Shown piece by piece: positions 1 to 42,515 of a stretch of 42,515 nt of DNA. The DNA lies in contig PAJK01000083.1 of the NCBI GenBank assembly GCA_002706025.1, positions 11,409 through 53,923 of the forward strand, written 5' to 3'. Source of the stretch: Oceanospirillaceae bacterium. GTDB lineage: Bacteria > Pseudomonadota > Gammaproteobacteria > Pseudomonadales > Oceanobacteraceae. The translations under genes were made by a program, and so were the position numbers. How positions within the stretch are numbered: the stretch's first letter is position 1; each line of letters opens with the position of its first letter. The notes beneath the pieces are model-generated. The model saw nothing but the letters and a program-made list of their open reading frames with translations, was not told where the DNA came from and did no database searches.

Positions 1-1263
1 GCAGCGCTCTATCGCTCCAACCCTGACTTGATGAATGTGGTCGCCGGCGCGCTGCTGTCATTGCAAAGTGACGGTTTGGCGGCCGATGAGCGCAGCCAGA
101 TTGAACAGATTTTTACTGCGGTGGCGATGGGGCTGGTGGATGCGGACACGCTGTCGGCATTGCTGGGCGTAAGCGTCAGTGATGAGGATTTTGCCGTGCT
201 GCAGCAGGCGGTACAGCCAATGATGGTGGCCGGTGCGCTGGATGAAGTTACCTGCGGTGATGGCGATATCGACATTTATGAACAGCGGGCTGACTTCGAA
301 TTGCAGGATACCATTCGCTGGAATGATTCACTGCGCACGGTTCAGGGGTTGGGTTATCGCCAGGATCAGGCGCACTCGGATACGTACCTTGGTGGTGGGG
401 TGCGTATTGATCAGTGGCTGGCCTTTATCAATGCTGAGTACCGGATGAATACGTCGGTACTGATTTCTGCTGCGGGCATGCTGGAATATGACGGTGAGCG
501 GTCGGCGCGTTTTTCGCCGAAGCTCGGCATGAATTATCTGTTTGGTGCGCAGCAGAGTGTGCGTCTGCAGGTATCCCAGAGCAAACGCAGTCCGGATCTG
601 GCGGAACGTCACGTCGACACCTCGGCCTCGCTGCGCCGTATGAGCGACAATTATCTGGGGCTTGAAAGTGGCGCCCTGTTCTACAATACCTCCGCTGATG
701 CGTGGCGCGATGATCTGAAAGACGAAAAACTGTTTGCCTGGGAGTTGGGCTACTACGGTTATTTCCACCCGTCATCCGTACAGGTGAACCTGAAGTATTT
801 CGAAGAGCGCATGGATGATCTCATCAGTACCCAGATTACCCTGAACAGCACGTATCTCGGTAACGAAGGCAGTATGAATCTGCGCGGTGTCGAAGGTCAG
901 ATCAGCTGGCAGCCGGTATTCGGCCAGAGTCTGGTGCTCAGTGGCCTGCTGCAGGACCGGGAGGCGGACCGTAACAGTGAGCTGATTCTTGGCACCGAGC
1001 AGGCTTGGCGACTGATGTGGACGCGCAAAGCCGCGGTCTGGGAGCAATCCTTCGGTGTTATTTACGATTACAGTGCCCGCAATGACGCGGGTGGCAGCCG
1101 TAAAGGCGGCTATCAGCAGAAAAAACTGGTCTGGCGTCTGGGGGCTGACACTCAACTGGGTCAGTGGTACTGGGCGGGTACGTATGATGGCCTGTACGAT
1201 CAGGTGTTGTATGACAATACACCGAGATGGCACAACCGGATCGGTTGGGCGATGGATTGGTAG
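1..1263 (+). CDS. TonB-dependent receptor, C-terminal part (5' end outside window)
   Basis: The reading frame is open from base 1, so this is the last 420 residues of a longer protein. From about residue 110 on it has the look of an outer-membrane beta-barrel: alternating aromatic and polar residues, strand-turn patterns such as SPKLGMNYLF followed by a long strand ending in SPDLAER, a MNLRGVEGQ segment and a terminal tryptophan (IGWAMDW), all usual in TonB-dependent receptors. Residues about 10-90 are different: a mostly helical, leucine- and alanine-rich stretch ending in an acidic GDGDIDIYE segment, which I read as an extra domain lying between plug and barrel or inside the barrel. Such receptors import siderophores, cobalamin or other large ligands across the outer membrane using TonB energy. 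The substrate cannot be told from this part. The family call is fairly sure; no symbol is justified. Confidence 0.72.
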   Translation, partial: AALYRSNPDLMNVVAGALLSLQSDGLAADERSQIEQIFTAVAMGLVDADTLSALLGVSVSDEDFAVLQQAVQPMMVAGALDEVTCGDGDIDIYEQRADFELQDTIRWNDSLRTVQGLGYRQDQAHSDTYLGGGVRIDQWLAFINAEYRMNTSVLISAAGMLEYDGERSARFSPKLGMNYLFGAQQSVRLQVSQSKRSPDLAERHVDTSASLRRMSDNYLGLESGALFYNTSADAWRDDLKDEKLFAWELGYYGYFHPSSVQVNLKYFEERMDDLISTQITLNSTYLGNEGSMNLRGVEGQISWQPVFGQSLVLSGLLQDREADRNSELILGTEQAWRLMWTRKAAVWEQSFGVIYDYSARNDAGGSRKGGYQQKKLVWRLGADTQLGQWYWAGTYDGLYDQVLYDNTPRWHNRIGWAMDW

Positions 1264-1279
1264 CGCTCTGCCGGGCCGT

Positions 1280-1330
1280 GGTGCGGGGTAGGCTATGGTG
1301 CGGGGCAGGCAATGGTGCCGGGTAGGGAAA
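1280..1330. repeat. Three imperfect 17-bp tandem repeats
   Basis: Copies lie at 1280-1296, 1297-1313 and 1314-1330. Each begins GGTGCGGGG or a one-base variant and continues with a TAGG or CAGG core. Copy 2 differs from copy 1 at two positions; copy 3 is more diverged. The array sits between the receptor stop codon and the terminator shared with serA. Function unknown; it may be simple slippage expansion. Confidence 0.75.
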
Positions 1331-1357
1331 GGGAATATTGGTCTCTGACCCGCAGGC

Positions 1358-1388
1358 AAAAAAACGGCAGCCTGAGCTGCCGTTTTTA
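1358..1388. terminator. Bidirectional intrinsic terminator between receptor gene and serA
   Basis: An A-run is followed by the stem CGGCAGC, loop CTGA, stem GCTGCCG and a run of five T. Because the A-run and T-run flank a symmetrical stem, it can act in both directions, ending the receptor transcript from the left and the serA transcript from the right. It lies 20 bases beyond the serA stop codon. Confidence 0.85.
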
Positions 1389-1407
1389 TTGGTCTGAAGC
1401 AGAAGAA

Positions 1408-2637
1408 TCAGAACAGTACGCGGGCACGGATAGTGCCCTGTACTTCTTTGATTTTTTCCAGCGCCAGATCGGATGCATCTTTGGATACATCGATGACTAC
1501 GTAACCCACGTCTTCAACGGTCTGCAGGTACTGACCAGAAATGTTGATGTGGTTTTCAGCAAAGATCTGGTTGATCGCGTTCATAACACCCGGCACGTTT
1601 TTGTGGATGTGCAGGATACGGTGAACGTTGTGGTTGGTTGGCAGTGCCACTTCAGGGAAGTTAACGGAAGACGTGGTGGTACCGTTGTCGCTGTACTGAG
1701 ACAGCTTCTCGCCCACTTCTTTACCGATGTTTTCCTGAGCTTCCAGCGTAGAACCGCCCACGTGTGGGGTCAGAATCACGTTGTCGAACTCGCGCAGTGG
1801 TGAAATAAATTCATCATCGTTGGAGCGTGGTTCGGTCGGGAATACGTCAACGGCGGCACCCAGCAGTTTTTTGCTGCGGATGGCGTCGGCCAGTGCATCG
1901 ATATCCACGACTGTGCCGCGTGAAGCGTTCAGCATGATGGAGCCTTCTTTCATCTGAGCAAACTGCTCAGCACCCATCATCCACTTGGTGGCAGCGGTTT
2001 CAGGAACGTGCAGAGTCACAACATCGGCCTTGTTCAGCAGTTCTTTCAGTGAGCCAACCTGATGGGCATTCCCCAGTGGCAGTTTGGTAACCACGTCGTA
2101 GAACATCACTTCCATACCCATGCTTTCTGCCATAACAGACAGCTGAGTACCAATGGAGCCGTAACCAACGATACCCAGCTTTTTACCGCGGATTTCGAAG
2201 GAGTTATTGGCAGACTTCTGCCAGCCACCACGGTGACATACGGCATTCTTCTCAGGAATGCCGCGCATCAGCATGATGATTTCTGCCAGCGTCAGTTCTG
2301 CAACTGAACGGGTGTTGGAGTATGGTGCGTTGAATACCGCGATACCGCGTTTGGTCGCCGCTTTCAGATCCACCTGGTTGGTGCCGATGCAGAAGCAGCC
2401 GACGGCGATCAGTTTTTCTGCCGCGGCGAAGATTTCTTCTGTCAGGTGGGTACGGGAACGGATACCGATAAAGTGCGCGTCTTTGATGCGTTCTTTCAGT
2501 TCATCGTCCGGCAGGGAAGTCTTGAGGTATTCGATGTTGGTGTAGCCGGCTTCATGCAGGGTATCCAGAGCGGATTGATGCACGCCTTCCAATAACAGGA
2601 ATTTAATCTTGCTTTTATCAAGAGAGGTGTTAGCCAT
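1408..2637 (-). CDS. serA: D-3-phosphoglycerate dehydrogenase
   Basis: This cytosolic enzyme performs the first step of serine synthesis, oxidising 3-phosphoglycerate to 3-phosphohydroxypyruvate with NAD+. It is 409 residues, almost the same as the 410-residue E. coli protein. Visible features are the NAD-binding GxGxxG motif (G158, G160, G163), catalytic R240 in NASRGTVVD, E269 in FPTEP and H292 in TPHVGGST. The C-terminal ACT domain carries HIHKNVPG (about 343-350), the region that binds the feedback inhibitor serine in E. coli, so serine inhibition is expected. It is transcribed alone, divergently from an FAD-linked 2-hydroxyacid dehydrogenase gene. Some SerA enzymes also reduce 2-oxoglutarate to D-2-hydroxyglutarate, which would explain that neighbour. 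Identification is firm. Confidence 0.97.
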   Translation of the reverse strand: MANTSLDKSKIKFLLLEGVHQSALDTLHEAGYTNIEYLKTSLPDDELKERIKDAHFIGIRSRTHLTEEIFAAAEKLIAVGCFCIGTNQVDLKAATKRGIAVFNAPYSNTRSVAELTLAEIIMLMRGIPEKNAVCHRGGWQKSANNSFEIRGKKLGIVGYGSIGTQLSVMAESMGMEVMFYDVVTKLPLGNAHQVGSLKELLNKADVVTLHVPETAATKWMMGAEQFAQMKEGSIMLNASRGTVVDIDALADAIRSKKLLGAAVDVFPTEPRSNDDEFISPLREFDNVILTPHVGGSTLEAQENIGKEVGEKLSQYSDNGTTTSSVNFPEVALPTNHNVHRILHIHKNVPGVMNAINQIFAENHINISGQYLQTVEDVGYVVIDVSKDASDLALEKIKEVQGTIRARVLF

Positions 2638-2765
2638 GATTGTGCCTTTATATGCGTAGAGCAGTTATTTACTGGGGGTTGTGATATTCCGGCAGAAAAA
2701 CGAAGCTTGCGGCGGCGTCTGATGAAGGACTGCGCGGCGCGATGAGGCGGCCGGTGGATCACTGG

Positions 2766-2782
2766 GGAGTGAAAATCACTCC
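2766..2782 (-). other. Hairpin in the probable serA leader
   Basis: GGAGTGA and TCACTCC form a perfect 7-bp stem around an AAA loop (TTT on the serA strand). It lies about 130 bases upstream of the serA start. It could be a leader structure or a protein-binding inverted repeat; there is no T-run, so it is not a normal terminator. Confidence 0.4.
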
Positions 2783-2796
2783 GAAAAACAAGGCGC

Positions 2797-2810
2797 GTAT
2801 GCTAGCATAC
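2797..2810. promoter_or_regulatory. Perfect 14-bp palindrome, candidate operator
   Basis: GTATGCTAGCATAC is its own reverse complement over all 14 bases. It sits near the middle of the divergent serA/dehydrogenase spacer, a typical position for a regulator acting on both genes. Which protein binds, if any, is unknown. Confidence 0.45.
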
Positions 2811-2900
2811 CCGGCCTGTTAACGTGAGCCTCAAACTCTGTTTTCATCACGAAGAATACTCAATTTGAGGTGAATACCTTTCATCCTGGCGGAATCCTCC

Positions 2901-4304
2901 ATGACTGCTCTGACTCAAGACGCCCTTGTTGAGCGTTTATCAGCCATTGTTGGCAGCGACAAAGTGCGCACCGACGACGATTCTCTGCAGACCTTTGGTA
3001 AAGATTGGACCAAAATCTACGAGCCAAAGCCTGCGGCGATTGTCTTTCCAAAAACCACCGAGCAGGTACGTGATATCGTCCTGCTGGCGAACGAATATCA
3101 GCTGGGACTGGTGCCATCCGGCGGCCGTACCGGTCTGAGTGCCGGTGCGGTGGCGGCGAATGGCGAAATCGTGGTGGCCTTCGACTACATGAATCAGATC
3201 TCGGAGTTTAACGCTGTAGACCGCACCGTTAAGTGTGGTGCGGGTGTTATTACCGAGCAGCTGCAGAACTACGCTGAGGATCAGGGGCTGTTCTATCCGG
3301 TGGATTTTGCTTCCGCTGGCTCCAGCCAGATCGGCGGTAACATCGGTACCAATGCCGGTGGTATTAAGGTGATCCGCTGGGGCATGACCCGTGACTGGGT
3401 CGCCGGCCTGACCGTGGTGACCGGTAAGGGCGATATTCTGCGTCTGAACAAAGATCTGCTGAAAAACAACACCGGCTACGATATGCGCCAGTTGTTTATC
3501 GGCGGTGAAGGAACGCTGGGGTTTGTGACGGAGGCAACCATGCGCCTGACCCGTCCGCCGAAGAACCTGACAGTGCTGGTGCTGGGTATTCCGGAGCTGG
3601 ATCATGTGATGGATGTATTGAATCAGTTCCAGAGCCAGATGGATCTGACCGCGTTTGAATTCTTCTCTGATAAAGCCATGCAGAAAGTGCTGGCCCGCGG
3701 TGACGTTCCGGCGCCGTTTGAATCCAGTACGGATTTGTATGCCCTGATCGAGTTTGAAGCCATCACTGACGCCGATATGGATCAGGCTATGACGGTATTC
3801 GAGCAGTGCCTGGAAAATGGCTGGGTCATGGATGGTGTGATCAGTCAGAGTGAAACTCAGGCAGCCAATCTGTGGCGTCTGCGCGAGGATATCTCCGAGA
3901 CCATCTCAGAATGGACGCCATATAAGAACGACATTTCCGTTGTGGTTTCCAAGGTGCCGCCGTTCCTGCGTGATATCGATGAGATTGTGACCCGTGAATA
4001 CCCGGATTTTGAAATCATCTGGTTCGGCCATATTGGCGACGGTAACCTGCACCTGAATATCCTCAAGCCGGACGATCTGGCGAAAGAAGACTTCTTCGCC
4101 CGCTGTGGCAATGTATCTAAGTGGGTATTTGAAATCGTTGAGAAATACGACGGTTCTGTCTCGGCAGAGCACGGTGTCGGTATGACCAAGAAGCCTTATC
4201 TGGAATACACCCGCTCAACAGAAGAGCTGGCCTATATGAAAGCAGTAAAAGCGGTATTCGATCCGAATAACGTTATGAACCCGGGCAAGCTGGTCGATCT
4301 GTAA
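2901..4304 (+). CDS. FAD-linked oxidoreductase, probably D-2-hydroxyglutarate dehydrogenase
   Basis: A 467-residue member of the family containing D-2-hydroxyglutarate dehydrogenase, glycolate oxidase GlcD and D-lactate dehydrogenases. The N-terminal half is a PCMH-type FAD-binding domain: PSGGRTGLSAG near residue 75, then IGGNIGTNAGG and a GGEGTLGFVTEA segment. The C-terminal half has the metal-site motif with H377 and H384 (GHIGDGNLH) and E423-H424 (SAEHGVG), as in the D-2-hydroxyglutarate branch. It would oxidise a D-2-hydroxyacid to the 2-oxoacid, passing electrons to a flavoprotein or quinone. In Pseudomonas stutzeri a SerA/D-2-hydroxyglutarate dehydrogenase pair is known to work together, the second enzyme removing the D-2-hydroxyglutarate made by the first; the divergent serA here fits that. 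D-lactate or another D-hydroxyacid as substrate is not excluded. Confidence 0.82.
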   Translation: MTALTQDALVERLSAIVGSDKVRTDDDSLQTFGKDWTKIYEPKPAAIVFPKTTEQVRDIVLLANEYQLGLVPSGGRTGLSAGAVAANGEIVVAFDYMNQISEFNAVDRTVKCGAGVITEQLQNYAEDQGLFYPVDFASAGSSQIGGNIGTNAGGIKVIRWGMTRDWVAGLTVVTGKGDILRLNKDLLKNNTGYDMRQLFIGGEGTLGFVTEATMRLTRPPKNLTVLVLGIPELDHVMDVLNQFQSQMDLTAFEFFSDKAMQKVLARGDVPAPFESSTDLYALIEFEAITDADMDQAMTVFEQCLENGWVMDGVISQSETQAANLWRLREDISETISEWTPYKNDISVVVSKVPPFLRDIDEIVTREYPDFEIIWFGHIGDGNLHLNILKPDDLAKEDFFARCGNVSKWVFEIVEKYDGSVSAEHGVGMTKKPYLEYTRSTEELAYMKAVKAVFDPNNVMNPGKLVDL

Positions 4305-4332
4305 ACGATCATTCTGGCTTATCTGCAATCAT

Positions 4333-4360
4333 AAAAAACCCCGCTGCTGCGGGGTTTTTT
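4333..4360 (+). terminator. Intrinsic terminator after the dehydrogenase gene (probably bidirectional)
   Basis: AAAAAACCCCGC, a short TGCT-type loop and GCGGGGTTTTTT make a strong GC stem flanked by A- and T-runs. It separates two convergent genes and lies 37 bases before the mrcA stop codon, so it can serve both. Confidence 0.88.
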
Positions 4361-4397
4361 ATGTCGGCTGCAGGCCTTTTCGAGCTGCTGATGCGGA

Positions 4398-6935
4398 TCA
4401 GAACAGCTGCTCGGGGATCACTTCCTGCTGGCCGTCATGGTCGCTGTCGGTTTCCGCTGACGCCGGTTTCACCATTTCCTTCGGTACGTTTTCTTCACGG
4501 AAATACTCAAACATCGCATTTTCCTGGCCTGGTGCTGCCAGCAGTCCGGTGGCAGGATCGATACGGGCACTGACAATGCCTTCCGGTTGTTCGAACGGAT
4601 GTTCAGGCACGCCCTGCAGGGCGGTTTCCATGTAGTCGACCCAGATCGGCAGCGCGGTGTTGGAGCCGTAGGCCCAGCGTCCGAGGGTGACTGGCTGATC
4701 GAAGCCTACCCAGACGGTGGTGACCAGATCCGGACTGAAACCGGAGAACCAGGCGTCCTTCTGATCGTTGGTGGTACCGGTTTTACCCGCGATGTCGGCG
4801 CGTTTCAGTGCCAGTGCGCGTTTGCCGGTGCCCAGACGCACGACATCGCGCAGCATACTGACCATCAGGTAATTGACCCGGGCATCCATCACCCGTGGAG
4901 CAATATTGAGCGCCGGTTCCTGATCGGTCAGGGATTCCGCCGTGGCGACGCCGTCAAGGGTAGCGATATCTGCCTGCTGGCTGTTCGTGTTTTCCTCTTC
5001 AGTTTGCTGTTGTTCGCAGTCTTTGCAGACAACCGCCGGGTCGGCTGAGAACAGGACATTGCCCTCGTCATCCTCGATGCGACTGATCAGATATGGCTGA
5101 ACCGAATAACCGCCATTGGCCAGAACCGAGTAGCCGGTGGCCAGCTCCATCGGCGTGACAGCGGATGCGCCCAGCGCCAGTGACAGATCCGGGTTCAGCT
5201 TTTCACGTGGAAAGCCGAACGGCGTGATGAAGTTGACAGCTTTGCGTGGGCCAACCTGTTTCAGAATACGGATCGACACCAGGTTCTGAGATTTGTACAG
5301 CGCCTGACGCAGACGGGTAGGGCCATAGAATTTGCCGCTGTGGTTTTCCGGACGCCAGGTGTTTTCCAGGCTCTTATCTTCAAATACCACTGGCGCATCA
5401 TTGATGATGCTGGCCGGGGTGTAGCCATTGGCCAGGGCGGAACTGTAGATAAACGGCTTGAAGGACGATCCCGGCTGACGATCTGCCTGAATGACCCGGT
5501 TGAATTTCGTGCTGCCGTAGGAGAAGCCGCCGACCAGTGCCTGAATGCCACCGTCTTTCGGATTAAGGGACACCAGCGCGCCCTCGACTTCCGGCAGCTG
5601 GGCCAGTAATGGGCCATTGCCTGTGTCTTCGATCCAGATTTCGTCGCCGGCACTGACTACTTCATCCGGTTTGCTCACCGGGTTGCCAATGATGTTTACG
5701 TCAACGTAAGGCTTGGCCCATTCCATGGCGCTGAATGGCAGCCAGCGTTCGTCGCTGCCATCGTAGTACCAGATACCATTTTCAGCGACGCGGCTGACAA
5801 TGGCCGGGCTGATGATGCCGCGTGAGTCGAGATTGCGCAGATGCTCATCCCAGAGATCGAGGCTTTCCGGCCAGTCGATATCAAAGGACGGATTGGCCTT
5901 GCCGAGCCATTCTTTCAATGCAGGGTCGTCTGCGACCGTCAGCATGGATATACCAACAACCGGTTTGGGTTTGCGGTAACCATGAGCGCGGTCATAAGTG
6001 AGAAGTCCGCTTTGCAGAGCTCTGTTTGCTGCCTGTTGGCGCTTACCGTCCACTGTTGTGTAAACGTTATAGCCGGCGGTGTAGGCATCTTCACCGAAGC
6101 GCTCAACGATGTCGCGGCGCACCATTTCGGCTATATAAGGTGCTTCCACTTCGGAAATAGGGCCGTGGTAGCGCGCTGTTACCGGTGATCTGGCCGCTTT
6201 GTCGAATTCTTCTTCACTGATCTTATCCAGTGTGCGCATACGGGCGAGTACATAGTTACGACGATCAATCGCTCTGCGCGGGTTATTGATCGGGTTGGCC
6301 GCCGATGGAGCCTGTGGCAGACCGGCGATCATGGCCAGCTGCGCCAGATCAAGATCTTTTATGGACTTTCCGTAATACACTTGCGCCGCCGCTTCGATAC
6401 CGTAAGCGCGTTTGCCCAGATAGATTTTGTTGATGTAGAGCTCGAGGATCTCTTCTTTGCTCAGATCGCGTTCGATCTTGAGGGCCAGCAGGATCTCGGT
6501 GAATTTACGGGTGAAGGTCTTTTCCGAGGACAGGTAGTAGTTTTTCGCCACCTGCATGGTGATGGTACTGCCGCCGGATTTCTTGCGGCCGGTACGGATC
6601 AGTTCAAAGGCTGCCCGGGCCAGACCTTTGATATCGATGCCAAAGTGTTCAAAGAAGGAATCATCTTCCGATGCCAGCAGGGCATTAATGAACTGAGGCG
6701 GTGTTTCAGCGTATGTTATGGGCGTGCGGCGCTTTTCGCCGAACTCGCTGATGAGCTGGCCATCGGCGGTAAAAACACGCAGGGGAGTTTGCAGCTCGAC
6801 GTCTTTGAGTTCCTGTGTATCTGGCAGGGTTGGGGCCAGATACAGGTAGACAGCCAGGCTGACGATTCCGGTCCCGGCAATGATGGACATTCCCAGCCAG
6901 AAAATGAAGCGTAGTAGCAGGTGTGACTTAGTCAT
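4398..6935 (-). CDS. mrcA: Penicillin-binding protein 1A (bifunctional peptidoglycan glycosyltransferase/transpeptidase)
   Basis: A class A penicillin-binding protein that polymerises and cross-links peptidoglycan on the outer face of the inner membrane. One N-terminal membrane segment (FIFWLGMSIIAGTGIVSLAV) is followed by the glycosyltransferase domain with the catalytic EDDSFFEHFG motif (E90 from this start), a middle OB-like insert typical of PBP1A, and the transpeptidase domain with SSFK (S490), SQN (about 549) and KTGTT (718-722). A Cys-pair segment (VCKDC) followed by a Gln/Glu-rich linker precedes the last transpeptidase motif. I chose the start at 6935 (MTKSHLL), giving 845 residues; an upstream ATG at 6959 would add 8 residues and neither has a strong ribosome site. 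It is divergent from pilM, as in Pseudomonas. Confidence 0.95.
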   Translation of the reverse strand: MTKSHLLLRFIFWLGMSIIAGTGIVSLAVYLYLAPTLPDTQELKDVELQTPLRVFTADGQLISEFGEKRRTPITYAETPPQFINALLASEDDSFFEHFGIDIKGLARAAFELIRTGRKKSGGSTITMQVAKNYYLSSEKTFTRKFTEILLALKIERDLSKEEILELYINKIYLGKRAYGIEAAAQVYYGKSIKDLDLAQLAMIAGLPQAPSAANPINNPRRAIDRRNYVLARMRTLDKISEEEFDKAARSPVTARYHGPISEVEAPYIAEMVRRDIVERFGEDAYTAGYNVYTTVDGKRQQAANRALQSGLLTYDRAHGYRKPKPVVGISMLTVADDPALKEWLGKANPSFDIDWPESLDLWDEHLRNLDSRGIISPAIVSRVAENGIWYYDGSDERWLPFSAMEWAKPYVDVNIIGNPVSKPDEVVSAGDEIWIEDTGNGPLLAQLPEVEGALVSLNPKDGGIQALVGGFSYGSTKFNRVIQADRQPGSSFKPFIYSSALANGYTPASIINDAPVVFEDKSLENTWRPENHSGKFYGPTRLRQALYKSQNLVSIRILKQVGPRKAVNFITPFGFPREKLNPDLSLALGASAVTPMELATGYSVLANGGYSVQPYLISRIEDDEGNVLFSADPAVVCKDCEQQQTEEENTNSQQADIATLDGVATAESLTDQEPALNIAPRVMDARVNYLMVSMLRDVVRLGTGKRALALKRADIAGKTGTTNDQKDAWFSGFSPDLVTTVWVGFDQPVTLGRWAYGSNTALPIWVDYMETALQGVPEHPFEQPEGIVSARIDPATGLLAAPGQENAMFEYFREENVPKEMVKPASAETDSDHDGQQEVIPEQLF

Positions 6936-6986
6936 AAATAAAAATGTGAAATGCCTCATAAAGCCAGTAAATATGCGGGTTGCGGC

Positions 6987-6992
6987 ATTATA
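6987..6992 (-). promoter_or_regulatory. Perfect -10 box, probable mrcA promoter
   Basis: On the minus strand this reads TATAAT, 52 bases upstream of the chosen mrcA start. The best -35 at proper spacing (CTATTA, 7010-7015) is poor, so activity would depend on the -10 or on an activator. It lies back to back with the pilM promoter: its -35 region overlaps the pilM spacer. Confidence 0.4.
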
Positions 6993-7000
6993 AGGGTTTT

Positions 7001-7030
7001 TTGTTCTTTTAATAGGAATGTGCTTATAAT
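7001..7030 (+). promoter_or_regulatory. Sigma-70-type promoter for the pilMNOPQ operon
   Basis: TTGTTC (7001-7006) and a perfect TATAAT (7025-7030) are separated by 18 bases, 68 bases before the chosen pilM start. It is the only good promoter visible ahead of the five pil genes, and possibly also serves aroK and aroB, since gaps between these genes are at most a few bases. Confidence 0.6.
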
Positions 7031-7046
7031 GACTTTAACTATATAG

Positions 7047-8161
<1,115 letters not shown>

Positions 8162-8162
<1 letters not shown>

Positions 8163-8719
8163 TGGCTAAGATAAACCTGTTGCCGTGGCGGGAAGAGCGG
8201 CGCAAAGAAAGGCAGAATGAGTTTTACGGGGTCATTGTTTTTGTACTGTTGGTTGCCGGCGGTATTATTTTTGCCGTCAACAGTCAGATTGAATCCAGCA
8301 TCAGTAATCAAAAGGTGCGTAACGATTATCTGACAAGAGAAGGCAAGGTACTTGACACCAAGATTGATGAAATCCGGGAATTGAAAGATACCCGTCAAAA
8401 GCTGATTGAACGTATGAAGCTTATTCAGGATCTGCAGGGCAACCGTCCGGTTATCGTGCGGGTATTTGATGAAGTTGTGCGCGCCGTACCCGAAGACCTG
8501 TATCTGACAGATTTGTCGATCAAGGGTAATAGTGTGCAGATTAAGGGACGGGCGAGGTCTAATAACCGGGTGTCTGGATTTATGCGGAATTTTGATGCGT
8601 CAGATTGGTTTGCTGACCCTACGCTTATTCGGGTGCAGTCTATGGATGATGGATTTAACGTATTCGAGATATCGATGAAACGTGTTCAGCCGCGTGCTGA
8701 AGAAGCGGGAGAGGGTTGA
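8162..8719 (+). CDS. pilN: Type IV pilus assembly protein PilN
   Basis: A 185-residue bitopic inner-membrane protein. The N-terminus contains INLLPWRE, the conserved cytoplasmic segment that docks into PilM, then a charged stretch and one membrane helix (GVIVFVLLVAGGIIFAV, about residues 22-38). A periplasmic coiled coil and a ferredoxin-like domain follow, the part that pairs with PilO. An AGGAG site nine bases upstream (8148-8152) supports the ATG at 8162, which overlaps the pilM stop by one base, suggesting translational coupling. Confidence 0.93.
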
Positions 8720-8721
8720 TT

Positions 8722-9369
8722 ATGGCTGACTCCAAAAACTTCGATATCAAAGGCATGCTGGATAAGGCCAAAGAATTCAATGTTGAGGATATAAATAACA
8801 TTGACTGGGAGAACATGGGCTCTTGGCCTCTGCCAGGCAAAGTTGTTTTTTGCTCTTTATTGTTCGTTGCAGTGCTTGCCGGGGGCTACTTTGGATTGAT
8901 TGCCGATAGCCTCGAATCCCTTCAGCGCGAACAAAAAAAGGAAGTTACGCTTAAAAGCGACTTTGAAAACAAGGCCTTCAGAGTGGCTAACCTGGATGCT
9001 TATAAACAGCAGATGGTGGAAATGGAAGACAGCTTTGGCTCTCTGTTGAAGCAGCTTCCCCGGGATACTGAGGTGCCTGGTTTGATTGATGATATCAGTG
9101 CTGCAGCGTTGGGATCGGGTCTGACCCTGAAAGCTATTGACCCTCAGGCGATGGTTCAGACGGAGTTTTATAAAGAGCTGCCAATCAAAGTTCAGGTGTC
9201 TGGCGGGTATCATGAAATGGGTAGTTTTGTGTCTGCGGTAGCATCCCTTCCCCGGATCGTGACTTTGCACGACTTCAGTATTTCTGGTGCCGGCGAAGAT
9301 GGGAGTCTTGAGATGGAAATTACTGCCAAGACCTACCAATATAATCCGGATAAGGAGGACGTGAAATGA
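8722..9369 (+). CDS. pilO: Type IV pilus assembly protein PilO
   Basis: A 215-residue inner-membrane protein that forms heterodimers with PilN and carries the signal toward PilP and PilQ. It has an N-terminal cytoplasmic segment with repeated NIDWENMGSWP-like sequence, one membrane helix (VVFCSLLFVAVLAGGYFGLI, about 38-57), a periplasmic coiled coil (ESLQREQKKEVTL and following) and a C-terminal ferredoxin-like domain. I used ATG 8722, with GAGAGGG just upstream; the longer form from TTG 8716 adds only two residues. Its end overlaps the pilP start (ATGA). Confidence 0.92.
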   Translation: MADSKNFDIKGMLDKAKEFNVEDINNIDWENMGSWPLPGKVVFCSLLFVAVLAGGYFGLIADSLESLQREQKKEVTLKSDFENKAFRVANLDAYKQQMVEMEDSFGSLLKQLPRDTEVPGLIDDISAAALGSGLTLKAIDPQAMVQTEFYKELPIKVQVSGGYHEMGSFVSAVASLPRIVTLHDFSISGAGEDGSLEMEITAKTYQYNPDKEDVK

Positions 9370-9905
9370 AAGCATTACGTCCTTTCGTGATAGTAACGGC
9401 TCTTGCCTTGTTGGCCGGGTGTTCCGCTTCGGGTGACTTGCAGGACCTTCAAGCATTTAAAAATACAACCTTGAGTAAGCCGCGTGGACGGATTGAGCCG
9501 ATCCCTGTGTTTAAACCGTATGAGTTTTTCAGTTATAGCGCTGCAGGTATGAGGTCGCCATTTGAACTCCCTGTGCTGGAAGGAGAGAAGATCCAGATTC
9601 GTGTCGGAGAACAGATAACCCCTGATTTTGATCGGCCTAAAGAGCACCTGGAGCAGTACCCTGTTTCGCAGCTTAAGATGGTTGGTACTCTGGAGCGTGA
9701 TGACGGTGTGTTGTGGGCTCTTGTCCGGGACGGAGATGGCGGTGTGGTTCGCGTCAAAGAAGGCAACTACATGGGACAGAACTACGGCAAAATATCTGCA
9801 GTAAGCGAATATAAAATCAATCTTTTGGAAATAGTGCCAGACGGAAACAAGGGCTGGATCAAACGCCCCCGTACAATTCCACTGGACGGCCTGGCTGGAG
9901 AGTAA
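9366..9905 (+). CDS. pilP: Type IV pilus lipoprotein PilP
   Basis: A 179-residue lipoprotein: the signal peptide ends in LLAGC with the lipidated cysteine at position 19. PilP sits in the periplasm anchored in the inner membrane and joins the PilN/PilO dimer to the PilQ secretin. The N-terminal half after the cysteine is extended and proline-rich (AAGMRSPFELPVL), then a small beta domain (SQLKMVGTLERDDGVLWALV) typical of the PilP family binds the N0 domain of PilQ. A strong AAGGAGG ribosome site precedes the ATG. The gene overlaps pilO by four bases and its stop abuts the pilQ start. Confidence 0.93.
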   Translation: MKALRPFVIVTALALLAGCSASGDLQDLQAFKNTTLSKPRGRIEPIPVFKPYEFFSYSAAGMRSPFELPVLEGEKIQIRVGEQITPDFDRPKEHLEQYPVSQLKMVGTLERDDGVLWALVRDGDGGVVRVKEGNYMGQNYGKISAVSEYKINLLEIVPDGNKGWIKRPRTIPLDGLAGE

Positions 9906-11999
9906 ATGATGAAAATTGTTAAATTGGCGCAGACCGTGTCAAAGGGAATTGCAGCCCTGGTAATGACGCTGGGGTTATCAACTCTGGTGCATGCCACGAC
10001 GTTGGAAAATATCAGTTTTTCTTCACTGCCCGGTGATGTGACCGAAATCCGTCTTGATTTCGACTCAACGCCGCCGAAAGTCAGTGGTTACACCATTGAA
10101 CAGCCAGCACGTATCGCGATCGACCTGCCAGGCGTGAACAGCAAGCTTAAGAGTAAGCGTCATACGATTGGTTCCGGTAATGCGCACAGCGCTATGCTGG
10201 TATCAACCAAGGATCGTTCCCGGTTGGTTGTTAACCTCAGTAAGCTCGTTGCTTACAGCACGGATGTTTCCGGTAACTCTCTGTTGATCAGAGTTGGTGC
10301 CGCTGGTGATGAATCTGTTTTCACTCAATCGAGTGATACCTTCGCTGCTTCTTCAGAGCCTGCAGCTGATGACCTGAAAGTGGTTAATGTGGATTTCCGT
10401 CGCGGCACTCTGGGGGAAGGTCAGATTCAGATTGCTGTAAATGATCCAAGTGCTTCTGCAAGCATTCGCCGTGAGGGATCAAAAATTATCGCGGATCTGA
10501 AAGGTGTACGTTTGCCTGAAGAGCTGAGCCGCCGTCTGGATGTGACCGACTTCTCCACACCAGTACGTTACGTCGATGCCAAAAAAGACGGTTCTTCTAC
10601 GCAGATCGTGATCGAGCCAAATACGGATGACTTCGATTACCTGTCTTACCAGACGGACAAAATGATCTCCATTAATGTGTCTGTTCTCCCTGAAGATGAG
10701 CAGGAGAAACGCGCGCAGGTATTCCCATATACCGGCGAAAAACTCTCTCTGAACTTCCAGAATATTGAAGTTCGCGCCGTTCTTCAGCTGATTGCAGATT
10801 TCACCGGCCTGAATCTGGTGGCATCCGATACAGTGCAGGGCAGTATTACCCTGCGCCTGCAGAATGTTCCCTGGGATCAGGCTCTGGATCTGGTGCTGAA
10901 GACCAAAGGTCTGGGTAAGCGTCAGATGGGGTCTGTTCTGTTAATCGCACCGTCAGAAGAAATTGCAGCGCGTGAGAAAGTGGAAATGGAGGCCGTTCGT
11001 CAGGTTGAAGAGCTGGCACCGCTGGTCACTGAATATATGCAGCTGAAGTACGCCAAAGCCTCAGATCTGGCAATGCTGCTGACCTCTGAAGATGGTCTGC
11101 TGTCGGAACGCGGTTCTGCGGTTGTTGATGAACGTACCAATACTCTGTTAATGAAAGACACTTCAGCAAATCTTGAGAAGGTTCGCGAAGCTCTGCTGCT
11201 GCTGGATGTACCTGTACGTCAGGTATTAATTGAAGCGCGGATTGTTGTAGCGACTACTACTGTTGCTGAAGAACTGGGTGTTAACTGGGGTGGCGGCGGC
11301 TACGACCTGAGCAGTAAAGGTGACTCAGCTATTACTTTTGGTGGCAGTCAGACCACTCTGACTGAGGTGTCCGAGGTTCTCAATACCGGAAGTGGCGAAG
11401 TTACTTTCCCGGGTGCGAATGTTGTTGATGCCGGTGTAACTTCTCCGGGTGCCAGCAGCTTCGCGATCGGTTACCAGACCGTCGACATGATTCTCGATCT
11501 GGAAATCTCTGCACTGGAAACCGATGGCCGTGCCGAGATTGTTTCTCAGCCGCGGGTAATTACCGCAGATGGCAAAACCGCTGTGATTGAATCCGGTACC
11601 GAGATTCCATATCAGCAAGCTTCCTCCAGCGGTGCGACCAGTGTGTCGTTCAAATCCGCTGTGCTGAAACTGGAAGTAACTCCGCAGATTACTCCGGATG
11701 ACCGTATCATTATGGACCTGATTATTAACCAGGATTCTGTGGGTGAGGAATACGCAGGTATTCCATCCATTGATACCAATGCGGTGGAAACTCAGGTGCT
11801 GGTAGACAACGGTGAAACGGTTGTACTGGGTGGTATCTTCCGCCAGGAAGAGGTTCATACCATCAGTAAAACGCCGTTCTTTGGTGATCTGCCATTAATC
11901 GGAGCTTTGTTCCGTTACTCCAATGAGTCAACGGATAAGAGTGAGTTGCTGGTGTTTATTACGCCGCGACTGGTTAAGGATTCCCTTACCAATCAGTAA
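9906..11999 (+). CDS. pilQ: Type IV pilus secretin PilQ
   Basis: The 697-residue outer-membrane ring through which the pilus passes. After a signal peptide (cleaved near VHATT, about residue 31) come two AMIN-type domains that bind peptidoglycan (about 35-270), an N0/STN-like domain (LSLNFQNIEVRAVLQLIADFTGLN, about 275-350), a secretin N1 domain, and the C-terminal secretin barrel with VLIEARIVVA, the gate/GYQTVDMILDLEI region and TPQITPDDRI and GETVVLGGIF motifs of the family. ATG codons occur at 9906 and 9909; the choice changes one residue. It is the last pil gene; aroK starts three bases after its stop codon. Confidence 0.95.
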   Translation: MMKIVKLAQTVSKGIAALVMTLGLSTLVHATTLENISFSSLPGDVTEIRLDFDSTPPKVSGYTIEQPARIAIDLPGVNSKLKSKRHTIGSGNAHSAMLVSTKDRSRLVVNLSKLVAYSTDVSGNSLLIRVGAAGDESVFTQSSDTFAASSEPAADDLKVVNVDFRRGTLGEGQIQIAVNDPSASASIRREGSKIIADLKGVRLPEELSRRLDVTDFSTPVRYVDAKKDGSSTQIVIEPNTDDFDYLSYQTDKMISINVSVLPEDEQEKRAQVFPYTGEKLSLNFQNIEVRAVLQLIADFTGLNLVASDTVQGSITLRLQNVPWDQALDLVLKTKGLGKRQMGSVLLIAPSEEIAAREKVEMEAVRQVEELAPLVTEYMQLKYAKASDLAMLLTSEDGLLSERGSAVVDERTNTLLMKDTSANLEKVREALLLLDVPVRQVLIEARIVVATTTVAEELGVNWGGGGYDLSSKGDSAITFGGSQTTLTEVSEVLNTGSGEVTFPGANVVDAGVTSPGASSFAIGYQTVDMILDLEISALETDGRAEIVSQPRVITADGKTAVIESGTEIPYQQASSSGATSVSFKSAVLKLEVTPQITPDDRIIMDLIINQDSVGEEYAGIPSIDTNAVETQVLVDNGETVVLGGIFRQEEVHTISKTPFFGDLPLIGALFRYSNESTDKSELLVFITPRLVKDSLTNQ

Positions 12000-12002
12000 T
12001 TT

Positions 12003-12521
12003 ATGACGCGTACTCCCTCTGTATTTCTTGTCGGGCCAATGGGTGCTGGAAAAAGCACCATTGGCCGTCTTCTTTCCGCAGAACTTAAGCTCGAATTCAT
12101 TGATTCAGACAAGGTCATTGAAGAGCGCTGCGGTGCCAATATTCCCTGGATTTTCGATATGGAAGGCGAAGCCGGCTTCCGTGAGCGGGAAGAACAGGTT
12201 ATTGATGAGCTGACACAGGCCAGTGGTATTGTCCTGGCAACCGGTGGCGGTGCGGTGTTACGCGAAGCTAACAGACGCAATCTTTCTGCCCGCGGTACGG
12301 TTGTGTATCTGTGCACGTCGGTTGAGCAGCAGCTTGCCCGCACAGCGAAGGATAAAAACCGTCCTCTGTTGCAGACCGAGAACCCTGAAGCTGTGCTGCG
12401 TGGCTTGTTTGAGCAGCGCGATCCGCTGTACCGTGAAGTGGCAGACATCATTATCTATACCGATAAGCGCAATCCCCGCTGGGTTGTGCAGGAACTGAAA
12501 TCTCAAATTAAGGCAGAATAA
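12003..12521 (+). CDS. aroK: Shikimate kinase
   Basis: A 172-residue cytosolic kinase that phosphorylates shikimate with ATP in the chorismate pathway. The Walker A loop GPMGAGKST spans residues 11-19, followed by the substrate-binding D34 region ([10 protein letters not shown]), R at about 58 (FREREE) and the GGGAV segment near 80 that holds shikimate. The lid region contains RPLLQ. It lies three bases after pilQ and directly joins aroB (the aroB ATG follows its TAA with no gap), the usual aroK-aroB pair of gammaproteobacteria. Confidence 0.95.
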
Positions 12522-13613
12522 ATGAATACCCTGACTGTCGATCTTGGCGACCGTAGTTACCCTATTTACATCGGTACCGGACTGCTCGGGGAGAAGGATC
12601 TCTACGCACCTCATATTAAGGGACGCCAGGTGCTGATTGTTACCAATGAAACGGTCGCACCTCTTTATCTGGATACCGTCAAAGCTGCGCTGAAGGATTA
12701 TCAGGTTGATGCCGTTATTCTGCCTGATGGCGAGTCCTACAAAAATCTGACCACCTTGAACCTGATTTACGATGCGTTGCTGGAAAAACAGCATAACCGC
12801 ACCACAACACTGCTGGCCCTTGGTGGTGGTGTGATCGGAGATATGTGTGGTTACGCTGCAGCTTCCTATCAGCGTGGCGTTAACTTTATTCAGGTACCAA
12901 CAACCCTGCTGTCGCAGGTGGATTCTTCTGTTGGTGGTAAAACCGGCGTGAATCATCCGCTCGGTAAAAACATGATTGGGGCCTTTCATCAGCCGCAGTG
13001 TGTTATCGCTGATACGGATACGCTGAATACCCTGCCGCAGCGTGAGCTGTCGGCGGGTATGGCGGAAGTTATTAAATATGGTCTGATCTGTGATCGTTCC
13101 TTCTACGACTGGATTAACGACAACATCAGTGACCTGATGAAGAAAAATCCGCAGGCGTTGGCCTATGCGATTGAACGATCCTGTCAGGATAAGGCCGAAG
13201 TAGTCGCTCAGGATGAAAAAGAATCCGGTATTCGCGCGATTCTTAATCTTGGGCACACATTCGGTCATGCCATCGAGGCCCATCAGGGCTACGGTAACTG
13301 GCTTCATGGGGAAGCGGTGGGGACGGGTATGCTGCAGGCTGCCGATCTTTGCTGCCGTATGGGGCAAATCAGTCCTGATGAGCTGACTGCGCTGCGCAAT
13401 CTGCTGATTGAAGCCGGATTGCCCGTGGCAGGTCCGGATGATATGAGTACCGATGATTACATCAGCCGCATGCAGGTTGATAAAAAAGTATTGGATGGCC
13501 ATTTGCGTCTGGTACTTCTGCGGGCAATTGGTGATGCTTATGTGACATCGGATGTGCCGCGGGATCTTTTGCTGCAGACCCTGCAGGCCGGCGATAAACT
13601 GGGCGTTCTGTAA
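12522..13613 (+). CDS. aroB: 3-dehydroquinate synthase
   Basis: This 363-residue enzyme converts DAHP to 3-dehydroquinate, the second step of the shikimate pathway, using NAD+ and a divalent metal. Characteristic segments are PDGESYKNL, the NAD-binding [15 protein letters not shown] near residue 105, [20 protein letters not shown], and the metal-ligand motifs AEVIKYG (Glu), [10 protein letters not shown] and LHGEAVG (His). It directly follows aroK. The next gene begins after a 51-base gap. Confidence 0.97.
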
Positions 13614-13664
13614 CTGGTAACGACAGAGCTGAGCAGTCAGGCAGGCAGAGTCACAGGAGTCGGT

Positions 13665-15170
13665 ATGGAAACAGATTTCCCGCTTGAGCAGGATAACGAT
13701 GAGGCTGTCACAGCAGTCACATCCCGGAGTTACACCATGTCGGTTCCAACCTTATTGCCAGGGCAATACAAACATCTTGAGCTTCTTGCTCACCTGGCGT
13801 CATTCAGTGAAATGCTGGTCGCCGTCAGTGGGCCGGACGGCAGCGGCAAGACAACGCTGGCGATGGCCTTGTCCGCACAATGCGAAGAGCCTGAATCCAG
13901 CCTGTTTATTGCTGCAGATCTGATGTTGGGTCTGCCGGCGATCCTGCAGGCAATTGCCAGACACTGGGATATGCCGCAACTGCCGGACGACCTGGTTGCT
14001 GCGCGTGATGCGGTCAGACAGGCTGCTCAGGAGCAGGCTGAAAACGGTAAAAGTCTGCTGATCGTTATTGATCAGGCTGAGCAGCTTGATCAGGACACGC
14101 TCAATGCTATTTCACATTTTGCTCTGCTGGCGCCACAGACGATATCGTTTGCCCTGTTCGGCTCCTCCGGTTTTGAGCTGCTGTTCCGGCAGAGCCCGGC
14201 CTCGGCGCCACTGCATGTTCTTGAGCTGGAACCTTTAAGTTCTGATGATGCTGCGCTGCTGCTGCAGTTGGTTTATACCCCTGGCCAGCCGCTCCCGCTC
14301 AATCCTGATGAGCTGGCTTCGATTTATGATATGTCCGGAGGCTGGCCATCGGCCCTACTGCTGGCGGCAGAATCGTTTCTGCTCGACGCATCGGCGGATG
14401 CGCCTGCGGCGTCTGTCCCTGAGGACAAAAAACCGGCGCGATTCCCGTTAGCTCATATCCTTGCCATTGTTGTCGTCGCAGCCGCGCTCGGAATCTCCTT
14501 TCTTTACCGTGGCGATGAAGCCTCAGATGCAGAGCCTGAGGTGACAGAAGCGGTCGCTCCGGCGGTGCCTGCTGTCGCACCTCAGACAATGGACGCTTCC
14601 CGTGACCAGGAGCCTGCTGCAGAAGAAAGTAAAGCGGGTGCTTTGTCCTCTTTAGAGACTGAAACTTCAGAAGTGAAGCCGCCGCAAGTTGCATCACTGC
14701 CGGATTACAATTACGTTGCTAAAGAATCCGATGCGGCCGTGGACAGTACTGCAGAAGAAGCGCAGACTAACGAGTCTTCAGTGGTTAAGGCTGATTCGGC
14801 GGACGTTAAAGCTGCTGAACCGGCGCTGAAGCCGCAGTCAAAAGCTGCGCCACCGGTTGAAGCGGGGCGCACTTATACCAGCGCAGAGAAGACGTTGCTG
14901 GCTACTGCAGATGGTTTTATTGTGCAGCTGTTTGGCAGCTATCAGTCGGCGAATGCTGCGTCGTTCCGCAAGGAGTGGCAAGGTAAGCTGGTTGGCAGTC
15001 TGTACCAGTATCAGACAATGCACAAAGGTAAGCCATGGCACGTGGTGGTTGCCGGGGTTTTTAACACCCGCGACGAAGCGAAAGCGGCCGTTGATACCAT
15101 GCCCCCGGTACTGCGCCGGCAATCGCCCTGGATCCGCGATATTACTGCGGTACATGAGGCCCTGAAGTAG
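13665..15170 (+). CDS. DamX-like membrane protein with AAA ATPase and SPOR domains
   Basis: A 501-residue protein in three parts. Residues about 30-240 form an AAA-type ATPase domain related to the ExeA/GspA type, with Walker A GPDGSGKTT (56-64) and Walker B LLIVID (130-135). A single membrane helix follows (about 261-280, ILAIVVVAAALGISFL), then a long Ala/Glu/Pro-rich linker. The last 85 residues (about 416-498) are a SPOR domain (FIVQLFGSYQ to WIRDI), a fold that binds denuded septal peptidoglycan. In many gammaproteobacteria the gene between aroB and gltB or dam encodes DamX, a septal SPOR protein; position and architecture agree. The ATPase would be cytoplasmic and the SPOR domain periplasmic. 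A septal or envelope role is inference. AGGAG lies just upstream of the ATG. Confidence 0.85.
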   Translation: METDFPLEQDNDEAVTAVTSRSYTMSVPTLLPGQYKHLELLAHLASFSEMLVAVSGPDGSGKTTLAMALSAQCEEPESSLFIAADLMLGLPAILQAIARHWDMPQLPDDLVAARDAVRQAAQEQAENGKSLLIVIDQAEQLDQDTLNAISHFALLAPQTISFALFGSSGFELLFRQSPASAPLHVLELEPLSSDDAALLLQLVYTPGQPLPLNPDELASIYDMSGGWPSALLLAAESFLLDASADAPAASVPEDKKPARFPLAHILAIVVVAAALGISFLYRGDEASDAEPEVTEAVAPAVPAVAPQTMDASRDQEPAAEESKAGALSSLETETSEVKPPQVASLPDYNYVAKESDAAVDSTAEEAQTNESSVVKADSADVKAAEPALKPQSKAAPPVEAGRTYTSAEKTLLATADGFIVQLFGSYQSANAASFRKEWQGKLVGSLYQYQTMHKGKPWHVVVAGVFNTRDEAKAAVDTMPPVLRRQSPWIRDITAVHEALK

Positions 15171-15257
15171 GCTGAGAAGCACACTGAACAACACCTATTC
15201 CACCCCGGGCCGGCGCCTGACCGGCCCCTGAAAACAATAAGATGGATGTGCCCGCAT

Positions 15258-15286
15258 TTGTGGCAGGGGCTGCAGATGTGTAGAAT
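15258..15286 (+). promoter_or_regulatory. Possible gltB promoter
   Basis: TTGTGG (15258-15263) and TAGAAT (15281-15286) are separated by 17 bases, about 95 bases before the gltB ATG. The 211-base gap between the SPOR gene and gltB supports a separate promoter here. Match quality is moderate, and no known nitrogen-regulator site was recognised. Confidence 0.35.
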
Positions 15287-15381
15287 GGGCGTCCTTTTGT
15301 CTCGATGCTGCTTATTTTTTGCGCAAAAGATTGGCGTAAGCCCTTGATATACCAATAGTTTTTACTGATGAGAGCTGTTCT

Positions 15382-18300
15382 ATGAGAACTGGTCTGTATA
15401 CCCCAGGCGACTTTAAGGACAACTGTGGTTTTGGTCTTCTGGCCCACCTTGAGGGTCAGCCAAGCCACAAGCTGTTAAAAACAGCCATTGAATCCCTGAC
15501 CTGTATGACACACCGTGGCGGTATTGCTGCCGATGGTAAAACTGGTGACGGCTGCGGTCTGTTGCTGCAAAAGCCTGATTCATTCCTGCGTGCAGTAACG
15601 GCGGAAGCTGGTATTCAACTGCCTGCTCAGTATGCCGTTGGTATGCTGTTTATGGATCTGGACGACGCTGTTTACGCGAAACAAAAAGCTGCCACAGAGC
15701 AAGCTATCAGCGAACAGGGCCTTAGTGTCCTGGGCTGGCGTACAGTTCCCACAAATAACGACTGTCTCGGCCCGATGGCTCTCGACTGTCTGCCACGCTT
15801 TGAGCAGGTGTATGTAGCTCCAGCGGCAGAAATGTCCGATGAAGACTTTGCGATCAAGCTGTTTTATGCCCGTCGCTACGCCGAGAAAGCCCTTACTGAG
15901 TATCCTGACTTTTATATTGCCAGCCTGTCCGACCGAGTGCTGTCCTACAAAGGTCTGATGATGCCGGTGGATCTGCCGAACTTCTATCCGGATCTCGGCG
16001 ACGAGCGTATGGAAACTGCTATCTGCGTATTCCACCAACGCTTCTCCACTAACACCATGCCGCGCTGGCCACTGGCTCAGCCGTTCCGCATGCTGGCACA
16101 CAATGGTGAGATCAACACCATTCAGGGCAACCGTAACTGGGCCAATGCCCGTTCCGGTAAGTTCCACAGTGACCGTCTGCCGAACCTGACTGATCTGTCG
16201 CCGCTGGTGAACACCACAGGTTCTGACTCCTCCTCCATGGACAACATGCTGGAGCTGATGGTAACCGGTGGTATCGGTCTGTTCCGCGCTGTGCGCATGA
16301 TGATTCCGCCAGCATGGCAGAATGTTGAAACCATGGATGCCGATCTGCGCGCATTCTATGAATACAACTCCATGCATATGGAAGCCTGGGATGGCCCGGC
16401 CGGTCTGGTTATTACCGATGGCCGTTATGCCGTGTGTGGTCTGGACCGTAACGGTCTGCGTCCGTCACGCTGGGTTATCACCAAAGACAAATTTATTACT
16501 GTGGCATCTGAAGTGGGTGTTTACAGTTATGAGCCGTCAGATGTTGTGGCAAAAGGCCGTGTTGGCCCAGGCCAGATGCTGGCCATCGATACTCAGGAAG
16601 GCAAACTGCTGAAGACTGATGATATCGACAGCCTGCTGAAAGCCGAGCAGCCATACAAAACCTGGCTGAAAGAGAACGCTATCCGTCTGGAAAGCCAGCT
16701 GCTGCTGCAAAAAGCAGAAGACGCTGAGCCGCTGTCCGGCGATATCCTGTCTTCTCATCAGAAGCTGCAGCTGGTCACCAACGAAGAGCGTGATCAGGTG
16801 CTGCGTCCAATGGGTGAAGACGGTCAGGAAGCGACCGGCTCCATGGGTGATGATACGCCGATGGCCGTGCTGTCTCAGCGTGTGCGTCATATGGCCGATT
16901 ACTTCCGTCAGCAGTTCGCGCAGGTTACTAACCCGCCGATCGATCCGCTGCGTGAAGCCATCGTGATGTCACTGGAAACCTGTCTGGGTGCCGAGAAGAA
17001 TATTTTCGAAACCAGCGCAGACCATGCTGACCGTATTATTCTGACCTCGCCAGTATTGTCGCCGCTGAAGATTCAGGGCATCAAGAACACAGGTAAAGAT
17101 GCGTTCCGTCACACTCAGCTGTCCATGGCATTTGATCCTGCGGTTGGTCTGCAACAGGCCATCGTTAATCTGATCGAAAAAGCCGCACAGGCTGTTCGTG
17201 ATGGCAATGTCATCCTGATTCTGTCTGACCGCGAAGTCAGCGAAGATCAGCTGGTCATCCCTGCCGCTATGGCAACCGGTGCCGTTCACCATTATCTGGT
17301 GGATAACGGCCTGCGTACTGACGCGAACATTATTATTGAAACCGGTGCGGCACGTGATGCGCATCAGTTTGCTGTGCTGTTGGGCTTTGGTGCGACTGCC
17401 GTCTACCCATGGCTGGCGTACGATATTCTGACCGATCTGCACCGCTCCGGCGAACTGCTGGGCGACCCGCTGAAGTCTCATCAGAACTTCCGTAAAGCGA
17501 TCCGTAAGGGTCTGCTGAAAGTGATGTCGAAGATGGGTATTTCGACCGTTGCTTCCTACCGTGGCTCACAGCTGTTTGAAGCGGTTGGTCTGAGCAACGA
17601 AGTGGTTGAACTGTGCTTCTGTGGCGTCACCAGCCGTATCGGTGGTGCGACCTTTGAAGACTTCCAGAACGATCTCGAGCTGGTACGCAAAAACGCGTGG
17701 AAAACCCGCAAGAAAATCGATCAGGGTGGCCTGCTGAAGTATGTTCACGGTGGCGAATACCACGCTTACAACCCGGATGTAGTGAAAAACATTCAGGAAG
17801 CGGTACAGACCAACAGTCAGGAAGCTTACGACCGTTTCGCCGAGCTGGTGAACAAGCGTCCGGTAGCGACCATCCGTGACCTGCTGGGCTTCCGTAAGGA
17901 CATTCAGCCAATCGATATTTCTGAAGTTGAACCGGCAGAAAGTATCTATCCACGTTTCGATACCGCTGCCATGTCGCTGGGTGCGCTTTCTCCGGAAGCT
18001 CACGAAGCACTGGCAATGGCGATGAACGAACTGGGTGGCCGTTCCAACTCAGGTGAAGGTGGCGAAGATCCGCTGCGTTACGGCACTGTGCGTAACTCCA
18101 AGATCAAACAGATCGCCTCTGGCCGTTTTGGCGTAACCCCGCACTATCTGTCCAGCGCTGAAGTGCTGCAGATTAAAGTCGCTCAGGGTGCCAAGCCGGG
18201 TGAAGGTGGTCAGCTGCCAGGCGGTAAGGTGAACAACCTGATCGCGACCCTGCGCTATTCCGTGCCGGGCGTGACGCTGATTTCGCCTCCGCCACACCAC

Positions 18301-19833
18301 GATATTTATTCGATCGAGGATCTGGCGCAGCTGATTTACGACCTGAAACAGGTTAATCCGGAAGCACTGGTTTCTGTGAAACTGGTATCAGAGCCGGGTG
18401 TCGGTACTATTGCTGCCGGTGTGGCCAAGGCCTATGCCGACCTGATTACCATTTCCGGTTATGACGGTGGTACTGCGGCATCTCCGCTGACCTCTATTAA
18501 GTATGCAGGTTCTCCATGGGAACTGGGTCTGTCCGAAGCCCATCAGGCACTGCGTGCCAATGATCTGCGCGGCAATGTCCGGGTACAGACCGATGGTGGT
18601 CTGAAAACCGGTCTGGACGTGATCAAGGCTGCCATTCTGGGCGCTGAATCCTTCGGTTTCGGTACTCTGCCAATGGTGGCGGTGGGTTGTAAATACCTGC
18701 GTATCTGTCACCTGAACAACTGTGCAACCGGTGTTGCCACGCAGAACGATGATCTGCGTGCCAAGCACTACATCGGCACCAAAGACATGGTTAAAAACTA
18801 CTTCCGCTTTATCGCTGAAGAAGTCCGTGGCCTGATGGCGCAGATTGGTGTGCGTACCATGGAAGAGCTGGTTGGTCGTACTGACCTGCTGGAAATGCTG
18901 GAAGGCACAACCGGTAAACAGCGCAACCTGGATCTGATGCCGATTCTGGCCAATGACCACATCCCGGCTGATAAGCCGCATACTGTTAAGGTAGCGCGCA
19001 ACAAGCCGTACGATGAAGGTCTGCTGGCTGAGCGTATGGCGGCGGAAACCAAAGAAGCCATTACCAACAAAACCGGTGGTGAGTTCAGCTTCCATGTGAC
19101 CAACTGTGACCGTTCCATCGGTGCCCGTCTGTCTGGTGAAATCGCCAAACTGTACGGTAACCAGGGCATGGCTGATAAGCCAATCCGCCTGAATCTGACC
19201 GGTGTTGCCGGCCAGTCATTCGGTGTGTGGAATGCCGGTGGTCTGGATATGATTCTGGAAGGTGATGCCAACGACTACGTGGGTAAGGGTATGACCGGCG
19301 GCAAGCTGGTGATTTTCCCACCGAAAGGATCAACCTTTAAAACCAACGAAACCTCTATCGTGGGTAACACCTGTCTGTACGGTGCGACCGGCGGTAAGCT
19401 GCTGGCTGCTGGCCGTGCGGGCGAGCGTTTCGGTGTGCGTAACTCCGGTGTTCATGCTGTTGTTGAAGGCGCTGGTGATCACTGCTGTGAATATATGACC
19501 GGCGGTATGGTATGTGTGCTGGGTGAAACCGGTTACAACTTCGGTGCCGGTATGACTGGCGGTTTCGCTTACGTTCTCGATCGTGACAACAGCTTTGTGG
19601 ATAAATACAACCACGAGCTGGTGGATATTCACCGTATCTCGAACGAAGAAACTGAACAGTACCGCAGTCACCTGCGCAGCACTATCCGTGAGTTTGTTGA
19701 AGAAACAGGCAGCGCCTGGGGCCGTGAAATTCTTGAAGATTTCGATGGCTTTATCGGTAAGTTCTGGCTGGTTAAGCCAAAGGCTGCCGATCTGCAACAA
19801 CTGCTGAACACTACCCGTGCTCGTCCTGAATAA
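15382..19833 (+). CDS. gltB: Glutamate synthase (NADPH) large subunit
   Basis: The 1483-residue alpha subunit of GOGAT, which transfers the amide nitrogen of glutamine to 2-oxoglutarate. The N-terminal glutaminase domain begins at C15 (CGFGLLAHL) after a 14-residue propeptide that must be removed to free the catalytic cysteine; [13 protein letters not shown] follows. A central domain leads to the FMN-binding synthase domain ([32 protein letters not shown]). The 3Fe-4S cluster cysteines are C1103, C1109 and C1114. The C-terminal beta-helix domain shows the Gly-rich repeats MTGGKL and GATGGKL. Length agrees with the E. coli subunit. gltD follows after 39 bases. Confidence 0.98.
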
Positions 19834-19857
19834 GCGGAACGTAGCGGAACAGGATGA

Positions 19858-21291
<1,434 letters not shown>

Positions 21292-21331
21292 TTACGTCAG
21301 TATTTTCAGCTTAAAATACGACAGACGGCAC

Positions 21332-21370
21332 AAAACGCGGCTTTCCCGGTGGGAAGCCGCGTTTTTGTTT
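21332..21370 (+). terminator. Intrinsic terminator of gltBD
   Basis: CGCGGCTTTCCC and GGGAAGCCGCG pair with one bulged base around a short loop, followed by TTTTTGTTT, about 40 bases after the gltD stop. Confidence 0.88.
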
Positions 21371-21434
21371 ATGGCTTGCCGCCGCAACTGAATGTTATCC
21401 TTTAACCCTATAAAGATTGTTGGAGTATCAGGGA

Positions 21435-23081
21435 ATGGCTTGGGCTGACACACTGAAAGCAAAATATTTACTGGCAGCGATGATGACAGCAGCATTGGCA
21501 GCCTGTGGCGGCGGAGGCAGTGGCAGCGGTGTTGCCTTTGGCGGCGGCGGTGGCCTTCAGGGTGACGATGAGCTGGATCCGGATGAAGACCCGGCCAATC
21601 CGACTGAACCGACCAGTACGGTTACCTATTATCCCCTGCAGTTTTTTCTGCAGGGAGAGAATTACGTTGAAGAAGACGTATTTGATGGCGTCTGGTTTGA
21701 CCCCATGATCCATGGCTACGTGATTTCACCGGTGGATCAGGACACACTGGAACCCGTTGATGCTGACGTTGATGAGTTTATCCTGAGTGCTGATGGTGAA
21801 CTGGTGGATGCTGCTGAACAAGGTGTGGTGATGCAGCGCCTTATGGGCATGGAGGTATCGCTGGATACCGCGATTCTGATCGATACCAGTGGCAGTAGCA
21901 GTGACATTGAAAGTGCCAGCAATCTTTTTCAGGAAGTCCGGGACTTTATCGCCGCTGCCCGTGCATCTTCTGATCCTGCAATCCGCAATCAGCGTTTTAT
22001 CATCTGGGAGTTCAATGACCAGGTGAATGCTGTGACCACCACTCTGAGCACGGATGATAGCGCGTTGAATACCGCACTGAACGGTATGCAGAGCAGCTGG
22101 AATCCGGTCGGCGCATCAGGCCTTTATGAGGCGATTTTTTATTCAATCGGAAGCTATCTGCCTGACTCAACGCTGGAGCGTGAGACTGTGGCGTTGACGG
22201 ACACTATCCCTGATCTGGTGGACGGCTACATATACAACGCTGATTACGGTTCAGGCCGCACCCGCCTGGACGGCATCCGCCTGACCAATATTGTGCTGTT
22301 TGCCTCCGGGCGTAATACCAAACAGGATGTATCTATGCTGGATGCCGAGGAGGCTTTGGGTTGGCAGTCTCTGGTTGTTTATGAAGAAGTTGCGGAAGAA
22401 GAGGGTGAGGACGGTACAGAGGATGACACTCTGGCTGAAGATGAGGAGCCTGCTGAAGAAGGGCAAAGCGAGGCGATTCAGGAAGGTACAGCGCTGTTGT
22501 CCAAGCCTATGATTTATGTGTCACTGGGAACACCGGCACCGGACACTGATCTGAGCGATATGTCAGCTGCTGTCATCGACACAAACTCCTGGAGCGATTT
22601 CAGTGGCACCGCAGAGCAGATCGTGAGTGCTCAGCAGGATATGGTTCGTCTGCGTACGCGCAACAGCAACCAATATATGATCCGCTATGTTGTGCCAGAG
22701 CGAAGTGGTACGCATGAGCTGGTGCTGACCAGTAATACGTCTGGATTTAACTATGCACTGACTACCTTGCTCGATTTGACATTGGCTGCGCCAGAACCTT
22801 TTGCTCAGCCAATGGTAGAAATCAGCGGCCCGGGTGATGCCTACCTGGTCGGTGATGTTGTCAGTCTCGATGATGCAACCCGTCTGTTCCCCAATACCCG
22901 CTGGACGACACAGGAATATGGTGCCGCGGATTACAGCTGGACGGTGAATGGCTCAGCACGCAGTAAAAACGCTGATGGTTCCATCACGCTGACTTCCGCT
23001 GATGCTGGTGCGACGGTTGTGCTGACTAATAACTCGTTGTCCTTCGGTACGGTATCCGCGACGGTGGCCGTAACAAATTGA
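21435..23081 (+). CDS. VWA-domain lipoprotein of unknown function
   Basis: A 548-residue predicted lipoprotein. The signal peptide ends in ALAAC with the lipid-bearing cysteine at 24, followed by a Gly/Ser-rich tether (CGGGGSGSG and GGGGG). A von Willebrand factor A domain starts near residue 143; its metal-binding MIDAS motif is DTSGS (150-154), with the later T and D positions plausible but not pinned down. The domain is interrupted by a strongly acidic Glu-rich stretch (about 318-348). The C-terminal 90 residues look like an Ig-like beta domain (VEISGPGDAYLVGD, YSWTVNGSA). ATG 21435 was chosen because GGAG lies nine bases upstream; TTG codons at 21417 and 21420 only extend the frame. It is a single gene between gltBD and hemE, with its own terminator. 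A surface or periplasmic adhesion or binding role is inference. Confidence 0.75.
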   Translation: MAWADTLKAKYLLAAMMTAALAACGGGGSGSGVAFGGGGGLQGDDELDPDEDPANPTEPTSTVTYYPLQFFLQGENYVEEDVFDGVWFDPMIHGYVISPVDQDTLEPVDADVDEFILSADGELVDAAEQGVVMQRLMGMEVSLDTAILIDTSGSSSDIESASNLFQEVRDFIAAARASSDPAIRNQRFIIWEFNDQVNAVTTTLSTDDSALNTALNGMQSSWNPVGASGLYEAIFYSIGSYLPDSTLERETVALTDTIPDLVDGYIYNADYGSGRTRLDGIRLTNIVLFASGRNTKQDVSMLDAEEALGWQSLVVYEEVAEEEGEDGTEDDTLAEDEEPAEEGQSEAIQEGTALLSKPMIYVSLGTPAPDTDLSDMSAAVIDTNSWSDFSGTAEQIVSAQQDMVRLRTRNSNQYMIRYVVPERSGTHELVLTSNTSGFNYALTTLLDLTLAAPEPFAQPMVEISGPGDAYLVGDVVSLDDATRLFPNTRWTTQEYGAADYSWTVNGSARSKNADGSITLTSADAGATVVLTNNSLSFGTVSATVAVTN

Positions 23082-23108
23082 TCGGAAGCGAACTGATAGC
23101 ACAGCGAT

Positions 23109-23138
23109 AAAAAAAACCCGGCCATGTGCCGGGTTTTT
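23109..23138 (+). terminator. Intrinsic terminator of the VWA lipoprotein gene
   Basis: An A-run, the stem AACCCGGC, loop CATGT, stem GCCGGGTT and further T form a clear terminator 27 bases after the stop codon. Confidence 0.87.
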
Positions 23139-23379
23139 GATTGCCCGTAAATTGTTCGCGCAAGAACCAAAGCACTGTATCGGGAAAACTCCAGCCTGCA
23201 GTCATCGTTCCACAGGTCCTGTAGGGCCTGTAGGTCTTTTAGGTACGAATCTACTTCCTTTGGCCTCAGCAGCTCCGTCTTTGGTCGCCCTTTAAATCTT
23301 TGCTGAGCAAAGTCAAAAAGCTTTCCTGCATTTTTTTGCTATCATACGCGGCAAATTTACTGTGCTGATCAGGTATTCC
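23139..23379. promoter_or_regulatory. Intergenic region upstream of hemE
   Basis: About 240 bases with no gene. It contains two adjacent CCTGTAGG copies (23218-23225 and 23227-23234), the second able to pair with the preceding ACAGG, and a 6-bp hairpin CTTTGC/GCAAAG with a TGA loop (23298-23312). TATCAT at 23340-23345, about 35 bases before the hemE ATG, is a possible -10 box, but no good -35 box lies at proper distance. The hemE promoter must be somewhere here. Confidence 0.35.
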
Positions 23380-24447
23380 ATGACCGAACTGAAAAACGAC
23401 CGTTTCCTTAAGGCTCTGTTACGCCAACCCGTCGACCGTACGCCGATCTGGATGATGCGTCAGGCTGGCCGTTATCTGCCGGAATACCGCGCAAGCCGCG
23501 CTCAGGCCGGTGACTTTATGTCGCTGTGCAAGAACCATGAGCTGGCCTGTGAAGTAACTATTCAGCCGCTTGATCGTTACCCGCTGGATGCTGCAATTCT
23601 GTTCTCTGACATCCTGACCATTCCCGATGCGATGGGGCTTGGTCTGTACTTTGAAACCGGTGAAGGTCCGAAATTCAGCAAGATCATCCGTACCGAAGCT
23701 GACGTTCAGGCGCTGAACGTGGTTAACACCGAAGCGGATCTGGATTACGTGCTGAAAGCCGTGTCGACCATTCGCTCTGAGCTGAACGGCCGTGTGCCGC
23801 TGATCGGTTTCTCCGGCAGCCCATGGACACTGGCGACTTATATGGTTGAGGGCGGATCTTCCAAGGACTTCCGCCATGTTAAGGCGATGATGTACAACAC
23901 GCCGGAAGTCATGCATCAGCTGCTGGATGTACTGGCCAGATCGGTTATCGATTACCTGAATGCACAGATCCGTGCCGGTGCTCAGGCCGTGCAGATTTTT
24001 GATACCTGGGGCGGCAACCTGAGTGATGTCGCTTACCGTGAGTTCTCGCTGAAGTATATGCAGCAGATTGTTGCCGGTCTGATGCGTGAATACGAAGGCC
24101 GCAAAATTCCGGTGATTCTGTTCACCAAAGGTGGCGGTCAGTGGCTGGAAGCCATGGCGGATACCGGCGCTGATGCTCTGGGTCTCGACTGGACGACCGA
24201 TCTGGGCAATGCCCGTTCCCGTGTCGGAGACCGCGTTGCTCTGCAGGGCAACATGGATCCGTCTGTGCTGTATGCTTCTCCGGCGACTATCAGAGCCGAA
24301 GTTCAGCGTATTCTGGAAAGCTATGGCGAAGGCACTGGCCATGTGTTCAACCTGGGTCATGGCATTCATCAGTTTGTTGATCCGGACCACGCCAAGGCCT
24401 TTGTTGAAGCTGTGGTTGAGCTCAGCCCGGCATTCCACACCGCCTGA
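23380..24447 (+). CDS. hemE: Uroporphyrinogen decarboxylase
   Basis: A 355-residue cytosolic enzyme of heme synthesis that removes four carboxyl groups from uroporphyrinogen III to give coproporphyrinogen III. The signature [16 protein letters not shown] lies at residues 22-37, with the catalytic-site Asp in [14 protein letters not shown] near 86, [13 protein letters not shown] near 150 and NLGHGI near the C-terminus. The ATG at 23380 gives the normal family length; upstream codons in the same frame add six residues without support. AGG lies six bases upstream. Confidence 0.97.
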
Positions 24448-24463
24448 TTGCCCGAGCGGAAGC

Positions 24464-24499
24464 CGTCCCGATGGTCATGTCGGGGCGCTTTCTGTTTTC
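24464..24499 (+). terminator. Probable hemE terminator
   Basis: CGTCCCGA and TCGGGGCG pair over 8 bp (one G-T) around an 8-base loop, followed by the T-rich CTTTCTGTTTTC. It starts 17 bases after the hemE stop codon. Confidence 0.5.
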
Positions 24500-24659
24500 T
24501 TGCTGGGCTGCCCGTCCTCGTTTATCTATTGTTTTATCTGTTAATCCCGCCTTTTTTCAGCACTTTACACATTCTTTACCTACTCTTTTTTTAGAGCCTT
24601 CTTACCTGTCATGGTATGGTTAGTGCTGGACTGTAAATCATCAAAGGGATGAAACCTTT

Positions 24660-27455
24660 ATGACACTATTCTGGATTCCTGTGCTGGCATTGCTGGGAAC
24701 CCTGGTGCCGTTGTTAACCTATCGTTTTGGACGCCGAACCACACTGGCAACCACAGTGATTGCTCCGGCGGCTTCTCTTTTTCTGGTGCTTTCGCTGCTG
24801 CCTGACGTCTATGCCGGGCAGGTCTTTATGTGGCAGCACGAGTGGATTCCTGCTGCTGGCCTGACGCTGTCCTTTCAGATGGACGGTCTGGGGCTGCTGT
24901 TCTGTCTGCTGATTCTCGGGATTGGCCTGCTGGTTATTCTGTACGCCCGTTACTATCTGTCGGAAAAAGATCATATGGGACGGTTTTATGCCTACCTGAT
25001 CCTTTTTATGACGGCCATGCTGGGCATTGTTCTCTCCGATAACCTGCTGCAGCTGTGGTTTTTCTGGGAGCTGACCAGTATCAGTTCGTTCCTGTTGATC
25101 AGCTTCTGGTCACATAAAACCGAGGCGCGCAAAGGCGCCCGTATGGCGTTGACCATCACCGGGGCCGGTGGTCTGGCCCTGTTAGCTGCCTTTATTCTGA
25201 TGGCTGAAGTCACCGGTACTTACAGCCTGCGCGAAATTCTGGCCAGTGGCGATATGCTGCGTGACAGCAGTCTGTATCCGGCGATTATTGCGCTGTTCCT
25301 GCTCGGCGCTTTCACCAAGTCTGCGCAGTTCCCGTTCCATTTCTGGCTGCCTCATGCCATGGCAGCACCAACCCCGGTTTCTGCGTATCTGCATTCGGCG
25401 ACCATGGTGAAGGCCGGTGTGTTTATGCTGGCACGTTTCTATCCGGTGCTGTCCGGTACCGATCTGTGGTTTACCGTGGTCAGTATCGTGGGTCTGTCTA
25501 CTCTGCTGCTGGGGGCTTATACCGCGCTGTTTAAACACGACCTGAAAGGTCTGCTGGCCTATTCCACCATCAGTCATCTTGGTCTGATTACGCTGCTGTT
25601 TGGTCTGGATACGCGCATGGCGGCCATCGCCGCTGTATTCCATATTATTAACCATGCGGTGTTCAAGGCGTCGCTGTTTATGGCTGCGGGTATCATTGAC
25701 CATGAGTCCGGTTCACGTGATATGCGCCAGCTCAACGGTCTGTGGAAGTACATGCCCTATACCGCCACGCTGGCGATGGTGGCGGCGGCATCGATGGCTG
25801 GTGTGCCACTGCTGAATGGTTTCCTGTCGAAAGAAATGCTGTTTGCCGAAACCCTGCACCAGACCACGCTGGGTTCTCTGTCCTGGTTGATCCCTGTGCT
25901 GGCCACCGTCGGTGGAGCGCTGGCCGTCGCGTATTCTCTGCGCTTTATTCACGATGTTTTCTTTAACGGCGAGCCAATCAATCTGCCGAAAACGCCTCAT
26001 GAGCCGCCGCGCTATATGCGGGTGCCGGTGGAGGTGCTGGTGGTGATCTGTCTGCTGGTGGGTGTTGTACCTAACTTCGCCGTTGGCGATCTGCTTAATA
26101 CTGCGGCTGGTGCTGTGTTGCAGGCGCCGCTGCCGGAATTCAGTCTGGCAGTGTGGCACGGCTTTAATATCCCACTGCTGATGAGTCTGCTGGCGGTTGC
26201 CGGTGGTGCGGTTCTTTATCTGAACCGCCGCCATCTGTTTGGCCTGCAGGGGCAGTTTGCCGACATCGATGCCAAGTACGAATTTGAACGTTCAGTGCAG
26301 TGGGTTACCCGCAAGGCGGTCGCGGTTCAGGCACTGTTTGATAACGGCAAACTGCAGCGCTACGTCATTATGCTGGTATTGCTGGCCTTAGCCGGAGCCG
26401 GCTGGCCGTTGATTCAATTGGCTGATGTTAATGGATCTGTGGAACCTACCAAGGCGGATATGCCGATGGTCGCCGGTGCCATTATTCTGGTCATCGGTAC
26501 GGTGTTGACTGTGCTCTACAGTCACCTGCGTTTACTGGCGCTGATTATGATTTCCATCGTCGGTCTGATGGTAGCTATTGCCTTTGCTTATTTCTCCGCT
26601 CCCGATCTGGCGCTGACGCAGCTGTCGGTTGAGGTGGCGACCATCATTCTGTTCCTGCTGGCGCTGTATTATCTGCCACAAAGAACACCACTCAAGGAAA
26701 GCTCGATTCAGCGTATTGTGCGTGATTTCGGTATCGCCTCAGCGGTGGGTGCGGTGGTCGGTACTCTGTGTTACGCCATGCTGACACGTCCACTGGACAG
26801 CATTTCCGGCTTCTTCCTGGAAAACAGTAAAACCGGCGGTGGTGGTACCAACGTGGTGAACGTGATTCTGGTCGATTTCCGTGGTTTCGACACCATGGGT
26901 GAAATCACGGTACTGGGGATCGCGGCGCTGGGTATTTATAAACTGCTGGCGGGTATGCGTCTGTATCTGCCGGCGGCAGACCATGAAGGTCAGGCCTGGT
27001 CGAAAGATAAGAACCCGCTCATGCTGGCGGTCGTCTCTCAAAGTCTGTTGCCACTGGCGCTGCTGGTTTCTGCTTATATTTTCCTGCGCGGGCATAACAT
27101 GCCGGGTGGTGGCTTTATCGCGGGTCTGATTACAGCCATTGCTCTGGTGCAGCAGTACGTTGCCCATGGCAGCAGCTGGATGAAAGCGCGTCTGAATCTG
27201 CCATACCATGTTCTGATTGCCGTGGGCCTGTTGCTGTCCATTGGCGCGGGTCTTGGCAGCTGGCTGTTCGGCCGTCCGTTCCTGACAACCTGGTTCGATT
27301 ATTTCTATCTGCCGTTAATCGGCAAGTTCGAACTGGCTTCCGCTCTGGTATTTGATCTGGGGGTATATTTCACCGTGATTGGCGCAACACTGCTGATTCT
27401 TGCCAACCTTGGGCAGCTCAATTCTGCCGAACGTCCACGGATAGGAGTGCGCTGA
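24660..27455 (+). CDS. mrpA: Mrp-type Na+/H+ antiporter subunit A fused to subunit B
   Basis: A 931-residue multi-spanning membrane protein, homologous to the NuoL subunit of complex I. The antiporter core shows LWFFWELTSISSFLLISF with the essential Glu, and TKSAQFPFHFWLPHAM with the following PVSAYLHSATMVKAG. The last 150 residues (from about 780) match MrpB: LLVSAYIFLRGHNMPGGGFI and GLITAIALVQQYV. This MrpA-MrpB fusion is the arrangement usual in proteobacteria (the PhaAB/MnhAB type), so the absence of a separate mrpB is expected. The complex exchanges cytoplasmic Na+ for external protons and supports alkali and salt tolerance. First gene of a six-gene operon; its stop overlaps the next start by one base. 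A long promoter region precedes it. Confidence 0.93.
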   Translation: MTLFWIPVLALLGTLVPLLTYRFGRRTTLATTVIAPAASLFLVLSLLPDVYAGQVFMWQHEWIPAAGLTLSFQMDGLGLLFCLLILGIGLLVILYARYYLSEKDHMGRFYAYLILFMTAMLGIVLSDNLLQLWFFWELTSISSFLLISFWSHKTEARKGARMALTITGAGGLALLAAFILMAEVTGTYSLREILASGDMLRDSSLYPAIIALFLLGAFTKSAQFPFHFWLPHAMAAPTPVSAYLHSATMVKAGVFMLARFYPVLSGTDLWFTVVSIVGLSTLLLGAYTALFKHDLKGLLAYSTISHLGLITLLFGLDTRMAAIAAVFHIINHAVFKASLFMAAGIIDHESGSRDMRQLNGLWKYMPYTATLAMVAAASMAGVPLLNGFLSKEMLFAETLHQTTLGSLSWLIPVLATVGGALAVAYSLRFIHDVFFNGEPINLPKTPHEPPRYMRVPVEVLVVICLLVGVVPNFAVGDLLNTAAGAVLQAPLPEFSLAVWHGFNIPLLMSLLAVAGGAVLYLNRRHLFGLQGQFADIDAKYEFERSVQWVTRKAVAVQALFDNGKLQRYVIMLVLLALAGAGWPLIQLADVNGSVEPTKADMPMVAGAIILVIGTVLTVLYSHLRLLALIMISIVGLMVAIAFAYFSAPDLALTQLSVEVATIILFLLALYYLPQRTPLKESSIQRIVRDFGIASAVGAVVGTLCYAMLTRPLDSISGFFLENSKTGGGGTNVVNVILVDFRGFDTMGEITVLGIAALGIYKLLAGMRLYLPAADHEGQAWSKDKNPLMLAVVSQSLLPLALLVSAYIFLRGHNMPGGGFIAGLITAIALVQQYVAHGSSWMKARLNLPYHVLIAVGLLLSIGAGLGSWLFGRPFLTTWFDYFYLPLIGKFELASALVFDLGVYFTVIGATLLILANLGQLNSAERPRIGVR

Positions 27456-27829
27456 TGGAAACGATTTACGCAATCTGTGTGGGTGCTATGACCACCGGCG
27501 GTGTTTTTCTGGTGTTACGCGGTTATACCTTTGCCGTGGTGCTGGGTCTGACTCTGCTGTCTTATGCTGTTAACCTGTTTCTGTTTGCCAGCGGTAATCT
27601 GAAAATTGATGCCGCGGCGATCCTCGGTGAAAGTGAAAGTTATGCCGACCCATTGCCACAGGCTCTGGTTCTGACCGCCATCGTGATCGGTTTTGCCATG
27701 ACAGCGTTTGCGCTGATTCTGGCGCTGCGCGCGCGTTCTGATCTGGGTAATGATCATGTCGATGGTAAAACCGTTATTTATGATGAACTTGGACAGAACT
27801 CTGCCAATCAGCGCGGGGAGAACCAGTAA
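27455..27829 (+). CDS. mrpC: Mrp-type Na+/H+ antiporter subunit C
   Basis: A 124-residue membrane protein homologous to NuoK, with three hydrophobic helices: AICVGAMTTGGVFLVL, FAVVLGLTLLSYAVNLFLF and ALVLTAIVIGFAMTAFALIL. The segment LLSYAVNLFLF followed by a DPLPQALVLTAIVIG loop is the family hallmark. The C-terminal tail is hydrophilic. It overlaps mrpA and mrpD by one base each, which points to coupled translation and fixed stoichiometry in the complex. Confidence 0.93.
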   Translation: METIYAICVGAMTTGGVFLVLRGYTFAVVLGLTLLSYAVNLFLFASGNLKIDAAAILGESESYADPLPQALVLTAIVIGFAMTAFALILALRARSDLGNDHVDGKTVIYDELGQNSANQRGENQ

Positions 27830-29337
27830 TGTCTCTGTTACAGCATATGGTTTTTTTCCCGGTTCTGATCCCATTATTGATGGGTACGGTACTGCTGCTG
27901 CCGTTCTTCCATAAATACATCCGCCGTCAGCGAGTGGCGGTTATTATCGCCAACCTGCTGTTGCTGGTGGTGGCGGTGAAGTTACTGGCGGACAGTCTGC
28001 AGACCGGCACCACCATGTATATGATGGGCGACTGGCAGGCACCATTCGGTATTGCTCTGGTAAACGATCCGCTGGCGTCGGTGATGCTGGTTTTATCCTC
28101 CGTTCTCGGCCTTGCTGCACACCTTTACGCCTGCGCCGGTGACGATAAACGCGGGATGTTTTTCCATCCGCTGTTTATGTTTCAGATGATGGGGATTAAC
28201 GGTGCATTTCTGACTGGCGACGTTTTTAACCTGTTCGTCTTTTTCGAAATTCTGCTGATGGCGTCCTATGCGCTGATCATTCACGGTGGTGGCAAACAAC
28301 GCACGCAGTCGGCGGTGCATTATGTACTGCTGAACCTGGCGGGTTCGTCTTTCTTCCTGATTGGTCTGGGTATTATTTACGCGGCATTCGGCACGCTGAA
28401 TCTGGCTGATATGGCGCATAAGGCGGCGCAGCTGGATGAAGATAATATTCAGCTGGCGAAATCCGGCGCCATGCTGCTGCTGATTGTATTTGGTCTTAAG
28501 GCGGCATTACTGCCGCTGCATTTCTGGTTGCCGCGCACTTACTCCTATACCGCGACTCCGGTGGCGGCGTTGTTTGCCATTATGACCAAAGTGGGTATCT
28601 ACAGTATCTGGCGGGTACACACGGCGGTGTTTGGCAATCATGCCGGTGACCTGGCCAATATCACACCGGAATGGCTGTGGCCGCTGGCGTGGCTGACGCT
28701 GGTGATGGCGGTGGTTGCAGTGCTGGCCAGTCAGAGTCTGAAAATGATGGCCAGTAATCTGATTGCGGTGTCTGCCGGTACTTTGCTGCTGGCGATTGCG
28801 GTCAACACTGAGCAGGCTACTGCGGCTGCTATTTATTATCTGATTCACAGCACGCTGGCATCTGCTGCTCTGTTGCTGATTGCTGGTCTGATTACCGATC
28901 AGCGCGGTCAGGCGCAGGATCGTCTGGTTAAGGCGCGGGCCGTCAGTCAGCCGGCCATGCTGGGGATTTTCTTTTTTATAGCGGCACTGGCGCTGATCGG
29001 TATGCCACCGCTGTCCGGTTTTGTCGGTAAGGTCATGTTGTTGCAGGCGACGACCGCAGATGCGGGCTGGGTATGGCCACCATTACTGATTTCTGGTCTG
29101 GCAGCGCTGGTGATGTTGTCGCGGGCGGGCAGTACCGTGTTCTGGCGCACCAGTGGCGGAAATTCTTCTAATACGGCAGAAAAAGTCCGCGCCCATCCGC
29201 TGCAGGTTATTGCCGTACTCGTGCTGTTACTGGCGTTGCCATTGATGGTTATTTTTGGTGGCGCACTGACCGAAATTACTCAGCGTGCGGCAGAGATTCT
29301 GTATTTGGCTCCTCAACCGTTGGCGGAGGCTCTGTGA
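27829..29337 (+). CDS. mrpD: Mrp-type Na+/H+ antiporter subunit D
   Basis: A 502-residue membrane protein of the NuoM/NuoN family with about 14 helices. FVFFEILLMASYALI carries the conserved Glu of the fifth helix, and KAALLPLHFWLPRTYSYTA with PVAALFAIMTKVGIY contains the conserved lysines. With MrpA it forms the ion-translocating core of the antiporter. The start overlaps the mrpC stop (TAATG), and its TGA overlaps the mrpE ATG. Confidence 0.94.
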   Translation: MSLLQHMVFFPVLIPLLMGTVLLLPFFHKYIRRQRVAVIIANLLLLVVAVKLLADSLQTGTTMYMMGDWQAPFGIALVNDPLASVMLVLSSVLGLAAHLYACAGDDKRGMFFHPLFMFQMMGINGAFLTGDVFNLFVFFEILLMASYALIIHGGGKQRTQSAVHYVLLNLAGSSFFLIGLGIIYAAFGTLNLADMAHKAAQLDEDNIQLAKSGAMLLLIVFGLKAALLPLHFWLPRTYSYTATPVAALFAIMTKVGIYSIWRVHTAVFGNHAGDLANITPEWLWPLAWLTLVMAVVAVLASQSLKMMASNLIAVSAGTLLLAIAVNTEQATAAAIYYLIHSTLASAALLLIAGLITDQRGQAQDRLVKARAVSQPAMLGIFFFIAALALIGMPPLSGFVGKVMLLQATTADAGWVWPPLLISGLAALVMLSRAGSTVFWRTSGGNSSNTAEKVRAHPLQVIAVLVLLLALPLMVIFGGALTEITQRAAEILYLAPQPLAEAL

Positions 29338-29834
29338 TGGCGAAGGTGTTTAATAAATTGCTGCCAATGCCGATGCACAGTCTGATGCTGTTGATTGTCT
29401 GGCTGTTGCTTAATGATTTTTCTGTCGGCCATCTGGTGCTGGGCAGTTTTCTGGCGTGGCTGATTCCGGTGCTGACTTTCCCGTATGTGGATGATCAGAG
29501 TAAAGCGCGTAAACCGGTTAAAATCGTTGTGTATTTTCTGCGCCTGGTGCGTGACATTATCCAGTCCAATATCGAAGTCGCGCTGCGGGTGATGTATCCG
29601 AACCGTACGCTGCAACCGGGTATTGTCGCTTATCCGCTAAGCATGAAAGCAGAATTTCCGCTGACAGTACTGGCCAGCAGTGTGTCGCTGACACCTGGGA
29701 CTGTGAGTGTCGAATTTTCTGATGACAGACGCTGGCTGTATATCCATGTACTGCATCTGCAGGATGAGCAGAAGCTGATCAGTGAAATCCGTCAGCGTTA
29801 TGAGAAGCCACTGCGGGAGATTTTTTCATGTTAA
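29337..29834 (+). CDS. mrpE: Mrp-type Na+/H+ antiporter subunit E
   Basis: A 165-residue protein with N-terminal membrane segments (LMLLIVWLLLNDF, LVLGSFLAWLIPVL) and a cytoplasmic part with SLTPGTVSVEFSDD, a conserved MrpE signature. MrpE is unrelated to complex I and is needed for assembly of the Mrp complex. I used ATG 29337, which keeps the one-base stop/start overlap seen elsewhere in the operon; GTG 29334 adds one residue. The 3' end overlaps mrpF by seven bases. Confidence 0.9.
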   Translation: MAKVFNKLLPMPMHSLMLLIVWLLLNDFSVGHLVLGSFLAWLIPVLTFPYVDDQSKARKPVKIVVYFLRLVRDIIQSNIEVALRVMYPNRTLQPGIVAYPLSMKAEFPLTVLASSVSLTPGTVSVEFSDDRRWLYIHVLHLQDEQKLISEIRQRYEKPLREIFSC

Positions 29835-30112
29835 GCAGTATTGTGCTTCAGGGCGCGATGATGATCACCACGGCATTGGTGGTGCTGGCCCTGTTAATGA
29901 ATGTCTGGCGTATGATTATCGGCCCTACGGTGACCGACCGCATCCTGGCGCTGGATACCCTGTATATCAACAGCATCGCTCTGATCATTATGCTGGGGCT
30001 GTATAACGGTTCGGCATTGTATTTTGAAGGCGCACTACTGATTGCCATGCTGGGCTTTGTCAGTACCGCAGCATTGTGTAAATACATGCTGCGCGGCGAC
30101 ATCATCGAATAA
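29828..30112 (+). CDS. mrpF: Mrp-type Na+/H+ antiporter subunit F
   Basis: A 94-residue membrane protein with three helices. WRMIIGPTVTDRILALDTL is the family signature between helices one and two, containing the conserved Asp/Arg pair. A small accessory subunit of the Mrp complex. Overlaps mrpE by seven bases; mrpG follows after 17 bases. Confidence 0.92.
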   Translation: MLSSIVLQGAMMITTALVVLALLMNVWRMIIGPTVTDRILALDTLYINSIALIIMLGLYNGSALYFEGALLIAMLGFVSTAALCKYMLRGDIIE

Positions 30113-30129
30113 TCTGTGGGTGAGAATGT

Positions 30130-30486
30130 ATGAGTGATTATCTGATTGCTACTTTGCTGATTATTGGTGGCCTGTTTATTTTTGTCGGTTCTTTCGGACT
30201 GCTGAAATTACCGGATTTTTATACCCGTCTGCACGCGCCGACGAAGGCGACAACATTGGGAATCGGCGCGGTCCTGATGGCCTCAGTGGCAGCCACAGCG
30301 GCGCGCGATGGCAGTTTCAGTGTGCACGAAATTGTGATCAGCCTGTTCCTGTTTATTACTGCGCCGGTATCCGCCAATATGCTGGCCAAAGCCGCACTGC
30401 ATAAAAAAGTGCCGATGCGTGAGAACACCCGTAATCGCGAGTTGCAGAAAGTAATGGCAGAACAGAAAGCACCGGACGGTCAATAA
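30130..30486 (+). CDS. mrpG: Mrp-type Na+/H+ antiporter subunit G
   Basis: A 118-residue membrane protein with three helices. The conserved loop GLLKLPDFYTRLHAPTKATT lies after helix one, followed by two helices and a basic C-terminal tail. Last gene of the mrp operon. A 7-bp inverted repeat CGGACGG/CCGTCCG (30473-30494) spans its stop codon but has no T-run, so a normal terminator is not evident. Confidence 0.92.
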   Translation: MSDYLIATLLIIGGLFIFVGSFGLLKLPDFYTRLHAPTKATTLGIGAVLMASVAATAARDGSFSVHEIVISLFLFITAPVSANMLAKAALHKKVPMRENTRNRELQKVMAEQKAPDGQ

Positions 30487-30622
30487 GCCGTCCGCTGATA
30501 AAGATAACAATATTTAACCATCCCGCCATGTGACCTGCTCCGGATTTGCTAAGCTTAAAGTCCGGCCTGTTTTATGTTGTCAGAACAGGGGTTTTGAATC
30601 AGAGTCTTGTTCGGAGCAGACT

Positions 30623-31555
30623 ATGGCGACCGGCCAGCATCAGGCATCTCAGGGATTATTGCTGTTTCAGCTGAATGAGCGGCAATCCTTCGGTATTGGC
30701 ACACTGAAAGTTAAAGAGATTGTCCCTTTTCAGCCACTTACTGCTTTCCCTCAGTCCCACGCGGTCGTGCTGGGTGCTGCGCATATCCGTGGCGAAACCA
30801 TCCCGGTTATCGACCTTGCCGCTGCAGTGGGCTATCGCCCGCAGCCAAAAGACATCCTTAAAGATTGTTTTGTGATTGTTACAGACTGCCAGCGTCAGCG
30901 GGTCGGCTTTCTGGTGCGTAAAATTGACCGCATTATCGACTACAGCTGGCGTAATATTTCACCGCCACCAAAAGGTGCCGGGCGCAGCATATACGCCACC
31001 GGCGTGATATCTCATGGCGATTCACTGATTCAGTTACTGGATATTGAAATGGTGCTGTCGCATATTTTTCCGGTGGCGGAAGATGAACTGCATGCACAGA
31101 TTACCGCCACCGAGCAGGGACTGCTGCGCAGTCATCCGATCCTGCTGGTGGACGATTCCAGTGTCGCCCGTCGTCAGCTGGCAGAAGCACTGAATTATGT
31201 GAACGTGCCGTTTGATGTCTGCGGTGATGGCAGCGAGGCGCTGGCGATGATGCAACGCGCGGCAGAATCTGGTGAACCCTACGATATTCTGGTCAGTGAT
31301 ATTGAAATGCCGGGTCTGGATGGTTATGAACTGGCCTTCGAAGTGCGTAATAACCCACGCCTTGCCGGCATGTATTTAATTCTGCACACCTCACTGTCGA
31401 GTGAGATCAGTGTTGATCGAGCGCATCAGGTCGGGGCCAATGAAGCTCTGACCAAGTTCGATGCCAATGAGCTGATCCGCGCTATGTTGCGTGGCGCCGA
31501 ACATGTGGAAAACGGCGACGTGGTGCCAGGCGTCGCCAGCCGGTTGCAGGTGTGA
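30623..31555 (+). CDS. cheV: Chemotaxis coupling protein CheV (CheW domain plus receiver domain)
   Basis: A 310-residue soluble protein. Residues about 10-155 form a CheW-like domain (KVKEIVPFQPLT, AHIRGETIPVIDL, LDIEMVLSHI), which couples chemoreceptors to the CheA kinase. Residues about 172-295 form a response-regulator receiver domain with VDDSSVARR, the phosphoacceptor D226 (LVSDIEMPGLDGYEL), a conserved Thr (LHTSLSSE) and Lys (LTKFD). CheV tunes or adapts the receptor signal when phosphorylated by CheA. I chose ATG 30623, preceded by CGGAG at six bases; the frame is open to 30530, but the extra 31 residues match nothing. It is a lone gene here, with no other chemotaxis genes nearby. Its last codons lie in a 23-bp tandem duplication. 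Confidence 0.93.
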   Translation: MATGQHQASQGLLLFQLNERQSFGIGTLKVKEIVPFQPLTAFPQSHAVVLGAAHIRGETIPVIDLAAAVGYRPQPKDILKDCFVIVTDCQRQRVGFLVRKIDRIIDYSWRNISPPPKGAGRSIYATGVISHGDSLIQLLDIEMVLSHIFPVAEDELHAQITATEQGLLRSHPILLVDDSSVARRQLAEALNYVNVPFDVCGDGSEALAMMQRAAESGEPYDILVSDIEMPGLDGYELAFEVRNNPRLAGMYLILHTSLSSEISVDRAHQVGANEALTKFDANELIRAMLRGAEHVENGDVVPGVASRLQV

Positions 31556-31580
31556 GAGCCAGCCGGTTGCAGGTTTGAGA
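31535..31580. repeat. 23-bp tandem duplication across the cheV stop codon
   Basis: Copy one (31535-31557) and copy two (31558-31580) are identical except for one base (G31552 versus T31575). Copy one holds the last cheV codons and its TGA; copy two is noncoding. The duplication overlaps a possible hairpin, AGAGCAG/CTGCTCT (31578-31604), between convergent cheV and radA. Confidence 0.85.
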
Positions 31581-31607
31581 GCAGATGCCCCCGCAACCTG
31601 CTCTGCT

Positions 31608-32978
31608 TCAGATACTCTCCAGCGCCTGCTGCAGTTTATCCACTCCGATGATTTTCATGCCCGGAATTTCCTGACGTGGCATATTCGCCTTCGGCACGAT
31701 GGCGCGGGTAAAGCCGTGTTTAGCCGCTTCTTTAATACGCTCCTGACCAGACGGTACCGGGCGGATTTCACCGGACAGACCAACTTCACCGAAGACGATT
31801 AATTCTTTCGGTAATGGCTGATCGCGGAAGCTGGACAGCGCCGCCAGTAACAGCGCCAGATCTGCGGATGTCTCGTTTACTTTCACCCCGCCAACGACGT
31901 TGATATACACATCCTGGTCACCGAGATGAATGCCACCATGGCGGTGCAATGCCGCTAACAGCAGATTCATACGGTTCTGATCCAGCCCCACAGCCACGCG
32001 TTTCGGATGGCCGAAATGGCTGTCATCGACCAGTGCCTGAATTTCGACCAGCAGGGGGCGCGTGCCTTCCCAGATCACCATCACCACACTGCCGGCGGCG
32101 GGCTCTTCGCTGCGGCTTAAGAATATCGAGCTGGGATTTTTTACTTCTTTCAGGCCAGTGTCGATCATGGCGAAAACGCCTAATTCATTAATGGCGCCGA
32201 AACGGTTTTTGATGCCGCGCAGGGTGCGGAAGCGGCTGTCGCCATCGCCTTCCAGCATGATGGAGCAGTCGATCATATGCTCCAGCACTTTCGGCCCGGC
32301 GAGGGTGCCGTCTTTGGTGACGTGGCCAACCAGTAACAGAATGGTGCCGGTCTGTTTGGCAAAACGGGTGAGGGCAGCGGCGCTCTCCCGTACCTGTGAC
32401 ACACTGCCGGGCGCAGATTCAATGCCATCAACGTGCATCACCTGAATGGAGTCGATCACTACCACCTTAGGTTTGTGTTTCTGCAGCGTCTGAATCAGAC
32501 GATCAACACTGGTCTCACTGAGCATATTCAGCTGGTCGGTGGGCAGTCCCAGACGCTTGGCGCGCATGGCCACCTGTTGCAGGCTTTCTTCGCCAGTGAC
32601 GTACAGGGCTGGCATCTGTGCTGCCAGTGTACACATGGTCTGCAGCAGAAGTGTGGACTTACCAGCCCCCGGATGACCGCCGATCAGAATGGCGGAACCG
32701 GGTACCAGGCCGCCGCCCAATACACGGTCGAATTCCTGCATACCACTGCCTACCCGCGGCACTTCGGCCAGATCCACGTCGGCCAGACGCTGAATGCCCT
32801 GATCACCGGCAGCTCCGGCATAGCCTGCGTAGCTGGCATCACGGGATGGCGTTTTGGATGACGATACAACGAATTCCTGCAGCGTGTTCCAGGCGCCGCA
32901 ATCGTTGCACTGGCCCTGCCATTTTGCGTGTTCAGAACCACAGTCACTGCAGACGTAGGCGGTTTTCTTTTTTGCCAT
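31608..32978 (-). CDS. radA: DNA repair protein RadA
   Basis: A 456-residue RecA-like ATPase and helicase that promotes branch migration of recombination intermediates. An N-terminal zinc finger uses C10, C13, C24 and C27; Walker A is GHPGAGKST (101-109); the RadA-specific KNRFG motif is at 257-261; the C-terminal Lon-protease-like domain is intact (NVVGGVKVNETSADLALLLA). I chose the start MAKKKTAYVC at 32978, giving the normal family length; the frame extends 27 residues upstream without similarity. It is convergent with cheV, and divergent from metY. Confidence 0.96.
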   Translation of the reverse strand: MAKKKTAYVCSDCGSEHAKWQGQCNDCGAWNTLQEFVVSSSKTPSRDASYAGYAGAAGDQGIQRLADVDLAEVPRVGSGMQEFDRVLGGGLVPGSAILIGGHPGAGKSTLLLQTMCTLAAQMPALYVTGEESLQQVAMRAKRLGLPTDQLNMLSETSVDRLIQTLQKHKPKVVVIDSIQVMHVDGIESAPGSVSQVRESAAALTRFAKQTGTILLLVGHVTKDGTLAGPKVLEHMIDCSIMLEGDGDSRFRTLRGIKNRFGAINELGVFAMIDTGLKEVKNPSSIFLSRSEEPAAGSVVMVIWEGTRPLLVEIQALVDDSHFGHPKRVAVGLDQNRMNLLLAALHRHGGIHLGDQDVYINVVGGVKVNETSADLALLLAALSSFRDQPLPKELIVFGEVGLSGEIRPVPSGQERIKEAAKHGFTRAIVPKANMPRQEIPGMKIIGVDKLQQALESI

Positions 32979-33189
32979 TTTGGCTCCGGGCGGAAATAAA
33001 AAGTATTGGCGCGAGTTTACGGCGGGGGCAGGTGAATGCAAGTCAGCCGGCAAAGCCACTCTGTGATAAATGTTGTTACTGCTTAAGCACTACTACTTAA
33101 CGGGCGGCGCTCTTGTTAGACTGCGGCTGCGCCAATGCAGACAATAACAGGCCGATACCAACCGGCTGACAGCAGAAGGAAGGAACCCC

Positions 33190-34464
33190 ATGAAATTAGA
33201 AACCCAGGCGATCCATGCCGGCTTCAGCGAAGACCCGACCACCCGCGCCGTCGCGGTGCCCATTTATCAGACGACGTCTTACAGTTTCCGCGATACCCAG
33301 CACGGCGCCGATCTGTTTGATCTGAAAGAACCGGGCAATATTTACAGCCGTATTATGAACCCGACCAATGCGGTGCTGGAGGAGCGCCTGGCGGCCATGG
33401 AAGGTGGCATTGCTGCCTTGTGTATGGCTTCCGGGATGGCGGCGATTACTGCGGCTCTGCAAACTCTGGCCCGCGCCGGGGATAATATCGTCAGCGTCAG
33501 CCAGCTTTACGGCGGTAGCTATAACCTGTTTGCCCACACCTTTCCGCAGCAGGGCATCGAAGTGCGCATGGCATCCGGTGATGATGTGGCCGCGCTGGAA
33601 GCCTTAATCGACGATAACACCCGGGCATTGTTCTGCGAGTCTATCGGCAACCCGGCGGGCAATGTGGTGGATATTAAAGCGCTGGCGGATATGGCGCATA
33701 AGCACGGCGTCCCCGTGGTTGTGGATAACACAGTGGGAACGCCTTTCCTGTGCCGGCCATTTGAATTTGGCGCCGACATCGTGGTGCATTCGCTGACCAA
33801 ATACATCGGTGGCCATGGCACCACGTTAGGTGGCGCCATTGTCGATTCCGGTAAATTCCCGTGGAAAGATAATCCGCGCTTTAAACAGTTTAATGAGCCG
33901 GATCCGTCCTATCATGGCGTGGTTTACACGGAAGCCATGGGCCCGGCGGCGTTTATTGCCCGCGCCAGGGTAGTACCGCTGCGTAATATGGGGGCAGCGC
34001 TGTCGCCGATGAATGCTTTTATGCTGTTGCAGGGACTGGAAACACTGGCACTGCGTATGGAACGCCATGTCGAAAATGCTCAGAAAGTTGCGGAATATCT
34101 GCAGGCTCATGAGCAGGTAAACTGGGTGAACTACGCCGGATTAAAAGATAACCGTTACTACGATGTTGCACAGCGTATGTTAGGCGGTAAGCCGTCGGCG
34201 ATTTTAAGTTTCGGTATCAAAGGCGGTGCCGCTGCCGGGGCAAAATTTATTGATGCTCTGCAGATGATCAAACGTCTGGTGAATATTGGTGATGCGAAAA
34301 GTCTCGCCTGTCATCCGGCCACCACCACGTACCGTCAGCTGAATGAAAAAGAACTGGCGTCGGCTGGTGTCAGCAGTGATCTGGTGCGTTTGTCCATCGG
34401 CATTGAACACATCGACGATATTATTGCGGATATCGCTCAGGCTCTGGCGGCAGCGAATAACTGA
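33190..34464 (+). CDS. metY: O-acetylhomoserine sulfhydrylase (PLP-dependent)
   Basis: A 424-residue enzyme of the Cys/Met metabolism PLP family. It would make homocysteine from O-acetylhomoserine and sulfide, giving a direct sulfhydrylation route to methionine. Family marks are the N-terminus KLETQAIHAGF, YSRIMNPTNAVLEERLA, ALCMASGMAAI, VVVDNTVGTPFLCRP and the PLP lysine K204 in HSLTKYIGGHGTT. The roughly 425-residue length and extra insert (GKFPWKDNPRF) point to the MetY type rather than the shorter MetB/MetZ type. A purine-rich AAGGAAGGAA site precedes the ATG. I saw no recognisable SAM riboswitch in the 211-base upstream gap. Confidence 0.9.
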   Translation: MKLETQAIHAGFSEDPTTRAVAVPIYQTTSYSFRDTQHGADLFDLKEPGNIYSRIMNPTNAVLEERLAAMEGGIAALCMASGMAAITAALQTLARAGDNIVSVSQLYGGSYNLFAHTFPQQGIEVRMASGDDVAALEALIDDNTRALFCESIGNPAGNVVDIKALADMAHKHGVPVVVDNTVGTPFLCRPFEFGADIVVHSLTKYIGGHGTTLGGAIVDSGKFPWKDNPRFKQFNEPDPSYHGVVYTEAMGPAAFIARARVVPLRNMGAALSPMNAFMLLQGLETLALRMERHVENAQKVAEYLQAHEQVNWVNYAGLKDNRYYDVAQRMLGGKPSAILSFGIKGGAAAGAKFIDALQMIKRLVNIGDAKSLACHPATTTYRQLNEKELASAGVSSDLVRLSIGIEHIDDIIADIAQALAAANN

Positions 34465-34482
34465 TCCGGCCTGACCTGCAGG

Positions 34483-34545
34483 CTGTCCGTCGTCTGTAGC
34501 CCGCTTTTGCCGGGTTATGTAAAGACGGCGGACGGTCTGTCATTT
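34483..34545 (+). terminator. Strong stem-loop after metY, probable terminator
   Basis: Bases 34483-34495 pair with 34523-34535 over 13 bp, including two G-T pairs; the loop contains a small inner CCCG/CGGG stem. The right arm is followed by TCTGTCATTTT. The structure starts 19 bases past the metY stop. Confidence 0.6.
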
Positions 34546-34565
34546 TCCCTCTGCTGCGATACTAT
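34537..34565 (+). promoter_or_regulatory. Possible promoter of the membrane-protein triplet
   Basis: CTGTCA (34537-34542) and TACTAT (34560-34565) are 17 bases apart, 33 bases before the first gene. It overlaps the tail of the metY terminator, so termination and initiation are back to back. Moderate consensus match. Confidence 0.35.
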
Positions 34566-34597
34566 AGAGCCCAATTTTTCCCGCAGCTGAGATCCTT

Positions 34598-35269
34598 ATG
34601 TCGTTCGGCCAACTGATTGCATTAGCCAGTTTTATTCTCTCCATGGGCACCATCGCAGTGACCTACTGGGTCGGTACCTCTGCCGGAACCGCAGAACTCT
34701 GTAATCCTTTTATCGATGGCTGCACCGACATTACCCACACTGGTATGAAAGGCGACGGCGGTTTTATCTTCCGTGGCGGCATGATCGCGGCCTGCGTGTT
34801 TTTCATTATCTGGTGGCAGGTGATGCGTGTCTGGCTGAGTGGCACCAACATTAACAGCAACCGTATCGCGCTGAATGTTATGCATTTCTTCGGTGTCGTG
34901 GCGGCGCTGGGTCTGCTGGTCGGTACCGCGGTATTGTTGCCGGAAAAAGATTCTACCCGCTGGGGCGTGCATGTACGTGGCGCAAACCTGTTTTTTCAGG
35001 GCATGCTGATTGCGCTGACGATGAATTACATTCTGATTTTACGCGCATTTAAACGCGGCCTGCCGGTGCCCTCCATCCGCTTTAAAACCCTGATCATTGC
35101 CATCCTGTGGATTATGACGGTGGGCTTTGCCGGTGTTACCGTCGGCGTTGAAATGAGTCACGGTAAACGCATTATCGAATGGTGGGCGACGCTGTTTATC
35201 GGCATTTATTTCCTTACCTCTTTCTGGGACTGGAAACATATCCGTCTGGTCAATCAACAGCAGTACTGA
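34598..35269 (+). CDS. Multi-spanning membrane protein, copy 1 of a paralogous triplet (possible Frag1/DRAM/Sfk1 relative)
   Basis: I do not recognise a characterised homologue. The 223-residue protein has five to six predicted helices: about 8-27, 60-80, 92-115, 128-148, 162-182 and 195-212. After helix one comes a short loop with C35, P37, G41, C42, I45-T46 and T48-G49, then F58-R59 and W72-W73 at the next helix. A LLPEKD segment near 118 and a C-terminal EWW...DWKHIRL block complete the pattern. All these positions recur in the next two genes. The short Cys/Pro/Gly loop followed by a helix beginning FR resembles the Frag1/DRAM/Sfk1 superfamily, but this is only a resemblance. First gene of a three-gene cluster; next gene after 58 bases. 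Confidence 0.6.
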   Translation: MSFGQLIALASFILSMGTIAVTYWVGTSAGTAELCNPFIDGCTDITHTGMKGDGGFIFRGGMIAACVFFIIWWQVMRVWLSGTNINSNRIALNVMHFFGVVAALGLLVGTAVLLPEKDSTRWGVHVRGANLFFQGMLIALTMNYILILRAFKRGLPVPSIRFKTLIIAILWIMTVGFAGVTVGVEMSHGKRIIEWWATLFIGIYFLTSFWDWKHIRLVNQQQY

Positions 35270-35327
35270 TTTAAGCCGGCCAGCAAACCTGCTGGCCAAT
35301 ACTCCGTTATCACACAGGGAATGATGC

Positions 35328-36050
35328 ATGACTGTGCCGCAGCGAATTGCTCTTCTGGCCGTTGTTTTACCCTTTTTGACCATAGGAAGCACTTACGGTC
35401 TGTCCGTTGCAGGCGGTCATGTGCCGCTGTGTATTCCATGGTTTGACGGCTGTTCCACCATTACCGCCACCGGGGTTTATTATCCGGCGGCGTACGTGTT
35501 CCGCGCCGGACTGATCAGTACTGCCGTGATCGCTATCCTCTGGTGGTACTGCGTTCGTGCCTGGCTGGAAAGTGTCGGCCATCCGCAACATCACCCCTGG
35601 GTACACCGGCTGGTGGCATTCGCTACCGTGGCCAGCATTCTGCTGGTGGCTTCCATTGCCGTGTTAGGCGAGCACATGGTGCCGTCGCGTGATCATAAAT
35701 TCCTGTGGCGCTTCCACACCATTACCGCTGTGCTGTTTTTTCTCACCACGGCGATCTGCCAGATTGTGATGACATGGCGTATGCGCCAGCTGCAGCAGGA
35801 GCTGAATATTAAATTCAGTGGCATCGTGTTTAAGCAGGTTCTGGCTGTGCTGCAGCTGCTGCTGATTCTGTGGCTGGCGGTGATTATGATCTTCGATCTG
35901 AATACGGATGGTCCGATTGAAATTGCCGAATGGTGGCTGGCGTCCCTGAGTTCACTGTATTTCGGGACTACATGGCGTGACTGGAAGGAATTCCGCCTGA
36001 CCCGCCGCGAGAAAGGCGACGGCATTCATGCACAGGAGGCCAGCGTATGA
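35328..36050 (+). CDS. Multi-spanning membrane protein, copy 2 of the triplet
   Basis: A 240-residue paralogue of its neighbours. It aligns without gaps over the first 80 residues: C35, P37, D40-G41-C42, I45-T46, T48-G49, F58-R59 and W72-W73-Y74. Helices lie near 8-27, 60-80, 92-113, 125-145, 165-187 and 197-215. The C-terminus has AEWW and RDWKEFRL, then a 16-residue charged tail (EKGDGIHAQEASV) absent from copies 1 and 3. It shares the N-terminal MT.PQRIA sequence with copy 3, to which it seems closest. Its stop overlaps the start of copy 3 (ATGA), suggesting coupled translation. Function unknown; a membrane role in lipid or envelope handling is a guess. Confidence 0.6.
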   Translation: MTVPQRIALLAVVLPFLTIGSTYGLSVAGGHVPLCIPWFDGCSTITATGVYYPAAYVFRAGLISTAVIAILWWYCVRAWLESVGHPQHHPWVHRLVAFATVASILLVASIAVLGEHMVPSRDHKFLWRFHTITAVLFFLTTAICQIVMTWRMRQLQQELNIKFSGIVFKQVLAVLQLLLILWLAVIMIFDLNTDGPIEIAEWWLASLSSLYFGTTWRDWKEFRLTRREKGDGIHAQEASV

Positions 36051-36715
36051 CTTTGCCACAGCGCATTGCGCACACCAGCTTCTGGTTATCCCATGGCAGT
36101 TTCTGGCTGACGCTGGTGATGGGTATGTATTTGGGGACAACGGACATTTGCGTACCGTATCTCACCGGCTGTACCAGCATCACCGCGACCGGTATTCCGG
36201 ATCCTCAGGCCTTCGTGTTCCGTGGCGGGCTGATTTCTGCCTGCGTACTGTTTGCTGTGTGGTGGTATTGCATGCAGTCCTGGCTGATTGAAATTGCACC
36301 GGAGCGTCCGATCTGGACGGTGCGCTACATGGTCACTGCCGGAGTGATCAGCTCGGTCTGTCTGATTATCGCCACTGCGGTGCTGCGTCCGGACAAAGAC
36401 CATTTACCATGGACCCTGCATACCGTTTTTGCCGCGTTGTTTTTCCTGATTTCTTTATTGGTGCAGACCCGTGTGACTTACTGGCTGAAACACCTGAAAA
36501 AGCGTGGTGTGGATATCGGCAGCAGCCTCAAACAGAAGTTTGCACTGATTTATGCTCAGTGGTTTTTCCTCGGTGTGATGATCGTTCTGCAGGTAGTGGA
36601 TTCGGATGATCGTTGGAAGAGCGTGGTGGAGTGGTGGATGGCTTTGCTGATCGGCCTGTATTACCTGAGCAGTGCTCAGGACTGGAAGCATTTCCGCCTG
36701 ACAGAAACGGATTAA
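36047..36715 (+). CDS. Multi-spanning membrane protein, copy 3 of the triplet
   Basis: A 222-residue paralogue, with C35, P37, G41-C42, I45-T46, T48-G49, F58-R59 and W72-W73-Y74 at exactly the same positions as copies 1 and 2. The LRPDKD segment near 117 corresponds to LLPEKD of copy 1, and the C-terminus has VEWW and QDWKHFRL. Five to six helices are predicted. It starts within the last codon of copy 2, so the two are almost certainly co-translated. A long stem-loop follows. No function is recognised. Confidence 0.6.
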   Translation: MTLPQRIAHTSFWLSHGSFWLTLVMGMYLGTTDICVPYLTGCTSITATGIPDPQAFVFRGGLISACVLFAVWWYCMQSWLIEIAPERPIWTVRYMVTAGVISSVCLIIATAVLRPDKDHLPWTLHTVFAALFFLISLLVQTRVTYWLKHLKKRGVDIGSSLKQKFALIYAQWFFLGVMIVLQVVDSDDRWKSVVEWWMALLIGLYYLSSAQDWKHFRLTETD

Positions 36716-36721
36716 AGATGC

Positions 36722-36780
36722 AGCAAAATAACGCAATAACCCGGATGAAACTGATCCGGGTCATTCTGGCGTAATTTGCT
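36722..36780. terminator. Long imperfect stem-loop after the membrane-protein triplet
   Basis: The core is ACCCGGAT/ATCCGGGT (36739-36746 with 36754-36761) with a 7-base loop. Outer pairs ACGC/GCGT (36731-36734 with 36769-36772) and AGCAAA/TTTGCT (36722-36727 with 36775-36780) extend it to 59 bases. It begins seven bases after the stop codon. There is no long T-run, so it may be a terminator or an mRNA-stabilising 3' structure. Confidence 0.5.
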
Positions 36781-36841
36781 GGTCGCTATTTCAGTGGCAC
36801 AGGCATAGTCTGAATTTACCCAATAAAAAAGGATTCAGACG

Positions 36842-37090
36842 ATGCCGATTTCTTCAGAACTGATGAGCGAAATGACGTTACTGGCGCAGTTCGATCTGCA
36901 CAGCATGCAGAAAGGGATTAAGGTGCATAACGACGCCAGTCCGGAACTGCTGGCAGCGGTAAAACGCCTGCATGAGAAAGGCCTGATTGATGATGCTGAC
37001 GGTGGTTACCTGACCAGTCTCGGTCACACCGCGGCAGAGCATCTGCAATATCTGCTGGAAATTCTGAAAAAACGCCAGAGCCCGGAATAG
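36842..37090 (+). CDS. Small conserved protein of the TIGR02647 type
   Basis: An 82-residue soluble protein. The sequence pattern (LLAQFDLHSMQKGIKVHND, then LLAAVKRLHEKGLI, GGYLTSLGHTAAEHLQ) matches my memory of the TIGR02647 family, small gammaproteobacterial proteins of unknown function. The middle looks like a winged-helix tip: a helix, RLHEKGLI, a short hairpin ending in GGYLTSLG, then another helix, so DNA binding is possible but unproven. AAAGGA lies nine bases before the ATG. Single gene, convergent with rsmE only seven bases away. Confidence 0.7.
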   Translation: MPISSELMSEMTLLAQFDLHSMQKGIKVHNDASPELLAAVKRLHEKGLIDDADGGYLTSLGHTAAEHLQYLLEILKKRQSPE

Positions 37091-37097
37091 TCTGACG

Positions 37098-37826
37098 TCA
37101 GAAATCGCCCCACTGATACTGAAACACACTCAGGGCCGTTAATGCGGCCGTTTCTGTGCGCAGAATACGCGGCCCGAGTGTCAGTCCATGAAAGCCTGCA
37201 GCAAGCACCTGTTGCACTTCTGTCTCACTGAAACCACCTTCAGGTCCAACCAGCAAAGCCAGTGTCTGCGGCTGTGTGTAATCACGCAGCGGTTTCTGAT
37301 CGTGTGGATGCAGAATAAATTTCAGATCCGCCTCCGTCTGCGCACACCAGTCATTGAATGACAGTGGCGGGTGAATGCGGGGTATGACATTCCGCCCGCT
37401 CTGTTCGCAGGCACTGACCGCTACTTTCTGCCAGTGTTCAATCTTCTTATCCAGTCGTTCACCTTTCAGGCGGACTTCACAGCGTTCACTCCACAGTGGC
37501 GTGATGTCACTGATGCCCAGCTCGGTGGCTTTCTGAATGGTGAAGTCCATGCGGTCGCCTTTCGAAACCACCTGACCGAGATGAAGCTGCAATGGCAGTG
37601 GCGCATCTTCCCGCACGACACCGGTGATATCAGCGGAAGCGGATTTCTTACCGCTGTCACTCAGGGTCGCGGCGTATTCACAGCCGTCACCATTAAACAG
37701 CCGCAGCGCGTCGCCGTCAGTCAGGCGCAGCACGCGCACCAGATGAGTCGCAGCCTGGCTGTCGAGCTCCAGACGCGATCCCGGTGTTAATGGCTGGGGG
37801 GTGTAAATTCGTGGTCCTGAACTCAT
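37098..37826 (-). CDS. rsmE: 16S rRNA (uracil-1498-N3)-methyltransferase
   Basis: A 242-residue SPOUT-class methyltransferase that methylates U1498 of 16S rRNA using S-adenosylmethionine. The N-terminal PUA-like domain begins PRIYTPQPL and includes HLVRVLRLTDGD; LHLGQVVSKGDRMDFTIQKATELG and the SERCEVRL and SACEQSGRN segments follow. The C-terminal trefoil knot carries LLVGPEGGFSETE and LGPRILRTETAALTAL, which bind the methyl donor. Near-collinear with E. coli RsmE. Convergent with the TIGR02647-like gene, with no visible terminator between. Confidence 0.95.
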   Translation of the reverse strand: MSSGPRIYTPQPLTPGSRLELDSQAATHLVRVLRLTDGDALRLFNGDGCEYAATLSDSGKKSASADITGVVREDAPLPLQLHLGQVVSKGDRMDFTIQKATELGISDITPLWSERCEVRLKGERLDKKIEHWQKVAVSACEQSGRNVIPRIHPPLSFNDWCAQTEADLKFILHPHDQKPLRDYTQPQTLALLVGPEGGFSETEVQQVLAAGFHGLTLGPRILRTETAALTALSVFQYQWGDF

Positions 37827-37977
37827 GGTACTGGCTCTGCTGCATCTGCGGTTTTCAGGTCGCTGATAATAGCAAAGCGGATTTACTGCGGCGATAGTCT
37901 GCGGCTTTTGCCGACAGGCCCTTGCAGGCCGTCAGCTTCAGGCCGCCGCGACTGAGGCAGATAAGTTGGAGGAGTCA

Positions 37978-37995
37978 GAGCCGGTTCCCCGGCTC
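37978..37995 (-). terminator. Hairpin at the end of the stator/PilZ operon
   Basis: GAGCCGG and CCGGCTC form a perfect 7-bp stem with a 4-base loop that overlaps the PilZ stop codon on the minus strand. There is no following T-run, so it is a weak terminator or a 3' stabilising structure. Confidence 0.35.
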
Positions 37996-38548
37996 AATGA
38001 TCGCGCATATGCTTCAGGGTTTTTGACTGCAACTGAAACAGATGCTGAATCAGCAGTTCCTGCTCGGATTCCTGAATGCCATCGAAATTCACCCGAACCA
38101 GAAACGGATTGTTGGTCTGCTGGGTTTTTTCTGCAGAAACGACGGTACCCGCCAGATTAAGCATGGCGTTGGAAGGTTTCAGCTGTAACTGAAACAGCAG
38201 GTGGCTGGACCCACTGAGATCAGAATCGGTATAAAACGACATACCACAGGCACTGAGGTTAACCCGTACCCGTGATTCAGTACCGGACATAGGTGCTCCA
38301 CTGCTGTCATCTTTATGGCCACTCAGCAGGTTAATCTTGCGGTTATACAGTTCCAGAATCTGCGCCAGTGACGGGTGCACGGAGCGCATCTGATGGAGCA
38401 GTGTTCCCAGTTCCTGCTCCAGTTCCCTGAGCTCGTTTTTTTCCAGTGACTGACTTTCTTTCCAGTGCTGGAACTCTTCCTGAGAAATGGCCTGGAAATC
38501 CATAACCACTTCATCATCCAGGCGGAAATAGCGGCGGCGTTCTTCCAT
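37994..38548 (-). CDS. PilZ-domain protein with a long helical insertion
   Basis: A 184-residue protein. RRRYFR at residues 4-9 matches the c-di-GMP-binding RxxxR motif, and NLSACG at 97-102 matches the second PilZ motif (D/N)xSxxG; the following strands (GMSFYTDSDL, LLFQLQL, GTVVSAEKT, FLVRVNFDGI) fit a PilZ barrel. The two motifs, normally 20-40 residues apart, are separated by about 88 residues, most of them helical and rich in Glu, Leu and Gln (about 22-75), predicting an inserted helical hairpin or coiled coil. It starts 17 bases after pomB with an AAAGGAAAAG site, so it is the third gene of the stator operon. A role as a c-di-GMP-dependent regulator of the flagellar motor, like YcgR, is an attractive inference. 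Confidence 0.8.
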   Translation of the reverse strand: MEERRRYFRLDDEVVMDFQAISQEEFQHWKESQSLEKNELRELEQELGTLLHQMRSVHPSLAQILELYNRKINLLSGHKDDSSGAPMSGTESRVRVNLSACGMSFYTDSDLSGSSHLLFQLQLKPSNAMLNLAGTVVSAEKTQQTNNPFLVRVNFDGIQESEQELLIQHLFQLQSKTLKHMRDH

Positions 38549-38565
38549 TTCTTTTCCTTTTTTTG

Positions 38566-39543
38566 TCAGAAGATCTCATTTGGTCTGAGTTCAAAATCTT
38601 CCGGTTGTGCGTTCAGAGCATCGTTCACAGCGGCGTCATCGGTTTCAATTTCCGGCACATCGTCATCGTCGCCCGGTTGTTTGCGCAGAATAATAATTTC
38701 TACCCGGCGATTACGTTCACGGGCTTCCGGACTGTCGTTGGCCACCAATGGCTGGGTGTCAGCGTGACCAACAATCTGGAAGCGGCTTTCGTCCATTTCC
38801 GGTGCGACAAATAATTCCTCTGCGAAAGCGGCCGCACGGGCGGATGACAGCGTCCAGTTACTGCGGAAACGACCGCCACTGACTGGAATATCGTCGGTAT
38901 GGCCTTCCACTGAGATCATGCCGGGAATGGTCACCAGTACCTCGCGGATTTTGTCGATCACCGGCAGAAATCTGTCTTCGATATAGTCAGAACCCGAACG
39001 GAAAGCGCCACGCTGCTGAATACGGATAATGATCTTTTTACCCACGGTTTCGATTTCGACCTGACCCTGAGCAATTTCATTTTCCAGTTTTGCAGCCATT
39101 TTCATGGCTTCCTCTTCGGTTTTTTCGTTCTCCATATCTTCTTTGGGGACGACCACTTCGCGGGTCAGTTCACCTTGATCACCCTGACGTTCTTCCTGTT
39201 GTGTCACTTCGTCCTGACACAGAACCTCCAGCGAACTTTTGGTGATGTCACTGGTTTTCTGCCGTACTTCGTTGATCGGCGTCGGTTCCGGAATGGACGG
39301 GCTGAAATGCCGGGCAATCACACTGGTGCCTTTGGGCGGATCGGATACGTTGACCACCGTCTGCACACCAAATGCCTGACGCAGCTCACCGGCCAGACGT
39401 TTGAACTTCAGTGCGTCCATCTCGGAGAAAGACAGCAGCAGCACGAAGAAACACATCAACAGCGACATCAGGTCGGCAAAGGTCGCCAGCCAACCCGGTA
39501 TCGCGGGACAGGGTGGGCATTCCTGTTCTTCTTCGGCAGACAT
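38566..39543 (-). CDS. pomB: Flagellar stator protein PomB (sodium-type MotB)
   Basis: A 325-residue protein with one membrane helix and a C-terminal OmpA-type peptidoglycan-binding domain. The helix TFADLMSLLMCFFVLLLSF places the ion-binding Asp at D24 and a Cys at C31, the same numbers as in Vibrio PomB; the segment up to LSFSEMDALKFKRLAGE is almost identical to PomB, so Na+ rather than H+ is the likely coupling ion. The OmpA domain has SVEGHTDDIPV and NWTLSSARA, then ERNRRVEIIIL. Between them is a long Glu-rich linker (about 110-170). The tail after the OmpA domain is very acidic (GDDDDVPEIETDD). Second gene of the operon, two bases from pomA. Confidence 0.92.
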   Translation of the reverse strand: MSAEEEQECPPCPAIPGWLATFADLMSLLMCFFVLLLSFSEMDALKFKRLAGELRQAFGVQTVVNVSDPPKGTSVIARHFSPSIPEPTPINEVRQKTSDITKSSLEVLCQDEVTQQEERQGDQGELTREVVVPKEDMENEKTEEEAMKMAAKLENEIAQGQVEIETVGKKIIIRIQQRGAFRSGSDYIEDRFLPVIDKIREVLVTIPGMISVEGHTDDIPVSGGRFRSNWTLSSARAAAFAEELFVAPEMDESRFQIVGHADTQPLVANDSPEARERNRRVEIIILRKQPGDDDDVPEIETDDAAVNDALNAQPEDFELRPNEIF

Positions 39544-39545
39544 GA

Positions 39546-40304
39546 TTACTCACCTGAACTTGTGCGTTTGCCTTCCTGAATGTAGGCCTGCAGCATGGAT
39601 TCAATCACACGCGGATTCTGACCACTCTGAATAGCCAGCAAGGCGTCGATAATCATAGATTTGAGACGGTCTTCTTCGTCCTTTCTGAGGGTCAGCTTGT
39701 CGCCTACTGGAAGGGCAAACATGGTCGCCATCATGGCGCCGTAGAGCGTTGTCAGCAGTGCAACCGCCATCGCCGGACCAATGGTTTTCGGATCGTCCAT
39801 GTTCGACAGCATGGCCACCAGACCAACCAGGGTACCGATCATCCCCATCGCCGGTGCTACGTCGCCGATGGCTTTAAAAATATTGATACCGATGTCATGG
39901 CGTTCACTGGCCTGCTTCATTTCTTTGCTCATCAGAGTGCGCACGACGTCCGGGTCATGGCCGTCGACCAGCAACTGAATGCCTTTGCCAAGAAAATCAT
40001 CACTGACTTCTTTACCTTCCAGCGACAGCAGGCCGCCTTTACGCGCCAGACCGGCAAGCTCGACAACTTCTTCAATGATGGTTTCCGGTTTGCTCAACTT
40101 GAATGAGAAGGCCTTGGCTGCCACTTTCACTGCGCCAAGAAACTGGCCCAGTTCGAATTTCATCATTACTGCGAAAATACTGCCGACGACCACGATCAGA
40201 ACCGACGGTATATTGATGAACATGCCGAGCTCCCCACCCAGCATCATGGCCATCACAACGATACCGAAGGCCCCGACCAGGCCAACTAATGATGCGAGAT
40301 CCAC
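39546..40304 (-). CDS. pomA: Flagellar stator protein PomA (sodium-type MotA)
   Basis: A 252-residue protein with four membrane helices that, with PomB, forms the ion-conducting torque unit. The closing GDVAPAMGMIGTLVGLVAML and GPAMAVALLTTLYGAMMA helices match Vibrio PomA nearly residue for residue; the cytoplasmic loop contains charged residues (RKGGLLSLEG, SKEMKQASERH) that contact FliG. I chose GTG 40304 (MDLASLVGLVG) because AAGGAG lies five bases upstream and the length fits; the TTG at 40325 would add seven residues encoded by the ribosome site itself. First gene of pomA-pomB-pilZ. Confidence 0.94.
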   Translation of the reverse strand: MDLASLVGLVGAFGIVVMAMMLGGELGMFINIPSVLIVVVGSIFAVMMKFELGQFLGAVKVAAKAFSFKLSKPETIIEEVVELAGLARKGGLLSLEGKEVSDDFLGKGIQLLVDGHDPDVVRTLMSKEMKQASERHDIGINIFKAIGDVAPAMGMIGTLVGLVAMLSNMDDPKTIGPAMAVALLTTLYGAMMATMFALPVGDKLTLRKDEEDRLKSMIIDALLAIQSGQNPRVIESMLQAYIQEGKRTSSGE

Positions 40305-40550
40305 AGTCGCTCCTTGGAAAATCAATTTTCAATGATTCTGAGTTTAGTCAAACATTTGTATTCTTCCTCAGCGCTGACGAATTTATTGGTAGGGAATCCG
40401 GGGTGTGGCATCTTTCCGCACGGCCGTACCTGCCGGCGGCCGCTTGACCCTGTACATGCATAGCGTTAGTGTTGCCGCGCCCTGCGCATGCCTCTGTCGA
40501 CGCAGGCTCTATTCCGGTACCCTGACACTGAATAACAGTGAGAGACCCCT
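40305..40550. promoter_or_regulatory. Divergent spacer between pomA and xseB
   Basis: A 246-base gap holding promoters for two divergent transcripts. Next to the pomA ribosome site there is a short inverted repeat GAAAAT-CA-ATTTTC (40317-40330). On the pomA strand TTGACT occurs just upstream, but no matching -10 box was clear. I saw no convincing sigma-28 or sigma-54 site. Confidence 0.3.
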
Positions 40551-40787
40551 ATGACCGACGGCAAGCCCGCATTTAATTTTGAACAGGCACTGCAGGAGCT
40601 GGAACAGCTGGTGGTGCGTATGGAAAGCGGCGAACTGACTCTGGAAGATTCATTACAGGCATTTGAACAGGGCATTGGCCTGACCCGTCAGTGTCAGCAG
40701 GCGCTGGCCAGTGCCGAACAGCGGGTACAGATACTGCTGGAACAGAATGGCAACAGTGTTGCGCAGCCATTCGATGACGGAGAATAA
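40551..40787 (+). CDS. xseB: Exodeoxyribonuclease VII small subunit
   Basis: A 78-residue helical protein that pairs with XseA to degrade single-stranded DNA. FEQALQELEQLVVRMESGELTLEDSLQAFEQGIGL is the family signature (first and second helices), followed by the QCQQALASAEQRV helix. First gene of the widespread xseB-ispA-dxs cluster; ispA begins one base after its TAA stop. Confidence 0.94.
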   Translation: MTDGKPAFNFEQALQELEQLVVRMESGELTLEDSLQAFEQGIGLTRQCQQALASAEQRVQILLEQNGNSVAQPFDDGE

Positions 40788-40788
40788 A

Positions 40789-41670
40789 ATGCAATCAGCC
40801 CTGCAAATCGCCCGTGAGCGTGTAGAGCAGCAACTGCAACAACACATCCGTCAGCTTGATTTACAGCACCAGCGTCTGGCTGAAGCCATGACCTATGGTG
40901 TGCTCAACGGCGGCAAGCGACTGCGCCCGTTTCTGGTGTATGCCACGGCAGAAGCGTTAGGCGGCAACCGCGAGCAGGCAGACAGCGCAGCGGTGGCGCT
41001 GGAAATGGTCCACAGCTACAGCCTGGTACACGATGATCTGCCGGCCATGGACGACGATGATCTGCGTCGTGGCAAACCGACCTGCCACATTGCCTTTGAT
41101 GAAGCCACCGCGATTCTGGCCGGTGACGGTCTGCTGACTGCAGCCTTTGAAATTCTTGCCAACGCGCCATATCAGAACGATGCCCAGCGTCTGACGCTGA
41201 TCCGCCTGCTGTCCAGCAATGCCGGTGGCGCCGGTATGGTGGCTGGCCAGAGTATCGATCTGACCAACGTCGGTAAGCAGATGACACTGGCGGAGCTGGA
41301 AAACATGCACCGTCACAAAACCGGAGCCCTGATCCGGGCGGCGGTTCTGATGGGCGCCTGTTGCGTGACAGAACAGCCGGACAGCGCAACGCTGGATTCT
41401 CTGACCCGTTACGCCGATGCCATCGGTCTGGCCTTTCAGGTATGGGATGACATCCTCGACATCGAAGGCGACACCTTGGTACTGGGTAAAAATCAGGGCG
41501 CGGACCTGGCGTTGAACAAGCCAACCTATCCGGCTCTGTTAGGTATGGACGGTGCCCGCAGTAAAGCGCTGGAGCTGGTGGATGATGCCATCGCCGCTCT
41601 GAGTGGTATTGATGGTGATGTCAGCGTGCTTAAGCAGCTGGCGGATTACATCATTACCCGTGATCACTAA
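40789..41670 (+). CDS. ispA: Farnesyl diphosphate synthase (polyprenyl synthetase)
   Basis: A 293-residue enzyme that condenses IPP with DMAPP and GPP to form farnesyl diphosphate. The first Asp-rich motif runs from D82 to D88 (DDLPAMDDDD, then RRGKPT) and the second from D220 to D224 (DDILD, then IEGD). GGKRLRPFL near 41-49 binds IPP. I chose ATG 40789: GGAG lies six bases upstream and the length is typical; the frame extends 26 codons into xseB. The next gene, dxs, supplies precursors for the same pathway. Confidence 0.95.
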   Translation: MQSALQIARERVEQQLQQHIRQLDLQHQRLAEAMTYGVLNGGKRLRPFLVYATAEALGGNREQADSAAVALEMVHSYSLVHDDLPAMDDDDLRRGKPTCHIAFDEATAILAGDGLLTAAFEILANAPYQNDAQRLTLIRLLSSNAGGAGMVAGQSIDLTNVGKQMTLAELENMHRHKTGALIRAAVLMGACCVTEQPDSATLDSLTRYADAIGLAFQVWDDILDIEGDTLVLGKNQGADLALNKPTYPALLGMDGARSKALELVDDAIAALSGIDGDVSVLKQLADYIITRDH

Positions 41671-41852
41671 ACAATCCGCCCATGTCAGAGCGGTAATGTA
41701 CTGTTCAGGCAACGCTGCATGGGCCTTGTCTGCAACTGTACTTGTCAGTAATCCCACAACGCTACTCATTGGCGGCAAGTGTCGGTAGAATGGCCTCCTT
41801 TTGTGACAGCGGACACTGGCCGTCACTGACATCCGACATACCGAAGTAGCCG

Positions 41853-42515
41853 ATGATTCTTACAGAGATCCCCGAAAACCGGCCTGACACGCCTCTGCTG
41901 GACACGATTAATTCACCGGCAGATCTGCGCGATCTGAATGCAGATCTGTTACCTCAGCTGTGCGCTGAGCTGCGTGAATATCTGGTCTACAGCGTTGGCC
42001 AGTCCGGCGGACATTTCGGCGCGGGTCTGGGCGTTGTTGAGCTGACCGTCGCCCTGCATCACGTCTTTAATACCCCGGATGACCGTCTGGTATGGGATGT
42101 GGGTCATCAGGCATATCCGCATAAAATTCTGACCGGCCGCCGCGAGCAGATGCCACTGATCCGCAGTGAAGTGGGCCCGGCAGCCTTCCCGACGCGTAAT
42201 GAAAGTGAATACGACACCTTCGGTGTTGGTCATTCCAGTACCTCTATCAGTGCTGCACTGGGCATGGCGCTGGCGGCGCGAGCCCAGCAGAACGACCGCG
42301 AGTGCATCGCTGTCATTGGCGATGGTGCTATGACCGCCGGTATGGCGTTTGAAGCTCTGGATCACGCCGGTCAGGAAAAGGCCGACATGCTGGTGATTCT
42401 GAACGACAACGATATGTCGATCTCCAACAATGTCAGCGCCCTGAACAAATACTTCACCCGTATCTGGTCGAGCCGCACCTACTCAGCCATGCGCGCCGGC
42501 AGTAAGCGCGTGCTG
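41853..42515 (+). CDS. dxs: 1-deoxy-D-xylulose-5-phosphate synthase, N-terminal part (3' end outside window)
   Basis: The frame is open from ATG 41853 to the last base, giving the first 221 residues of a protein usually about 620-640 long. It makes DXP from pyruvate and glyceraldehyde 3-phosphate using thiamine diphosphate, the entry step of the MEP isoprenoid pathway. Visible are [33 protein letters not shown] with the active-site His, [33 protein letters not shown], and the thiamine-binding motif starting GDGAM at 156 and continuing to NDNDMSIS. The ribosome site is weak. It follows ispA after 182 bases, which may hold its own promoter. Confidence 0.95.

Follow-up and report, generated by a model that had tools for sequence, protein, structure and literature searches.

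A tandem trio of predicted Frag1/DRAM/Sfk1-family membrane proteins in the GTDB family Oceanobacteraceae

Gene layout and family membership

The window analysed here, a stretch of 42,515 nucleotides from an Oceanospirillaceae bacterium, carries three adjacent plus-strand genes, called c1, c2 and c3 (Table 1). They lie where an earlier note on this DNA had placed a tandem triplet of paralogous membrane proteins, and their lengths agree with the 222-240 residues given there. While 58 bases separate c1 from c2, the genes c2 and c3 share the four-base overlap that had also been pointed out earlier. According to ORF coordinates the same overlap is present in 11 of 11 triplets, which suggests translational coupling of c2 and c3. 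Judged by layout and sequence, c1-c2-c3 form an operon-like set of diverged PF10277 proteins.

Table 1. Coordinates of the features at the locus (positions of the window)
Feature	Position	Strand	Basis
Copy 1 (c1), 223 aa	34598-35269	+	ORF list
Copy 2 (c2), 240 aa	35328-36050	+	ORF list
Copy 3 (c3), 222 aa	36047-36715	+	ORF list
ATGA, overlap of c2 stop and c3 start	36047-36050	+	sequence
C35 to C42 codons of c1, two-cysteine loop after helix 1	34700-34723	+	79-homologue alignment
E194-W195 codons of c1, near the start of helix 6	35177-35182	+	79-homologue alignment
Inverted repeat of 12 pairs, about 20 bases past the c3 stop	36735-36765
Small ORF after the triplet, 82 aa	36842-37090
PilZ-type ORF and MotA/MotB-type pair	37994-40325	-	sequence recognition

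In the alignment the three proteins are 29-36% identical to each other. A search of the bacterium's own genome with c1 retrieved c3 (E=4.2e-40, 37% identity) and c2 (E=2.6e-24, 31% identity), values that argue against a chance likeness, and no fourth copy was found at E<=0.001 in the whole genome (4.25 Mb in 118 contigs, 93% complete). The alignment runs without gaps through its first 113 columns, further than the 80 residues claimed before, and it bears out the identical positions of C35, C42, F58-R59 and W72-W73 in all three proteins. Of the common ending described as EWW...DWK.hRL, EWW (194-196), D211-W212-K213 and R216-L217 are identical throughout; P37 and E194-W195 are likewise common to the three copies. 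An insertion lengthens the helix 3-4 loop of c2.

Downstream of c3, the inverted repeat appeared terminator-like on the minus strand only in a pattern scan. Promoter and terminator patterns were within two standard deviations of shuffled sequences (4 versus 2.1, sd 1.4, and 4 versus 2.7, sd 1.9), and Rfam yielded no matches within 33000-37900. Relatives of the small ORF, sought among the fetched loci as ORFs of 80 aa or more, are listed only in L067, L071, L074 and L078.

The profile search proposed in the earlier note placed all three proteins above the curated gathering score of PF10277 (Frag1/DRAM/Sfk1), which is 30.3 bits, and nearly the full length of the profile was covered in each case. 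For c1 the match reached 42.1 bits (E=9.7e-11, residues 5-215 on positions 3-220 of 220), for c2 36.8 bits (E=3.8e-09, residues 7-221 on positions 5-219) and for c3 43.6 bits (E=3.4e-11, residues 9-215 on positions 7-219). By the profile itself, c1, c2 and c3 are thus assigned to PF10277 as bacterial members, and the former view that only a loop resembles Frag1/DRAM/Sfk1 proteins has to be given up. A strong match to a family of known function had been named as an argument against a novel system; the match is there, but an agreed biochemical function is not given in the relevant parts of the papers cited below. No match near a cut-off was obtained with NCBIfam for the three proteins, and DUF998 (PF06197) was not among the Pfam matches listed for them. 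A reading as a defence system was rejected because PADLOC-DB returned no family up to E=0.1 for any of the three.

Predicted fold, membrane topology and invariant residues

Single-chain structure prediction, as suggested earlier, was performed for c1 and c2 from 12 sequences each and resulted in six long helices for both. The c1 model (pLDDT 86.5, pTM 0.85) places them at residues 3-29, 52-83, 89-111, 119-152, 160-180 and 188-222, and the c2 model (pLDDT 81.9, pTM 0.77) has an extra helix in its tail (226-239) at a pLDDT under 60. The predicted six-helix fold of c1 and c2 is in keeping with PF10277, and six helices are also given for the eukaryotic TMEM150 proteins in part of a review (PMC10378246).

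In an alignment of 79 bacterial homologues, C35, P37, C42 and W195 are invariant (79/79) and E194 is present in 78 of the 79 rows. The C35-x6-C42 loop is therefore a constant of this bacterial branch. In every group, lysine and arginine peak in the helix 4-5 loop, with means from 3.1 to 4.8. By the positive-inside rule, loops rich in these residues are located on the cytoplasmic side. This peak would put the helix 4-5 loop, the helix 2-3 loop and both protein ends in the cytoplasm, and with the ends there, the C35/C42 loop would face the periplasm, as would the beginning of helix 6, which carries E194-W195. Two regions run against the charge pattern, namely the C-terminus of c3 (D/E 3.1 versus K/R 1.4) and loop 5 of c1, supposedly periplasmic (K/R 2.0 versus D/E 1.0).

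Periplasmic by the inferred topology and seven residues apart, C35 and C42 would most simply form a structural disulfide. They might instead transfer electrons or act as a sensor of periplasmic redox state, as thiol-redox proteins do, and both their invariance in 79 of 79 homologues and their inferred position on the oxidising side are compatible with such a role. We nevertheless regard it as very improbable, given that the spacing is C-x6-C and not C-x-x-C, that no third cysteine column is conserved in at least 85% of 76 rows, and that thioredoxin, DsbB and VKOR families are not among the Pfam matches up to E=10, a search in which the HMMER filters drop most weak matches. Moreover, conservation of P37, E194 and W195 is roughly as strict as that of the cysteines, which points to a structural cluster.

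Comparison with solved structures yielded little. Foldseek found no PDB match to the c1 model at E<=0.001; in VIA-align, the top row was 8uao_A (Z 14.2, rmsd 3.6, 198 residues aligned), followed by rows with Z 9.2 and below, all middling for a helical bundle and with several channelrhodopsins among them. A search of PDB sequences with a 3-row profile gave no matches, and with a 32-row profile the best hit was a designed protein at E 0.065, so that no useful solved structure was obtained. Another reading is that the proteins are channels or channel regulators, a role put forward for TMEM150C (Tentonin 3); with several subunits assembled, their six helices could line a pore. In that review, TMEM150C is reported in mechanosensitive currents and treated as a proposed component or regulator of a mechanosensitive channel, but the channel claim is disputed there and currents without Piezo1 were not found (PMC10378246). 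The Foldseek result, which lacks channels like any other structure, is weak evidence in the same direction, and we consider a role in transport or mechanosensing unlikely.

Occurrence, history and selection of the three copies

A 32-row profile of the group was used for the survey of copy numbers that the earlier note had called for. Among 44 genomes of the GTDB family it produced 66 matches in 42 genomes: three copies in 11, two in 2, one in 29 and none in 2, the latter being 94% and 71% complete. Seven of the nine genomes in the window's genus have triplets, as do 2/7, 1/2 and 1/1 of those in three further genera; the 25 genomes of the other four genera have none. As 33 of the 44 genomes are devoid of the triplet, c2 and c3 are dispensable. 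Beside c1, these two genes are only present together or absent together. The named relatives of c3, from Thalassolituus sp. UBA1087 (86%), Thalassolituus alkanivorans TMPB967 (84%) and a Saccharospirillaceae MAG (80%), all come from genomes that carry c1, c2 and c3; plasmids had no match to c3. Judged by these protein identities, the window probably belongs to a Thalassolituus-like gammaproteobacterium.

In G014, one of the two-copy genomes, two c1-type genes (L080:4312-4998 and L081:6744-7418) each adjoin a metZ-like gene, which suggests either a duplication of the unit of c1 and metZ-like gene or a mixed assembly. The other, G023, harbours one c1-type gene and, on another, short contig of 3,872 bases that includes neither c1 nor c3, a lone c2-like gene (L090:2029-2715) that falls inside the c2 clade of the tree described below. 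Because this contig has the c2-like gene without c3, the tie between c2 and c3 is not absolute. The gene is flanked there by two ORFs labelled lipoprotein-like from their sequence.

Outside the family, homologues were found in 31 genomes of the order (41 of 293 genomes with a match in all; an even draw, searched with a single protein that may miss distant copies). These other gammaproteobacterial PF10277 homologues resemble c1-c3 in length and share the C-x-P-x4-C ... E-W core; they are single genes in 30 of the 31 genomes and an unlinked pair, 1.27 Mb apart, in G209, with no tandem set. In the class, 13 of 369 genomes matched, including the window's own, and the 12 others had one match each, that of G484 being partial and containing a stop. 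With PF10277 as the query, 10 of 398 genomes of the phylum matched, 5 of them above the cut-off; PF10277 alone misses G032 and one copy of G015, both of which the group's own profile finds. PF10277 homologues are thus patchy, and among the surveyed genomes the tandem triplet was seen only in this GTDB family. The objection raised in advance, that homologues might always be single and the triplet a recent strain-specific duplication, is largely borne out in its first half, with single copies in 42 of 43 matched genomes outside the family in two surveys, but not in its second: the 44-genome survey and the trees rule out a recent strain-specific duplication.

A tree of 79 proteins contained 58 of the 66 family matches; L052, with a stop in its match, was left out, and eight single copies (G032, G1031, G1032, G1033, G1035, G1038, G1039, G1040) are off the tree. 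With 11 rows each, c1, c2 and c3 formed one clade each, in the sense that a single branch separates every group from the two others (support 100/100, 98/94 and 99/90). Twenty-one of the family's 29 single-copy proteins were placed, 17 within the c1 clade and 4, from genus g4, as its sister (99/93), a joining that comes with a long-branch warning. In BLAST against the window's copies, the off-tree G032 is 75% identical to c1 and G1033 matches c1 best (136 bits; c3 124). The best match of G1031 is c3 (144 bits; c1 131), and this protein therefore lends no support to the c1 side. When homologues from other Gammaproteobacteria serve as the outgroup, c1 and its sister group together to the exclusion of c2 and c3, whose own order is weak (81/25). 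On these sequence trees, either the splits between c1, c2 and c3 are older than the genera or the c2-c3 pair came by transfer.

The neighbouring genes, whose labels (radA-like, metZ-like, rsmE, motA/motB, pilZ, ispA) were given by sequence recognition, look like housekeeping genes within the GTDB family. A radA-like and/or metZ-like gene of the type found in the window adjoins c1 in 16 of the 21 placed single-copy genomes and in 11 of 11 triplets, which is why we regard c1 as the core copy; such a neighbour is missing in five placed single-copy genomes, namely G018 and the four from genus g4. The PilZ-type ORF and the MotA/MotB-type pair of the window also stand beside c1 in many relatives. 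Of 40 distant loci fetched, the 30 in which our own gene caller recovered the family gene were analysed. Recurrent neighbours up to four genes to each side were limited to 3-4 loci each, mainly in genome sets of one family, and a recurring partner gene was not found there; nor did the genes around the family loci and these 30 distant loci offer a lipid clue.

A tree was computed by a quick method from up to eight genes next to the locus for 26 rows (10 with the triplet; G010 and G015 under half filled; genus g4, G018 and G1036 absent), and on it the triplet state requires 5 changes, at least 4 of them by starred branches. The c2-c3 pair has therefore been lost or gained several times. This pattern would suit duplicates kept for dosage or by drift, with little functional difference, and lost lineage by lineage, and so would the very long branches of c3 in G015 and G1036, which meet in the 79-protein tree and carry a warning for that reason. 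The c3 of G1036 (L199:5014-5718) has glycine in place of E194 and keeps both loop cysteines; the two genes could be decaying, or that of G1036 could encode a subunit that no longer needs E194. Dosage copies, however, are expected to stay alike, whereas these paralogues are only 29-36% identical and yet form one clade each across genera. Estimates of dN/dS also speak against drift. By NG86 the ratio was 0.03-0.19 in all 19 comparisons, out of 21, that gave a value, covering all three copies (18 within the window's genus; two of the three with G013, of another genus, were saturated). Most comparisons that involve the window had dS above 1, and 7 of 12 YN00 estimates failed; the most trustworthy set is that of G002, G003, G007 and G008, with dS of 0.58-1.03 and dN/dS of 0.03-0.07. 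Seven genome pairs were compared for dN, one of them involving G013, and c2 ranked highest in five. These sequence comparisons indicate purifying selection on c1, c2 and c3 in the window's genus and hence functional proteins in its lineage, and we judge retention by dosage or drift to be improbable.

That three divergent copies are retained, as the earlier note stressed, is thus borne out as real and old and as accompanied by purifying selection; the choice it offered between specialisation and a hetero-oligomer stands, in that the data fit specialised proteins or a shared complex. Under specialisation each paralogue would act as a monomer or homo-oligomer on its own substrate or in its own condition, and no mixed complex would form. 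We see this as a possible if doubtful account. Members elsewhere are mostly single, so that one protein suffices; c2 has its own loop insertion; a c2-like gene stands on a contig without c1 or c3 in G023; and c3 has diverged strongly in G015 and G1036. The co-occurrence of c2 and c3 beside c1 and their constant overlap, on the other hand, are more typical of partners synthesised in constant proportion.

A tentative model and its bearing on the family

The eukaryotic members of PF10277 presumably comprise PGAP2/FRAG1, the N-terminus of CWH43, DRAM, TMEM150 and yeast Sfk1. According to the parts of these papers that concern them, Sfk1 may regulate how phosphatidylserine and other lipids are arranged across the bilayer of the yeast plasma membrane (PMC9018018), GPI reacylation needs PGAP2, with a review leaving it unclear whether PGAP2 itself is the acyltransferase, and CWH43 is required for ceramide remodelling (PMC7125958). 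Because a role as channel component or regulator has been argued for TMEM150C, there is no single agreed function of the family. PF10277 is described in one passage as annotating proteins of eukaryotic species, and a structural link to two families of bacteria and archaea is drawn there (PMC10584675). DUF998 (PF06197, arCOG02008), of archaea and bacteria, has been linked to Frag1 by predicted structure (PMC10584675) and by HHpred (PMC5898192); for the archaeal family, a role in sulfur transfer has been suggested and a strictly conserved histidine is stressed in the section concerned (PMC5898192). A literature search, mainly of titles and the beginnings of abstracts and with most subscription papers outside its reach, did not find a reported function for a bacterial member.

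As the eukaryotic relatives point, by analogy, to membrane lipids, we tentatively favour lipid handling in the periplasmic leaflet by a core protein, c1, with a coupled accessory pair, at a probability that falls clearly short of even. The three would be inner-membrane proteins with both ends in the cytoplasm and the C35/C42 loop in the periplasm, where a structural disulfide between C35 and C42 would hold this loop close to E194-W195 at the start of helix 6, and a lipid of the periplasmic leaflet would be handled. In this arrangement c1, found alone in most relatives, would be the working core, and c2 and c3, made together, would be an accessory pair that joins c1 or, alternatively, serves a second lipid or condition. 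The narrower proposal of a three-subunit Frag1/DRAM/Sfk1 complex, with c1 as the core lipid subunit and c2-c3 adding regulation or a second lipid, is rather unlikely in our estimation. We know of no hetero-oligomer among Frag1/DRAM/Sfk1 members, and such a complex would, if true, be the first and would offer a simple model of the action of PGAP2, Sfk1 and DRAM proteins. The readings weighed here are not fully exclusive and their odds overlap.

What is already known is the protein family, and what is new is an old, selectively kept tandem trio in bacteria: compared with the eukaryotic members, c1-c3 are bacterial and occur as three diverged tandem copies. Frag1/DRAM/Sfk1 proteins are known mainly from eukaryotes and their biochemical activity is unsettled. 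Thalassolituus alkanivorans TMPB967 carries three diverged copies together, and close relatives carry one. The triplet and its single-copy relatives therefore offer a natural comparison in which gene deletion may address the activity of the family and the division of labour among its subunits.
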